Shown here piece by piece: positions 1 to 51,719 of a stretch of 51,719 nt of DNA. The translations under genes were made by a program, and so were the position numbers. How positions within the stretch are numbered: the first letter of the stretch is position 1; each line of letters starts with the position of its first letter. The notes below the pieces were generated by a model, which had not been told where the DNA came from, ran no database searches, and worked only from the letters and a program-made list of their open reading frames with translations. This stretch comes from Oscillospiraceae bacterium. GTDB lineage: Bacteria > Bacillota > Clostridia > Oscillospirales > Oscillospiraceae. The stretch is taken from positions 1 to 51,719 of the forward strand of contig JAFSEW010000005.1 of the NCBI GenBank assembly GCA_017435525.1, in the 5' to 3' direction.

Positions 1-2419
1 CGATGCCCAGGCCCAGCTTCTTGGCGTACTGCAGGATGATTCCCTTGACCTTATTGGAAATGGAGAAGGAGGGGTAGACGGAAATGGAGTCACCGGAGTG
101 GACACCGGTGCGTTCTACCAGCTCCATGATGCCGGGAACGAAGACATTCAGACCGTCGCAGATGGCATCGATCTCCACCTCACGGCCTTCGATATACTTG
201 TCCACCAGAACGGGCTTGTCCTCGTCGATCTCAACAGCGGTCTTCAGATAGTGGCGCAGCTGCTCCTCGTTGGCGACGATCTGCATGGCACGGCCGCCCA
301 GAACAAAGCTGGGGCGCACCAGCACGGGATAGCCGATCTCAGCAGCGGCGGCAATGCCGTCCTCGATCTTAGTGACAGCCTGGCCCTTGGCACGGGGGAT
401 GTTCAGCTCGTTCAGCAGGTTCTCGAAAGCGTTGCGGTCCTCTGCCTTGTCAATGGCAGCGCAGTCGGTACCGATGATCTTAACACCCCGGTCAAACAGG
501 GGCTGTGCCAGGTTGATGGCAGTCTGGCCGCCCAGGGATGCGATAACGCCGTCGGGCTTTTCAAACTCGATGATGTTCATCACATCTTCGGTGGTCAGAG
601 GCTCGAAATACAGTTTATCCGCAGTGGTATAGTCAGTAGAAACGGTTTCGGGGTTATTGTTGATGATAATTGCTTCGTAACCGGCGTTCTTGATGGTCAT
701 AACCGCGTGGACGGTGGAATAGTCGAATTCCACACCCTGGCCGATACGGATGGGGCCTGCACCCAGCACCACGATCTTCTTGCGGTTAGTCAGGACGGAA
801 GCATTCTCGCCGGTGTAGGAGGAGTAGAAGTAAGGAATGTAGGCACCGGTATGGCAGGTATCCACCATGCGGTATACAGGGAAGAAGTTGTTCCGCTTGC
901 GCAGGTTGTAAACTTCGATTTCCTTCCAACCCCAGAGCTGGCTGATGAACTTGTCGCCGAAGCCCATGGTCTTGGCCTTCTTCAGGATCTCCATATCGCC
1001 TACATTGGCGCGGACTTCTGCTTCCATCTTCACAATGCGCTCGATGGCTTCCAGGAAATATGCGGTGATCTGAGTAATTTTATGGAGTTTCTCCACGGAA
1101 ATACCTCTGCGCAGCAGCTCCGCCACCGCAAAGATATTGTCATCCTGGAAAGTCTCCAGATATTTCAGCATTTCCTCGGTGGTCTTATGATCGAACTTCG
1201 CCATGTGGAAATGGCAGACACCGATTTCCAGAGAGCGAACACCCTTCAGAAGACATTCTTCCAGGGTAGAACCGATGCCCATGATCTCACCGGTGGCCTT
1301 CATCTGGGTGCCCAGAGTATTGGCAGCGCTGGCAAACTTATCAAAGGGGAATCTGGGCAGCTTGGCGATCACATAATCCAGCTCCGGCTCAAAGGCGGCA
1401 TTGGTATTGGCAATCTTGATTTCTTCCAGCAGCATGCCAACAGCAATCTTGGCAGTAACCCGGGCAATGGGATAGCCGGATGCCTTGGATGCCAGTGCGG
1501 AAGAACGGGAAACTCTGGGATTGACCTCGATGAGGTAGTACTCACTGGAGTTGGGATTCAGAGCAAACTGCACATTGCAGCCGCCTTCGATCTTCAGCTC
1601 ACGGATGATCTTGATGGCGGAATCATTCAGCATCTTCCGGTCATGCTCGGACAGGGTCATGATGGGAGCAACCACCAGGCTGTCACCGGTGTGGACACCC
1701 ACGGGATCAATATTCTCCATACCGCAGATGGTGATGGCATGGTCAGCGCTGTCGCGCATAACTTCGAATTCGATTTCCTTGTAGCCCTTGACGCTCTTCT
1801 CAATCAGAACCTGATGCACAGGAGACAGCTTGAAAGCGTTCAGGCCCACTTCAACCAGTTCTTCCTCGCTGTAGGCAAAACCGCCACCGGTACCGCCCAG
1901 GGTAAATGCGGGGCGCAGAACCACAGGATAGCCAATGCGCTTTGCAGCTGCTTTGGCTTCTTCCAGATTGTAGGTGATTTCAGAGGGGATAACGGGCTCG
2001 CCGATTTCCTGACACATCTGCTTGAACAGGTCGCGGTCCTCTGCACGCTCAATGGAGGCACTGGAAGTACCCAGCAGCTTCACGCGGCATTCCTTCAGGA
2101 TGCCTTTCTTTTCCAGCTGCATAGCCAGGTTCAGGCCGGTCTGACCGCCGATACCGGGAACAATGGCATCGGGACGCTCATAGCGGATAATCTTAGCAAT
2201 ATACTCCAGAGTCAGAGGCTCCATATACACCTTGTCTGCAATGACAGTATCGGTCATAATGGTAGCCGGGTTGGAGTTGCAAAGAACCACCTCGTAGCCC
2301 TCTTCCTTCAGAGCAAGACAAGCCTGGGTACCGGCATAGTCAAATTCTGCGGCCTGGCCGATCACGATGGGGCCGGAGCCAATAATCAGCACTTTCTTGA
2401 TATCTGTTCTCTTAGCCAT
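1..2419 (-). CDS. carB: Carbamoyl-phosphate synthase large subunit (partial, C-terminus off the window)
   Basis: Synthesises carbamoyl phosphate from bicarbonate, ammonia (from CarA glutamine hydrolysis) and two ATP, for pyrimidines and arginine, in the cytoplasm. About 806 of the usual roughly 1070 residues are visible. The first half shows [17 protein letters not shown] near residue 14 and the ATP-grasp motif LGGTGGG. The second half repeats the fold with [16 protein letters not shown] and LGGRAMQIV, the internal duplication diagnostic of CarB. The end of the second ATP-grasp half and the MGS allosteric domain lie beyond base 1. The ATG at 2417-2419 is preceded by AGGAGG. It lies 25 bases after pyrC, so the two are probably one operon. 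The glutaminase gene carA is not between them. Confidence 0.97.
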
Positions 2420-2444
2420 ATTCAAAGTACCTCCTGGTAATATT

Positions 2445-3647
2445 TTACTTGGATTGATAGACGATCTTGCCGTCGCAGACAGTCAGCAGGCATTTACCGA
2501 AAAGCTTCCAGCCTGCAAAAGGTGTTGCTTTGCCCATAGAAACAAAGTTTTCCGGGTCTACCGTAAACTCCTCGTTCAAATCCCACAGGCTCCAGCAATC
2601 GCCCATAGGAATTCCGAAACGCGCTCTGGCATTGGTCACAAGAAGCTCTTTCAGCCGCTCCATAGTAATGATACCGGTCTTTACAAGGCAAGTATACATT
2701 ACAGGGAAAGCAGTTTCAATACCCACCACACCGAAGGAGCTCTTTTCCAGGCCCTTGGCCTTTTCTTCCGCACTGTGAGGCGCATGATCGGTAGCAATCA
2801 TATCGATAGTACCATCCACGATGCCTTCCACAAGAGCCTTGCGGTCTTCTTCGGAGCGAATGGGGGGATTCATTTTAAAACGGCCATCCTCCTGAAGATC
2901 CATATCGTTCATCACAAGATAATGGGGGCCGGTCTCGCAGGTGACATCCACGCCTTCCGCTTTTGCCTTACGGATGATCTCCACACTTTCCTTTGTGGAG
3001 ATATGACACACATGGTACTTGCAGCCGATTTCCTTCACCAGCTCCAGATCTCTTGCGATCTGTGCCCACTCGCTTTCGGAGCAGATACCCCGGTGACCAT
3101 GGGCTGCTGCGTATTCGCCGTCATGAATGTATCCACCTTTGAGAAGGTCGTTCACTTCGCAATGGGCCACGATCATTTTGCCCAGAGCCTTGGCCCTGCG
3201 CATTGCCTGGCGCATCATATCGTCGCTCTGAACACCCCGTCCGTCATCGGAAAAGCCGATCACATGGGAGGCCATACCTTCCAGATCTGCCATCACCTGG
3301 CCCTGTTCGCCAACTGTGATAGCACCGTAGGGATACACATGGATGCAGGCAGAATCTTCGATCAGATCCAGCTGCTGTTTCAGATGTTCCACACTGTCCG
3401 GCACCGGATTCAGATTGGGCATGGTGCAGACATGGGTATAGCCACCTGCAGCAGCTGCATGAGATCCGGATGCAATGGTCTCTTTATAAGAAAATCCCGG
3501 CTCGCGAAAATGGACATGCACATCGCAAAAGCCGGGAAAAAGAGAATATTTATCGGAATCAAAGGAAGAAAGCACCTGTGCCATGGAATCAGAAACAATA
3601 CCCCCCATGGGAGCGCTGATATTTTTGAACTTCTGTACGCCGTTCAT
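2445..3647 (-). CDS. pyrC: Dihydroorotase
   Basis: Cyclises N-carbamoyl-aspartate to dihydroorotate in de novo pyrimidine synthesis; cytoplasmic zinc amidohydrolase. The 400-residue protein has the zinc-binding HVHFREPG motif at residues 44-51, the CETGPHYL and MNPPIRS substrate regions, and the catalytic TDHAPHS motif near residue 290. The N-terminus is about 25 residues shorter than in typical class I enzymes, which carry a longer beta-sandwich strand before the barrel. The ATG at 3645-3647 has an AAAGGGG site 6-10 bases upstream, and no longer start is supported because the promoter lies directly ahead. First gene of pyrC-carB. Confidence 0.95.
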
Positions 3648-3682
3648 AAGGATTCCCCTTTCCGTTATTCTATATCCGTGAT

Positions 3683-3711
3683 ATTATACCCGGATTCACA
3701 CTTCTTGTCAA
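3683..3711 (-). promoter_or_regulatory. Promoter of pyrC-carB
   Basis: On the minus strand, perfect TTGACA (3706-3711) and TATAAT (3683-3688) hexamers are separated by 17 bases, 35 bases ahead of the pyrC start. The leader is short and I see no PyrR-type attenuator fold in it. Confidence 0.9.
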
Positions 3712-3733
3712 TTATTTTTGCCGCTGCAGCTGC

Positions 3734-3766
3734 AAAAAACCGCCGCACAGTTGGCGACGGTTTTTG
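3734..3766 (-). terminator. Terminator after the sirtuin gene
   Basis: Minus-strand stem AACCGTCGC / GCGGCGGTT (one G-U pair) with a run of T after it, starting at the sirtuin stop codon. It separates that gene from the pyrC promoter. Confidence 0.85.
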
Positions 3767-4480
3767 TCATAACTGACGGAAAATATCTCCCAGGCTCCGG
3801 TGCAGCACCAGGTTTGCGCGGCTGTCGTAAGGTGTCTCGTCCCGGTTGATCAGTACCAGGCGGTTGCCCCGGTAATAATCAATCAAACCTGCAGCAGGAT
3901 ACACAGTCAGGCTTGTACCTGCCACGATCAAAAGATCGGCCTGCGCTATAGCGGCAACACTGTTTTCGATGGTATTCCCATCCAATTGCTCTTCATACAG
4001 AACCACATCCGGCTTGACAATGCCGCCGCAGCTGCATCTGGGAACACCGGCAGCTTCTTTCACAAACTCCGCACTGTGGAATTTTCCACAGACTGTGCAA
4101 TAGTTTCGCAGCACGCTGCCGTGCAGCTCGTAAACCCGCTGGCTGCCCGCTTTTTGGTGCAGGCCATCAATGTTTTGGGTCACAACAGCCAAAAGCTTTC
4201 CTTCCTGCTCCCAGCGTGCAAGAACTTTGTGGGTTACATTGGGTTCAAAACCAAGGGGCAGCATTTTCTCCCGGTAAAACCGGAAGAAGTACTCCGGATT
4301 CCGCAGATAAAAGCTATGGCTGATAATGGTTTCCGGCGGATATTCAAACCTTTGCCTGTAAAGGCCGTCCACACTGCGAAAGTCCGGAATTCCGGATTCC
4401 GTGCTCACGCCCGCACCGCCGAAAAAGACGATGCTACGGCTTTCGGACAGCCACTGCTTTAACTGATGAATCTTTTCCAT
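3767..4480 (-). CDS. cobB: NAD-dependent protein deacylase, sirtuin (Sir2/CobB family)
   Basis: Removes acyl groups from lysines using NAD, giving nicotinamide and O-acyl-ADP-ribose; cytoplasmic. The 237-residue protein has GAGVSTESGIPDFRS (residues about 21-35, NAD loop), TQNIDGLH (ribose pocket), the catalytic histidine in ELHGS, a zinc site made of CTVC and CSC, and the GTSLTVYPA motif. Length is normal for a bacterial sirtuin. The start at 4480 has only a weak GAGAG-type site, and it follows the small membrane-protein gene by 29 bases, so it may be translated from a shared message. Confidence 0.95.
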   Translation of the reverse strand: MEKIHQLKQWLSESRSIVFFGGAGVSTESGIPDFRSVDGLYRQRFEYPPETIISHSFYLRNPEYFFRFYREKMLPLGFEPNVTHKVLARWEQEGKLLAVVTQNIDGLHQKAGSQRVYELHGSVLRNYCTVCGKFHSAEFVKEAAGVPRCSCGGIVKPDVVLYEEQLDGNTIENSVAAIAQADLLIVAGTSLTVYPAAGLIDYYRGNRLVLINRDETPYDSRANLVLHRSLGDIFRQL

Positions 4481-4509
4481 ATAATCACACTCTCAGCATC
4501 TATTTTTCA

Positions 4510-4929
4510 TTACATACAGACTGCAACAACTCCAAGTGTCACAAACAGCAGCATGCCAAACAGAATAAATACGCGCATGCCTTTTAAACTGCAAGATTCA
4601 AATTCCGGCAAATATGCTGCTTGCGGATTTTTCAATTGATAGATCAACTTAGAGCTGGAGGGCATGCGCTTGAATCGGTCAATGACAGTACAGACATGAT
4701 TATATTGGACACCATTTACCATGTAGCTATATGTTGCGGTTGTCCGCTTATGACAAGCTTCACCCCACTTAGTGAGACGGATATTTCGTTCCACTTTTTC
4801 ATGGGTCAATTGAGCGTAGATCTCTCCTGTAAATCGATCCTGAAAACCAAGCTCATAGCGCAGATTCAATATCAAAGCTACCAAGAACGCAGCTGCAAAG
4901 ATAAATAATATAATCGCTGCCATTACCAT
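4510..4929 (-). CDS. Small two-helix membrane protein, DUF3592-like
   Basis: Function unknown. The 139-residue protein has a transmembrane helix at residues about 3-22, a polar domain of about 80 residues with a beta-rich pattern (TATYSYMVNGVQYNH), and a second helix at the C-terminus (FILFGMLLFVTLGVV). This helix-beta domain-helix plan resembles DUF3592 proteins, but that assignment is from shape only. The start chosen has GGGGAGGTGACAGC directly upstream. It lies upstream of the sirtuin gene and is probably co-transcribed with it. Confidence 0.75.
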   Translation of the reverse strand: MVMAAIILFIFAAAFLVALILNLRYELGFQDRFTGEIYAQLTHEKVERNIRLTKWGEACHKRTTATYSYMVNGVQYNHVCTVIDRFKRMPSSSKLIYQLKNPQAAYLPEFESCSLKGMRVFILFGMLLFVTLGVVAVCM

Positions 4930-4974
4930 GCTGTCACCTCCCCTTTTTATGATATCTTAGCGTTTTTGCCGGCA

Positions 4975-5004
4975 AAAAGCAACACCCACCGCTGCCGGTG
5001 GGTG
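4975..5004 (-). terminator. Terminator of the ylxM-trmD operon
   Basis: Perfect 9-bp stem CACCCACCG / CGGTGGGTG with a 4-base loop (4983-5004), followed on the minus strand by TTGCTTTTTG. It lies just past the trmD stop codon. Confidence 0.9.
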
Positions 5005-5009
5005 TCAAT

Positions 5010-5756
5010 TTATTTTGGAGCGTCCTCTTCCTCCATTTCTTTCAGGAGTTTCTTGTCCTGTTTGGAGCTGAGATCCAGCTTTTCATACATATCGGGGCGG
5101 CGGCTTTTGGTGCGCCGCAGAGCCTGCTTGCGCCGCCACTGGCGCACTTTCTCATGGTTGCCGGACAGCAGAATCGCCGGTACTTCCCTGCCGTGCCACA
5201 CTGCGGGACGGCTGTACTGAGGATATTCCAAAAGACCCGAGTAGTGGCTTTCATCTTCAAAGCACTCAGGGTCTGCCAGTACGCCGGGCACCATGCGGCA
5301 TACCGCATCGGTTACTGCCATGGCCGCAATTTCGCCGCCGGTCAGCACAAAGTCACCCAGAGAAATCTCTTCATCCACGCACTCATCAATAAAGCGCTGG
5401 TCGATCCCCTCATAATGGCCACATACCAGGATGATATTATCCATTTTGCTCAGGCGGATGGCATCCTCCTGCTTAAAAGTATGGCCGCAGGGAGACATAT
5501 ACACCGTGTGCACCGGGCCACCGGCCTGATCGCACACAGCTTCCCAGCAGCGGTACAGGGGATCCGCGGTCATCACTGCGCCTCTGCCGCCGCCATAGGG
5601 ATAGTCATCCACCTGGTTCTGCTTGTTGGCGGTATAGTCCCGGATCTGGTGGGTCTCGATAGCAATGTAGCCCCGCTCCTGGGCACGGCCCAGAATACTC
5701 TCAGACAGTACATCTCCCACAGTATCGGGAAACAGCGTCAGAATATCAATGCGCAT
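5010..5756 (-). CDS. trmD: tRNA (guanine-37-N1)-methyltransferase
   Basis: Methylates N1 of G37 next to the anticodon, using S-adenosylmethionine, which prevents +1 frameshifting. The 248-residue SPOUT protein begins with MRIDILTLFPD, then DYPYGGGRGAVM, and the knotted SAM site with VCGHYEGIDQRF and EISLGDFVLTGGE. Length is normal. The start overlaps the end of rimM by 11 bases, implying translational coupling. Last gene of the operon, followed by a strong terminator. Confidence 0.98.
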   Translation of the reverse strand: MRIDILTLFPDTVGDVLSESILGRAQERGYIAIETHQIRDYTANKQNQVDDYPYGGGRGAVMTADPLYRCWEAVCDQAGGPVHTVYMSPCGHTFKQEDAIRLSKMDNIILVCGHYEGIDQRFIDECVDEEISLGDFVLTGGEIAAMAVTDAVCRMVPGVLADPECFEDESHYSGLLEYPQYSRPAVWHGREVPAILLSGNHEKVRQWRRKQALRRTKSRRPDMYEKLDLSSKQDKKLLKEMEEEDAPK

Positions 5757-6237
5757 CGGTTTCCATCCCTTCGATGAGCCGCACCTGCATGATTTCCTTT
5801 TCCATATCGGTATCCAGGATAAAGGCTTTCACCGCAGGGATCATATATTCCTTCTGCCCCTTGACCACATACACCTTGTTGCCGGGGTAATCCAGCACAT
5901 CGGTGATCTTGCCGATTTCTTCACCCTCACAGAGCACGGTCATGCCCATCAGTTCGGCAGCAAAAATCAGCCCCTCAGGGGCATCGCAGCGATAGATTTC
6001 CACAGTCTTGCCCCGCATAGCCTGGGCAGCTTCCATGGTATCCACACCTTCTATTTTCAGCAGGTTGCAGGTTTTCTGCACCCGACAGCTTTCCACAGGA
6101 TAGTCTTTTCCGGCGATCCGCACACGGTCAAACTCACACAAAAAGTCCGGTCCGTCTGCCCAGGGCAGCACCTTCATCTCACCCCGAACGCCGTGGGTGC
6201 TGACGATTTCGCCGGCTTCCAAAAATTCCAGTTTCAT
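5746..6237 (-). CDS. rimM: 16S rRNA processing/ribosome maturation factor
   Basis: Assists maturation of the 30S head domain and binds ribosomal protein S19. The 163-residue product starts LEAGEIVSTHGVRGEMKV, the typical RimM N-terminal strand, and contains the PRC-barrel part (GNKVYVVKG, YMIPAVKAFI). An upstream in-frame Met would add 16 residues encoded by a hairpin region. I chose the start at 6237 because GAGGGTAATGCT precedes it and the family begins there. Sits between khpA and trmD. Confidence 0.95.
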   Translation of the reverse strand: MKLEFLEAGEIVSTHGVRGEMKVLPWADGPDFLCEFDRVRIAGKDYPVESCRVQKTCNLLKIEGVDTMEAAQAMRGKTVEIYRCDAPEGLIFAAELMGMTVLCEGEEIGKITDVLDYPGNKVYVVKGQKEYMIPAVKAFILDTDMEKEIMQVRLIEGMETDAH

Positions 6238-6263
6238 AGCATTACCCTCATAATACGGAAAAT

Positions 6264-6283
6264 GCGTGGCGCTAACGCCACGC
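6264..6283 (-). repeat. Intercistronic hairpin between khpA and rimM
   Basis: Perfect 8-bp dyad GCGTGGCG / CGCCACGC with a 4-base loop, 7 bases after the khpA stop. There is no T run, so it is not a terminator. It may stabilise or mark a processing site in the polycistronic message. Confidence 0.6.
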
Positions 6284-6290
6284 ACATCCG

Positions 6291-6521
6291 TTAATCCACG
6301 ATTTCTACCGTAACCTTCTGGCCGGAGCGCTGAGATACGGTTTTCACGATGGTACGGATCTCCTTGGCGATCCGACCCTGGCGGCCAATCACCTTGCCCA
6401 TGTCAGCACTGGCAACATGGAGCTCCAGTACAGTTCCGTCTTCATCAGAGATTTCATTCACTGTGACTGCCTCGGGATCGTCAACCAAGTTTTTTGCCAT
6501 ATACAGCAAAAGTTCTTTCAT
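6291..6521 (-). CDS. khpA: KH-domain RNA-binding protein KhpA (YlqC)
   Basis: Small RNA-binding protein that partners KhpB and affects cell division and RNA stability in Firmicutes. The 76 residues form one KH domain with the GRQG signature of the GXXG loop near residue 46 (KVIGRQGRIAKEIRTIVK). GGAGAAGCGCA precedes the ATG. Its position between rpsP and rimM is the standard Firmicute order. Confidence 0.96.
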   Translation of the reverse strand: MKELLLYMAKNLVDDPEAVTVNEISDEDGTVLELHVASADMGKVIGRQGRIAKEIRTIVKTVSQRSGQKVTVEIVD

Positions 6522-6544
6522 TGCGCTTCTCCTTTGGGGGCAGC

Positions 6545-6784
6545 TTACAGCACGCCAGCCTTCTTCAGCAGGCCACGAACGGTATCGGTGGGCTGTGCGC
6601 CGTTCTTGATCCAGGTCTGAGCCTTCTCAGCATCAACAGTGATAACAGCGGGCTCGGTCATGGGGTTGTAAGTGCCGATCTCCTCGATGCAGCGGCCATC
6701 ACGGGGGCTGCGGGCATCAGCAACAACGATACGGTAGTAAGGAGCCTTCTTGGCACCCATTCTTCTCAGTCTGATCTTAACCAT
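6545..6784 (-). CDS. rpsP: 30S ribosomal protein S16
   Basis: Structural component of the 30S body. The 79-residue protein starts [18 protein letters not shown] and contains the S16 signature [10 protein letters not shown] and [10 protein letters not shown] Met five codons upstream is rejected because GGAGGTGAAAACC is spaced for the start at 6784. Third gene of the ylxM operon. Confidence 0.98.
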
Positions 6785-6850
6785 GGTTTTCACCTCCACA
6801 TAGTTGGTTTTCTATATCGTAAAAGCAGGTTGCTTTCATCGAACATTTTC

Positions 6851-8203
6851 TCAGAAGCCGGGGAATCCGCCGAAGCCGCCAAAGCCGCGGCTCATGCGCT
6901 TGAGCTTCTTTCCTGCACCGGGGCCGGAGAACTGCTTCATCAGGCTTCTCATCTGCTCAAAAGATTTCAGCAGACGGTTCACATCCTCAACCTTCAATCC
7001 TGCACCGGCAGCGATGCGCTTCTTGCGGCTGGCACCGATGATGTTGGGGTTTTCTCTTTCCTTGGGGGTCATAGACAGGATGATCGCCTCAGTATGTGCC
7101 ATGGCCTTCTCATCCATCTTTACGCCCTTGAGCTTGTTGCCGCCGGGCATCTGGGCCAGCAGGTCTTCCATGGGGCCCATGTTCTTCAGCTGCGCCAGCT
7201 GTTCGTAGAAATCCTGAAGGGTAAACTTGTTGGACTTCAGACGCTCTTCCATTTCGGCAGCTTTCTTGGCATCAAATGCCTTTTCTGCCTTTTCGATGAT
7301 GCTCAGCACATCACCCATGCCCAGGATTCTGGAAGCCATACGGTCCGGATGGAAGGCTTCGATATCTTCCAGCTTTTCGCCGATACCGGCAAACTTCACA
7401 GGCTTTCCGGTAACCGCTCTGACAGAAAGGGCTGCACCGCCTCTGGCGTCGCCGTCCAGCTTGGAAAGCATCACAGAATCAATATCCAGCCATTCGTTGA
7501 AGCTCTGGGCCGCATTGACTGCGTCCTGACCGGTCATGGCATCCACAACCAGCATGATTTCGCTGGGCTTTACCGTCTGCTTGATGTTCTTCAGCTCGTC
7601 CATCAGGGCTTCATCCACATGCAGGCGGCCGGCGGTATCCAGGAATACCATATCGTGGCCATGCTGCCGCGCGTAGAGCACAGCTTCCTTGGCAATGGTC
7701 ACAGGATTCTCCTGGCCCATCTCAAACACAGGGATCCCCAGCTTCTCGCCGCAGACCTTCAGCTGCGTAATTGCGGCAGGACGGTAAATGTCGCAGGCCA
7801 CCAGCAGAGGATTCTTGCCCTGACGCTTCATCATGCCTGCCAGCTTACTGCCGTTGGTGGTCTTACCTGCACCCTGCAGGCCAACCAGCATCACAACAGT
7901 GGGGCCGTTGGGGTTGATGGTAATGTGCTTGGTATCGGAGCCCATGAGCTTGGTCAGCTCTTCGTTGACGATCTTCACGATCATCTGTGCAGGTGTCAGG
8001 CTCTCCAGCACATCGGTGCCCACGCACCGTTCGGTGACAGACTTGGTAAAGTCCTTCACCACTTTATAGCTCACATCCGCTTCCAGAAGCGCCATGCGGA
8101 TCTCACGCATAGCCTCCTTGACATCGGCCTCCTTCAGGCGGCCTTTGCCACGGAGCTTCTTGAATGTGGCAGAGATTTTTTCGGTTAAGCCTTCAAATGC
8201 CAT
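6851..8203 (-). CDS. ffh: Signal recognition particle protein Ffh (SRP54)
   Basis: GTPase subunit of the signal recognition particle; binds signal peptides with 4.5S RNA and docks with FtsY. The 450-residue protein has the N helical bundle, G-domain motifs GLQGAGKTT (near residue 107), DTAGR and SKLDGDARGG, then the methionine-rich M domain. The tail is rich in Gly and Phe (GFGGFGGFPGF), a common Ffh ending. The start is 3 bases after the ylxM stop, so the two are coupled. Confidence 0.98.
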   Translation of the reverse strand: MAFEGLTEKISATFKKLRGKGRLKEADVKEAMREIRMALLEADVSYKVVKDFTKSVTERCVGTDVLESLTPAQMIVKIVNEELTKLMGSDTKHITINPNGPTVVMLVGLQGAGKTTNGSKLAGMMKRQGKNPLLVACDIYRPAAITQLKVCGEKLGIPVFEMGQENPVTIAKEAVLYARQHGHDMVFLDTAGRLHVDEALMDELKNIKQTVKPSEIMLVVDAMTGQDAVNAAQSFNEWLDIDSVMLSKLDGDARGGAALSVRAVTGKPVKFAGIGEKLEDIEAFHPDRMASRILGMGDVLSIIEKAEKAFDAKKAAEMEERLKSNKFTLQDFYEQLAQLKNMGPMEDLLAQMPGGNKLKGVKMDEKAMAHTEAIILSMTPKERENPNIIGASRKKRIAAGAGLKVEDVNRLLKSFEQMRSLMKQFSGPGAGKKLKRMSRGFGGFGGFPGF

Positions 8204-8206
8204 AGC

Positions 8207-8551
8207 CTACTCCTCAAGTTCCCGTAACAGTGATGCCATCTCAGCTGCGGCTGCAGCTACACGGGCATCGGTGTGCTGTGCCAGCGCCTCTGCCAGAGCG
8301 CCGATGCGCTCCGCCACATGGCGGCACTTCAAATCCCGGCTGACACAGCCGGTCTTCTGCTCCATATTTCGCAGCAGGGCTTCCGTCCTGCTCAGGTTAT
8401 CATATACGCCCTGACGGCTGATCCCCAGTTCCTCGCCGATCTCTCCCAGAGAAAGATCTTCGTTGTAGCGCAATTCAAAGCACTCTCTTTGCCGCTGGGT
8501 CAGCAGTGCGCCGTAATAGTCATACAGCAGAATCAACTCCGCCTCGTCCAT
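8207..8551 (-). CDS. ylxM: YlxM/p13-like helix-turn-helix protein (UPF0122)
   Basis: A sigma-70 region-4-like helix-turn-helix protein that accompanies ffh and may modulate SRP. In the 114 residues, LTQRQRECFELRYNEDLSLGEIGEELGISRQGVYD is the DNA-binding fold (quoted here as one named region, residues about 16-50). The C-terminal part is Ala-rich helix. First gene of the operon; GACAGGAGGCGCGGT precedes the ATG. Confidence 0.93.
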   Translation of the reverse strand: MDEAELILLYDYYGALLTQRQRECFELRYNEDLSLGEIGEELGISRQGVYDNLSRTEALLRNMEQKTGCVSRDLKCRHVAERIGALAEALAQHTDARVAAAAAEMASLLRELEE

Positions 8552-8592
8552 ACCGCGCCTCCTGTCAAGCTTTTTTCCTTGAAACCTCGGGC

Positions 8593-8621
8593 ATTATAGC
8601 ATAGTGTTCCCACCTTGTCAA
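8593..8621 (-). promoter_or_regulatory. Promoter of the ylxM-ffh-rpsP-khpA-rimM-trmD operon
   Basis: Minus-strand TTGACA (8616-8621) and TATAAT (8593-8598), both perfect, with a 17-base spacer, about 40 bases ahead of ylxM. Confidence 0.93.
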
Positions 8622-8691
8622 GTATTTTTCCATGACAGCAAAAAATATTTTTTCCAGCAAAACGCGCCTTGTTTCAGCACCTTCATTGTTA

Positions 8692-10089
8692 TTATTTTAT
8701 GGCAGGAATCATGGCCAAACCCGTGTTTCCCGTCTGAGGAATCAGGATTTCAAAGATATATACCGGCTGATAGAATCCTTTGGTATCGATGGCGTAGTCC
8801 AGTGTGCAGGAAGTAACCGTCACCGCATCGGAAGCATGGCTCTTCAGGGCTTGCGCATAGATAAATTCCCCTGCTTTCACCTTTTCATAAGCCTGCGCGG
8901 GAGAAATGATCGCAGCATCCTCATAATGCTCGTACCATACCAGTTTATTCTCGATCCGGCGAACGGTATCATCCACGCCGTAGCGAACCCGGAGGGTGCC
9001 ATCCAGCATCAGGGCGCCATCTATATAACGGTCGCAGGTGAAGCTATACCAGCCATCCCCTTCCGCCGCAAATTCCGCTGCTTCCGGGACAACGATGGGA
9101 TAGCCCTTCAACGCATCCACAACCGTTTCCCGGTCTGCGGTTTCCCATTGGGTTACATTATGGTCGAACCCGCCAAAATCATAGCTGCCATCGTGATAAT
9201 AGACAGACATAATACCCCGGGAGAGATTGTAATAAGCCATCTCCTGATAGTAGCTGACCATATCCACCGTCTGCCCTGCCAGCGCCGCCATTTCTTCCGC
9301 AAAGGCATCACATTCCGCTTTTGTCATGGTCTGGGTGCGGTAAACAGGAACATTCCCGGCAGAATCCGGCAGTTCGCATTCCACCGTCCATTGCAGATGA
9401 TTCAGGTTTACGCGGTAAGCGGCAGCTTCCGGCAGATTGCCGTATTCCTTGATGCCATAGGCAGCAAAAACACTGCCGATTGCAAGGCACGGGATCAGCA
9501 GCAGGCAGGCAAATTTCCAAAAGGGCTTTGCTCGCATTCCCTTCTCACGGAAAAGTGCCAGAATCGCCATGATTGCAAAGTAGCCCATAGCAGCACCCAA
9601 TGCATTGCAGAATAGATCATCCACATCGCAGATGCCGCGGCCCATGGCTAACTGAAGCAGTTCAATGGCCACAGATGTCCCAAATCCAACAGGAATCGTC
9701 AGATACCATTTTCGGAACTTTTTGCCCAGCAAAGGCAGCAGGAATCCCAGGGGGCCAAACATGGCAATATTCAGCAGAACATTGGCCCAGTTCTTGGCAG
9801 AGAAATTATTCCACGCTTCCCGCCACGCCCGGAACAAATGCAGATTCCATTCTCTGTGGAAAAAGCCTGCCCAGCGCAGCATGGTCGCGTAGATTACGAT
9901 AAGGATATATCCAAAGAAGATCAGCCACAAAAAGATCTTTCCCCAGGGAAATTTCTTCTGCCCTTTGTATTTCTTTTTGTGGATGAAAAATGCAACCGCA
10001 AGAACAGCCGCAGCAAGAATACCTGCAAGCAGCACCAGAACGATGCTGTTTTTCAATAAGTAAAGAACATATTTCAGAAATTCAGACAT
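8692..10089 (-). CDS. VanZ-family membrane protein with a long extracytoplasmic C-terminal domain
   Basis: VanZ proteins are small membrane proteins; one confers low-level teicoplanin resistance, but most have no known role. Residues about 100-190 carry the VanZ pattern: NVLLNIAMFGPLGFLLPLL, SVAIELLQL and DVDDLFCNALGAAMGY. Helices lie near residues 12-35, 50-68, 105-122, 128-145, 165-180 and 192-210. The remaining 250 residues are soluble, rich in Tyr and acidic residues, and I recognise no domain there. GGAGGATGTAACC precedes the start. It lies downstream of the BlaR1-like gene, possibly in the same transcript, with a hairpin between. Confidence 0.82.
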   Translation of the reverse strand: MSEFLKYVLYLLKNSIVLVLLAGILAAAVLAVAFFIHKKKYKGQKKFPWGKIFLWLIFFGYILIVIYATMLRWAGFFHREWNLHLFRAWREAWNNFSAKNWANVLLNIAMFGPLGFLLPLLGKKFRKWYLTIPVGFGTSVAIELLQLAMGRGICDVDDLFCNALGAAMGYFAIMAILALFREKGMRAKPFWKFACLLLIPCLAIGSVFAAYGIKEYGNLPEAAAYRVNLNHLQWTVECELPDSAGNVPVYRTQTMTKAECDAFAEEMAALAGQTVDMVSYYQEMAYYNLSRGIMSVYYHDGSYDFGGFDHNVTQWETADRETVVDALKGYPIVVPEAAEFAAEGDGWYSFTCDRYIDGALMLDGTLRVRYGVDDTVRRIENKLVWYEHYEDAAIISPAQAYEKVKAGEFIYAQALKSHASDAVTVTSCTLDYAIDTKGFYQPVYIFEILIPQTGNTGLAMIPAIK

Positions 10090-10124
10090 TGGTTACATCC
10101 TCCTTATGTGCCAAAGAATACCAT

Positions 10125-10155
10125 ATCCCCGCCGCAGGCGCAACGCGGCGGGGAT
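10125..10155 (-). terminator. Hairpin between the M56 sensor gene and the VanZ gene
   Basis: Perfect 11-bp stem ATCCCCGCCGC / GCGGCGGGGAT with a 9-base loop, but only a weak T tract afterwards. It may be a partial terminator or a message-processing hairpin. Confidence 0.6.
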
Positions 10156-10184
10156 ACTGTTTACAGTAAGTTTATAGAAAATTC

Positions 10185-12932
10185 TTAATCCGGAATATGG
10201 AACTGCGCGTAGAAGGTCGCTGTATCAGAATCCGCCGTTCCTCTGAAATCTGTGATCTGCTTGCCGATCCGGTATTTCCCCGGCGCGAGGCTGCCGTATA
10301 TGTGTTCCCAGTCAACACTTCCCTGTAAGGCACCGTCCTGCGGAATCAAAAGCGCTTCCAGGGTCCATACAGTGTTCTGCGGCACATCCAGCGTTACCCA
10401 GGCACCGTTTTCATACCGCTGCAGGAAATACGGACTTCCTGTCATGAGCATGCCCGTGGGTTTTCCGCCGCTATGCCTGCAAATCAGGGTAAGGCCCGTG
10501 GGCGTTACATCCTTTACAAGCAAAGAAATGCTCCAGCCATATTCCCCTGACAGATACTTTTCCTCCCACGGATACCCGCTTTGGTCAAATTGGCACAGGA
10601 AGGAAACCATGTCCTGCATGGTAATGCCCCGGAGGGTATAGCGGCAGGGATAGCCGTCTGGATATTCCCCATAGTTGAAAGTATCGTCATCTCCGAAAGC
10701 GATGCTGGTAACTGTGTTCTCCTCTGCCATAAAGTCGAGAGAATAGGTCCAGCCGTAATACCCCTTGCTGCTGCGTGCATTATCTCCCGATACCTGCGCA
10801 ACGAAATCCATAATGGCCCGGATGTCCTCCGGATCTGTGATAAGGGTATGCTGCCCGTTATGACCGTTGTGCAGATCGATTTTGGTAATGTCGGCATTGC
10901 TGCCTTCCAGAAACACCTGCGCAAACGACAACCGCTCGGCATACGCAACCGTCAAAAAGCGCTGCCAGTCCGGCACGCTCTGCACAAGTGTGTCAAACCA
11001 CTCTCGGCCGGTTTTCTCCCACGACCAGTTCACGATATTCTTTTCCCCCATGGATTTCAGAATATCGTTGCAGGCATAGGCCATTACTTTCTCCCTCAGT
11101 TCCTCCTGTGTACCATCCGGGTTCTCCTGTGCCAAAGCAGTCAGGCAATACCGCAGGGTATCCGCCCCATAGTATTTCAGGAGCTGGAATTGCAAATCGC
11201 ACATCAGCGGCAGATCTGCCAGCGTATTGCACCACTGCTGCCGTATGCAGATATCTTCAATAATATGCTGTATGATCTGCTTCTGGCTAACCTTGTATCC
11301 ATCCGTTAGCTGCCGGAAAACCGCAATCTTCTGCTGCAGGAGCGTCTTCTCCGTATCCGGCCGGACGAAAGCAGGATATTTGGCGTTAATATCCTCCACA
11401 TAATAGCTGCCGTCCCGGGGTTCCCAGTATTCCGCCAGGAGATACTGGCCGTCTTCCACCCGGAAGGTAAGCACCGTAGGCACATTGGAGCCGCCCTTTT
11501 CTACCAGCCGACCATCCTCAATAGAGTAGTCCTGCCGGAATGCAATGCCATATTCTGTTACGGTTTGGGTCTTGCCGGAGCCTGCAGGACTGCTGATTTC
11601 CGAAGTGTAGGTATAAAAGCTGGCGCACTTCATGGCAGCCTGTTCGTATCCATCGTCATACTGATTCAGAATCGCTTGCGCAATGGCCCTGTCCAGATTC
11701 TCAAACCGGGCATCCGTGACCGGCTTCACCTGGGCAGTGAACAGTCTGCCTGAAATTTCCTGCAGCCTTGCCATAACCCGGACATGCTTTCCTACCAGCT
11801 CGTCCGGAACATCTTCGTCACCGGCCTCATAATAGAAAACCTTTTCCGTTCCGTCATTGCAGCGAACGCCGATATACGGGTTTGCATTCTTCGTATTTTG
11901 CTCTGTTACATATCCGAAGTAGTAGGTAGTTCCCACATGCCGACTGTGTCTTACCGCTCTGTCTGTTACCAGGCAAATACCCAGTGCAACGCAGAGGATC
12001 ATCGCAATCAGCAATACCCAGCGGGCGGGTTTCTTCCATTTGGCAAGATTTCGGATTCTGCCCTTGGTATCTCCTTCCCCGAAAGCCAGCGGTGTACCGG
12101 CAATGATACGGTGCCCGGTAGCCAGGGTCAGCAGAGATGCGGAATACGCCCCCCGGACATGACTGCCCAGCTTGCGGATCACCGCCTCATCGCAGCTCAT
12201 TTCCATATCCTTACAGGCCAGGGTAAAGGCAAGCCACACCAGCGGATTGAACCAGTGTACCGTCAGCGCCAAAAAAGCCAGACCTTTCACAATATGATCC
12301 ATCCGGCGGATATGATACTGCTCATGCAAAATGATGTATTCCTGCTCTTGCGTATCCAGATTGCAGGGCAGGTAAATCTTCGGTTTTATAAAACCGATCA
12401 CAAAGGGAGAGGAAATATCATCTGCCATCAGGATGTTCTCCCGCAGCGGTACAGCAATGCAGATCTTCCTGCGGATTTTCACATAGGAGATCACGCTGTA
12501 AAGCAGCATGGCCGCCATACCCGCCACCCATACATATTTCCCGAACAGAATCCAAACGCTCCACCAGTCTGTGCTGACATAGCGGGTCATGCCGTCCTCA
12601 GATTTCTCTGTAGTGGCAACATGCTGGATCCCCAGACCACCGTTCAGGGCATCCCCAATTGCCTGGTATGCTGCGGTTCCAGCGCCGACAAGATTGATGG
12701 GCTCATCCGCCAGAATATAACCACCGGAGGTTTCCGGAAGCTGCGGCACAAGACTGACCGGCGTTTCAAATGCCACCGGACAAAGCAGCCGAAACAGAAC
12801 CACGGCCCAAATCAGGTAAGAAAAGATTTTCGGGGTTCTGCGCAGAAACAGCCTTGCCAGAAGAACCACCGCAATCACAAGGCTGGCAGTCTTGCTCATA
12901 TCCAGAACTGCCATAAACACTCTATCCAACAT
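10185..12932 (-). CDS. M56-family (BlaR1/MecR1-like) membrane metalloprotease sensor with Ig-like C-terminus
   Basis: Proteins of this family sense an outside signal and cleave a BlaI/MecI repressor, derepressing their operon. The zinc site HEQYH is at residues 203-207, with NPLVWLAF and the DMEMSCDEAVI helix following; four transmembrane helices lie within the first 320 residues. At 915 residues it is much longer than BlaR1 (about 600). In place of a penicillin-binding domain it has a small beta domain after residue 330, a middle region without recognisable fold, and a last 110 residues resembling bacterial Ig-like domains (GKYRIGKQITDFRG). Adjacent to and downstream of the BlaI gene (4-base gap). 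No beta-lactamase gene is nearby. Confidence 0.88.
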   Translation of the reverse strand: MLDRVFMAVLDMSKTASLVIAVVLLARLFLRRTPKIFSYLIWAVVLFRLLCPVAFETPVSLVPQLPETSGGYILADEPINLVGAGTAAYQAIGDALNGGLGIQHVATTEKSEDGMTRYVSTDWWSVWILFGKYVWVAGMAAMLLYSVISYVKIRRKICIAVPLRENILMADDISSPFVIGFIKPKIYLPCNLDTQEQEYIILHEQYHIRRMDHIVKGLAFLALTVHWFNPLVWLAFTLACKDMEMSCDEAVIRKLGSHVRGAYSASLLTLATGHRIIAGTPLAFGEGDTKGRIRNLAKWKKPARWVLLIAMILCVALGICLVTDRAVRHSRHVGTTYYFGYVTEQNTKNANPYIGVRCNDGTEKVFYYEAGDEDVPDELVGKHVRVMARLQEISGRLFTAQVKPVTDARFENLDRAIAQAILNQYDDGYEQAAMKCASFYTYTSEISSPAGSGKTQTVTEYGIAFRQDYSIEDGRLVEKGGSNVPTVLTFRVEDGQYLLAEYWEPRDGSYYVEDINAKYPAFVRPDTEKTLLQQKIAVFRQLTDGYKVSQKQIIQHIIEDICIRQQWCNTLADLPLMCDLQFQLLKYYGADTLRYCLTALAQENPDGTQEELREKVMAYACNDILKSMGEKNIVNWSWEKTGREWFDTLVQSVPDWQRFLTVAYAERLSFAQVFLEGSNADITKIDLHNGHNGQHTLITDPEDIRAIMDFVAQVSGDNARSSKGYYGWTYSLDFMAEENTVTSIAFGDDDTFNYGEYPDGYPCRYTLRGITMQDMVSFLCQFDQSGYPWEEKYLSGEYGWSISLLVKDVTPTGLTLICRHSGGKPTGMLMTGSPYFLQRYENGAWVTLDVPQNTVWTLEALLIPQDGALQGSVDWEHIYGSLAPGKYRIGKQITDFRGTADSDTATFYAQFHIPD

Positions 12933-12936
12933 AGCG

Positions 12937-13296
12937 TTACCCCCGCATTGCTTCGATGAGCTTTTTCAGCTCCTCCACTTCTGTATCACTCAGCTGTTTC
13001 CGGGTTCCGAAGGCAGCCAAAAACGCAGGCAGCGAACCGCCAAAGGTTTCCTGCACATAGGCTTCACTGTGGCGGGCGTAATATTCTTCCCGGGAAATCA
13101 GCGATGTGACCACACCGTTTTCTTTTTGAAACAGCCCCCGCTCACACAGGCGGTTCAAAACCGTATGGGATGTGGTTTTCTTCCAGTTAAACTCTGCCAG
13201 ACCGATCTTGGCCAGCTGGCCGGAAGTAATCGGTTCGTTTTTCCAGATAATATCCGCAAACCGGGCTTCCGCTGCACCCATTCGTAAATCAGACAT
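12937..13296 (-). CDS. BlaI/MecI/CopY-family transcriptional repressor
   Basis: Winged-helix repressor that dimerises on palindromic TACA-TGTA type operators and is inactivated by proteolysis via its M56 partner. The 119 residues match the family: N-terminal winged helix (RFADIIWKNEPITSGQLA, then a TTSHTVLNRLCERG recognition region) and a C-terminal dimerisation helix pair ending KKLIEAMRG. The next gene encodes the M56 sensor. Two perfect palindromes lie in its promoter region, so autorepression is likely. Start has AGGAGGGATACAT upstream. Confidence 0.93.
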   Translation of the reverse strand: MSDLRMGAAEARFADIIWKNEPITSGQLAKIGLAEFNWKKTTSHTVLNRLCERGLFQKENGVVTSLISREEYYARHSEAYVQETFGGSLPAFLAAFGTRKQLSDTEVEELKKLIEAMRG

Positions 13297-13313
13297 ATGT
13301 ATCCCTCCTTGTT

Positions 13314-13326
13314 CTACAATTTGTAG
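13314..13326. promoter_or_regulatory. Proximal BlaI-type operator
   Basis: Perfect 13-base palindrome CTACAATTTGTAG between the blaI-type promoter and the start codon, near the expected transcription start. Same CTACA/TGTAG half sites as the distal operator. Confidence 0.75.
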
Positions 13327-13335
13327 TACGCCTAT

Positions 13336-13364
13336 ATACTACATCATGTAGTACGGTTTGTCAA
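13336..13364 (-). promoter_or_regulatory. Promoter and distal operator of the BlaI/M56 operon
   Basis: Minus-strand TTGACA (13359-13364) and TAGTAT (13336-13341), 17-base spacer. A perfect 17-base palindrome TACTACATCATGTAGTA (13337-13353) covers the -10 box and part of the spacer, an arrangement expected to block RNA polymerase. Confidence 0.85.
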
Positions 13365-13380
13365 CCCTGTTTTTCATGGC

Positions 13381-13412
13381 AAAAGCGGAGAACCCTGAGG
13401 TTCTCCGCTTTT
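13381..13412 (-). terminator. Terminator of metA
   Basis: Perfect 14-bp stem AAAAGCGGAGAACC / GGTTCTCCGCTTTT with a CTGA loop, just past the metA stop. It can work on either strand but serves metA. Confidence 0.88.
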
Positions 13413-13415
13413 GCG

Positions 13416-14339
13416 TTATTCATTACCGATGGTTTTAATATCATAGGGTGTGGTCTGATAGACGAAATAGTTGAGCCAGTTGGAAAACAGCAGATTTCCG
13501 TGGCCGCGCCAACGCACCAGAGGCGGCTGGGTATCATCGTCATTGGGGTAATAGTTTTCCGGCACCGTGATGGGCAGGCCCTGACCCTTGTCCCGCAGGT
13601 ATTCGTTCTGGAGGGTCTCCGGGTCGTACTCAGAATGGCCGGTGACAAAAATCTGGCGGCCTTCCTTATTCATCAGCGCATAGACACCGGCTTCTTTGGA
13701 GGAAGCCAGAATCTTCAGGCCGGGAACTTTTTCAATATCCTCCCGATGAATGGTAGTATGTCGGGAATGGGGAACCCAGAAAATATCATCAAATCCCCGG
13801 AGCAGAATAGAGCGCTTATAGTCAGCGGTATGCTCATACACGCCGAACAGCTTGCTGTCCATCTGGTACTTGGGAATACCGTAATGGTAGTAAAGACCCG
13901 CCTGGGCACCCCAGCAAATATGGAATGTAGAATGCACATGGGTCTTGCTCCACTCCATAATTTCGCAAAGCTCCGGCCAGTAGTCCACCTCTTCAAAGGG
14001 CATATTCTCCACAGGCGCGCCGGTAATCACCATACCATCAAACTTGCGGTGCTTCAATTCTTCAAAGCTCTTATAAAAGGCAAGCAGATGCTCCTGGGAT
14101 GTATTCTTGGATTTGTGGGATGTGGTGTGCATCAGTTCCAGATGTACCTGCAGCGGCGTGTTTCCCAACAGACGGGACAGCTGCGTTTCCGTGGCGATCT
14201 TGGTGGGCATCAGATTCAGTACCACAATTTCCAGGGGACGGATCCGCTGGCTCAGCGCCCGGTTCTGGTTCATGACGAAAATATTCTCTTGCTGCAAAAC
14301 ACTGGCAGCGGGCAGATCATTGGGAATCTGGATGGGCAC
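13416..14339 (-). CDS. metAA: Homoserine O-acetyltransferase, MetA family
   Basis: First committed step of methionine synthesis: acylates homoserine. The 307-residue protein is a MetA-type (class I amidotransferase-like fold) enzyme with catalytic Cys142 (HICWGAQAG), His235 and Glu237 (TGHSEYDP). Residue 111 is Glu (GAPVEN); in characterised MetA proteins Glu at this position goes with acetyl-CoA and Gly with succinyl-CoA use, so acetyl transfer is inferred. It starts with GTG at 14337-14339, six bases after GGAGGG. Single-gene unit with its own promoter and terminator; I see no SAM riboswitch or T-box in the short leader. Confidence 0.95.
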
Positions 14340-14369
14340 GGTCAGCCCTCCTTTTCGGCAGTTTCCGTC

Positions 14370-14398
14370 ATTGTACTAAAGTTTCATGGGTTTGTCAA
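14370..14398 (-). promoter_or_regulatory. Promoter of metA
   Basis: Minus-strand TTGACA (14393-14398) and TACAAT (14370-14375), 17-base spacer. The -35 box lies inside the last codons of the SpoIID gene, so the two units overlap tightly. Confidence 0.88.
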
Positions 14399-15337
14399 TT
14401 CATACCAATCCGTTTCCAATTGCACATCCTGATAATAATGAGAGAGGATCTGGGCAAAGTCGCTGCCGGTACGGGCCATGGCATCTGCGCCGTACTGACT
14501 CATCCCAACCCTGTGGCCAAACCCTTTTGTTCTGACAACCACAGCATCCTCCTCCATGCACATTTCGAAAACTGTAGATCGCAGGCCAAGCAGCTTACGA
14601 AGCTGCGTCCCTTTATAGGAAACGCCCCCAATGATCATGGATGCCACCGATCCGCTGTCGGTATAATTTACAGTTCCCAGCCATTGGGAACGATCCTCCG
14701 GCAGATCTCTTTGCAGCGCACTTTCAAATGCCGCAAATGTGAAACTAACCGTATCGCTGTAGTGCGCGGCATGTTCCTCTCCGGGGCTGGCAACGGATTG
14801 CAAATAGGGAATCTCTGTGCCCCAAACCGCCACAGCATCTTCCGTAACACCACCGGAGCAGGAAAAATATGTGGCATCAATCAGTTTGCCGCCGTAAGTC
14901 AAAACCATCGCTTCCGTTTCCAGCACGGCTTTTCTTGCTTCCTGTACCGCCTTGTCATCTGCCACAGCGGGATCCCGATAGCTCTGGCAGCAGCCGGAAT
15001 CCGTGCAGACTGCCCCGGCATGCCTGTCCCCGGAAGCTATCCGCAGGGCATAGGTTCTTGCCACCACAGCCTGGGCTTTCTTTGCCTCAAACGCGAAGTC
15101 AGCCGGAAGTTCCCCCAAAATCACCCCGGTCAAATACTCCGTCAGAGGCATTTGCTGCGTTTTTTCCTGCATCAGCACCGCAATTGTCGGCGTCTGCTTT
15201 TCTTCCGATACCGTGATATGGATCTGCTCACATGTTGGTGCCGGTGTCAAGCTGCCTCCACCCAGCGCGCACACCATCCAGGGAACCGCCACCCCAAGCA
15301 CCAGTGCAAATATATATGCTTTCCAGTTTCCTTCCAT
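14384..15337 (-). CDS. spoIID: SpoIID/LytB-domain protein (stage II sporulation protein D)
   Basis: Membrane-anchored lytic transglycosylase that trims peptidoglycan during forespore engulfment, with SpoIIP and SpoIIM. The 317-residue protein has an N-terminal membrane helix (residues about 5-25), then the SpoIID fold with TEYLTGVILGELP (the conserved Glu is in GELP), AQAVVARTYAL, TYFSCSGG and the terminal GFGHRVGMSQYGA. Length matches SpoIID. I chose the second Met (15337) because AGGAGGTAGGAAT precedes it; the upstream Met lacks a site. Transcribed away from the LRR gene. A sigma-E promoter could not be picked out with confidence. Confidence 0.9.
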   Translation of the reverse strand: MEGNWKAYIFALVLGVAVPWMVCALGGGSLTPAPTCEQIHITVSEEKQTPTIAVLMQEKTQQMPLTEYLTGVILGELPADFAFEAKKAQAVVARTYALRIASGDRHAGAVCTDSGCCQSYRDPAVADDKAVQEARKAVLETEAMVLTYGGKLIDATYFSCSGGVTEDAVAVWGTEIPYLQSVASPGEEHAAHYSDTVSFTFAAFESALQRDLPEDRSQWLGTVNYTDSGSVASMIIGGVSYKGTQLRKLLGLRSTVFEMCMEEDAVVVRTKGFGHRVGMSQYGADAMARTGSDFAQILSHYYQDVQLETDWYELTNP

Positions 15338-15426
15338 ATTCCTACCTCCTCGCTTCATTTTAGCGGTAGTCTCCCGGTAAATCCGTCGAATTTCTCAGGA
15401 AAGCATTTCCTTTTCCGCGTCCCGAC

Positions 15427-15455
15427 TTGACAATAGTTGCAGACAGCATTATAAT
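15427..15455 (+). promoter_or_regulatory. Promoter of the TPR/LRR protein gene
   Basis: Perfect TTGACA (15427-15432) and TATAAT (15450-15455) with a 17-base spacer, 38 bases before the chosen start. Confidence 0.92.
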
Positions 15456-15492
15456 TACAACAAATTACAAAATGAAACGGAGTCATTTTTCA

Positions 15493-17214
15493 ATGAAAAA
15501 AGCCTTGCGCATAATTGTACCGCTGGTGCTTGTGCTTGCAGTGCTGGCTTCCACCGCCTGGTACTTTCTGATATATGATCGGCAGCTGACCAAGGATATG
15601 ATCCTTTGGGGTGCCCGTACGCTGGAAGAGCGCGGTAACCAGGAAGCTGCCGCCTGGATGTATGACCTGGCTTATTCCCAGTCCAGCCAGGAGGATACCG
15701 TTGCCATTGAGCTTTCTGAGCAATACCGCCAATACGGCAACTACACCAAAGCTGAATACACCCTTACGGAAGCCATTTCCGAAAACCCTACCCCGGATCT
15801 GTATATCGCCCTGAGCAAGCTGTATGTTGAGCAGGATAAGCTGCTGGATGCCGTAAATATGCTCGATACCGTTCATGATCCGCAAATCCGGGCAACCCTG
15901 GAAGCCCAGCGGCCGCTGGCCCCCACAGTTTCTTATGAGCCCGGTTTCTACACCCAGTATATCAGCGTGGAAGTGCTCTGCAACAATGGCACGCCCTATG
16001 TCAGCGCAGAAGAGCAATATCCCTCCATCGTAACTGACCGGTATGAAGCGCCCATTTCCCTGGGTCTTGGCGATACCGTGCTGCACTGTCTTTGTGTTGG
16101 CGATAACGGTTTGGTCAGCCCCCTGGCTATGTTCGGCTATACCGTAGGCGGCGTTGTGGAACCTGTTGCATTTACCGACAAGGCTATTGAAGATGCCGTA
16201 CGGCAGATGATCAACACCGGCAGCGCTACCACCATTTACACCAGCGATCTTTGGAACATCAAGGAATTCACACTTCCCGCAGAAGCTGCATCCTTTACAG
16301 ATCTGGCGCATCTGACCCGGCTGGAAACCCTGGTAATGGAAAATGCGCCTGCCGGTGTTCTGGCGCAGATGGGCACTGTGGAAACCCTGAAAAACCTGTC
16401 CATGCCCGGCAGCAGTATCAGCAATGCCGATTGGGATGTGCTGGTATCTTTGCGAAACCTGGAAACCCTGGATCTTTCCGGCTGCTCCCTCTCCACCATC
16501 TCCGGTCTGGACGCGCTTTCTCAGCTGAAAGTCCTGAATCTGAACCATAACACCGTCCGCAACCTGGCACCGCTGGGTGCAATTTCCTCTCTGCAGCAGC
16601 TGGATCTTTCTCACAATGCGGTTACGGATCTTTCCGCCTTGTCTGCACTGACGAACCTGATCACCCTGGATGTTTCTCACAACTCCGTCAGCACCCTGAA
16701 TCCCGTCTGCAGCATTCCCACAGTTTCTGTGCTGAAGGCATCCCACAACCAGATTTCCAGTATTGATGCCATGCGGCAGCTGACTGTCCTGCAGGTGCTG
16801 GATCTTTCCTACAACACCGTGGCGGATGTCGCAGCTTTGACTGTATGCACCGAAATCACGGAGCTGAATATCAGCAACAATCAGATTTTGGATATCTCCA
16901 TGCTCAGCACCCTGAAGAAACTGGAACAGTTTGATGTTTCTCACAATCAGGTGCCTGTGCTGCCTGATTTTGCCAAGGATTGTGCTCTGGTAAATCTGAA
17001 CGCCTCTTATAACCTGCTTTCCTCTGTGGAACAGTTGGAGGGGCTTGGCGGCCTGAACACCGTGAATGTGGATTACAATGCAGAGATCGAATCTCTGAAG
17101 CCTCTGGACAAATGTCATGTACTGATCCAGGTAAATGCCCACGGTACGAAAGTTGCGGAAGTGGATTTCCTGACCGAAAAGAGCATCATTGTAAATTACG
17201 ATCCCACCCTGTAA
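15493..17214 (+). CDS. Membrane-anchored TPR and leucine-rich-repeat surface protein
   Basis: Probably an extracellular protein-binding scaffold; ligand unknown. The 573-residue protein has an N-terminal signal anchor (residues 5-28) and no sortase motif. TPR-like helices follow (residues about 35-110, AAAWMYDLAYSQ, YTKAEYTLTEAI). Next is a beta-sandwich of the chitobiase C-terminal type (residues about 125-215, PTVSYEPGFYTQYISVEV). About eleven 22-residue internalin-like LRRs fill residues about 250-560 (LQQLDLSHNAVTDLSALSAL). ATG 15493 was chosen for its GGAG spacing and the signal helix; longer in-frame starts fall inside the promoter. Single-gene unit. Confidence 0.85.
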   Translation: MKKALRIIVPLVLVLAVLASTAWYFLIYDRQLTKDMILWGARTLEERGNQEAAAWMYDLAYSQSSQEDTVAIELSEQYRQYGNYTKAEYTLTEAISENPTPDLYIALSKLYVEQDKLLDAVNMLDTVHDPQIRATLEAQRPLAPTVSYEPGFYTQYISVEVLCNNGTPYVSAEEQYPSIVTDRYEAPISLGLGDTVLHCLCVGDNGLVSPLAMFGYTVGGVVEPVAFTDKAIEDAVRQMINTGSATTIYTSDLWNIKEFTLPAEAASFTDLAHLTRLETLVMENAPAGVLAQMGTVETLKNLSMPGSSISNADWDVLVSLRNLETLDLSGCSLSTISGLDALSQLKVLNLNHNTVRNLAPLGAISSLQQLDLSHNAVTDLSALSALTNLITLDVSHNSVSTLNPVCSIPTVSVLKASHNQISSIDAMRQLTVLQVLDLSYNTVADVAALTVCTEITELNISNNQILDISMLSTLKKLEQFDVSHNQVPVLPDFAKDCALVNLNASYNLLSSVEQLEGLGGLNTVNVDYNAEIESLKPLDKCHVLIQVNAHGTKVAEVDFLTEKSIIVNYDPTL

Positions 17215-17220
17215 TCACAA

Positions 17221-17248
17221 AAATCGCTCCGGAAAACCGGAGCGATTT
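17221..17248. terminator. Bidirectional terminator between convergent LRR and M23 genes
   Basis: Perfect 12-bp stem AAATCGCTCCGG / CCGGAGCGATTT with an AAAA loop, flanked by A and T tracts on both sides, exactly between the two convergent stop codons. Confidence 0.9.
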
Positions 17249-18192
17249 TATGTTTCCCACTGAGAGACATCCAGGTCGCAGTATGGGTATTTTCGTTTCC
17301 ACCCGTCTTCTGTTCTTTGCACTGTGCTGCTGTGAGACCCGAGCAGCCGGACAATATCATACACATCGATCCAGATCTCCGACTGACATTCCTTCTGGCT
17401 TTCGTCAAACACCAGCTGCATTCCAAAGTGCAGATGCACTGTCTCAATATTTTCCGTGTTCTCCCGGTCTGAATACCCTGTGCGGCCCATAAAGCCAATG
17501 ACATCTCCCGCCTGCACCATATCCCCCTGCTGCAAATTCTTTGCAAAGGGGTGATTTTTTTGCAGATGGGCATAGTAGTAATACCGGCGGGAATCAAAGG
17601 ATCGGATGCCAATACGCCATCCGCCGTAACGGTTCCACCCTATGGCTTCCACAATGCCGCCCTCCACAGCGACAATGGGTGTCCCCTGTCCACCCATCAT
17701 ATCATGCCCCAGATGCTTTCTGGAAAATCCGAAGCTGCGGCCGACACCAAAATCATCGCAGTGACTGTAACCGTAGCCTGCCGCTATGGGAGAAAAGGCC
17801 TTCAGCCCATACGCAGGTTTCCAGACACCATCCACTTCAACGGCATAATGGCCCAGAAGCCCACCCAGCACAGCGTCATAGGCCTCATGATAGTAGCTAT
17901 AATAGCGGCAGAGCTCTCCCAGCAGTTCCTCCGGAGAACTATCCCCTTGCAGTTCCTTTGCTGCCTGCTTTACAGAGGCCAGGCCGCATTTTCCGCCGGT
18001 TCTGGCACCGGCCAGTGCCAGAATATCAATCCATGAAATATGCTTTTCCTGCTCACAGGTGGCAATGTCCCGCTCCATGGCATATTTCAGGGATTCATAG
18101 GGAACCTGAAAATCCACCCACTTAATGGTATCCGCTTTCGCCTGCGGCGTCATCAGCATGCACAGAAAAACTACAGAAAAAAGCCGCTTCAT
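17248..18192 (-). CDS. Secreted M23 (LytM-type) metallopeptidase
   Basis: Putative peptidoglycan endopeptidase acting outside the membrane. The 314-residue protein has a signal peptide (MKRLFSVVFLCMLM... to AKA, residues 1-20). An N-terminal helical part of about 120 residues contains a YYSYYHEAYDAVLGGLLG stretch. The M23 fold carries the zinc residues HLGHD (HxxxD) and HLHFG, with GVVEAIGWN/GDVIGFMG barrel-sandwich strands. All M23 metal ligands appear intact. Start moved 12 codons in to follow GAGGTGAGGAT. It begins 41 bases after dusB with no promoter visible, so probably co-transcribed. A SpoIIQ-like role is possible but unproven. Confidence 0.85.
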   Translation of the reverse strand: MKRLFSVVFLCMLMTPQAKADTIKWVDFQVPYESLKYAMERDIATCEQEKHISWIDILALAGARTGGKCGLASVKQAAKELQGDSSPEELLGELCRYYSYYHEAYDAVLGGLLGHYAVEVDGVWKPAYGLKAFSPIAAGYGYSHCDDFGVGRSFGFSRKHLGHDMMGGQGTPIVAVEGGIVEAIGWNRYGGWRIGIRSFDSRRYYYYAHLQKNHPFAKNLQQGDMVQAGDVIGFMGRTGYSDRENTENIETVHLHFGMQLVFDESQKECQSEIWIDVYDIVRLLGSHSSTVQRTEDGWKRKYPYCDLDVSQWET

Positions 18193-18233
18193 ATCCTCAC
18201 CTCGTAAGGCTAGGATGCGAAGCGGCATTTGTT

Positions 18234-19199
18234 TTATTCCAAATCGTTTTTAATTCCTTTGGCAATCCGGGCAATATCCTCCATGGAAGAAATTGCAGAG
18301 ATTTGAGTTTTATAGTAGCTGCTGTGGGATACGCCCCGCAGATACCATGCAAAATGCTTTCTGGCTTCCAGGCAGGCAATATGCTCGCCCTTATCTTCGA
18401 AGGCCAGCCGGAACTGCTCCAGCGCTACATCCACCCGGTCTGCCAGGCAGGGACGCCCGGGAATCTCCTGCTGCGCCATGGCTGCAGCCACCTGTTGAAA
18501 AATCCAGGGATCGCCGAAGGTGGTTCTGCCGATCATTAAGCCGTCTGCCCCGGTCCATTTCAGGCAGCGCAGCGCGGATTCCGCACCGACAATATCGCCG
18601 TTGGCAATGACAGGGATGGACAGCTGCTCCTTCACTTTGCGGATCATATCCCAATCCGCCACACCGGAATAGAGCATGCTTCTGGTTCTGCCGTGGACAG
18701 CCACCATAGCCGCGCCTGCCTGCTCCATACGCTTGGTAAAGTCCAGCACATTGATGGAACCTTTATCCCAACCCAGACGGCATTTCACGGTTACGGGAAC
18801 ATCCACCGCCTTCACCACTTCTTTTACAATGGCTTCAGCCAGTTCCGGGGTACGCATCAATCCGCAGCCGTCGCCGGAATTGGCGATCTTCGGCATAGGG
18901 CAGCCCATGTTGATATCCAGAAAATCGCAGCCGGAAATCTCCAGCGCCAACTGCGCGCCCTGTGCCATGATCCCGGGGTCATTGCCGAAAATCTGGGCAC
19001 CGCAAAGTCCCACAGGTGTTTTTTTCAAAAGTGCCGCGGATTTCTTATCCTTATACACCAATGCCCGGGAGGACACCATCTCCGTTACGGTGATATTGGC
19101 ACCCAGCTGCGCGCATATCGTCCGGAACGCCCAGTCCGTCACACCGGCCATAGGCCCCAGAACCAGGGGATTTTCAATTTCATACTTACCCAGCCGCAC
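18234..19199 (-). CDS. dusB: tRNA-dihydrouridine synthase
   Basis: FMN enzyme reducing uridines in the tRNA D-loop. The 321-residue protein has GPMAGVTDWAFR at residues 15-26, the catalytic-Cys motif MGCPMPKIANSGDG, KCRLGWD, VHGRTR and the FMN phosphate site (NGDI, GLMIGR). It starts with GTG at 19197-19199, after GGGAGGCGCAGGCT. Own promoter upstream. Confidence 0.95.
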   Translation of the reverse strand: MRLGKYEIENPLVLGPMAGVTDWAFRTICAQLGANITVTEMVSSRALVYKDKKSAALLKKTPVGLCGAQIFGNDPGIMAQGAQLALEISGCDFLDINMGCPMPKIANSGDGCGLMRTPELAEAIVKEVVKAVDVPVTVKCRLGWDKGSINVLDFTKRMEQAGAAMVAVHGRTRSMLYSGVADWDMIRKVKEQLSIPVIANGDIVGAESALRCLKWTGADGLMIGRTTFGDPWIFQQVAAAMAQQEIPGRPCLADRVDVALEQFRLAFEDKGEHIACLEARKHFAWYLRGVSHSSYYKTQISAISSMEDIARIAKGIKNDLE

Positions 19200-19232
19200 A
19201 GCCTGCGCCTCCCTTTTCTGTAATCGGGGAGG

Positions 19233-19261
19233 ATTATATCACAGTTTGCGTTATTTCGCAA
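19233..19261 (-). promoter_or_regulatory. Promoter of dusB-M23 unit
   Basis: Minus-strand TTGCGA (19256-19261) and TATAAT (19233-19238), 17-base spacer, in the gap ahead of dusB. Confidence 0.8.
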
Positions 19262-19262
19262 G

Positions 19263-19523
19263 TCAAAGAAGTACGCTGGCCAGCCAGATCGCCCCTGTAA
19301 TCAGCGCCCCACCCATGGCCCATACCGGACCGTAGTAACGGAGCTTTCGTTTATGCCGCTGGGAAGGTTCCCGGATCAGGCGGTTGGCCTCTTTTAAAAG
19401 CGCCGCATCCGTAATTCCCTCCTGCCCTACTGCGCTTTCTTTCAAAATAAAGATTGCCTGCTCAAACAGCTTGGGGTCCGGGCTGTGCACAACAATGACC
19501 TGCTTGGAAATACCTTTTACCAT
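19263..19523 (-). CDS. Conserved small protein with C-terminal membrane helix
   Basis: Function unknown. The 86-residue product begins MVKGISKQVIVVHSPDPKLF, a pattern I associate with a small conserved protein of clostridial genomes. It ends in one hydrophobic helix (VWAMGGALITGAIWLASVLL region, residues about 66-86), with an Arg/Lys-rich segment before it (SQRHKRKLRY). An upstream Met would add 17 residues; the start at 19523 is preferred for AGAGGTGGTAAAA. Confidence 0.75.
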   Translation of the reverse strand: MVKGISKQVIVVHSPDPKLFEQAIFILKESAVGQEGITDAALLKEANRLIREPSQRHKRKLRYYGPVWAMGGALITGAIWLASVLL

Positions 19524-19574
19524 TTTTACCACCTCTTGGAAGCAGTATGTCCCGTCACAAGGAAATTCATACAA

Positions 19575-19605
19575 AAAGCACGGCCTCTTACAGAGGCCGC
19601 GCTTT
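19575..19605 (-). terminator. Terminator of the 19620-20567 gene
   Basis: Minus-strand 13-bp stem AAAGCGCGGCCTC / GAGGCCGTGCTTT (one G-U) with a 5-base loop, followed by TTTTTGTATG. Confidence 0.85.
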
Positions 19606-19619
19606 CATTGTTCATTATT

Positions 19620-20567
19620 TTATTCCAGTACGATGTACTTCTGACCTGCTACATTCATGCTTGTCTTGCGAAGCAGGGTGAATACACCCAGACCGGCAAA
19701 CAGCAGGCCGACAGCCATATTGCCAAGGGTGGCTCTGAAATACCCAGCGTCTGCAACCAGCAGCATCATGAGCAATCCGGGAATATCAGCGACCCCGTAG
19801 CCAGGAAGCTCACCGCTGCTGATCATTCCCAGCAGCGTAAATGCGTCCGCGGCAAAGTTACCCACCAGCACGCCTACAATCACAGCAAGAATCAAAATAG
19901 CAACCTTGGCCTTGCCTTGCTTACCCCTGAGCAGGTTGTAGCCCTTTTCGGCCAGCCAGCCAATTACAAAGCCCACCAAAGAAGCCACATAGCCCATATT
20001 CAGCACAACAGCCCAAAGAATCGCACCAACCAATGCGCCAATCAGCGCACCAATGGTACCTGTCAGGTAGGAGCCTGTGGCTTCCTCCTGCTGTCTTGTG
20101 TTTTCGTCTGATATCTCTCGGGAAACCTTCTGGGCGCAGGCATCGTGCATATGGTAAGCAATGCCATTGACCAGCACCCACCGACCGGAGGTGATCTCCA
20201 TGCCGCACTCGGAGCATACATTTCCCTGAGCAGCACCGTACTGGCTCAGCAAAGGCATAAACCAATCCACAAACGCCCGGATCTTCTTCATGGTTCCAAC
20301 AGTATCCGTAAATACAATGTGAACGGTACGCAGACCAAACTCCAGCTTTTGCACTCTGTAGGTTCTGGAAATATCAACGGTGTTCACTGCCTGAATCAGC
20401 TGATCCTTCTGCTCTTCAGAAGGGAATCTTGTTGCTATAGTCAGAATTTTGATATTAGAGCCTTCCATCATCGTTGCGGCAAAGCCCTGAAGATTTCCGT
20501 AGGCAACACCCTGTGCCACCTTCATGCCGTTTTCTGCAGCATATTTTTTAAGCCCGGAACCAACCAT
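19620..20567 (-). CDS. Membrane protein with an N-terminal soluble domain and a LIM-like Cys/His cluster
   Basis: Function unknown. The 315-residue protein has a soluble N-terminal domain (residues 1-115), then a possible zinc knuckle CSECG ... HMHDAC (residues about 118-145), and four or five hydrophobic helices from residue 165 to about 300. A GxxxG-rich segment (GTIGALIGALVGAILW) starts the membrane part. I do not recognise a family. Single gene with a strong promoter and terminator, next to a divergent XRE regulator that may control it. Confidence 0.75.
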   Translation of the reverse strand: MVGSGLKKYAAENGMKVAQGVAYGNLQGFAATMMEGSNIKILTIATRFPSEEQKDQLIQAVNTVDISRTYRVQKLEFGLRTVHIVFTDTVGTMKKIRAFVDWFMPLLSQYGAAQGNVCSECGMEITSGRWVLVNGIAYHMHDACAQKVSREISDENTRQQEEATGSYLTGTIGALIGALVGAILWAVVLNMGYVASLVGFVIGWLAEKGYNLLRGKQGKAKVAILILAVIVGVLVGNFAADAFTLLGMISSGELPGYGVADIPGLLMMLLVADAGYFRATLGNMAVGLLFAGLGVFTLLRKTSMNVAGQKYIVLE

Positions 20568-20596
20568 AAGTTACACCTCTTTCTATATGTCGGGTT

Positions 20597-20625
20597 TATG
20601 AATGCATTATAGCATAGTTCCCGGC
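20597..20625 (-). promoter_or_regulatory. Promoter of the 19620-20567 membrane-protein gene
   Basis: Minus-strand TTGCAT and perfect TATAAT with a 17-base spacer, about 35 bases ahead of the start; coordinates are approximate to within a few bases. Confidence 0.82.
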
Positions 20626-20638
20626 AAAATGCAAGTTT

Positions 20639-20658
20639 TAGTTCAGCTACATGAACTA
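20639..20658. promoter_or_regulatory. Dyad in the divergent region (possible operator)
   Basis: TAGTTCA / TGAACTA, 7-bp inverted repeat with a 6-base centre, lying between the membrane-protein promoter and the XRE gene. A candidate site for the XRE protein. Confidence 0.5.
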
Positions 20659-20716
20659 TTATTTCTCCGTTTCCACATATAATTAATGTGAAATTGTGAA
20701 ATGGGTGGTGATCCTC

Positions 20717-20956
20717 TTGCAACTGAATCAGGCTGTTAGTCTGCGGCTTTCTGAGCTTCTGGAAGAAAGAAATATGACCCAGTATCAGCTGTTCATGCTG
20801 AGCGGCGTTCCCAAGTCCACCATTCATAATCTGATTTCCTGCAGCTATACTTCCGTCAAGCTGCGGATCATCCATGAACTTTGCCAGGGGTTCCAAATCA
20901 GCATCTCTGATTTTTTCAGTTCGCCCCTGTTTGATGAAGTAAATCTTGACCCATAA
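20717..20956 (+). CDS. XRE-family helix-turn-helix regulator
   Basis: Small DNA-binding protein of 79 residues consisting of one Cro/C1-type HTH (SLRLSELLEERNMTQYQL, then SGVPKSTIHNLI) with no partner domain. A TTG start at 20717 is preferred because GGTGGTGATCCTC precedes it and family members begin about nine residues before SLRL; a GTG at 20696 is possible. It is divergent from the membrane-protein gene. Confidence 0.82.
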   Translation: MQLNQAVSLRLSELLEERNMTQYQLFMLSGVPKSTIHNLISCSYTSVKLRIIHELCQGFQISISDFFSSPLFDEVNLDP

Positions 20957-20983
20957 AAAAGCAGAGGCATTGCCTCTGCTTTT
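20957..20983. terminator. Bidirectional terminator between XRE gene and ttcA
   Basis: Stem AAAAGCAGAGGCA / TGCCTCTGCTTTT between converging genes, with A and T tracts on both sides. It overlaps the last codon of ttcA. Confidence 0.88.
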
Positions 20984-21722
20984 ACTGTTGACCTCTGGGG
21001 CGCTTATAACGGCCTCTGGGTTCCCATTCCGGCAAGGGGAATCTCTGCATGGCGCCAAAAATGCGCTCCTTCAAATCGGGATACTGAGCGCTGAGATCGT
21101 AGATCAGGTTCTTCACCTCTTCCCGCTTGGTGGTCTTATCCACGGGGCAGCGGTTTTCGATTACCGGCAGTTCCTGTCTGCTGACAAAATTATCGATGGT
21201 CTTTTCGTGAATATACAACATGGGACGGATCTGAATGATGCCGGTGCGATCCAGATCGGTGACCGGTTGGAAACAACTGATGCGGCCTTCATACAGCAGT
21301 GACATCAGGAAAGTTTCCACAGCATCATCATAGTGATGCCCCAGCGCCAGCTTATTCATGTCACGATCCAGAATCGCCTGATTCAGCGCACCCCGACGCA
21401 TCTTGGAACACAGAGAACAAGGGTTCTTCTCCTGCCGATGCTCAAAAATGACCGGCCCAATCTCTGTGGGTACTACCGTATAAGGAACATCCAGCTTTTC
21501 GCAAAGTTCCCGAATCGCACCGTAGTCCATGCCTAATCCCATATCGATGGTAATCGCTTCCAGATGGAAGGCATTATGGTTATATTTACGCAGTTCCGCC
21601 AGAAATACCAGCAGTGCAAGGGAATCTTTACCGCCGGAAACACCTACGGCAATCCGATCACCCTGCTGAATCATTTGATAATCTTCCACGCACCGGCGAA
21701 CCAGGCCAATCAGCTTCTGCAT
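20982..21722 (-). CDS. ttcA: tRNA 2-thiocytidine biosynthesis protein TtcA-like
   Basis: Iron-sulfur PP-loop enzyme that thiolates C32 of certain tRNAs. The 246-residue protein has the PP-loop SGGKDS (residues about 31-36), PCSLCSKMRRG with the CxxC Fe-S ligands, and GHHYDDAVET. The start at 21722 follows AGGAGGAAATCCAACA; an upstream Met is rejected. It could be another TtcA/TtuA-class thiolase, but the CxxC spacing favours TtcA. Confidence 0.88.
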   Translation of the reverse strand: MQKLIGLVRRCVEDYQMIQQGDRIAVGVSGGKDSLALLVFLAELRKYNHNAFHLEAITIDMGLGMDYGAIRELCEKLDVPYTVVPTEIGPVIFEHRQEKNPCSLCSKMRRGALNQAILDRDMNKLALGHHYDDAVETFLMSLLYEGRISCFQPVTDLDRTGIIQIRPMLYIHEKTIDNFVSRQELPVIENRCPVDKTTKREEVKNLIYDLSAQYPDLKERIFGAMQRFPLPEWEPRGRYKRPRGQQ

Positions 21723-21760
21723 TGTTGGATTTCCTCCTGTTTTATGTAAAAATAGCAAGT

Positions 21761-21800
21761 GAGAATTCAAGAGCATTCAAGAGCATTTACGAGCATTTTA
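21761..21800. repeat. Four tandem 10-base repeats upstream of ttcA
   Basis: Four consecutive 10-base units of the form GAG(C/A)ATT(C/T)(A/T)(A/C) with one or a few changes each, 40-80 bases ahead of ttcA and before the rplM promoter. The period is close to one helical turn. Confidence 0.7.
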
Positions 21801-21840
21801 AAGTTTATCTTGCATTTCGCAAATTTCTTCAAAAAACATG

Positions 21841-21869
21841 TTGACATTTCATTTTTGGTATGGTATAAA
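21841..21869 (+). promoter_or_regulatory. Promoter of rplM-rpsI
   Basis: TTGACA (21841-21846) and TATAAA (21864-21869), 17-base spacer. Confidence 0.92.
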
Positions 21870-21880
21870 GTTCAAGCGTC

Positions 21881-21901
21881 TTGAGGGTATTGTACTCTCA
21901 A
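21881..21901 (+). promoter_or_regulatory. rplM leader hairpin (L13-leader-like)
   Basis: Stem TTGAGGGTA / TACTCTCAA (9 bp with one G-U) and a 3-base loop at the 5' end of the rplM message. Firmicute rplM genes often carry an autoregulatory L13 leader; this hairpin sits in the right place, but I cannot confirm the full consensus. Confidence 0.55.
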
Positions 21902-21946
21902 CCATTGAATTTGTCAAAATATTTTAACCTAATCGGAGGAACGAAT

Positions 21947-22378
21947 ATGTCCACTACACTCGCTAAGACCGAGACCGTTGAGCGCAAGTGGTATGTGCTG
22001 GATGCTGCCGGTAAGCCCCTGGGCCGTACCGCTGTCATCGCTGCTAACCTGCTGCGCGGCAAGCACAAGGTCGACTTCACCCCCAACGTTGACTGCGGCG
22101 ACTGCGTCATCATCATCAACACCGACAAGGCTATCCTGACCGGCAAGAAGGCTGATCAGAAGGTCTACTACCGCGTTTCCGGCTGGATCGGCGGTCTGAA
22201 GGAGACCAAGGCTCGCGTTATGATGGAGAAGCGCTCCGACTACGCTGTTGAGCTGGCCGTCAAGGGCATGCTGCCCAAGAACACCCTGGGCAAGCACTGC
22301 ATGACCCGCCTGCACCTGTATAAGGGTGCTGAGCATCCCCATGCCGCCCAGAAGCCCGAAGCCTGGACCCTGGACTGA
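21947..22378 (+). CDS. rplM: 50S ribosomal protein L13
   Basis: Early-assembling 50S protein. The 143 residues contain [15 protein letters not shown], the L13 signature [10 protein letters not shown] and [11 protein letters not shown]. Codon use is strongly biased, as expected for a highly expressed gene. The start follows GGAGGAACGAAT. Confidence 0.98.
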
Positions 22379-22395
22379 TTTGGAGGTAATTGACT

Positions 22396-22800
22396 ATGTA
22401 CGAGAGCAAGAAGAAGTATAGCTACGGCACCGGCCGCCGTAAGTCCTCCGTTGCCCGTGTTCGCGTTTACGAGAACGGCACCGGTTCCATCATCATCAAT
22501 GGCCGCGACATCGACGAGTACTTCGGTCTGGAGACCCTGAAGCTGATCGTTCGTCAGCCCCTGGTCACCACCGACATGCTGGGCAAGGTTGACATCGTTG
22601 TCACCGTCGCCGGCGGCGGCGTTTCCGGCCAGGCCGGCGCTATCCGTCACGGCATTTCCCGCGCCCTGCTGACCATCAACCCCGAGTACCGCGCTTCTCT
22701 GAAGGCTGCCGGTTTCCTGACCCGCGACCCCAGAATGAAGGAAAGAAAGAAGTACGGTCTGAAGGCCGCCCGTCGCGCTCCCCAGTTCTCCAAGAGATAA
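22396..22800 (+). CDS. rpsI: 30S ribosomal protein S9
   Basis: 30S head protein whose C-terminal tail contacts P-site tRNA. The 134 residues include [33 protein letters not shown] and the classic tail APQFSKR. The start at 22396 lies 9 bases after GGAGGT. The last codons form one end of the direct repeats that bound the accessory segment to the right; the gene itself is intact. Confidence 0.98.
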
Positions 22801-22827
22801 TCTACTTCTCACCAAGAACTTCAAAAG

Positions 22828-22862
22828 CCCAGAAACCGCAATGGTTTCTGGGTTTTCTTTTT
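22828..22862 (+). terminator. Terminator of rplM-rpsI
   Basis: Perfect 10-bp stem CCCAGAAACC / GGTTTCTGGG with a GCAAT loop, followed by TTTTCTTTTT. A near-identical copy lies at about 29129-29163. Confidence 0.93.
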
Positions 22863-22976
22863 GCCCTACACATTTCTGGTTGGTTACCTGCATCGTTTGG
22901 AACAATCCCATCGGAAAACTACCCCATTTTTCCGGCTCAAGAGCCGAGAAAAATCTACAATTTAGGAGGATTTTTA

Positions 22977-23109
22977 TGAAAACAGGACTTACCAAGAAGC
23001 AGAAAGTCACTGAGGTATATTACAATGCCAACGATTCTACCGCTGAGGCCTACACCCACCACCGCAAGGTGGCAAGCGAATTGGCCAAGGAAAAAGTTTT
23101 CCTAACAAA
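22977..23109 (+). pseudogene. Internally deleted copy of the small mobile-element gene at 29558
   Basis: The ATG at 22977 with AGGAGG upstream opens MKTGLTKKQKVTEVYYNAND, matching the protein at 29558-29845. After AYTH it jumps straight to RKVASELAKEK, the last part of that protein. The region between (about 50 codons) is missing and a one-base shift at the end destroys the original stop, so the frame runs on to 23173. It is a remnant. Confidence 0.8.
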
Positions 23110-23169
23110 TAAGACAAACTCATGCATGTTAATGACTTCCCTCCATACTTTTTTGTATGATATTGGGGA

Positions 23170-23197
23170 TTGACTTTTCATTCTTGACGAGTATAAT
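23170..23197 (+). promoter_or_regulatory. Promoter of the Re-citrate synthase operon
   Basis: TTGACT (23170-23175) and perfect TATAAT (23192-23197), 16-base spacer. Confidence 0.82.
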
Positions 23198-23211
23198 TGT
23201 ATACAATTATA
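23192..23211. promoter_or_regulatory. Perfect 20-base palindromic operator (GntR/FCD type)
   Basis: TATAATTGTATACAATTATA is its own reverse complement. Its core TTGTATACAA matches the usual operator form of FCD-type GntR regulators, and it overlaps the -10 box. The GntR regulator in the same operon is the obvious ligand-responsive repressor, so negative autoregulation is inferred. Confidence 0.85.
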
Positions 23212-23234
23212 CGGCATTGAAAGGATGATGACAT

Positions 23235-24608
23235 ATGCTTGAGATTTCCAGCAAGACCAACCTGTTGGAGCAGAAATCCTACAAGTACTCTTTACAGGAT
23301 GTAGCTGAGCCCAACCTGCAGCGTGATATTTACAGCTACGGAACGGTGCCGAAGGTTTCTTTTAACCACCGCAGGGTCCCCCTGAATATGCCAGAAGAAA
23401 TTTGGATCACCGATACCACCCTCCGGGACGGGCAGCAATCGGTGGAACCCTACAGTGTGGATCAGATTGTTAAAATCTATCAGTATCTTTCCAAGCTGGG
23501 TGGCCCCTACGGTATTATCCGGCAGACAGAATTCTTCATTTACAGCAAAAAGGATCGGGAGGCATTGGAAAAGTGTCTTTCTCTGGATTTGAAATTTCCT
23601 GAGATCACCAGTTGGATCCGTGCCAGCAAAGAGGACTTTCGGCTTGTCCGGGAGTTGGGCTTGAAGGAAACCGGCATTCTTGTCAGCTGCAGCGATTATC
23701 ACATCTTTAAAAAGATGAGAATGACCAGAAAACAGGCTCTGGAACATTATCTTGCTACCATTTCCGATGCATTTGAAGCGGGTGTTATTCCCCGCTGCCA
23801 CCTGGAGGATATTACCCGGGCAGATTTTTACGGCTTTGTGGTTCCCTTTGTCAATGAGCTGCAAAAGCTTTCCCAGCAGGCAGGGATTCCGGTAAAGATT
23901 CGGGCCTGTGACACCATGGGTTACGGCGTGCCTTATACGGAAGCCGCTTTGCCCAGAAGTGTTGCCGGCATTATTTACGGCTTGCAGCACTATTCGGATG
24001 TCCCCAGCGAGTATCTGGAATGGCACGGTCACAACGATTTTTATAAAGCCGTTGCTAATGCCTCCACCGCCTGGCTCTACGGCGCTTGCGCAGTAAACTG
24101 CTCCCTGCTGGGAATCGGTGAGCGCACCGGAAATATTCCGTTGGAAGCCATGGTGTTTGAGTATGCCTCCCTCCGGGGTTCTATGGACGGGATGGATCCC
24201 ACTGTGATTACGGAAATCGGGGAATTCTTCCAAAAGGATATCGGCTATCAAATCCCGGTAATGACTCCCTTTGTGGGAAAGAACTTCAACTCCACTCGGG
24301 CTGGAATTCATGCAGACGGTTTGCTGAAAGACGCAGAAATCTACACGATTTTTGATACCCACAAGCTGCTAAACCGCCCGGCAACCGTAGAAATCAGCAA
24401 GACATCGGGCCTGGCAGGCATTGCCTACTGGATCAACCAAAATTACCATCTGGCTCCGGAGCGCGAGATTAACAAAAATGATCCTCTTGTGCTTGCGTTA
24501 AAGCGTTGGGTGGACAGTGAGTATGACGCAGACAGGCAAACTATGATTTCCTGCAAGGAACTGGAAGAAAAAATTAAAGAGCTGGCTCCAGGCCGGTTTG
24601 CGGTTTAA
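23235..24608 (+). CDS. Re-type citrate synthase (homocitrate/isopropylmalate synthase superfamily)
   Basis: Predicted to condense acetyl-CoA with oxaloacetate to citrate with Re stereochemistry, as shown for Clostridium kluyveri. The 457-residue protein has the DRE-TIM signature WITDTTLRDGQQ (residues about 56-67), the metal-binding HGHND motif, and the GERTGNIPLEAM motif. It lacks the long C-terminal LeuA regulatory domain. The unusual N-terminal 50 residues and immediate linkage to aconitase and isocitrate dehydrogenase favour Re-citrate synthase over homocitrate or isopropylmalate synthase; no leuB or leuCD is present. First gene of its operon, with AAAGGATGATGACAT upstream. Confidence 0.82.
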   Translation: MLEISSKTNLLEQKSYKYSLQDVAEPNLQRDIYSYGTVPKVSFNHRRVPLNMPEEIWITDTTLRDGQQSVEPYSVDQIVKIYQYLSKLGGPYGIIRQTEFFIYSKKDREALEKCLSLDLKFPEITSWIRASKEDFRLVRELGLKETGILVSCSDYHIFKKMRMTRKQALEHYLATISDAFEAGVIPRCHLEDITRADFYGFVVPFVNELQKLSQQAGIPVKIRACDTMGYGVPYTEAALPRSVAGIIYGLQHYSDVPSEYLEWHGHNDFYKAVANASTAWLYGACAVNCSLLGIGERTGNIPLEAMVFEYASLRGSMDGMDPTVITEIGEFFQKDIGYQIPVMTPFVGKNFNSTRAGIHADGLLKDAEIYTIFDTHKLLNRPATVEISKTSGLAGIAYWINQNYHLAPEREINKNDPLVLALKRWVDSEYDADRQTMISCKELEEKIKELAPGRFAV

Positions 24609-24621
24609 GGAGGAAATCCCA

Positions 24622-25275
24622 ATGACAGAATTTAAAACTGTTTCCCTGGCAGACCAGGTTTTTGAACGGCTGGAAAATGACATTATTACCGGCACTTATC
24701 CTCGGGGAGAAATCTTAACGGAGCTTAAGCTGGTGGAGCAGCTGGGGGTCAGCCGGACACCCATCCGGGAAGCGTTGCGTCGGCTGGAACAGGAACGGCT
24801 GATCCGGGAATCCGGAAAAGGCTCTGTAGTTTTGGGCATTACAGTGGAGGATCTGGTGGACATAATGAATATCCGTCAGCGAATTGAGGGGCTTGCAGCT
24901 TACTATGCCACCAAGAACCTGACCCCGGAGGGTCTGGAAGAGTTGAAGCAAATCAGCGAATTGCAGGACTTCTACTACACAAAAAAGGATGTTGAGCATC
25001 TGCGGCAGATGGACGACCGGTTCCATGATACCATTTATGAGTTGAGCCGGCGAACCATTATCCGGGACACATTGCTTCCCCTGCACCGGAAAACCATGCG
25101 CTACCGGAAAATCTCTATCGAGGATCCTGCTCGGCTGGATCGTTCCATTCAGGAACACAAGGCCATTTTTGAAGCTATTGCCTCCGGGGATGCAGACCTG
25201 GCATCCGAGTTGATCACTCAGCATATCATCCGTGCTAAGGAAAATATGATCGCGAGGTTTGATTATCATGGGTAA
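24622..25275 (+). CDS. GntR-family regulator with FCD ligand domain
   Basis: DNA-binding regulator of the surrounding operon. The 217 residues have a winged HTH (residues 8-75; LTELKLVEQLGVSRTPIREALRRLEQERLI region) and an all-helical FCD domain with the expected metal residues in DDRFHDTIYELS, QEHKAIFEAI and the TQHIIRAKENM helix. FCD domains often bind carboxylic acids, so citrate or 2-oxoglutarate is a reasonable but untested ligand. AAGGAGGAAATCCCA precedes the start at 24622. It ends inside the aconitase gene (8-base overlap). Confidence 0.9.
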   Translation: MTEFKTVSLADQVFERLENDIITGTYPRGEILTELKLVEQLGVSRTPIREALRRLEQERLIRESGKGSVVLGITVEDLVDIMNIRQRIEGLAAYYATKNLTPEGLEELKQISELQDFYYTKKDVEHLRQMDDRFHDTIYELSRRTIIRDTLLPLHRKTMRYRKISIEDPARLDRSIQEHKAIFEAIASGDADLASELITQHIIRAKENMIARFDYHG

Positions 25276-27193
25276 AACGATTGCACAAAAGATCATTGCC
25301 GCCCATCTGGTTTCCGGAGACATGACCCCCGGCAAGGAAGTGGCGCTGCGAATTGACCAGACCCTGACCCAGGATGCCACAGGCACCATGGCCTATCTGG
25401 AATTTGAAACTATGGGCATTCCTCAGGTAAAAACTGAATTCAGCATTGCCTATGTGGATCACAACACCCTGCAATGTGGCTTCGAAAACCCGGATGACCA
25501 TCGGTATTTGCAGACGGTTGCCGCAAAATACGGCGTTCATTTCTCCCGTCCCGGGAATGGCATTTGCCATCAGGTTCATCTGGAACGGTTTGGCAAGCCC
25601 GGAAAGACTCTCATTGGCTCTGACAGTCACACTCCCACAGCAGGCGGTCTGGGCATGCTGGCCTTTGGTGCCGGAGGTATGGATGTAGCAGTGGCAATGG
25701 GTGGCGGTGCTTATTACATCACCATGCCAAAAATCTATAAGGTAAATCTCACAGGTGCTTTGCAGCCTTTTGTAACCGCCAAGGACATCAGTCTGGAATT
25801 ACTGCGGCTTCTTTCTGTTAAGGGCGGTGTGGGTGCCATCATCGAATGGGGCGGCCCGGGAATTGCAGCGCTTAGTGTACCGGAGCGGGCAACTATCACC
25901 AACATGGGTACCGAATTAGGTGCAACCACCTCTATTTTCCCGGCAGATGAAGTGACCAGAGCCTTTTTAGCCGCGCAAAACCGGGAAGCAGACTTTTCTC
26001 CCATTGCCCCTGATACGGATGCACAATATGACCGGATCATTGACATCAACTTGTCCGCGTTAAAGCCCATGATCGCCTGTCCCCACAATCCGGATAATGT
26101 GGTTGCAGCGGAAAGCTTGCAAAATGTCAAGGTGGATCAGATCTGCATTGGCTCCTGCACCAACTCCTCCCTGTTGGATCTTCTGAAAGTTGCCGCCATT
26201 CTTAAGGGCAAGACCATAGCTCCGAATGTCAGTCTCTCCATCTCTCCCGGCTCCCGGCAGGTTTTGACCATGCTATCCCAGTGCGGCGCACTGGCAGACA
26301 TCTTAGCCAGTGGCGCAAGATTGCTGGAATGCGCCTGCGGCCCCTGTATCGGCATGGGGTTCTCCCCCAATTCCGGCGGTGTCAGCCTTCGTACCTTTAA
26401 CCGGAATTTCCATGGACGCAGTGGCACAAAGGATGCTCAGGTATATCTGGTATCTCCGGAAACCGCAGCCGCTTCTGCCCTGTCGGGCTATATTACAGAC
26501 CCCACTACTCTGGAACCGATTTCAGCTATGGAACTGCCCGAGACTTTCCACATTGACGATTCTGCTGTTTTGCCTCCGGCGGAGGACGGCAGTACTCTGG
26601 AGGTTCTGCGTGGGCCGAATATTAAGGAATTTCCAAAATCCAAAGCCTTTTCCGACTCTCTTTCTGCAAAGGCTGTGCTGAAGGTAGGCGACAATATCAC
26701 CACCGACCACATTATGCCTGCAGGTGCTAAGATCCTACCCTACCGATCCAACATTCCCCATCTGGCACAATACTGCTTTGAAGTTTGTGACCCAACTTTC
26801 CCGGAGCGGGCAAAAAGTGCCGGTGATGGCATTATTGTCGGCGGAAGCAACTACGGTCAGGGTTCTTCCCGGGAACACGCAGCTCTCGTACCTATGTATT
26901 TGGGAATTCGCTGCGTACTGGCGAAAAGCTTTGCCCGGATTCATGCCGCCAATCTGATAAACGCCGGAATTCTGCCCCTGACCTTCGAGAACCCGGGGGA
27001 TTATGATGCCTTACAGCAAAATCATAGCCTGCGTATCACGGATATCCGCAATGGCATGGCTTTAGGAAAGATCATAGTTGTTGACGAAACCACAGGTAAG
27101 ACCATCCCTGTACTTTGCAATTTCACCCCACGCCAGCAGCAGATCCTCCTTAAGGGCGGCCTACTGAACTACACAAAGGATGGTGGGCAATGA
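25268..27193 (+). CDS. acn: Aconitate hydratase (monomeric type)
   Basis: Isomerises citrate to isocitrate through a [4Fe-4S] cluster. The 641-residue protein has GSDSHTPTAGGLG, the cluster cysteine in GSCTNSS, then CGPCIGMGF with two more cysteines, and the swivel-domain active-site residues GSNYGQGSSREHAA. Length fits the shorter bacterial aconitases. ATG 25268 lies after GAGGTTTGATTATC and overlaps the GntR stop; its own stop overlaps the next gene by 4 bases (ATGA). Confidence 0.94.
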   Translation: MGKTIAQKIIAAHLVSGDMTPGKEVALRIDQTLTQDATGTMAYLEFETMGIPQVKTEFSIAYVDHNTLQCGFENPDDHRYLQTVAAKYGVHFSRPGNGICHQVHLERFGKPGKTLIGSDSHTPTAGGLGMLAFGAGGMDVAVAMGGGAYYITMPKIYKVNLTGALQPFVTAKDISLELLRLLSVKGGVGAIIEWGGPGIAALSVPERATITNMGTELGATTSIFPADEVTRAFLAAQNREADFSPIAPDTDAQYDRIIDINLSALKPMIACPHNPDNVVAAESLQNVKVDQICIGSCTNSSLLDLLKVAAILKGKTIAPNVSLSISPGSRQVLTMLSQCGALADILASGARLLECACGPCIGMGFSPNSGGVSLRTFNRNFHGRSGTKDAQVYLVSPETAAASALSGYITDPTTLEPISAMELPETFHIDDSAVLPPAEDGSTLEVLRGPNIKEFPKSKAFSDSLSAKAVLKVGDNITTDHIMPAGAKILPYRSNIPHLAQYCFEVCDPTFPERAKSAGDGIIVGGSNYGQGSSREHAALVPMYLGIRCVLAKSFARIHAANLINAGILPLTFENPGDYDALQQNHSLRITDIRNGMALGKIIVVDETTGKTIPVLCNFTPRQQQILLKGGLLNYTKDGGQ

Positions 27194-28305
27194 ATCAATT
27201 AGATATGGCCTGCGAAAGCTTTCGGATCCTTTTACAGGAGCAGCTGCAGCGCATTGCGAGTATGAGTGCTGAAAAAACAGATTTCTCGGCAAAAGAAACT
27301 GTCACCGTTGGTCTGATTGACGGAGATGGTATTGGCCCCGTGCTGATGAAGCAGGCAAAGCGTGTTTTACAAACACTTCTCTCGGAAGAAATCAGATGCG
27401 GAACCGTTATACTGAAGCAAATCCATGGTCTGACGATTGAAAACCGCTTGACACTGGGTAAGTCTGTGCCAGAGGATGTGCTGGAGCAAATCAAAGCCTG
27501 TGATGTATTGCTGAAAGGCCCTACAACTACTCCCATGGGAGGCACAATGGAAAGCGCCAATGTGACATTGCGTCGGGAACTGGATCTTTACGCAAATGTC
27601 CGCCCGGTTGCCATTCCTGAAGAGGGAATCGACTGGACATTCTTTCGGGAAAATACTGAGGGTGAGTATGTTTTGGGTAACCGGGGCGTGGAGCTTCCCG
27701 GTATGGCGGTTGATTTCAAGGTAACAACAGACTTAGGAACCCGGCGTATCGCCAGAGCAGCCTTTGACTATGCCCGTCAGAACAAAAAAAACCGGGTCTC
27801 CATCGTCACAAAGGCCAACATCATGAAGAAAACTGATGGAAGGTTCACATCCATCTGCCATGAGGTGGCCAAAGAGTACCCGGAGATTACCGTGGATGAC
27901 TGGTATATTGACATCATGACCGCCAACCTTGTGAATCCCACCATCCGGAATCAGTTTCAGGTGGTGCTGCTGCCCAATCTTTACGGCGATATTATCACCG
28001 ACGAAGCCGCACAGCTTCAGGGCGGCGTTGGTACCGCAGGCAGCGCCAATATTGGGGATCGGTTCGCTATATTTGAGGCCATCCACGGCTCCGCCCCCCG
28101 GATGATAGAGGAAGGATTGGGTGAATACGCCAATCCGGAAAGTATTCTCCGTGCAACAGTCATGCTTCTGCGACACATATGCCGTACAGATGCAGCAAAT
28201 AGGCTGGAACATGCTTTGAATGCCTGCCCTGTTACAGTAAATGGATCCGCAGCAGGTTCTACATGTAAAGAATATGGAGATAGCCTGATATCATTCTTTA
28301 TATAA
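27190..28305 (+). CDS. icd: Isocitrate dehydrogenase (isocitrate/isopropylmalate dehydrogenase family)
   Basis: Oxidatively decarboxylates isocitrate to 2-oxoglutarate. The 371-residue protein has GLIDGDGIGPVL, the substrate-binding serine/arginine stretch MESANVTLRRELDLYANVRP (residues about 120-139), FFRENTEGEY, and NLYGDIITDEAAQLQGG. The cofactor loop reads HGSAPRM rather than the HGSAPDI of many NAD enzymes or the Lys-Tyr of E. coli NADP enzyme, so I do not assign NAD or NADP. Starts within the aconitase stop codon, so tightly coupled. Context argues against LeuB. Confidence 0.85.
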   Translation: MNQLDMACESFRILLQEQLQRIASMSAEKTDFSAKETVTVGLIDGDGIGPVLMKQAKRVLQTLLSEEIRCGTVILKQIHGLTIENRLTLGKSVPEDVLEQIKACDVLLKGPTTTPMGGTMESANVTLRRELDLYANVRPVAIPEEGIDWTFFRENTEGEYVLGNRGVELPGMAVDFKVTTDLGTRRIARAAFDYARQNKKNRVSIVTKANIMKKTDGRFTSICHEVAKEYPEITVDDWYIDIMTANLVNPTIRNQFQVVLLPNLYGDIITDEAAQLQGGVGTAGSANIGDRFAIFEAIHGSAPRMIEEGLGEYANPESILRATVMLLRHICRTDAANRLEHALNACPVTVNGSAAGSTCKEYGDSLISFFI

Positions 28306-28405
28306 CACTGGTTGTACGCTGGCTAAGGCGGTTTTGACTGTGTAAAACCCGAATCTAAAAAGAAGCTCGGTTTGAGGGATCTGATCAAGTTCTGAACGAA
28401 GATAT

Positions 28406-28436
28406 GGGCGGTGACCAACCCGGTCACCGCCCTTTG
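28406..28436. terminator. Terminator between isocitrate dehydrogenase and tnpV
   Basis: Perfect 11-bp stem GGGCGGTGACC / GGTCACCGCCC with a 5-base loop and a short T tract, between convergent genes. The 100 bases between the icd stop and this stem hold nothing I recognise. Confidence 0.8.
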
Positions 28437-28437
28437 A

Positions 28438-28815
28438 TCAGTTATAGATTAGTTCAGATAATACTATTTCTTCCGCTGCGTTGCGGATATTGTTCATAGC
28501 GCCCACCCAAGCCATTTGATCCTGTGTTTTCAACTGCTCGGTGATACCTTCCTTTTCAGCCAGTTGCTTCACCAGCCGATCAAACATTTCTGTTGCTCGG
28601 TTGCCGATCTCTGCAATATGACCGTTCAGCTTTCCGCTGAGAAGAAGAGTAGTATGCAGCACCGGACGATGCTCCTTGATGTGCCGCAGATACTTTCTGC
28701 CCCATATTCCGATAGGCTGGGTAATTTTTTCATCCAACACCAAGCAAGGGATGTAATAATCTCCTTGCAATTCATACCATAGTCCGTTATTATTGTCATA
28801 GATGTGTTTTTCCAT
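28438..28815 (-). CDS. tnpV: TnpV-family transposon protein
   Basis: TnpV is a small protein of unknown mechanism carried by clostridial mobilizable elements of the Tn4451 type. The 125 residues show its pattern: a tyrosine-rich N-terminus, GRKYLRHIKEHRPVLHTTLLLSGKLN and the ending MAWVGAMNNIRNAAEEIV. It starts after GAGGACACAACA. No recombinase is nearby, so this is a remnant or cargo marker of a mobile element. Confidence 0.82.
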   Translation of the reverse strand: MEKHIYDNNNGLWYELQGDYYIPCLVLDEKITQPIGIWGRKYLRHIKEHRPVLHTTLLLSGKLNGHIAEIGNRATEMFDRLVKQLAEKEGITEQLKTQDQMAWVGAMNNIRNAAEEIVLSELIYN

Positions 28816-29090
28816 TGTTGTGTCCTCCAGTAGTGTATTTGAGTTTGAGGTGATTCAAATACAGCTTCTTGATTGCTCGTTGCCGTGGACAGTCCTGGGA
28901 CGCCGTCCACAAGGAACAAGTAGGATACAAATACAGTTTTTGTGGTTAAATGCACCACATTGATTTTTGGAGTAAATATATCTGAAAACCGCTTATTTCG
29001 GCTGTTTTTAGGCACAAAACGAAGAAAAGTCCCAAACAGCACATTGATACTTTCCAGGCTTCGGAGTTATCCAAGCGCTAATCGAAATTA
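28816..29090. other. Non-coding stretch inside the accessory segment
   Basis: No gene seen. It holds an 8-bp dyad GTATTTGA / TCAAATAC (28835-28862) just ahead of tnpV and a GTGGAC / GTCCAC dyad near 28885-28912. It ends at the right-hand direct repeat. Confidence 0.5.
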
Positions 29091-29262
29091 TCCAAGAGAT
29101 AATCTGCTTCTCATCAAGAACTACAAAAACCCAAAACCGCAATGGTTTCTGGGTTTTCTTTTTGCCCTACTCATTTCTGGTTGGTTACCTGCATCGTTTG
29201 GAACAATCCCATTGGAAAATCACCCCACTTTCCCCGGCTCAAGAGCCGAGAAAAATCTACAA
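29091..29262 (+). repeat. Right direct repeat of the accessory segment
   Basis: Begins with TCCAAGAGATAATCT, the same 15 bases as the end of rpsI, and continues with a copy of the rpsI terminator and spacer. The homology resumes at 29543 after the MITE. With the left copy it brackets about 6.3 kb. Confidence 0.85.
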
Positions 29263-29546
29263 TTTAGGCGGCCATCCATAGGGATTTACACGGTTTTGCA
29301 GGAATCTTTTTCCCCACAGAAAATCCAGCGTCCTTAGAAATACATCCAGTATTTCCGCGTCCGCTGAATTCCCTGTGAGAAAAAATCTTTCCTTCAAAAC
29401 TGCGAAGCACTCCAAAACGAGAGCTTTTTCTGTAAGACAAGATAAAAAGCCATGGCAAGGCTGACGCCTGCCATGGCTTTTTGACGCAGTATTACGGGAA
29501 AAGATCCGCTTTGGAGCGTATAAATCCCTATGGGTGGCCGCCTTTA
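29263..29546. mobile_element. MITE-like element, 276 bp, with 22-bp terminal inverted repeats and TTTA target duplication
   Basis: The element occupies 29267-29542. Its ends, GGCGGCCATCCATAGGG... and the complement of ...CCCTATGGGTGGCCGCC, match at 21 of 22 positions. It is flanked by TTTA on both sides (29263-29266 and 29543-29546), and the left repeat shows the empty site with a single TTTA, proving insertion. It encodes no transposase. Inside is a strong hairpin AAAAAGCCATGGCA / TGCCATGGCTTTTT (29444-29482). It separates the leader from the AGGAGG of the next gene. Confidence 0.92.
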
Positions 29547-29557
29547 GGAGGATTTTT

Positions 29558-29845
29558 ATAAAAACAGGACTTACCAAGAAGCAGAAAGTCACTGAGGTAT
29601 ATTACAATGCCAAAGACCCCACCGCAGAGGTCTACACACACGATACCAAGCTGAAAAAGCGTCTGCTTGCCTACGCTGTCAAATTCCCGGAGCTGTGCCA
29701 GCAGACCGACGATGACGAACAAGGCGGTCTGCGGTTCGAGATCGATAAAAGCAGAATCAGCATCCGGCTGACAGTACCCTATACCGATGATCGACGCAAG
29801 GCAGCAAGTAAGCTGGCTAAAGAAAACGGGATTCACAACAAATAA
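29558..29845 (+). CDS. Small mobile-element-associated protein (start codon changed to ATA)
   Basis: Function unknown. About 95 residues, starting (I/M)KTGLTKKQKVTEVYYNAKD, with an acidic centre (CQQTDDDEQGG) and a helical end. I associate this type with clostridial conjugative elements, without a known role. In the left copy the start is ATG; here it is ATA after the same AGGAGG site. Translation would need ATA, or a GTG at 29534 inside the MITE end. The frame is otherwise full length. Confidence 0.6.
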   Translation: MKTGLTKKQKVTEVYYNAKDPTAEVYTHDTKLKKRLLAYAVKFPELCQQTDDDEQGGLRFEIDKSRISIRLTVPYTDDRRKAASKLAKENGIHNK

Positions 29846-29950
29846 GGTTTTGTAAGCAGGCACGATCATTAGACTATCCGTCACTTTTTATATATCATCC
29901 ATCATTCAGATGCACTATAATGATACAAACGGAGCAAGGAGATGCATCGG

Positions 29951-30409
29951 ATGTTCATTCGGAATATGAGAAAATCGGATTATGCCGCCGTCGATGCGCT
30001 TCTTTTGCAAATACACCAAGTAGATGTTGACGGCAGGCCGGAAATGTTCGCCCCTATTGAGCAGTACATGACCAAGGACTCCTATGACAGGCTTGTTGCA
30101 AACAAAAATGTCATTTCGATTCTTGCCCAGGAACGGGGGAAAATCATTGGCTGCTGCTTTGTGTCCATGCTGGAGCGCAGCGGGATGGCGCACATGAAAT
30201 CTGCCTAGATCGATCTTCTGGTTGTGGACAAGAAACACCGCAGGAAAGGTGTCGGACGAACCATCTTCCAGGAGGTTCAGAAACGAGCCAAAAAGGTTGG
30301 TGCAAAGCGGATCGATCTGATGGTATGGAGCCACAACCCGGTTGCCGAAAGTGCGTATAAAGCCTATGGCATGACACCGCAGAGAACGGTATATGAAATC
30401 ACAATATGA
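29951..30409 (+). pseudogene. GNAT N-acetyltransferase with an in-frame amber codon
   Basis: Codons 1-85 give the N-terminal half (MFIRNMRKSDYAAVDALLLQ) and the region after the stop gives the acetyl-CoA-binding half (DKKHRRKGVGRTIFQE, the R/QxxGxG/A motif, then NPVAESAYKAYGM). Both halves are in one frame, separated only by TAG at 30206-30208 where relatives usually have Tyr (AYID). One base change explains it. It is either dead, or expressed as two pieces, or read through. Confidence 0.85.
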
Positions 30410-30412
30410 AGC

Positions 30413-30443
30413 ATCCCCAGGACAAAAAGTCCTGGGGATTTGT
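30413..30443. terminator. Bidirectional terminator after the GNAT remnant
   Basis: Perfect 11-bp stem ATCCCCAGGAC / GTCCTGGGGAT with an AAAAA loop, between convergent genes. Confidence 0.8.
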
Positions 30444-30448
30444 GCTGT

Positions 30449-31225
30449 TCAGATCAAACCATGTTCCTTGCAGTAATGGTATACTCCGTCCTGGGCCACA
30501 TGGCCGCAAACATCATCTGCAATCGCTTTCAGCCGGGGCGATGCGTTTTCCATAGCAACACCGGTTCCCACCGCTTCCAGCATTTCAATGTCATTATTTC
30601 CGTCACCAAAGGCCATGGCTTCGTCACGGTCAAAATGATAATACTCTAAAATCCTACGGATACCCATGCCCTTGCCGCCGTTTGCGGGGATCACATCTAC
30701 TGCACGATCCCACCATGCAGCGATCTTGGCGCCGTCCACACCCCGAAGAATTGCCGGATAATCTGCTTCCCGGCAGCCGAGCATAACCTGATAGACTTCC
30801 TCCTGGCTGACAGAATCAAAGTCCTCCGCAATGGTCAGCTTTTGATGGGCGAAAGCATAATAATCTGCCAGATCCGCATCGGAGCCGTTGGCTGCAAGCC
30901 GTTCCTTAGTGGCAACGGAAACTGGTCTGCCTAACACAGCCGCATTATGGATCAGCTTCTGAACATCCCCGGAGGGAATGGGATTGCTGAAAACCGTTGT
31001 CTCCCCGGTGTAGCACAGCGATCCGTTGAAGGTAAGGTATGCATCAAATTCCACCCCATCAAATACCGGCAGGCTGACCGGAGACCGACCTGTGGCAAGA
31101 CAAATGCAGATGCCGTGTTGCTTGAGCAGTTTCAGCATTTCCAGTGTCTTGGTTGAAATTTGTTTTTTCTGCATATCGATCAGCGTGCCGTCAATATCGA
31201 AGAAAACGATCTTAATTTGCTTCAT
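30449..31225 (-). CDS. HAD-superfamily Cof-type sugar-phosphate phosphatase
   Basis: Phosphatase, substrate not predictable. The 258 residues carry motif I FFDIDGTLI (residues 8-16), motif II in LATGRSP, and motif IV FGDGNNDIEML, with the C2B cap between, as in Cof/YbdE proteins. Its start overlaps the truncated MFS gene by 14 bases; AAGGTGATTCCTT is upstream. Confidence 0.9.
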   Translation of the reverse strand: MKQIKIVFFDIDGTLIDMQKKQISTKTLEMLKLLKQHGICICLATGRSPVSLPVFDGVEFDAYLTFNGSLCYTGETTVFSNPIPSGDVQKLIHNAAVLGRPVSVATKERLAANGSDADLADYYAFAHQKLTIAEDFDSVSQEEVYQVMLGCREADYPAILRGVDGAKIAAWWDRAVDVIPANGGKGMGIRRILEYYHFDRDEAMAFGDGNNDIEMLEAVGTGVAMENASPRLKAIADDVCGHVAQDGVYHYCKEHGLI

Positions 31226-31637
31226 AAGGAATCACCTTCATAGTATCCTTTTTCGTTACGGTAGTGAAAATGATGATGGTACCGACCAGGGTCATCACAA
31301 TGCCCGCAAACAGAATTGCTTCCACTCCCAGGCTGAGAAGCTGACCGCCGGCGAAGTTACCGGCAGAGCAGCCCAGCGCATAGGCGGCGGTGCTGAAAGC
31401 CTGACCGATCATCATTTTCAGAACGATGAACCCTTTGGACTTATCTGCGATTCCTGCAAGAATAGGCTGTGTCAAGCAAGAAAGCAACCCGGCTGCGACA
31501 AGCAGTATGCCGATAACCCCGGAGGGAACTCCGCAGCCAAGCAGATATGTGGTTGCAAAGCTGACTGCGCCTGTGGATGCCGCCCAAAAGGTAAATTGGA
31601 TAAGGGTGTAGCGGAGTGTTAGATTTTTCTTTCCCAT
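31212..31637 (-). pseudogene. MFS transporter with a large internal in-frame deletion
   Basis: The 141 residues join the first 75 residues of an MFS permease (LTLRYTLIQFTFWAASTGAV, then LTQPILAGIADKSKG, the loop 2-3 motif) to the last two helices (STAAYALGCSAGNFAGGQLL, VMTLVGTIIIFTTV). Relatives are about 390 residues; roughly 240 in the middle, including eight helices, are missing while the frame is kept. It overlaps the HD gene and the HAD gene, so translation is coupled and the deletion keeps the operon intact. Transport function is almost certainly lost. Confidence 0.82.
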
Positions 31638-31642
31638 GGCAA

Positions 31643-32242
31643 TCACCGGAAACTGTTTTCCACCACTCCTGGCAGAAGGTCATAGATGGAGCACCCAATG
31701 ATTCTTTCAAAGTGCTGCTTTATGTTCAAAACAGCCTCCCACCGCTCCACTGTTGACGGATGGGTGCCGTATCGGAGGGCAACATCTACAAACCGCTTTT
31801 CCAGCAGGCAAAATCCGTTGGGCAGTGCCAGTGCATCGCAAAGCTGCACCAAACGGTCATAATCGTCATAGACCGCATCTTTTACAAAGCGATCCATGAA
31901 TGCCTTATCCTCTGGGGGCATATCAAAGACACCAATCGAGGAAGCAATATCCTTGACCATAAAGGCATGGGAGATACAAATTTGCGCAGCCTTTTCCCAG
32001 CCCCGCTCCATGCAGTAGCGGTATCCGTCGATCAGATGGCGCTCCGAAGTGACACCGGCATGTCTGCCAATGTCATGGAGGATGCCGTAGATGTATGCGT
32101 CGTCGTTATCCAAATGGGGGCAGTATTTGGCGATGTTTTCGCAGGCCATGGCCACATAACGGCTGTGGTCTGCCCAGGGGCCTGGGTTGGCATGGTGCGC
32201 ATCTTCCAGCGCCTTTTCCGCAAAAGATCGGGTAAGCAGCAT
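31643..32242 (-). CDS. HD-domain phosphohydrolase
   Basis: Metal-dependent phosphohydrolase, substrate unknown. The 199 residues have the HD pattern: ADHSRYVA, GILHDIGRH (the HD pair, residues about 55-61), and ISHAFM with a later histidine and Asp in VQLCDALA. Placed between the AraC regulator and the MFS remnant on the same strand. Confidence 0.85.
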   Translation of the reverse strand: MLLTRSFAEKALEDAHHANPGPWADHSRYVAMACENIAKYCPHLDNDDAYIYGILHDIGRHAGVTSERHLIDGYRYCMERGWEKAAQICISHAFMVKDIASSIGVFDMPPEDKAFMDRFVKDAVYDDYDRLVQLCDALALPNGFCLLEKRFVDVALRYGTHPSTVERWEAVLNIKQHFERIIGCSIYDLLPGVVENSFR

Positions 32243-32376
32243 AAAATAAACCTCCAGGAATAGAGAAAACGGGGCCGGCTTTCACCAACCCCGCCAGAGA
32301 AATAAGGAGGATTGGAAAGTGGGCCTTTCCCATTTCCTCACTGACAGTATAAGAGCAAATCGGCACAAATGATATA

Positions 32377-33300
32377 TTATTTCTGCTTAATTATATTACG
32401 ATTGTGCCATTCCTTGCGGTAGGCTGTAGGGGTGCAGCCAAACTGTTCCCGAAATAGCTTTCCCAAATAGCTGCTGGAACCAAGACCGCAGTTATAGGCG
32501 ATCTGGGTGATCGGTTCATCGGTTTCCGCCAATCGCTGGCAGGCTTTCCGCAGCCGGTATCCAGTCATATATCCCACAGGACTCATATGAAGATTCTCAT
32601 GGAACAGCCGATAGCATACCCGCTTGCTGATGTGAGCTTCCTTTGCCAGTTGATCCACGGAAATCGTATCCGGGTAATGAGCATGGATGTAACGCATCAT
32701 GGCTTTCATTTTTTCATCGGAATCCCTTGCAATGAATCGCTGCTCCATCTCAGGACGGGCCAGTTCAAACAGCGCAAGCCAAATTTCTGTAAGCTGCTGC
32801 CGGAGGGTAAATTCATATCCCCAGCTATCCTCGTCCAGATCAAAGACGGCACGGATCTTTTTCAAAAGCTCGGCCTGGACAGCATCATCGGGAGAAAGAA
32901 CAATCATTTCAATCCCGGCTGCGGCAGTCAGAGGACGGATATACTTGGTATCGATTCGGCTGGCCTGTCCGCCGGAGAGCAGTTCCGGCTCAAACAGATG
33001 CAGAAGCTGAACCGTTTCCCCGCCGGAGGGAATGATCTTGGAGGTGTGCAGAATGTTGGAATTTACAAAGCCACCGGAACCGGCAGGAAACACCCACTTG
33101 CCATTAGGGGTGGTATATTCCAGCGTACCGCTCTCCATGTAAAACAGTTCCACCGTCCGGTGCCAATGCCAGGGGGTTGCAGGTTCTAAATATCGATCCA
33201 GCAAAGCACAGGATGCAATATAAGGAAAGTCCGGCGAAAAACCGGGAAGCAATTCTTCGTTGCTGCCCTCAACTAACTGGATGCTTTGGATGTTCTTCAT
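32377..33300 (-). CDS. AraC-family transcriptional regulator
   Basis: The 307-residue protein has an N-terminal cupin sensor domain (HWHRTVELFYMESGTLEY, residues about 44-61) and a C-terminal double HTH (residues about 205-300: SVDQLAKEAHISKRVCYRLF, then PITQIAYNCGLGSSSYLGKLF). Its likely targets are the HD/MFS/HAD genes immediately downstream. A perfect 17-bp dyad lies just upstream of its promoter. Confidence 0.92.
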   Translation of the reverse strand: MKNIQSIQLVEGSNEELLPGFSPDFPYIASCALLDRYLEPATPWHWHRTVELFYMESGTLEYTTPNGKWVFPAGSGGFVNSNILHTSKIIPSGGETVQLLHLFEPELLSGGQASRIDTKYIRPLTAAAGIEMIVLSPDDAVQAELLKKIRAVFDLDEDSWGYEFTLRQQLTEIWLALFELARPEMEQRFIARDSDEKMKAMMRYIHAHYPDTISVDQLAKEAHISKRVCYRLFHENLHMSPVGYMTGYRLRKACQRLAETDEPITQIAYNCGLGSSSYLGKLFREQFGCTPTAYRKEWHNRNIIKQK

Positions 33301-33364
33301 ATCTGCTCACCTCCCGGAATGTATCTGTTATTATGCTACTGTTTTTTGAAAGGAAAGTCAATCC

Positions 33365-33413
33365 ATCAAATTAACAAGGGTACCCCAAAGCAGTGCACCC
33401 TTGTTAATTTGAT
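33365..33413. repeat. Perfect 17-bp inverted repeat upstream of the AraC gene
   Basis: ATCAAATTAACAAGGGT and its exact complement are separated by 15 bases, immediately upstream of a TTGACT promoter element for the AraC gene. No T run follows on either strand, so it is not a standard terminator. Confidence 0.75.
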
Positions 33414-33492
33414 TTCTGTGGCTAAATGAATACCAACCTTCCGCCTGTTTCCCGCGTTTATCCTCTGTAAACGGGTTCGTATAAAAGCAGAA

Positions 33493-33520
33493 AAGCCGGT
33501 GGCTACAAGGCCACCAGCTT
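33493..33520 (-). terminator. Terminator of the 33503-33724 gene
   Basis: Minus-strand stem AAGCTGGTGGC / GCCACCGGCTT (one G-U) with a 6-base loop, followed by TTCTGCTTTT; it includes the last codons of the gene. Confidence 0.7.
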
Positions 33521-33724
33521 ATCAATGATATGCTCAAACATCCAGCCCAACTCCAGCGGCCGCCCATCCTGGTCGTACGCATAGGGGAAAGTATCACATA
33601 CCAGATCGTATATTTCAAGAAGCTCCTCTTTGGAATATTCTTGATCGTCATGCAGAACAAGCCCGCAGTATTTTTGCAGCGCGCTGCGTTCCTCTTCAGT
33701 AAATACGGATGCCAAGCCGGACAC
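33503..33724 (-). CDS. Small acidic hypothetical protein
   Basis: Function unknown. The 73-residue product is acidic and helical (FTEEERSALQKYCGLVLHDD, EELLEIYDLVCDTFPY) and ends FEHIIDKLVAL. The GTG start at 33724 follows GAAGGTGGGGGC; a TTG at 33775 would give 90 residues. Codon pattern and terminator suggest a real gene. Confidence 0.65.
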   Translation of the reverse strand: MSGLASVFTEEERSALQKYCGLVLHDDQEYSKEELLEIYDLVCDTFPYAYDQDGRPLELGWMFEHIIDKLVAL

Positions 33725-33803
33725 GCCCCCACCTTCTTTCTTCCTGATCGTATCACCTTTCCCGCAGATTTTCAATCCCCCTATTTAATGTTCCGGGGAA
33801 GGA

Positions 33804-33832
33804 TTGAAAACAGCTTCCTGCAATGGTATGAT
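33804..33832 (+). promoter_or_regulatory. Promoter of the ComB-like gene
   Basis: TTGAAA (33804-33809) and TATGAT (33827-33832), 17-base spacer. The -35 region is the right arm of a 10-bp inverted repeat TTTTCAATCC / GGATTGAAAA (33769-33810). Confidence 0.78.
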
Positions 33833-33860
33833 AGAGAAAACCCATACAGGAGGAATTTCT

Positions 33861-34547
33861 ATGAATGTTCAGATTCTGGAACTGATCGACGGTGCAAAAG
33901 CCGCCAAGGGGCTGACTGTGATTATTGATGTATTCCGTGCCATGACCGTGGAAGCCTATGTGATCCAAAACGGCGCTGCGGATTTGATTCCCATCGGCAG
34001 CATCGATGAAGCCTACGCCTATCGGGATGCCCATCCCGGCACCATTCTCATGGGTGAGCGGGGCGGCGCAAAATGCCCCGGGTTTGATTTTGGCAACTCC
34101 CCTTCCCAGGTGAAGGACTTTGATTTTACGGGCAAGACCGTGGTGCATACCACCAGCGCAGGTACCCAGGGTGTTGCCAATGCCAAAAACGCTACCCAGA
34201 TGCTGACCGGCAGTTTGGTAAATGCCAGGGCCATTGCCGAATACATCAAAGCCAGCGGCGCGGAAGATGTGTCCCTGGTCTGTATGGGGCTGGCAGGTGT
34301 GGAACCCACCAGGGAAGATACCCTCTGCGCAGAATATATCAAGGCGCTGGTCGAGGGTACAACCTTTGATCTTGCCTCGGGCATCGAAGAGTGTAAGCAT
34401 ACCAGCGGCGCAAAATTCTTTGACCCAAACAATCCTATTTTCCCGGAGGAGGACTTCTGGCTCAGTGTGGAGGCCGATAAATTCGACTTTGTTCTTCATG
34501 TGGAGCAGGGTGCGGACGGTTTGATGCACACTATTCGAAAAGTGTGA
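33861..34547 (+). CDS. comB: 2-phosphosulfolactate phosphatase family protein (ComB-like)
   Basis: In methanogens ComB hydrolyses 2-phosphosulfolactate during coenzyme M synthesis; in most bacteria the role is unknown. The 228 residues match the family: VIIDVFRAMT, GERGGAKCPGFDFGNSP (residues about 62-78), TTSAGTQG and SLVCMGLAG. No other coenzyme M gene is in the window. The start at 33861 follows AGGAGGAATTTCT. Confidence 0.88.
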   Translation: MNVQILELIDGAKAAKGLTVIIDVFRAMTVEAYVIQNGAADLIPIGSIDEAYAYRDAHPGTILMGERGGAKCPGFDFGNSPSQVKDFDFTGKTVVHTTSAGTQGVANAKNATQMLTGSLVNARAIAEYIKASGAEDVSLVCMGLAGVEPTREDTLCAEYIKALVEGTTFDLASGIEECKHTSGAKFFDPNNPIFPEEDFWLSVEADKFDFVLHVEQGADGLMHTIRKV

Positions 34548-34590
34548 CACCCTAAATCTATGTTTTTTCCGGAATTCTAGCAAAATAACC

Positions 34591-34619
34591 TTGTTTTTTA
34601 TTGCAAACAGTTGTATAAT
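34591..34619 (+). promoter_or_regulatory. Promoter of pgi
   Basis: TTGTTT (34591-34596) and perfect TATAAT (34614-34619), 17-base spacer. Confidence 0.8.
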
Positions 34620-34665
34620 TTTATAGATATATTTTGCACAATAATTTACTTAGGAGGCTCTCCAA

Positions 34666-36246
34666 ATGATCAATTGGAACAATATGGATACCCTTTCCGC
34701 ATATGCCGCGCTGAAAGCCGTGCAGCCCATCGACCTGCGCGCCAGCATGAGCGGCGAAAACGGCGCTCAGCGCGTTAAGAGCTACAGCATCCCCATGGGT
34801 AGCAGTATGGACTTTAACTACGGCGCCCGCCCTGTGGATGACGCCATTCTGGAAAAGCTGGCTGCTTTTGCTGAGGAAGCACAGCTGGCTGAAAAGTTTG
34901 CAGCGCTCTACAACGGTGCTGTGATCAACACCGGTGAGAAGCGGCTGGTTCTGCATCATATGTGCCGCGGTCAGCTGGGTGACGATGTTGTGGCAGACGG
35001 CGTGAACAAGCGGGCTTTCTATGTAGAGCAGCAGCGCAAGTTCACGGAACTGGCCAACAAAGTTCACGCAGGTGAAATTACCAACGCCGACGGCGAGAAG
35101 TTCACCACCGTGGTGCAGATCGGTATCGGCGGCAGCGACCTGGGCCCCCGCGCCATCTACCTGGCTCTGGAGAACTGGGCCAAGGCCAACAACACCCTGA
35201 AGATGAAGGCTGAGTTCATCAGCAATGTTGACCCCGATGACGCAGCAGGCGTGCTGAGCAAGATCGATGTGGCCCACACCCTGTTCATCCTGGTTTCCAA
35301 GTCCGGCACCACCCTGGAAACTCTGACCAACGAATCCTTCGTGAAGGATGCCCTGGTCAAAGCAGGCCTGAATCCCTCCAAGCACATGCTGGCTGTTACC
35401 AGCGAGACCTCTCCCCTGGCCAAGAGCTCCGATTACCTGGCTGCTTTCTTTATGGATGACTATATCGGCGGCCGTTACTCCTCCACCTCCGCTGTGGGCG
35501 GCGCTGTTCTGTCCCTGGCCTTCGGCCCTGAGGTCTTTGAAAAGTTCCTGGCAGGCGCTGCTGAGGCTGACGCACTGGCCAAGAATCCCGATCTGCGGAA
35601 GAACGCTGCCATGCTGGACGCTCTGATCGGCGTTTACGAGCGCAATGTTCTGGGCTACCCCACCACCGCTGTTCTGCCCTACTCTCAGGCCCTGAGCCGC
35701 TTCCCTGCCCATCTGCAGCAGCTGGACATGGAATCCAACGGTAAGTCTGTTAACCGCTTCGGTGAGAGCGTAAACTATGTCACCGGCCCCGTGATCTTCG
35801 GCGAGCCCGGCACCAACGGTCAGCACTCCTTCTATCAGCTGCTGCACCAGGGCACCGATATCATTCCTCTGCAGTTCGTCGGCTTCAAGAACAGCCAGAT
35901 GGGCTCCGATGTTGTGATCCAGGGCTCTACCTCCCAGCAGAAGCTCTGCGCCAATGTTGCCGCCCAGATCATGGCTTTCGCCTGCGGCAAGGATGACGAC
36001 AACCGCAACAAGTACTTTGCAGGCGGCCGTCCCTCCAGCATCATCATCGGCGAAAAGCTGACTCCTGAGGCTGTAGGCGCTCTGCTGGCACACTTTGAGA
36101 ACAAGGTCATGTTCCAGGGCTTTGCCTGGAATCTGAACAGCTTCGACCAGGAAGGCGTCCAGCTGGGCAAGGTTCTGGCCAAGAAGGTTCTGGCCCACGA
36201 CACCGACGGTGCTCTGAAGGTCTACAGCGATCTGCTGAACATCTGA
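34666..36246 (+). CDS. pgi: Glucose-6-phosphate isomerase
   Basis: Interconverts glucose 6-phosphate and fructose 6-phosphate in glycolysis. The 526 residues contain QIGIGGSDLGPRA (residues about 149-161), the phosphate site SKSGTTLET, and the catalytic Glu in GEPGTNGQHSFYQLLHQG. Codon use is strongly biased to preferred codons, indicating high expression. AGGAGGCTCTCCAA precedes the ATG. Confidence 0.98.
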   Translation: MINWNNMDTLSAYAALKAVQPIDLRASMSGENGAQRVKSYSIPMGSSMDFNYGARPVDDAILEKLAAFAEEAQLAEKFAALYNGAVINTGEKRLVLHHMCRGQLGDDVVADGVNKRAFYVEQQRKFTELANKVHAGEITNADGEKFTTVVQIGIGGSDLGPRAIYLALENWAKANNTLKMKAEFISNVDPDDAAGVLSKIDVAHTLFILVSKSGTTLETLTNESFVKDALVKAGLNPSKHMLAVTSETSPLAKSSDYLAAFFMDDYIGGRYSSTSAVGGAVLSLAFGPEVFEKFLAGAAEADALAKNPDLRKNAAMLDALIGVYERNVLGYPTTAVLPYSQALSRFPAHLQQLDMESNGKSVNRFGESVNYVTGPVIFGEPGTNGQHSFYQLLHQGTDIIPLQFVGFKNSQMGSDVVIQGSTSQQKLCANVAAQIMAFACGKDDDNRNKYFAGGRPSSIIIGEKLTPEAVGALLAHFENKVMFQGFAWNLNSFDQEGVQLGKVLAKKVLAHDTDGALKVYSDLLNI

Positions 36247-36252
36247 TAAATC

Positions 36253-36290
36253 AAAAGTTCCGGAAACCAATGGTTTCCGGAACTTTTTTA
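36253..36290. terminator. Bidirectional terminator after pgi
   Basis: Perfect 16-bp stem AAAAGTTCCGGAAACC / GGTTTCCGGAACTTTT with a 3-base loop and T/A tracts, between convergent genes. Confidence 0.93.
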
Positions 36291-37118
36291 TTTTACTTTT
36301 TCATGCAGGAACTTCTCAACCACTTCCGCGATGCCGTCGTGATTATTATCATTTTGGGTAATGTAGTCAGCCGCTGCCTTCACATCCTCCGTACCGTTGG
36401 CCATAGCCACGCCGATACCGGCTGCCCGGATCATGGAAAGATCATTGGCTGCATCGCCTACGGCAACCGCATTGGCAATGTCCACACCCATCAGCCCGCA
36501 CAGCCGCCGCACAGCGTTGCCCTTGTTCATTCCCTTGACAACAATCTCCAGATACTCTTTGCAGGAGAAGAAGCAATCCGCCTCCTGGGCAAGGCTTTCG
36601 CCGATCCACTTCTGCATAGCCCGCAGATCAGCCTGATCGTCAAGTGCGATCATCAGGCATTTCACCGGCTCCTGCACCACATCGGTTGCTGCATCTGCAA
36701 TTACCTTATGCGCCATGCCGATACGCTCACAGTACCATGCCAGCTCCTTACCCACACATCTGGGCTCTACCAGAACCCGCTCGCCTTCATAGGTCTGGAT
36801 GTGGAGATTTCTGCGATTCGCCTCGGCGAAAAGCTTTCTCACCGTAGAAATCGGCGTTGTGCAGGAGTAGATGGTATCATTCTTCTCCCAGTCGTAGAGA
36901 AGCGCGCCGTTGGAGGCGATCATCATACAGCCGGGTTTATCCAGACCCAGCCGCCCGGCCAGATCTTTGGCACTTTTCAGCGGGCGGCCTGTTGCAATCA
37001 CCACACCGTGGCCACGCTCCAACGCCTGCTCCAGGGCTTGTCTGTTCAGAGCCGTAATTTCCTTCTGATCGTTCAGCAGCGTACCGTCCAGATCCAAAAA
37101 CAGCAGTCTTTTTTCCAT
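36288..37118 (-). CDS. HAD-superfamily Cof-type phosphatase
   Basis: Probable sugar-phosphate or nucleotide phosphatase. The 276 residues include FLDLDGTLLND (residues 5-15), VIATGRPL, and VGDAANDLSMI with a C2 cap between. A second Cof-type gene lies at 30449, but the sequences are clearly different. Start at 37118 follows TGAGGTATGTT. Confidence 0.9.
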   Translation of the reverse strand: MEKRLLFLDLDGTLLNDQKEITALNRQALEQALERGHGVVIATGRPLKSAKDLAGRLGLDKPGCMMIASNGALLYDWEKNDTIYSCTTPISTVRKLFAEANRRNLHIQTYEGERVLVEPRCVGKELAWYCERIGMAHKVIADAATDVVQEPVKCLMIALDDQADLRAMQKWIGESLAQEADCFFSCKEYLEIVVKGMNKGNAVRRLCGLMGVDIANAVAVGDAANDLSMIRAAGIGVAMANGTEDVKAAADYITQNDNNHDGIAEVVEKFLHEKVK

Positions 37119-37175
37119 AACATACCTCAGCATTCCGGCGCGGCATCTGCCGCGCACAATTTCCTGGTTACCGAA

Positions 37176-37204
37176 ATTATAAGGCTTCTCCAGTGAAATT
37201 GCAA
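37176..37204 (-). promoter_or_regulatory. Promoter of the HAD gene
   Basis: Minus-strand TTGCAA (37199-37204) and TATAAT (37176-37181), 17-base spacer; divergent from the amidohydrolase promoter. Confidence 0.85.
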
Positions 37205-37223
37205 GACATGGACGGATTGTTTA

Positions 37224-37252
37224 TTGCATTTCCTCTTGAGCACTGCTATACT
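37224..37252 (+). promoter_or_regulatory. Promoter of the M20 amidohydrolase gene
   Basis: TTGCAT (37224-37229) and TATACT (37247-37252), 17-base spacer. Confidence 0.82.
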
Positions 37253-37285
37253 TGTTATGTTGCTGAACAAAAGAGGAGGCTCATT

Positions 37286-38674
37286 ATGGATTTGTCTGTA
37301 TTGAATATTATCGACGAAAAGAAAGAAATCATCGACGGCGTAGCGGATTACCTGTGGGCGAATCCGGAAACTGCTTTTACGGAATTTAAGTCCGCACAGA
37401 AGATTTGCCAGGTTCTGCGAGATGAAGGCTTCACTGTGGAAGAAAATCTGGCCGGAATCGCTACCGCCTTCTCCGGCACCTTCGGTTCCGGCAAACCTGT
37501 GATCGGTGTGCTGGGCGAGTTTGATGCCTTGAGCGGCCTGGGTCAGGTGGAAGGCCTGGCAGAGCCCATGCCCAACGGTCAGGAATGCGGTCACGGCTGC
37601 GGCCATAATCTGCTGGGTGCCGGTTCCCTGGGTGCCGCCATTGCCATCAAGCATTATCTGGAAACCACCGGTCGGGAGGGTACCGTGATCTATTTCGGCT
37701 GTCCCGGCGAAGAAGGCGGCTCCGGCAAGGCATTTATGGCCCGTGACGGCGTGTTTGACTGTCTGGATGCTGCGCTTTGCTGGCACCCCGGCGACATTAC
37801 CCGGGTGCGGGTCAAGCATTCTCTGGCCAATTACCAAGTTCTTTACAAGTTTGACGGCGTTGCCTCCCACGCCGGTGACAAGCCTTACCTGGGCCGCAGT
37901 GCACTGGATGCCGTGGAGCTGATGGACATGGGCACCAACTATCTCCGGGAGCATATGATCGACGGCGCGCGCATTCACTACGCCATCGTGGATACCGGCG
38001 GCTTCTCTCCCAATGTTGTGCAGGCCCATGCGGAGGTGCTGTACCTCATCCGCGCCCCTCACAACCAGCAGGTAAAAGAACTCTATGAGCGGGTATGCGA
38101 TATTGCCAAGGGCGCTGCGCTGATGACCGGCACCAAGGCCAGCCACGAATTTATCAAGGGTTGCTCCAGCTATGTCCATAACCACACCATGCTCCGTCAG
38201 CTGGATCAGTGCATGGCTGCCATCGGCGCGCCGGAGCCCAGCGAAGAAGATCTGGCGTTTGCAAAGGCCATTACCGAAAACTCCCTGATGAATATCCCCA
38301 ACCATGATTTGGAAAACCCCATCCACTGGCAGCAAATTCCCTATGACGGCGTAACCATTCCGGGCTTTGGCTCCACAGATGTCAGCGATGTCAGCTGGGT
38401 CTGCCCCACCGCGGAATTAAGCGGCCCCAGTAACGCCTTCAGCACCCCCGGCCACTCCTGGCAGATGACGGTTCAGAGTAAGACCCCTTGGGGCAAAAAG
38501 GTCATGCGCTTTGCAGCCAAGTCCCTGGCAGCTACTGCTATTGAACTGATTGAGAATCCCGAACTGCTGCAGAAAGCCAAAGAAGAGCACAAACAGCGCA
38601 TTGGCAGCGGCTATGAACCTCCCATCCCTCAGGGTATCAAGCCCAGGCCCATGAATTCCTTCGGCAGAAAATAA
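37286..38674 (+). CDS. M20-family amidohydrolase, AbgB-like
   Basis: Zinc hydrolase related to the p-aminobenzoyl-glutamate hydrolase subunit AbgB; true substrate unknown. The 462 residues show the M20 metal pattern: GEFDALSGLGQ, CGHGCGHNLLGAG, FGCPGEEGGSGKAFM with the catalytic Glu pair, and FDGVASHAGDKPYLGRSALDA (quoted as a region near residues 190-210). Family members act as AbgAB dimers, but no abgA is adjacent. Start at 37286 follows GAGGAGGCTCATT. Confidence 0.88.
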   Translation: MDLSVLNIIDEKKEIIDGVADYLWANPETAFTEFKSAQKICQVLRDEGFTVEENLAGIATAFSGTFGSGKPVIGVLGEFDALSGLGQVEGLAEPMPNGQECGHGCGHNLLGAGSLGAAIAIKHYLETTGREGTVIYFGCPGEEGGSGKAFMARDGVFDCLDAALCWHPGDITRVRVKHSLANYQVLYKFDGVASHAGDKPYLGRSALDAVELMDMGTNYLREHMIDGARIHYAIVDTGGFSPNVVQAHAEVLYLIRAPHNQQVKELYERVCDIAKGAALMTGTKASHEFIKGCSSYVHNHTMLRQLDQCMAAIGAPEPSEEDLAFAKAITENSLMNIPNHDLENPIHWQQIPYDGVTIPGFGSTDVSDVSWVCPTAELSGPSNAFSTPGHSWQMTVQSKTPWGKKVMRFAAKSLAATAIELIENPELLQKAKEEHKQRIGSGYEPPIPQGIKPRPMNSFGRK

Positions 38675-38675
38675 C

Positions 38676-38856
38676 AAAAAGGGGCTGTCTCATTAAGGCA
38701 TAAACCTCACATTTTATCTCGTAGGGACACTCCTCCGGGGTGTCCAAACTGGAAAAACCGGCACAATTTGTGCCGGTTTTTTATGTTATTGATGTTTTCG
38801 TGGACACCGCAGGAGCGGTGTCCCTACAAAAAATCATTTTGAGACAGCCCCTTTTT
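38676..38856. repeat. 181-bp nested inverted-repeat element
   Basis: Ends are a perfect 17-bp inverted repeat AAAAAGGGGCTGTCTCA (38676-38692) / its complement (38840-38856). Inside is a second pair, GTAGGGACAC (38721-38730) / GTGTCCCTAC (38818-38827), with partly matching extensions. At the centre is a terminator-like hairpin AAAAACCGGCACA / TGTGCCGGTTTTT (38753-38781). No ORF and no clear target duplication. It sits between convergent genes and may also serve as their terminator. Confidence 0.85.
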
Positions 38857-38862
38857 TCATAG

Positions 38863-39861
38863 TTAAAGCCATCCGGCGTCTTCGGATTCAGGGCGTCTGT
38901 CACGCAGCAGCAATTCCTTGATAGCAACCTGGGGAGAGGCCCCTTCATAGAGCACTTCGTAAGCCGCTTTGAAGATGGGCATATTGACACCCTGCTTCTG
39001 GCACAGTTCCCAGGCAGACCGGGCTGCATAATAGCCTTCCACCACGGCACCCACCTGTTCCATGGCTTCCTGCACACCAACGCCCTGGCCGATCAAAATA
39101 CCGGCTCTGCGGTTTCTGGAATGCATGGAGGTACAGGTAACGATCAGATCGCCTACGCCGGTCAGACCGGCGAAAGTATCCTTCCTGGCCCCCAGAGAGA
39201 CACCCAGCCGGGCCATTTCCGTCAGGCCTCTGGTCATCAGCATGGCCTTGGTATTGTCGCCAAAGCCCATGCCGTCGGTGACACCGGCGCAAAGAGCAAT
39301 GACATTCTTCAGCGCACCGCCCAGCTCAGCGCCAACAATGTCGGGGCTGGTATAGATGCGGAAATTCTGTGCCATAAAAGCATCCTGCACAAATTCTGCC
39401 AGGTGCTGGTCTTCGCAGGCTGCCAGGCAACCGGTAGGAATGTCCAAAGCCACCTCTTCTGCATGGCTGGGACCTGTCAAGGCAACCACGGCATGGCCGG
39501 TTTCCTGCTGAACCACCTGGCTCATACGCAGGGTCGTGCCGAATTCCAAACCCTTCGTTACGGAAACAAGCACCGCTTCCGGATGCAAATGGGGCGCAAT
39601 CCCCTTACAGACACTGCGGATCGGGAAAGACGGGCAAGCAACAACAACCAAGGCGCAATCCTTCACGCAGGCATAATCTGCAGAGATTTTCAGTTCCTCC
39701 GGCAATTTTGCGCCGGGGAGTCTGGGATTGATACGCTGGGATTCCATCTGGGGAATCAGATCTTTTTCAAAAGTCCAGAGGGTCACATCGTGACCGTTCT
39801 TACACAGGCGGATAGCCAGAGCAGTGCCCCAGGCACCACTGCCAACAACTGCTGCTTTCAT
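38863..39861 (-). CDS. gpsA: Glycerol-3-phosphate dehydrogenase [NAD(P)+]
   Basis: Reduces dihydroxyacetone phosphate to sn-glycerol 3-phosphate for phospholipids. The 332 residues begin with the Rossmann motif VVGSGAWGTALA (residues 5-16), then SVTKGLE, ALTGPSHAEEVA and the catalytic Lys in GGALKNVIAL. The start at 39861 follows GGAGAAGACCGA and overlaps plsY by 4 bases. The product is acylated by PlsY, encoded just upstream. Confidence 0.97.
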   Translation of the reverse strand: MKAAVVGSGAWGTALAIRLCKNGHDVTLWTFEKDLIPQMESQRINPRLPGAKLPEELKISADYACVKDCALVVVACPSFPIRSVCKGIAPHLHPEAVLVSVTKGLEFGTTLRMSQVVQQETGHAVVALTGPSHAEEVALDIPTGCLAACEDQHLAEFVQDAFMAQNFRIYTSPDIVGAELGGALKNVIALCAGVTDGMGFGDNTKAMLMTRGLTEMARLGVSLGARKDTFAGLTGVGDLIVTCTSMHSRNRRAGILIGQGVGVQEAMEQVGAVVEGYYAARSAWELCQKQGVNMPIFKAAYEVLYEGASPQVAIKELLLRDRRPESEDAGWL

Positions 39862-40484
39862 TCGGTCTTCTCCTTTTTGCGGATGGTAAATTTGTTTTCC
39901 GTGCCTTTCAAAAGCCGGAGGATATTGCTGCGGTGCATCCAGATCACCAGAGCGGCCAGAAAAATTCCCCCTGCCACTACCCAGGGATGATCCCAGTACA
40001 GCACGGAAAAACCAATGCCGAAACCGATCGCAGCCAAAATAGAGCCCAGAGAAACATAGCGCGTTGCCAAAACACTTCCAAAGAAGACTACTGCCAGCAC
40101 CAGGCCAATGCGCCAATCCAGCATAAATACCGCAGTGGCACCGCACAGAACGCCCTTGCCACCCTTGAAGCCCAGTAACATCGGAAAAATATGCCCCAGT
40201 GCTGCCATAACCGCACCCAGCATCATGCCTTCCATAGCATAGTCAAATTCCTTCAGCAGCGCGCCGCCAACCAGACAAGCCGCCGCGGTTTTGACAACAT
40301 CTACCAGGATCACAAGACTGGCACTCTTGCTGCCATAGCTGCGCAGAAAATTGGTCAGACCCGCGTTGCCGCTGCCATGGCTGCGGACATCATCATGGGC
40401 GATCCAGGCGGACACCGACACAGCACCGTTATGATTGCCCAGCAAATAGGCAACCACAGCGGTAAGGAGAACAGCATACAACAC
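39858..40484 (-). CDS. plsY: Acyl-phosphate:glycerol-3-phosphate acyltransferase
   Basis: Integral membrane enzyme making lysophosphatidic acid from acyl phosphate and glycerol 3-phosphate. The 208 residues show the three PlsY motifs: HGSGNAGLTNFLR (usual S-G-N-x-G-A/T-T-N), GHIFPMLLGFKGGKGV, and a third near RYVSLGS. Four or five membrane helices are visible. GTG start after AGGAGGAGTAACC. Lies between der and gpsA. Confidence 0.95.
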   Translation of the reverse strand: MLYAVLLTAVVAYLLGNHNGAVSVSAWIAHDDVRSHGSGNAGLTNFLRSYGSKSASLVILVDVVKTAAACLVGGALLKEFDYAMEGMMLGAVMAALGHIFPMLLGFKGGKGVLCGATAVFMLDWRIGLVLAVVFFGSVLATRYVSLGSILAAIGFGIGFSVLYWDHPWVVAGGIFLAALVIWMHRSNILRLLKGTENKFTIRKKEKTE

Positions 40485-40486
40485 GG

Positions 40487-41818
40487 TTACTCCTCCTTTT
40501 CACCCTTCTGGCGAATGGTGATGCGCACAGGGGTACCTTCCAGGCCGAACACTTCCCGAATCTGGTTTTCCAGATACCGCTGATAAGAGAAGTGGAACAG
40601 ACGGGCATCGTTGCAGAAAATAACAAAGTGCGGGGGCTTGGTGCTGGCCTGGGTCATGTAGTAGATCTTCAGGCGGCGGCCCTTATCCGTAGGCGGCTGC
40701 ACACGGGCAGTGGCTTCTGCCAGAATGCTGTTCAGAGCGCCGGTGGTAATGCGGCTGGTGTTCTGGCGATGCACATCCTGCACCACCTGATACAGCTTGT
40801 CCACCCGCTGACCGGTCAGGGCAGAAAGGAACACCACAGGAGCATAGGTCATATAGCTCAGACCTTCCCGGACTGCCAGTTCCTTATCCCGCATGGTGTT
40901 GGTCTGCTTGTCTTCCACAGCATCCCACTTATTCACAACAATGATGGCTGCCTTACCGGCTTCATGCACCAGGCCGGCAATCTTGGTGTCCTGCTCGGTC
41001 ACACCGTCATTGGCATCAATCAGAATCAGGCAGACATCTGCCCGCTCAATGGCATTGATGGTACGCATGTTGGAGAACTTCTCAATAGCATCGTCCACCT
41101 TGCTCTTACGGCGCATACCTGCGGTATCAATAAAGCAGTACTTGCCGGTCTCATTTTCAAAATAGCTGTCAATGGCATCGCGGGTGGTGCCGGCAATGTT
41201 GGAAACGATCACACGCTCTTCGCCCAGAATCCGGTTCAGCAGGCTGGATTTGCCCACATTGGGCTTACCCACAATGGCGACCTTGATCACATCGCCCTCA
41301 TCTTCCACTTCCTCTTCCTCAGGGAACTGCTCCAGACACCAGTCCAGCAGGTCGCCGGTACCGTGACCGTGGATGGCGGAAACTTCAAACAGGTCACCGA
41401 TGCCCAGGCCGTAGAATTCATACACATCCGGGTTAGTAGGGCCAACGCTGTCGCACTTATTCACAGCCAGCGCAACAGGCTTGCCACACTTGCGCAGCAT
41501 GGTGGCCACATCCTCATCCGCTGCGGTCATGCCGGACTTCACATCCACCACCATCACAACACAGTCGGCCAGCTCAATGCCGATTTCCGCCTGACGCCGC
41601 ATAAACTTCAGCATATCACTTTCCGTACCGGGCTCGATACCGCCGGTATCCACCAGGCTGAACTGACGGCCGCACCACTCACAGTCTCCATAGATGCGGT
41701 CACGGGTTACACCGGGGGTATCTTCCACAATGGAAGTCCGATGACCGGTCAGCTTATTGAAAAGCATGGATTTACCCACATTGGGGCGGCCAACAATCGC
41801 CACCAAAGGTTTTGCCAT
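40487..41818 (-). CDS. der: Ribosome biogenesis GTPase Der (EngA)
   Basis: Tandem GTPase needed for 50S maturation. The 443 residues have two G domains: GRPNVGKSMLFNKL (residues about 9-22), DTPGV-type and NKCD motifs, then a second GKPNVGKSSLLNRI, DTAGMRR and NKWD, and a C-terminal KH-like domain ending VRITIRQKGEKEE. Start at 41818 follows AGGAGTGATAAAC. First gene of der-plsY-gpsA. Confidence 0.97.
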   Translation of the reverse strand: MAKPLVAIVGRPNVGKSMLFNKLTGHRTSIVEDTPGVTRDRIYGDCEWCGRQFSLVDTGGIEPGTESDMLKFMRRQAEIGIELADCVVMVVDVKSGMTAADEDVATMLRKCGKPVALAVNKCDSVGPTNPDVYEFYGLGIGDLFEVSAIHGHGTGDLLDWCLEQFPEEEEVEDEGDVIKVAIVGKPNVGKSSLLNRILGEERVIVSNIAGTTRDAIDSYFENETGKYCFIDTAGMRRKSKVDDAIEKFSNMRTINAIERADVCLILIDANDGVTEQDTKIAGLVHEAGKAAIIVVNKWDAVEDKQTNTMRDKELAVREGLSYMTYAPVVFLSALTGQRVDKLYQVVQDVHRQNTSRITTGALNSILAEATARVQPPTDKGRRLKIYYMTQASTKPPHFVIFCNDARLFHFSYQRYLENQIREVFGLEGTPVRITIRQKGEKEE

Positions 41819-41859
41819 GTTTATCACTCCTTATCCTATATATGAATCATCATTAGGTT

Positions 41860-41888
41860 ATTATGGCATAACTTCCTGACAAAATCAA
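41860..41888 (-). promoter_or_regulatory. Promoter of der-plsY-gpsA
   Basis: Minus-strand TTGATT (41883-41888) and CATAAT (41860-41865), 17-base spacer. Confidence 0.75.
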
Positions 41889-41932
41889 CCGAAAAAGCCA
41901 TTATTTACAAAACAATAACATGTATAAAACGG

Positions 41933-41963
41933 AAAAAGAGGAAGGTTGCAGCAACCTTCCTCT
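41933..41963 (-). terminator. Terminator of yceD-rpmF
   Basis: Minus-strand 12-13 bp stem AGAGGAAGGTTGC / GCAACCTTCCTCT with almost no loop, followed by TTTTTCC. Confidence 0.85.
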
Positions 41964-41984
41964 GTGCTTTCGCTTTTTCCTGCC

Positions 41985-42170
41985 TTAGTCAGCCTTGGCA
42001 GCCAGAACCTGACGGCCATTGTAGTTGCCGCAAGCCTTGCAAGCTCTGTGAGGCATGACGGGCTCGCCACACTTGGAGCACACTGCCACACTGGGGGCAG
42101 ACAGCTTCCAGTTGGAACCACGACGCTTGTCGCGACGGGCCTTGGACACTTTACACTTAGGAACAGCCAT
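41985..42170 (-). CDS. rpmF: 50S ribosomal protein L32
   Basis: Small 50S protein of 61 residues starting MAVPKCKVSKARRDKRRG. It keeps the zinc ribbon CSKCG ... CKACG, so it is the zinc-binding form. The start at 42170 follows AAGGAGGTGTCATCC; an earlier start would lie on that site. Downstream of yceD in the usual order. Confidence 0.97.
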   Translation of the reverse strand: MAVPKCKVSKARRDKRRGSNWKLSAPSVAVCSKCGEPVMPHRACKACGNYNGRQVLAAKAD

Positions 42171-42219
42171 GGATGACACCTCCTTGGTCAATCTGCTTTA
42201 ACAGCATTCATTCTTTAGA

Positions 42220-42720
42220 TTACTTATCGAGAAGCTGCCGTAAAGCAGCAAAACGGGGATCGAGCTCCTTCTGGCAACTGCAAGCCTCATGGTTCAGGTT
42301 TCTGCCGCAACCGCCGCAGATGCCCTTGCAATCCGGTTTGCACAGCAGCTTGGAATCCATATTCAGCACGAAAACCGTGCGAACAATATCCTCCAAGTCG
42401 GCGCTGTCTCCCTCCAGAGGGAATACCCATTCATCTTCGTTCTCTTCATTACTGAGTTCTGTAACCAACACCACATCGATGGGAAACTCCACATCCTGTG
42501 CAAAGTCGGACGCGCAGCGGTCACACACACCGTGAATGGTTGTATGAATGCTGCCGGTCATAACCAGGACACCTGCAGTATTGCGCACAGAACCGGCAGC
42601 CTGCACCGGCTCATCCACCGGGTAACAGGTACCGTAACGAAGATCACGCAGATCCACACTGGTAGAAAAAGAAACCTTTGCGCCCGGACTGTCCATAATC
42701 TTTGTCAGGTCCAGAAGCAT
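42220..42720 (-). CDS. yceD: YceD/DUF177 family protein
   Basis: YceD proteins are encoded with rpmF and are linked to rRNA/ribosome assembly. The 166 residues fit: CDRCASDFAQDVEFPIDV in the centre, a stretch of acidic residues (ELSNEENEDEW), and a C-terminal four-Cys cluster (CKPDCKGICGGCG, then CSCQ) as in Firmicute members. Confidence 0.93.
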   Translation of the reverse strand: MLLDLTKIMDSPGAKVSFSTSVDLRDLRYGTCYPVDEPVQAAGSVRNTAGVLVMTGSIHTTIHGVCDRCASDFAQDVEFPIDVVLVTELSNEENEDEWVFPLEGDSADLEDIVRTVFVLNMDSKLLCKPDCKGICGGCGRNLNHEACSCQKELDPRFAALRQLLDK

Positions 42721-42750
42721 AGTATCCCCTCCTTGCAGTCGTGCTTAGAT

Positions 42751-42779
42751 ATTATATAGGATGATTGCAAATTTGTCAA
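42751..42779 (-). promoter_or_regulatory. Promoter of yceD-rpmF
   Basis: Minus-strand TTGACA (42774-42779) and TATAAT (42751-42756), both perfect, 17-base spacer. Confidence 0.93.
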
Positions 42780-42953
42780 ATGTTATTTTCGATTTTTTCT
42801 TACTTTTTTACAAGCGTTTTCCCAATATATTGGGCGTCTTAGGCAGAGACAATACAACATCCTCGGTGCAAACAGCCCTCCCCTTCCCGATTTGGTGTTC
42901 TACTGCAGGCCTTGGGGACATACCATGGAATAAACCTTACAAGGAGGCTGGCT

Positions 42954-44417
42954 ATGGAAAATTTATATGCCGATATTGCAGCCAGAACCGGCGGCAATAT
43001 CTATATCGGTGTGGTGGGGCCGGTCCGCACCGGGAAATCCACCCTGATTAAACGAATCATGGAATCCTTTGTGATTCCCAACATCCAAGATCCTTACCGC
43101 GCCCAGAGAGCCAGGGACGAACTGCCCCAAAGCGGCTCCGGTAAAACGATTATGACCAGCGAGCCAAAGTTTGTGCCGGAGGAAGCCGCAACCATCACAC
43201 CGGACGGTGCGCCGCACTTCCGGATCCGAATGATCGACACCGTTGGCTATCTGATCCCGGGTGCCACCGGCGCAGAGGAAGACGGCACACCCCGAATGGT
43301 TGCCACCCCCTGGTTTGACCACGAAATCCCCATGACGGAAGCGGCGGAACTCGGCACCAAAAAAGTCATGGATGAACACAGCACAGTGGGTCTGGTGGTT
43401 ACCACCGACGGCACCATTACCGATATTCCAAGAGAAGACTATATGGAAGCGGAACGCCGCGCAATTCTGGATATGCAGGCAACCGGCAAGCCGTTCCTGG
43501 TGGTGATCAACACCCGTAACCCGGGCGGCGATGCCGCCGAAGCTGTCAGACACCGGCTGCAAAGTGAATTCGGCCTGGAACCTCTGATCGCAGATTGCCA
43601 GGCAATGGATATGGGCGCACTTGCATCGCTGTTTCGGGGGATTCTTTTGGCCTTTCCATTGAAAGAAATTCGCGTTTTCTTCCCCAAATGGATAGAGTCT
43701 CTGGAAAAGGATCATCCCGCCAAAACAGCTGTATATCAGGCGCTGCTGCAGCAGGCACAGGAAATCTATACCCTGGGTCAGGCCGAGGCAGCCCTTCTGC
43801 ATCTGCAGGATCTGGAACAGGTGCAGGATCTTACCATTCACAATATCGCCCCATCCGACGGCTCCGTGTGCTGCACACTGCGTTTTCCGGATGCTTTGTT
43901 CTATGAGATCCTCAGTGAAAAAGCCGGAATTCCTATTGCCGATAATGCGGCTTTGCTGGAACTGTTGACGCAGCTGGTAGTATCCAAGCGGGCATACGAT
44001 CAGATCTCCGATGCCCTGGCATCCGTAAAAGCAACCGGCTACGGTGTGGTGCTTCCGGAAGCGGAAGAAATGCATCTGGATGCACCGGAAATTCTGAAAA
44101 AGAATGGCGCCTATGGTGTAAGAATCAAGGCCGGCGCACCATCGATCCATATGATCCGCGTGGATGTGGATACACAGATTCAGCCCATGGTCGGTGACGA
44201 ACAGCAATCCAGAGAATTGATCAGCTATCTGGGGGGCGAAGATCCCGACAAGCTCTGGCAAAGCAACATATTCGGCAAATCCGTATACGCCCTGATTCGG
44301 GATGGTCTGAACACCAAGTTGCTGGGTACCCCCGACGAAGTCAAGCAAAAATTCCGGGATACCCTTACCAAAATCGTCAATGACGGCGCAACAGGTCTGA
44401 TCTGTCTGATTCTGTAG
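42954..44417 (+). CDS. spoIVA: Stage IV sporulation protein A, spore-coat morphogenetic ATPase
   Basis: Mother-cell protein that polymerises by ATP hydrolysis on the forespore to form the basement layer of the coat. The 487 residues start MENLYADIAARTGGNIYIGV, with Walker A GPVRTGKST (residues about 23-31), a DTVGYLIPGA switch region, NTRNPG, and the conserved C-terminus SNIFGKSVYALIRDGL. Length is the family norm (about 490). Start follows AAGGAGGCTGGCT. A sigma-E promoter is expected; I did not find a convincing match. Presence indicates an endospore former. Confidence 0.97.
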   Translation: MENLYADIAARTGGNIYIGVVGPVRTGKSTLIKRIMESFVIPNIQDPYRAQRARDELPQSGSGKTIMTSEPKFVPEEAATITPDGAPHFRIRMIDTVGYLIPGATGAEEDGTPRMVATPWFDHEIPMTEAAELGTKKVMDEHSTVGLVVTTDGTITDIPREDYMEAERRAILDMQATGKPFLVVINTRNPGGDAAEAVRHRLQSEFGLEPLIADCQAMDMGALASLFRGILLAFPLKEIRVFFPKWIESLEKDHPAKTAVYQALLQQAQEIYTLGQAEAALLHLQDLEQVQDLTIHNIAPSDGSVCCTLRFPDALFYEILSEKAGIPIADNAALLELLTQLVVSKRAYDQISDALASVKATGYGVVLPEAEEMHLDAPEILKKNGAYGVRIKAGAPSIHMIRVDVDTQIQPMVGDEQQSRELISYLGGEDPDKLWQSNIFGKSVYALIRDGLNTKLLGTPDEVKQKFRDTLTKIVNDGATGLICLIL

Positions 44418-44446
44418 TTGACTTTTCCGCCGCCTTTCCTTAAAAT
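44418..44446 (+). promoter_or_regulatory. Promoter of the PH-domain gene
   Basis: TTGACT (44418-44423, beginning at the base after the spoIVA stop) and TAAAAT (44441-44446), 17-base spacer. Confidence 0.75.
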
Positions 44447-44469
44447 AGAGGGGAAGGAGGGATATAACT

Positions 44470-44859
44470 ATGCAATACATCTGGAAGGACCGCAAGCGTT
44501 ATTTTGGTATTCCCATGAGTTTTACGCGCTATGCCATCAGCGAAGACAGACTGTTTCTGTCTGTAGGCTTGTTTAACATCAAAGACGAGGAAATCCTCCT
44601 GTACCGCATCCGGGATATTAACACCAACCGCAGCCTGTGGCAGCGAATCTTCGGTGTCGGTACGATCACGGTGCTTTCTTCTGACAAAAGCCTTCCCACG
44701 CTGGTTATGAAGAATGTAAAGAATCCCATTGCCGTAAAAGAACTGCTCCACTCTCAGGTGGAAGACATGAAGGTTCGCCGCAGAGTACATCTGGGTGAAA
44801 TCATGTCCTCGGGCTGTGAGCATGATGCGCCGGATGACGATTCCGACCTGGACAACTGA
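44470..44859 (+). CDS. Bacterial PH-domain protein (bPH2/YdbS-like)
   Basis: Function unknown. The 129 residues form one PH-like beta domain: FTRYAISEDRLFLSVGLFNI, EEILLYRIRDINTNRSLWQR and GVGTITVLSSD are the typical bPH2 strands. No membrane helix is present, unlike YdbS/YdbT. The C-terminal 20 residues are acidic. GGAGGGATATAACT precedes the ATG. Confidence 0.82.
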   Translation: MQYIWKDRKRYFGIPMSFTRYAISEDRLFLSVGLFNIKDEEILLYRIRDINTNRSLWQRIFGVGTITVLSSDKSLPTLVMKNVKNPIAVKELLHSQVEDMKVRRRVHLGEIMSSGCEHDAPDDDSDLDN

Positions 44860-44865
44860 ATCCCC

Positions 44866-44902
44866 AATGCCGTCTGCGCCGATGCAGGCGGCATTTTTTT
44901 AT
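44866..44902 (+). terminator. Terminator of the PH-domain gene
   Basis: Stem AATGCCGTCTGC / GCAGGCGGCATT (one G-U) with a 6-base loop, followed by a run of T. Confidence 0.88.
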
Positions 44903-44911
44903 TGCCTGCCC

Positions 44912-44940
44912 TTTACCAGCTGCGGATTCTGTGGTATATT
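44912..44940 (+). promoter_or_regulatory. Promoter of the YfhO-type gene
   Basis: TTTACC (44912-44917) and TATATT (44935-44940), 17-base spacer. Confidence 0.65.
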
Positions 44941-44973
44941 ATATCATAGAATATTATCGGCAGGGGGACTACC

Positions 44974-47652
44974 ATGAGACTTCCGCAATTCAAAAACCAC
45001 AAATGGAACTATCTTGCCTTATCATTCTGGCTTCCCTTCATCAGTTTTCTGATGATTATGGTCTGCGGCCGTTATGAGCCTTTCGGCAATAACCGGAGCA
45101 TGCTTTATTCAGACATGTACCACCAGTATTTCCCGTTCTTTGTGAATTTCCGGGAAGTATTACGCTCCGGCGGCGGACTGCTTTATAACTGGGATATTGG
45201 CATGGGTTTGGACTATCTGGGGCTTTATTCCTATTATCTGGGCTCGCCCTTGAATTTAATCAGTGCACTGCTTCCCGAAAGCCTGCTGCTGGAATATTTT
45301 TCCCTGTTGGTTCCCCTGAAGCTGGCACTGGCCTCAGTGTTCTTTGCCTATTTCCTGAAAAGTACTTTCCGGCAAAATGACCTTTCCATTACCCTGTTCG
45401 GCGCTTTCTACGGTCTTTGTGCGTGGGCACTGGGTTACCAGTGGAATGTGATGTGGCTGGATACCTTTGCACTGCTGCCGCTGGTGATTTTAGGCACACT
45501 TCGGCTGCTGCGGGACCGAAAATTCATTCTGTATACCCTGAGTCTTTTCCTTTCTGTTGCTGCGAACTATTATATCGGCTTCTTTACCTGTATTTTTGTC
45601 TTCCTGTTTTTCTTCTGCTATCAGCTCTGCCGCTGCAAGAGCATCGGGCGTTTCTTCACCGATCTGTGCACCATCGCGCTGTTTTCCGTGCTGGCCATCG
45701 GCATGACTGCATTTCTGGAGCTGCCCACTCTGGCTGCGCTCCAGAATTCCTATTCCAGCGTGAATAAATTCCCCGATTCATTCCGGCTGAATATTGCCGA
45801 CGAGCATACCTGGAAAGGCCTTTTGGATGCTATGCGGCAGGTTACCGGCAACATGGGCGGCGGCCTGGAACCCACCTTTAAGGAGGGTCTGCCTAATCTC
45901 TACTGCGGCGTTGGTTCTGTCTTCCTGGCAGTGCTCTATCTGCTTTGCGGCCAGATTAAACTCCGGGACAGGATCTGCTGCGTCACATTGCTTCTGTTTT
46001 TCAATGTCAGCTTTATCATCCGGCAGCTGGACTATATCTGGCACGGATTCCATTTTACCAACATGATTCCCTATCGCTTCAGCTATCTTTACAGCGCTGT
46101 GATTCTCTACATGGCTTATAAAGCATGGCTGCTGCGCAGACGGTTCAAGCTCTGGCAAATCATCCTTTCCGGTATTCTGTCGTTGGGTGTTTTCCTTTGC
46201 TCTGACAGCCGGACCGATCCTGTATTTATCGCGTATAACCTGATCTTCTTCCTGCTCTATCTGATAGCGTTTTTGTATCCCGTTCTGCTGCGTTCCCCCA
46301 AAGAACCGGATAAACTGCAAACGATCTCTTATCAAAAAGCCCTGGGAAGCCGCCGCAGTATCGCAGCACTGGCCGTTGCAGGCATCATGTTTGTGGAAAT
46401 TATCATCAATGTGGTAAACTTCGGCATTGCATTCCCTTATACCGGCATCAGCAGTTATCCCAAAGGCACCACCGATGCGGAAAGTGCCATTTCCTATATG
46501 CAGGAAAACGATGCTGAATTGTTCTACCGCACGGAAGTCACCCACTCCCAAACCTTGAATGACGGTGCCCTGAACGGTTACCACGGCATTTCTACTTTCA
46601 CCAGTTCCGCAAATGTCAAGGTCACTTCTTTCATGCAGGCCCTTGGCTATGGCGCCAAGGAGTCTTACAACCGGTATTGTTTTGAGGAAAGTTCCCCCGT
46701 TTCCAATCTTTTCCTGGGTCTGAAATACATGATCGAGCGGGACGGAAATTTGGAGAACAACCCCTATTTTGATGCCGTTTACACCAGCAACACTGTTACA
46801 CTTCTGAAAAACAATGCCTATCTTCCCCTGGGATTTCTGACACAGGTGCAGCTGTCCAATGTGGATTTTACAAACACCACAAAGGATGCTTTTGGTTTTC
46901 AGAACAAACTCCTGAGCGCAGCATCCGGCATTACGGAACCTGTGTGGTATATGCCGGCAAAGCACGCAGTTACCATTACTTCTGAAGATGTAGAAGTCAG
47001 CCCCGGTTCCGTAGGTTACTGCACCTACACCGCCAATACTGCCGGCACCGTTACCTATACGATTCTGGCAGAAAAAGAAGGTTTTATGTGCGTTTCTCTG
47101 AACCTGCCCAAGCGGAACAGCTATAAGGTAGACCTGAATGGAGAAAACCTGTTTTCGGAGACTTACAGCATTCCCCAAACCGCAGCGATTTCCTATGTGG
47201 AACCGGGTGATGTTGTGCAAATCCATTTAAGCTGTAAGGCAGACGAAAAAAGCAATATGACCATTCGCCCTGCCATATTGGATGATGCCGTCTTCCGCAG
47301 CGCCTACAGCGTCCTGAATGCCTCTACCCTGGAATTGACTGCATTTTCCGCAACCAGTGTTGCAGGAACCATCAACTGCGACCGTGACGGCCTGCTCTAT
47401 ACCTCGATTCCCCAAAACGGAAACTGGTCTGTTCTGGTAGATGGTCAAGAGGCCGATATTGTGCTTGTAGGAAATTGTATGATTGGTATTCCCATGGCAG
47501 AGGGGCAGCACAGTGTTATTTTCTGGTATGAAAATCAGGCATACAGTCTTGGCTGGAAAATTACCCTTGCCTGCGCATTCCTGTTTATTGGAATCGCCCT
47601 GGTCGTTTATCTGCCGGAGCATAAGCACAAAAAAGGAAAATACGAGAGATAA
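44974..47652 (+). CDS. YfhO-family polytopic membrane protein
   Basis: YfhO proteins are GT-C-fold membrane proteins; in Bacillus one is tied to glycosylation of lipoteichoic acid. The 892 residues have about 12 helices in the first 480, with SDMYHQYFPFFVNFREVLRS and the acidic loop YNWDIGMGLDYLG typical of the family, and MIPYRFSYLYSA later. A 300-residue extracytoplasmic beta-rich domain follows, then a last helix (ITLACAFLFIGIALVVYL) and a basic tail. GGGGGACTACC precedes the start. Single-gene unit. Confidence 0.88.
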   Translation: MRLPQFKNHKWNYLALSFWLPFISFLMIMVCGRYEPFGNNRSMLYSDMYHQYFPFFVNFREVLRSGGGLLYNWDIGMGLDYLGLYSYYLGSPLNLISALLPESLLLEYFSLLVPLKLALASVFFAYFLKSTFRQNDLSITLFGAFYGLCAWALGYQWNVMWLDTFALLPLVILGTLRLLRDRKFILYTLSLFLSVAANYYIGFFTCIFVFLFFFCYQLCRCKSIGRFFTDLCTIALFSVLAIGMTAFLELPTLAALQNSYSSVNKFPDSFRLNIADEHTWKGLLDAMRQVTGNMGGGLEPTFKEGLPNLYCGVGSVFLAVLYLLCGQIKLRDRICCVTLLLFFNVSFIIRQLDYIWHGFHFTNMIPYRFSYLYSAVILYMAYKAWLLRRRFKLWQIILSGILSLGVFLCSDSRTDPVFIAYNLIFFLLYLIAFLYPVLLRSPKEPDKLQTISYQKALGSRRSIAALAVAGIMFVEIIINVVNFGIAFPYTGISSYPKGTTDAESAISYMQENDAELFYRTEVTHSQTLNDGALNGYHGISTFTSSANVKVTSFMQALGYGAKESYNRYCFEESSPVSNLFLGLKYMIERDGNLENNPYFDAVYTSNTVTLLKNNAYLPLGFLTQVQLSNVDFTNTTKDAFGFQNKLLSAASGITEPVWYMPAKHAVTITSEDVEVSPGSVGYCTYTANTAGTVTYTILAEKEGFMCVSLNLPKRNSYKVDLNGENLFSETYSIPQTAAISYVEPGDVVQIHLSCKADEKSNMTIRPAILDDAVFRSAYSVLNASTLELTAFSATSVAGTINCDRDGLLYTSIPQNGNWSVLVDGQEADIVLVGNCMIGIPMAEGQHSVIFWYENQAYSLGWKITLACAFLFIGIALVVYLPEHKHKKGKYER

Positions 47653-47656
47653 TCCA

Positions 47657-47684
47657 ACAGCCCTGTGGAATTCCACAGGGCTGT
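47657..47684. terminator. Bidirectional terminator after the YfhO-type gene
   Basis: A perfect 28-base palindrome with half ACAGCCCTGTGGAA, between convergent genes. Confidence 0.85.
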
Positions 47685-47690
47685 CATTCT

Positions 47691-48497
47691 TTACGGGTTT
47701 CTTGCAAAATACAGATCCATCAGATCCCGGATGGGCAATTCGCCGCCAATACTATCGATGGCAGAGCGCATATCGCGCTCAAAAACCATCTGCTCCTCTT
47801 GGGTCATCTTCGCATGATCGGAATAGGAACGAAGCAGCATCACATAGTGCTCGCCGTCCAGGTATCGCCAGGATTCCAACAATTCAAAGCGAACATCCTC
47901 AAAACCGGCAGCCCGCAGAGCGTCGCAATAAGCCGGGCAGCTGCTGCCATCAAAAGGAATATCTCTGCGCCCTTTGCCATACTTCCGGTAAACCTTCTGC
48001 AGGGCCACATCGCCCGGCGTATCCACACCGCCTCCGGGCAATGGATGATTCCAGAACAAGGCTAACACGCCACCGGGCTTCAGAAGCCGCTTCACCTTAG
48101 CCAGGCCTCCTTCTCTGGGAATCCAGTGGAAAGCAGTAGCACTGAAAATCAAATCGAACTGCTGCTCTTCCGGATAGTTAAGAAAATCGCCCTGCCAGAC
48201 CGTCAGATTTTCATTCTGCGCGTATTTATCCGCCAGATAATCCGCCAAATGCTTGCCCAGTTCCACCGCTGTAACACAGCAGCCGGTGGCGAGAATCGGT
48301 TCTGTCGCCTGTCCGGTTCCCGGGCCAATCTCCAGGCAGGTCATGCCGGGCCGCAGTGCGGCTGCTTCCACAATTTTTTGAAACAGCGCCGCACAATACC
48401 GCGGCCGGATCGCATCGTAGTTCGCCGCATCGGAATCAAAGGCCGTTCTAAGTTTTCGATTCCGATCATCCTTACCGTATTCCAAAATCAACGCCAT
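47691..48497 (-). CDS. Class I SAM-dependent methyltransferase
   Basis: Small-molecule methyltransferase, substrate unknown. The 268 residues have the SAM motif LEIGPGTGQATEPIL (residues about 54-68), AVELGKHLADYLA, and FDLIFSATAFHWIP (motif IV), followed by LLKPGGVLALFWN. Start after GAGGATAAGCGT. It lies 41 bases downstream of the GNAT gene on the same strand and could be co-transcribed. Confidence 0.92.
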   Translation of the reverse strand: MALILEYGKDDRNRKLRTAFDSDAANYDAIRPRYCAALFQKIVEAAALRPGMTCLEIGPGTGQATEPILATGCCVTAVELGKHLADYLADKYAQNENLTVWQGDFLNYPEEQQFDLIFSATAFHWIPREGGLAKVKRLLKPGGVLALFWNHPLPGGGVDTPGDVALQKVYRKYGKGRRDIPFDGSSCPAYCDALRAAGFEDVRFELLESWRYLDGEHYVMLLRSYSDHAKMTQEEQMVFERDMRSAIDSIGGELPIRDLMDLYFARNP

Positions 48498-48538
48498 ACG
48501 CTTATCCTCATGAATTAGAAATTTGTGAAAAACTTTTA

Positions 48539-48976
48539 TTACAGGTCTTTACGCATATACCTTGGCACATATTCTGCGTAGCCATGTTTCGGGTAGAACG
48601 CATAGGATTCAAACCATTGTTCCTTAGGGGCGCCAAGATGAACAAGTGCCGTTCTGATCCCCTGCTTCCGCATAGCGTCCTCTGCCGTCCGCAAGAGCGC
48701 AGAACCAATTCCCTTATGCTTTTCGGACGCCTTCACATAAAGCCTGTGCAAAAATGCCTCATCAGGGTTGTCCGTTCTGGAATATCCAATGCAACCAATT
48801 ACCCGGTCTTGTTCATTCAAAGCAAGCCAAAACATGTCGCCCCTGGCCAGATAGTTGCTTTCAATATCCAGCAAATCTTCATTGATAGACGGTATTCTTC
48901 CCAGGGCATCTTTTGCCTGGAGAACCATATAAATCATGTCGTCCCGGTATTTTGCCGCATAAGGTATAATAAGCAT
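48539..48976 (-). CDS. GNAT-family N-acetyltransferase
   Basis: Acetyl-CoA-dependent acetyltransferase, substrate unknown. The 145 residues carry the fold: MFWLALNEQDRVIGCIGYSR, LHRLYVKASEKHKGIGSALL (motif A, RxxGxG-type KHKGIG) and YPKHGYAEYVPRYM. Unlike the GNAT at 29951 it is intact. The second Met (48976) is spaced correctly from GGGAGG; the first overlaps that site. Confidence 0.87.
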   Translation of the reverse strand: MLIIPYAAKYRDDMIYMVLQAKDALGRIPSINEDLLDIESNYLARGDMFWLALNEQDRVIGCIGYSRTDNPDEAFLHRLYVKASEKHKGIGSALLRTAEDAMRKQGIRTALVHLGAPKEQWFESYAFYPKHGYAEYVPRYMRKDL

Positions 48977-48996
48977 ATACATCCTCCCGAATACAG

Positions 48997-49317
48997 CTAT
49001 CCGCGTATACCTCTGCGATTTCCTTTAGCCCAAAGGGTATACACTACCCAAATGCCCCATGCAATCCCGCAGGAAATGAGAAACAGGGCGCAATAGAACG
49101 CAACGATCAGATAGATAAATGCAATCCATGTTCCGGCTGTAATTGCCAAGCTGTAAAAAGTAATCGTTGCAATACCAATTAGCACCGCCGGTAAGCATTT
49201 CAAGAAAACTTTTTTTGCTCTAAAGCAGAGCTCAAGCTGAATAGGCAGGACGATCAAAACGCCACATGCCACAGCACAAATGACCAGCCAAAAATCTCCG
49301 CTTAACAAATCAGCCAT
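48997..49317 (-). CDS. Small membrane protein with three helices
   Basis: Function unknown. The 106 residues contain three hydrophobic segments (residues about 9-28, 40-60 and 65-95) and a short basic tail (AKGNRRGIRG). AGGAGTGTTACCTAT precedes the ATG and a promoter is present, so it is probably a real gene. Confidence 0.72.
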   Translation of the reverse strand: MADLLSGDFWLVICAVACGVLIVLPIQLELCFRAKKVFLKCLPAVLIGIATITFYSLAITAGTWIAFIYLIVAFYCALFLISCGIAWGIWVVYTLWAKGNRRGIRG

Positions 49318-49351
49318 ATAGGTAACACTCCTTTATCTTCTGATTATCGTT

Positions 49352-49380
49352 ACTATAACAAATTTCGCAAGCATTGTCCA
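49352..49380 (-). promoter_or_regulatory. Promoter of the small membrane-protein gene
   Basis: Minus-strand TGGACA (49375-49380) and TATAGT (49352-49357), 17-base spacer. Confidence 0.7.
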
Positions 49381-49391
49381 CAGGCAGATAC

Positions 49392-49450
49392 AAAAGCCTC
49401 CACATTTCTGTGGAGGCTTTTGTGTTTGCGTTATCTGGTTTTTCAGATAT
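49392..49450. repeat. Structured repeat, copy A
   Basis: Plus strand: hairpin AAAAGCCTCCACA / TGTGGAGGCTTTT (49392-49421), then TGTGTTTGCGT, then a second hairpin TATCTG / CAGATA (49432-49449). On the minus strand the order is stem-loop, ACGCAAACAC linker, terminator-like hairpin with T tract. Lies downstream of the XRE gene and its own terminator. Confidence 0.75.
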
Positions 49451-49480
49451 GAGAAGCTAACATCGTTCCTCACAGATACA

Positions 49481-49512
49481 AAAACTGTCTGTTCAATTTC
49501 GAACAGACAGTT
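49481..49512 (-). terminator. Terminator of the XRE gene at 49512
   Basis: Perfect 12-bp stem AACTGTCTGTTC / GAACAGACAGTT with a 6-base loop, followed on the minus strand by TTTTGTATC. Confidence 0.88.
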
Positions 49513-49736
49513 CATTTATTGTATGGCTTTGAGGTATTTACGATACCCAAAATATAATCCGTCGAAGTTTTGTATAGCTGAGCAAGTCTGATTAACACAT
49601 CGGTTGGAATATCTCGCAAACCACGTTCATACCGACTATATTGCGGTTGCTTCATCCCTAGATATTCAGCAACCTGCTGTTGCGAAAGATCATGATCTTC
49701 GCGTAAGTCCCTCAACCTCGGATAATAATTATCCAC
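49512..49736 (-). CDS. XRE-family helix-turn-helix regulator
   Basis: The 74-residue protein is a single Cro/C1 HTH: LREDHDLSQQQVAEYLGMKQ, then YSRYERGLRDIPTDVLIRLA. A GTG at 49736 is preferred because AGAGGTG lies six bases upstream. Divergent from the lipoprotein gene; two related 13-base sites in the shared promoter region suggest it controls both. AT-rich compared with the core genes. Confidence 0.87.
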   Translation of the reverse strand: MDNYYPRLRDLREDHDLSQQQVAEYLGMKQPQYSRYERGLRDIPTDVLIRLAQLYKTSTDYILGIVNTSKPYNK

Positions 49737-49750
49737 AGTCAACACCTCTG

Positions 49751-49817
49751 ATAACTATTTGGTATTGACATGGTAACACATGCATATTATAATCATGCTA
49801 TTCTATAGCCATTTGGT
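49751..49817. promoter_or_regulatory. Promoter of the lipoprotein gene with two repeated sites
   Basis: TTGACA (49765-49770) and TATAAT (49788-49793), 17-base spacer. ATAACTATTTGGT (49751-49763) and ATAGCCATTTGGT (49805-49817) match at 11 of 13 positions and flank the promoter, a plausible pair of operators for the adjacent XRE protein. Confidence 0.75.
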
Positions 49818-49835
49818 TATATTCGGAGGTGCAAA

Positions 49836-50513
49836 ATGAAAAGAATATCAATCATTATCCTATTATCAATCTTGCTTATGCTTGCAGCATGCAGTCAAGA
49901 TAGCACACAATTGCAGTCGCCCAGTCAATCAGCAACACAAATGTCAAGTGAATTAAAAGGCGTACCCGAATCAGTTGTACTAAGAAATATCACATATAGC
50001 ATGAACGAATGTATTAATCACAAAATCATTCACAATGTAGATACTGAAGCCCATACAGATAATGTTGAAGTAACTTTATACTTTGAATACCCTTTTGCCA
50101 CAAAGACAGCATATATATCATATTTATATCAATACAACAAATCGAGTGATTTATGGGAGCTTTTGCAAGAAAGTGAAGCAGAAGTAGAAATAATGATTAA
50201 TGAATCAGCATATGTAAACGGTTCACCATGGGTTGGCACAATTGAGGGATATCTTGATTGCTCATACACAATATCATTCCTTGAAATCGATACAAGCGAA
50301 ATGCTTGCTAAAATTGAGTATGAAATCTACTTTGAAAATGACGAGATACCTGATTTAATCGGAATCGATACCGTTGATATTGATCCTTACTGGCACAATA
50401 TACTTATAGACTGTAGTTATGAACACTATTTAGGAAACGGATACTATACGACCAAAAATGAATCATTATGGTTTTGGCTTGATATGGTCACTGGATGTCA
50501 ACCATTTCAATAA
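49836..50513 (+). CDS. Hypothetical lipoprotein
   Basis: Function unknown. The 225 residues begin with a lipoprotein signal (ISIIILLSILLMLAAC, lipobox LAAC, Cys at residue 19), then a Ser/Gln-rich linker and an acidic beta-rich domain with many Tyr and Glu. No family recognised. Codon use is distinctly AT-rich relative to the housekeeping genes, suggesting recent acquisition. GGAGGTGCAAA precedes the ATG. Confidence 0.8.
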   Translation: MKRISIIILLSILLMLAACSQDSTQLQSPSQSATQMSSELKGVPESVVLRNITYSMNECINHKIIHNVDTEAHTDNVEVTLYFEYPFATKTAYISYLYQYNKSSDLWELLQESEAEVEIMINESAYVNGSPWVGTIEGYLDCSYTISFLEIDTSEMLAKIEYEIYFENDEIPDLIGIDTVDIDPYWHNILIDCSYEHYLGNGYYTTKNESLWFWLDMVTGCQPFQ

Positions 50514-50524
50514 GCTTATCTCGC

Positions 50525-50560
50525 AATGTGCATCGTGAGAAATCACGATGCACATTTTTG
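50525..50560 (+). terminator. Terminator of the lipoprotein gene
   Basis: Perfect 14-bp stem AATGTGCATCGTGA / TCACGATGCACATT with a GAAA loop and a T run. Confidence 0.92.
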
Positions 50561-50633
50561 TCTCATTGTTCCTGACATTTGCAGTCATTTGGGAACATTA
50601 AAGATTAAAACTCCATCATATCGGTTGCTTTTC

Positions 50634-50665
50634 TTCGTGTTACCTATTTTCTTGGTTAGACAAAG
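50634..50665. repeat. Structured repeat, copy B (degenerate)
   Basis: The linker and tail part only: GTGTTACCTATTTTCTTGG matches copy F over most positions (GCGTTACCTATTTTGCGG), without the first hairpin. It lies in the gene-free stretch 50514-50951, which otherwise holds only the lipoprotein terminator and copies C and D. Confidence 0.55.
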
Positions 50666-50753
50666 AAAAATCTCCAGATTTCTGGAGGTTTCAGTGTTTA
50701 TTTTACATGCTCTCGCGGTTAGGGCAACTATCCTTTGCCGTTAAGAAACATGC
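50666..50753. repeat. Structured repeat, copy C
   Basis: Hairpin CTCCAGA / TCTGGAG, linker GTGTTTATTTTACAT (degenerate), then GGTTAGGGCAACTATCC and GTTAAGAAACATGCC, the last 37 bases differing from copy F at a single base. Confidence 0.75.
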
Positions 50754-50774
50754 CGGTGCATATTTTAGGAAAAG

Positions 50775-50843
50775 AAAAGCCTCCACATTTCTGTGGAGGC
50801 TTTCGTGTTTACGTAACCTGGTTTCACGGCCAGTCACCCGGCA
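50775..50843. repeat. Structured repeat, copy D
   Basis: Same first hairpin as copy A (GCCTCCACA / TGTGGAGGC), linker GTGTTTACGTAACC, then a second stem that keeps pairing (GTAACCTGG with CCAGTCAC, one bulge) although its sequence differs from the other copies. Confidence 0.75.
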
Positions 50844-50951
50844 ACTGTTTTACGCATTTATGTTATAATTACGATCCAAAGCAATTCTTGATACTTGTTG
50901 ATGCAGTACATTCCATCCATATCTTACACCGTAGTAAGCACTACAGGAAAG

Positions 50952-51458
50952 TTAAGTGTGCAATGCACTTTCTATTGAAAAACTTGCCAGAAAATCATCG
51001 ATTGCAGATTGAGTACGCAAGACTACAATTCTGTCAGGATACAGCTGCATAATGCGTTTATAGTGGCCTCGGCGTTCCTTATTTCTGCACCCAAACAGCA
51101 AATACCGAAGAAACCAAGGGTTGATATCCTTCTGATAGCCTGCAGCCTTTCGCTCTTTTGTGCGGCGCAGCGCTCGGAATAAGCATTGCACCCTTGGAAG
51201 CATCACAAAAATGATTCTATCGGCCATTTCCAATCGCTGCGTCTGAAGAAGATCATCATAATTGCCGTCAATGATCCAGCTGTCCCGCTCCATCAGCTTC
51301 TGGATGTCCGGCAGAATTTTCTTACGGTCTACCGCTTTCCAATTGAGATCAAACGCAATATCATCCAACTCCAGCTTTGGTATCCCAAGCTTCTTTGATA
51401 GATTGCGCGCCAAGACAGATTTTCCGCTCCCAACATAACCCATGATTGCAATTTTCAT
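50952..51458 (-). CDS. P-loop kinase-like protein (adenylate kinase/FlaR-like)
   Basis: Probable nucleoside or small-molecule kinase. The 168 residues start MKIAIMGYVGSGKSVLARNL with Walker A GYVGSGKS (residues 7-14), ELDDIAFDLNW, and IIDGNYDD, followed by an Arg-rich lid (RALRRTKERKA). This matches proteins annotated as DNA topology modulation protein FlaR or adenylate kinase-like; true substrate unknown. The start at 51458 follows TTGGAGGTGTATC. No promoter is visible between repeat copy E and the start, so the message may pass through that repeat. Confidence 0.85.
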   Translation of the reverse strand: MKIAIMGYVGSGKSVLARNLSKKLGIPKLELDDIAFDLNWKAVDRKKILPDIQKLMERDSWIIDGNYDDLLQTQRLEMADRIIFVMLPRVQCLFRALRRTKERKAAGYQKDINPWFLRYLLFGCRNKERRGHYKRIMQLYPDRIVVLRTQSAIDDFLASFSIESALHT

Positions 51459-51498
51459 GATACACCTCCAATTTTTCAAAGAAATAAAAAAACGACGA

Positions 51499-51610
51499 AA
51501 AACCTCACAGCATAAGCTGTGAGGTTTTGTGTTTGCGTTACCTGTTCTCACGGCTAGGCAAGCTATCGTCATGCCGTCGCAAGTGTCCGGTGGACACTTG
51601 CAGGCATCTG
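51499..51610. repeat. Structured repeat, copy E (leader of the kinase gene on the minus strand)
   Basis: Plus strand: hairpin AAAACCTCACAGC / GCTGTGAGGTTTT (51499-51528), GTGTTTGCGTTACC linker, then CGGCTAGGCAAGCTATCG and an added perfect hairpin GCAAGTGTCC / GGACACTTGC (51579-51601) with outer ATGCC/GGCAT pairing. On the minus strand the first hairpin is followed by TTTTTCGTCGTTTTTTT and lies 40 bases before the kinase start. Confidence 0.78.
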
Positions 51611-51631
51611 GTTAATTCTCAGAATATAGAA

Positions 51632-51719
51632 AAAGAACCAAGCCTAAGCTTGGTTCTTTGTGTTTGCGTTACCTATTTTGCGGTTAGGGCAACTATCCTT
51701 TGCCATTAAGAAACATGCC
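51632..51719. repeat. Structured repeat, copy F (runs off the window)
   Basis: Hairpin AAAGAACCAAGC / GCTTGGTTCTTT (51632-51659), linker GTGTTTGCGTTACC, then GGTTAGGGCAACTATCC and AAGAAACATGCC to the window end. Tail matches copy C almost exactly. Confidence 0.75.

Follow-up and report, generated by a model that had tools for sequence, protein, structure and literature searches.

Repeats at the end of an Oscillospiraceae contig as putative remnants of 5S rRNA gene ends with terminators

The window, the whole stretch of DNA analysed here (51,719 bp), is the entire contig C12 of an Oscillospiraceae genome. Towards its end are five ungapped 50-nt copies of a repeat (A, C, D, E and F, starting at 49392, 50664, 50775, 51499 and 51630) and a sixth, degenerate copy (B) near 50634, which scores 20.9 bits with covariance model R1. 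All copies have the same orientation, and on the minus strand each reads as a stem-loop, the linker CGCAAACAC and a terminator. The repeat family of at least five copies plus a degenerate one, and the minus-strand arrangement with an intrinsic terminator, are thus as described in a first-pass annotation of this DNA. Four linker occurrences with up to three mismatches were counted in the window; shuffled sequences gave a mean of 0.76, and 2 of 100 shuffles also reached four. The contig breaks off within copy F, and its final 141 bp are shared with contig C58 of the same genome. The features are listed below, with 5S assignments based on the sequence comparisons that follow. Copies E, F and C are mini-5S units, in which the loop-D arm has lost about six bases and a short perfect hairpin stands in for the 5' half of 5S.

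49392..49421, minus strand: terminator-like hairpin of copy A (15-bp arms; absent from the terminator-scan list)
49422..49471, minus strand: copy A, the most decayed 5S 3' end (aligning over about 49423-49445; contig end 2.3 kb away)
49521..49739, minus strand: HTH_3 (Cro/C1-type) regulator gene beside copy A (PF01381, E 2e-16)
49836..50513, plus strand: gene (ORF) between copies A and B for a lipoprotein-like protein (LPAM_1, E 0.005, below cut-off)
50634..50663, minus strand: copy B, degenerate 5S 3' end (20.9 bits for 50631-50688)
50664..50693, minus strand: terminator of copy C (terminator scan, 50687-50672 on the minus strand)
50694..50774, minus strand: copy C, decayed mini-5S unit (R1, 34.1 bits)
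50775..50804, minus strand: intrinsic terminator of copy D, a hairpin shared with copy A (terminator scan)
50805..50846, minus strand: copy D, truncated piece of a full-type 5S that retains GGGTGA of the loop-D arm
50952..51458, minus strand: small P-loop kinase gene (AAA_18) between copies D and E (Pfam PF13238, E 7.9e-7)
51499..51528, minus strand: intrinsic terminator of copy E (13-bp stem)
51529..51609, minus strand: copy E, the best-preserved mini-5S unit (outer stem ATGCC/GGCAT, then hairpin, then 5S 3' part)
51579-51601, minus strand: hairpin of copy E, GCAAGTGTCC-ACC-GGACACTTGC
51630..51659, minus strand: intrinsic terminator of copy F (12-bp stem, T tail)
51660..51719, minus strand: copy F, mini-5S unit truncated by the contig end (its 5S 3' part has a six-base deletion and the 5S 3' terminus, CGCAAACAC; R1, 34.5 bits)

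Judged by sequence comparison, the repeats are broken copies of the 3' part of a 5S rRNA gene, each with its own terminator; the remnant in each repeat comprises the last 20-50 nt of the gene and an intrinsic terminator. The CGCAAACAC linker is the 3' terminus of 5S rRNA, as RF00001 matches (58-93 bits) end there in 9 of 10 relatives' loci. Five of the six window copies (A, B, D, E and F) beat all 500 shuffles in alignment to relatives' 5S genes, with alignments confined to positions 69-115 of a 116-nt 5S. Matching positions number 37 of 40 in E, 34 of 37 in F, 37 of 41 in D (positions 75-115 of a relative's 116-nt 5S), 17 of 18 in B and 19 of 21 in A, where the shuffles were beaten narrowly (score 25, best shuffle 24). 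Copy A gave no R1 match at E up to 0.05; it is 92% identical to copy D over 50 nt. Plain alignment of copy C to 5S was not significant (16 of 500 shuffles equalled it), and this copy was recognised solely through the covariance model and its likeness to F (98% identity across a 40-nt stretch). Copy E scores 86.8 bits with R1, with the caveat that E is among the 33 sequences from which the model was built; together with its terminator it folds with z = -6.8. A sequence nearly identical to the terminator of copy F lies 3' of the 5S gene in genome G121.

No functional 5S gene was identified in the window with RF00001 at its gathering score (38 bits), no RF00001 match was listed at E up to 10 within 49300-51719, and none was found across this genome's assembly. 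A known Rfam leader or sRNA family was rejected, as the only matches were 16 weak ones (E 0.011-6.2), all under gathering. The spacing and the contig ends had suggested a cassette array with attC-like sites; this idea was dropped once the linker turned out to be the 5S end. Plasmid or phage origin was also rejected, given no match among plasmids or phages and no occurrence of the mini-5S pattern in viral_contigs. The first-pass annotation did not recognise the family. The linker belongs to an Rfam family and the first hairpin is a terminator, so the claim of an unknown family falls, and the selected RNA or structure-recognised DNA site is no more than a proposal. A would-be new RNA family is therefore struck off, and 5S tails with terminators can mimic one.

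Terminator-like sites number nine in the window, against 1.9 expected from shuffles; among them are the minus-strand terminators of four copies (C, D, E and F). The hairpin previously credited with compensatory changes is a different terminator in each of C, E and F, and A and D have one in common. Its variation is an exchange of terminators, for which pairing alone is required. The second stem (CCTR/YAGG), in which pairing was thought to be kept through change, has almost no covariation over 33 relatives, with both-side change in one of four pairs. The expectation of covarying hairpins was right in that strong covariation appeared once more copies were aligned, but it lies in the 5' (upstream) hairpin of the mini-5S units rather than in the hairpin named. 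There, 104 cells are changed on both sides among 33 aligned units, and none of 500 shuffles equalled this; selection of units with a canonical hairpin inflates the percentage paired. The alignment and R1 take 33 of 55 distinct mini-like sequences; the 22 omitted were matches due to chance, near-duplicates, chimeras carrying another insert, and variants whose 5' part was different or decayed. The covariation of the upstream hairpin exceeds what is expected for dead remnants.

A covarying 5' hairpin, a stable fold and retention of the 5S 3' part would suit a working small RNA, a putative mini-5S made by read-through that might bind 5S ligands or a processing enzyme. We consider this improbable, because the units lack the loop-D arm and the 5' strand of helix I, the window copies decay, and no promoter-like site was identified upstream of copies E and F on the contig (minus strand, 51480 to 51719).

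Mini-5S units occur in other MAGs of the genus, in tandem and 3' of a 5S gene. Each has a 10-bp hairpin with a three-base loop in place of the 5' half, a 6-nt deletion in the loop-D arm, the 5S 3' end and a terminator. In relatives, behind an intact 5S gene and its terminator, the tandem spacing is 107-145 bp in 44 of 46 cases. R1 also gives ordinary 5S 3' ends about 20-28 bits, so units were counted only at 36 bits or more, a cut-off that excludes window copies F, C and B. At this threshold there are 71 matches on 49 contigs in 37 of the 136 genus genomes. A 5S lies upstream of the units on 32 of the 49 contigs (a full 5S on 28, a 3' part on 4; copy D of the window is not counted). In array L098, 23S and 5S are followed by five units and then further DNA. 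Two other arrays lie inside contigs, with 5S followed by two units (L102) or one unit (L106). L098 alone has the 23S end directly before the 5S; in L102 the closest 23S end lies some 6 kb away from the 5S, and none was identified within the 8-kb locus of L106. The sole unit of G117 is 2 kb from the contig end, and no 5S was seen on that contig. Direct repeats of the gene 3' end and terminator flank some units, an observation that bears on a possible mobile inverted-repeat element (MITE or IS-derived). By eye, we also noted remnants with two large inserts (G137, G133 and G114:C53) and with one (G116) in the same genus.

The units often resemble the 5S gene of their own genome. Their 14-nt 3' end is identical to the own-genome 5S in 25 of 41 units (none of 5000 permutations was as good; the permutation tests used throughout ignore phylogeny), and a near copy of the own 5S terminator follows 9 of 31 first units, against 1.5% of cross pairs. 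Spread beyond the genus was rejected: among 245 genomes sampled from the order, only G000 reached 36 bits, and two further genomes gave 26.7-28.3 bits, as for ordinary 5S 3' ends.

Almost all strong R1 matches (70 of 71, against 4.9 expected if uniform) have a contig end no more than 1.3 kb away on the 5' side. This pattern in draft MAGs could reflect an assembly artefact, in which rRNA operons collapsed at contig ends. That explanation is very improbable, given that the L098, L102 and L106 arrays are assembled with sequence on both sides (in the latter two, 5S and units are thousands of bases inside the locus), that the arrays come from assemblies of different projects, and that units within one array often differ. 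As a practical caution, such arrays sit at many draft contig ends in this group.

We consider it likely that the window end is a decaying flank behind a 5S rRNA gene, where an rRNA operon most likely has its distal end, and that the repeats in it are 5S remnants and terminators. In this uncultured gut bacterium the repeats would thus probably come after an rRNA operon. The 5S gene and its operon would lie just beyond the end of this contig; because the 5S gene is absent from the window, we infer this adjacency. Given that 23S is directly before 5S in L098 alone, placement behind an rRNA operon rests largely on contig breakpoints. The matching ends of C12 and C58, together with the lack of an assembled 5S, were counted in favour of a 5S flank. 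Units may arise when the 5S 3' end and terminator are duplicated and become joined to a hairpin; exchange with 5S genes, by recombination or gene conversion, may keep them alike. The older units A-D would have been split apart by inserted genes and be decaying.

The favoured explanation is that recombination keeps the 5S remnants, which are predicted to be spare terminators at most. Presumably the units yield no ribosomal 5S, and their sole likely effect would be spare termination of transcription leaving the operon. A rival explanation holds that they are functional tandem terminators, retained since rRNA transcription is hard to stop, with each predicted to add one extra terminator. On same-genus contigs a terminator follows 53 of 63 units (10 lack one under the criterion used) and all 28 full 5S genes, and it precedes the next unit; stems are exchanged yet still pair, and orientation is uniform. 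This explanation is nevertheless rather unlikely, as it leaves the retention of 5S sequence and of the upstream hairpin unexplained, and strong matches are present in just 37 of the 136 genomes, a figure lowered by incomplete assembly and strict filters.

The upstream hairpin is not restricted to 5S remnants. Some mini-5S units contain a hairpin with a CAACAGTCC stem and three-base loop, and this hairpin was located at 47 sites spread over 15 of 37 genomes of the genus, with none in 23 others; one site (G017:C66) overlaps a mini-5S match. The GCAAGTGTCC form of the window has four sites in this genome, one of them (on C47) outside the arrays. A strictly 5S-bound hairpin was therefore rejected. 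The hairpin is one arm of a four-stem unit of about 140 nt (z -7.5 to -8.5 in four foldings of three elements). This unit adjoins a tRNA or tmRNA gene in 16 of 20 loci at the Rfam gathering score and in 16 of 20 further loci with ARAGORN; in the latter set, 14 of the 16 units are 32-45 nt from the tRNA and two are at about 160 nt. For A2, 19 of 21 listed sites were used. A copy of the neighbouring tRNA's own last 19 nt before CCA, with up to three mismatches, was identified in 24 of 28 loci tested. Mismatches average 1.9 to the own tRNA end and 7.9 to other tRNAs (0 of 10000 permutations). The copy begins in the T-loop, and in 23 of the 24 loci it lies 133-156 nt downstream. Units of the tRNA type are present in 118 of the 136 genomes. 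Behind many stable RNA genes in this genus there are satellite units carrying a copy of the gene's own 3' end. Literature searches found no published account of the units flanking tRNAs.

These units raise the possibility that a hairpin element settles at stable RNA genes, on their 3' ends, the mini-5S array being the 5S version of the tRNA and tmRNA units. The dispersed hairpin, the four-stem units, the copies of own tRNA ends and the tandem units that also occur at tRNA loci (L202 and L159) are all consistent with it. With each insertion the host gene would stay intact, because a copy of its 3' end is gained along with a terminator. Against it, mini-5S and tRNA units have only one hairpin and the layout in common, their linkers differ, and 4 of the 28 tRNA loci have no good copy of the tRNA end. 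Tentatively, the window array may represent the 5S members of a class of hairpin elements, so far undescribed, that sit behind stable RNA genes of this bacterial family, at the 3' ends of 5S rRNA, tmRNA and tRNAs for at least 11 amino acids. Such elements would combine a conserved hairpin or four-stem body with a copy of that gene's own 3' end and a terminator, possibly because copying of the RNA's 3' end switched template to the element. Should a single process produce the 5S and the tRNA units alike, small elements would have a new route for settling behind essential RNA genes while leaving them unbroken.

Distal 5S rRNA remnants have been described in Peptococcaceae and in Pseudoalteromonas (Pseudoalteromonadaceae) (Stepanov & Fox, 2021; PMC7812874). 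There, they are 5S-like sequences without one or both terminal parts and with a large foreign insert in the core, found at an rRNA operon's distal end, 3' of a normal 5S, sometimes several together, with a putative terminator before each. As these remnants were already described, we regard the present arrays as a variant of them. Copies A, B, D, E and F resemble 5S with terminal parts lost, whereas C did not align above the shuffles; in the genus, a terminator that comes before the next unit follows all 28 full 5S genes and 53 of 63 units. A 5S is upstream on 32 of 49 genus contigs, whereas the window contig ends before any 5S. As regards the core insertion, the mini units show a deletion and a 5' half that has been replaced, and remnants with two inserts were noted by eye in other species of the genus. 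The host here is an uncultured Oscillospiraceae genus, and the unit is small, uniform and in tandem. Expanded 5S rRNAs with hairpin-rich inserts in 5S loops, treated in the same article (PMC7812874), resemble the inserted remnants seen by eye in the genus; unlike them, mini-5S units are shorter than 5S. With 5S leftovers already reported in other bacteria (PMC7812874), what is distinctive here is the hairpin form of this lineage, which is present behind tRNA genes too.

Compared with the 5S rRNA of RF00001, the units keep the 3' terminus, some of the loop E/helix IV region and the 3' strand of helix I, frequently in the version of their own genome; they lack the 5' half, the 5' strand of helix I and an intact loop-D arm, and none reaches the gathering score in the window. 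The tRNA units also invite comparison with integrative elements, which use tRNA 3' ends as attachment sites. Like those sites, the tRNA units (and these only) have a direct copy of the tRNA 3' end. Unlike integrative elements, the unit of about 140 nt is too short for an integrase gene, and its copy is matched to each kind of tRNA.

The repeats at the end of the window (49392–51719, minus strand) comprise five in-register copies, at 49392 (A), 50664 (C), 50775 (D), 51499 (E) and 51630 (F), and a degenerate sixth at about 50634 (B), all in the same orientation. The first-pass annotation of a family of at least five copies plus a degenerate B is thus upheld. Of the window's nine terminator-like sites (1.9 expected), four are those that follow C, D, E and F on the minus strand. 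Unit E folds, together with its terminator, with a z of -6.8. By itself the linker carries only a weak signal (four window matches vs. 0.76; 2 of 100 shuffles equalled four). Genes for an HTH protein, a lipoprotein-like protein and a small kinase lie between the older copies. A perfect 14-bp palindrome at 47657–47684 (ACAGCCCTGTGGAA/TTCCACAGGGCTGT), located between convergent ORFs, is perhaps a bidirectional terminator. The window is a complete contig (C12, 51,719 bp) of a genome that is 77% complete in 67 contigs, and is broken off inside copy F; its final 141 bp are shared, in the same orientation, with contig C58 (47,512 bp).

The pattern GTGTTTGCGTTACCT (one mismatch allowed) is present in 29 of the 99 genomes drawn as relatives, and is followed by a 5S-like tail in 19 of the 24 same-genus loci fetched with it. 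Matches to 5S rRNA (RF00001, 58–93 bits, cmscan) were identified in nine of ten such loci. As these matches end in the linker, CGCAAACAC can be identified as the 3' terminus of 5S (helix I, 3' strand), the first hairpin as the terminator that follows it and the tail as the 3' part of 5S. Window copies were also aligned to the 5S genes of seven relatives, with 500 shuffles as the null.

Identity of window copies (minus strand) to 5S genes of relatives
Copy A: 19/21 identical, above all 500 shuffles by a narrow margin
Copy B: 17/18 identical, above all 500 shuffles
Copy D: 37/41 identical, above all 500 shuffles
Copy E: 37/40 identical, above all 500 shuffles
Copy F: 34/37 identical, above all 500 shuffles

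For copy C, 16 of 500 shuffles did as well by plain alignment to the same genes; it scores 34.1 bits with the unit model. Copy D is a fragment of 5S of the full type; the loop-D arm has lost six bases (GGGTGA) in F and seven in E. The finding is real and mostly explained, the window array being one of 5S remnants.

In relatives the full "mini-5S" unit consists, in order, of an outer stem (e.g., ATGCC/GGCAT), a roughly 10-bp hairpin capped by a loop of three bases (most commonly ACC, also ACT, ACA, CCC and others), the deletion-bearing 3' part of 5S up to its 3' end, and a terminator. Across 33 chosen sequences 95.7% of cells are paired, and both sides have changed in 13 of 19 pairs (104 cells); none of 500 shuffles reached either the percentage paired or the count of both-side changes. 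The changed pairs fall in the outer stem (4 of 5), the hairpin (8 of 10) and the CCTR/YAGG stem (1 of 4). Thus, the covarying hairpin is the upstream one (window 51579–51601), which the first-pass annotation did not name. Covariation had instead been claimed for the first hairpin, where the copies carry different, exchanged terminators rather than one compensated hairpin, and for the second stem (CCTR/YAGG), where it finds little support.

At an E-value threshold of 0.01, a covariance model of the mini-5S unit (R1) finds matches in 62 of 136 genomes of the genus. Ordinary 5S ends score about 20–28 bits with this model, and only hits of at least 36 bits were counted as units, which leaves 71 in 37 genomes and on 49 contigs. 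All but one of the 71 lie within 1,300 bp of a contig end on their 5' side, where 4.9 would be expected if uniform. On 32 of the 49 contigs the units are preceded by 5S sequence, the gene itself on 28 and its 3' part on four, and most of the other 17 start in or near the array; the only unit of genome G117 lies 2 kb inside its contig, and 5S was not seen there. Of 46 spacings, 44 are 107–145 bp and the remaining two 194 and 243 bp; by our criterion a terminator follows 53 of 63 units. In an order-wide sample of 245 genomes only the source genome reached 36 bits. Pattern-based scanning of GTDB genomes gave 21 stretches, which carry titles of MAGs or of uncultured Oscillospiraceae, Clostridia, Clostridiales or Bacillota; the same type of scan of IMG/VR returned none. 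No assembled 5S was found on the contigs of the source genome, as expected if contigs break there.

Arrays ending rRNA operons are seen directly only in locus L098 (23S, 5S, then five units). At L102 (1–6722) a 5S gene is followed by two units, with the nearest 23S end about 6 kb from the 5S, and at L106 (3294–3550) by one unit, with no 23S within the 8-kb locus. Both may be 5S genes that stand alone, each trailed by satellite units of its own.

The 14-nt end is identical to that of the own-genome 5S in 25 of 41 units (0 of 5000 permutations), and a near copy of the own 5S terminator occurs in 9 of 31 first units vs. 1.5% of cross pairs, both uncorrected for phylogeny. Units often carry their own genome's version of 5S, consistent with repeated duplication of the 5S genes or with gene conversion from them. 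Recombination between 5S loci probably keeps the remnants alike, and their role would be at most that of a spare terminator. The main point left over by this explanation is the covarying upstream hairpin. Selection for the hairpin would account for its covariation, as would, equally, template-switch repair of palindromes.

The hairpin also occurs away from 5S. Of 37 same-genus genomes, 15 hold hairpins of the CAACAGTCC type, at 47 sites in total, compared with none of 23 others; one site overlaps a mini-5S hit. A first set comprised 20 stretches, of which 19 surround such sites and one surrounds the GCAAGTGTCC form in the source genome. In most of them the hairpin is one arm of a four-stem body, the outer stem of which uses the T-arm sequence of an opposite-strand tRNA; the first arm is missing in L163, L167, L170, L172 and L173, and L181 deviates. 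A tRNA or tmRNA adjoins 16 of the 20 (gathering score), and also 16 of 20 in a second set (a further 20 stretches, nine from the source genome, with one site of that genome common to both sets). All 16 tRNAs of the second set are on the opposite strand; the distance is 32–45 nt for 14 of them and about 160 nt for the other two (L196, L208).

tRNA-linked units
L189–L208 and L163–L182: units of ~140 nt, mostly four-stemmed, on the strand opposite the tRNA or tmRNA gene
Source genome: C47:49032, C50:37937, C54:59716, C51:5628, C58:28
Source genome, remainder: C53:29947, C28:78524, C21:41154, C43:230

Of 28 loci with a tRNA called by ARAGORN, 24 have a downstream copy, with three mismatches or fewer, of the 19-nt end of their own tRNA (at 133–156 nt in 23 of the 24); L173, L179, L194 and L208 have no copy within this limit. 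Mismatches average 1.9 vs. 7.9 for other tRNAs (0 of 10000 permutations). The gene's terminator is repeated too in five of the 24, and at L176 a perfect 59-bp direct repeat (terminator and tRNA end) surrounds the unit. Units are tandem at L202 and L159; the latter (G027:C36, 1167–2196) has one after tRNA-Gly and four, about 202 bp apart, after tRNA-Cys. A model of the tRNA-linked unit (R2) locates it in 118 of the 136 genomes of the genus. Among 150 genomes of the family it has 12 positives, ten of which belong to eight other genera. In the window R2 matches the bare hairpin only (28.2 bits; overlapping plus-strand match, 23.8 bits). The shared single hairpin and layout suggest, but do not prove, that one process lies behind the 5S and tRNA units.

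Gut-1 RNA (RF01706) occurs near a tRNA unit at L204 (247–323), and behind 23S, 5S and tRNA at L160 (580–652, 1550–1622). In L184 (500–1382), an IMG/VR contig, a tRNA unit lies beside a tRNA-like 3' end, and the DNA further on reads by eye as a candidate tyrosine integrase gene.

What remains of interest is the covarying hairpin, together with the tRNA-linked units. We found no published record of the latter in the literature searched, which is weak evidence of absence. By eye, large inserts rich in GC are present in some 5S remnants, close to loop C and at the loop-D arm.

5S remnants with GC-rich inserts
L057 (G137:C5), 295–850: two inserts
L081 (G133:C1), 1–470: two inserts
L138 (G114:C53): two inserts
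L095 (G116:C38): one insert

This taxon, a small uniform unit and a shared hairpin were not found in the available part of the description of 5S remnants by Stepanov & Fox (2021; PMC7812874). The four insert-bearing remnants resemble, by eye, those of Stepanov & Fox, and the window array is of the same kind.
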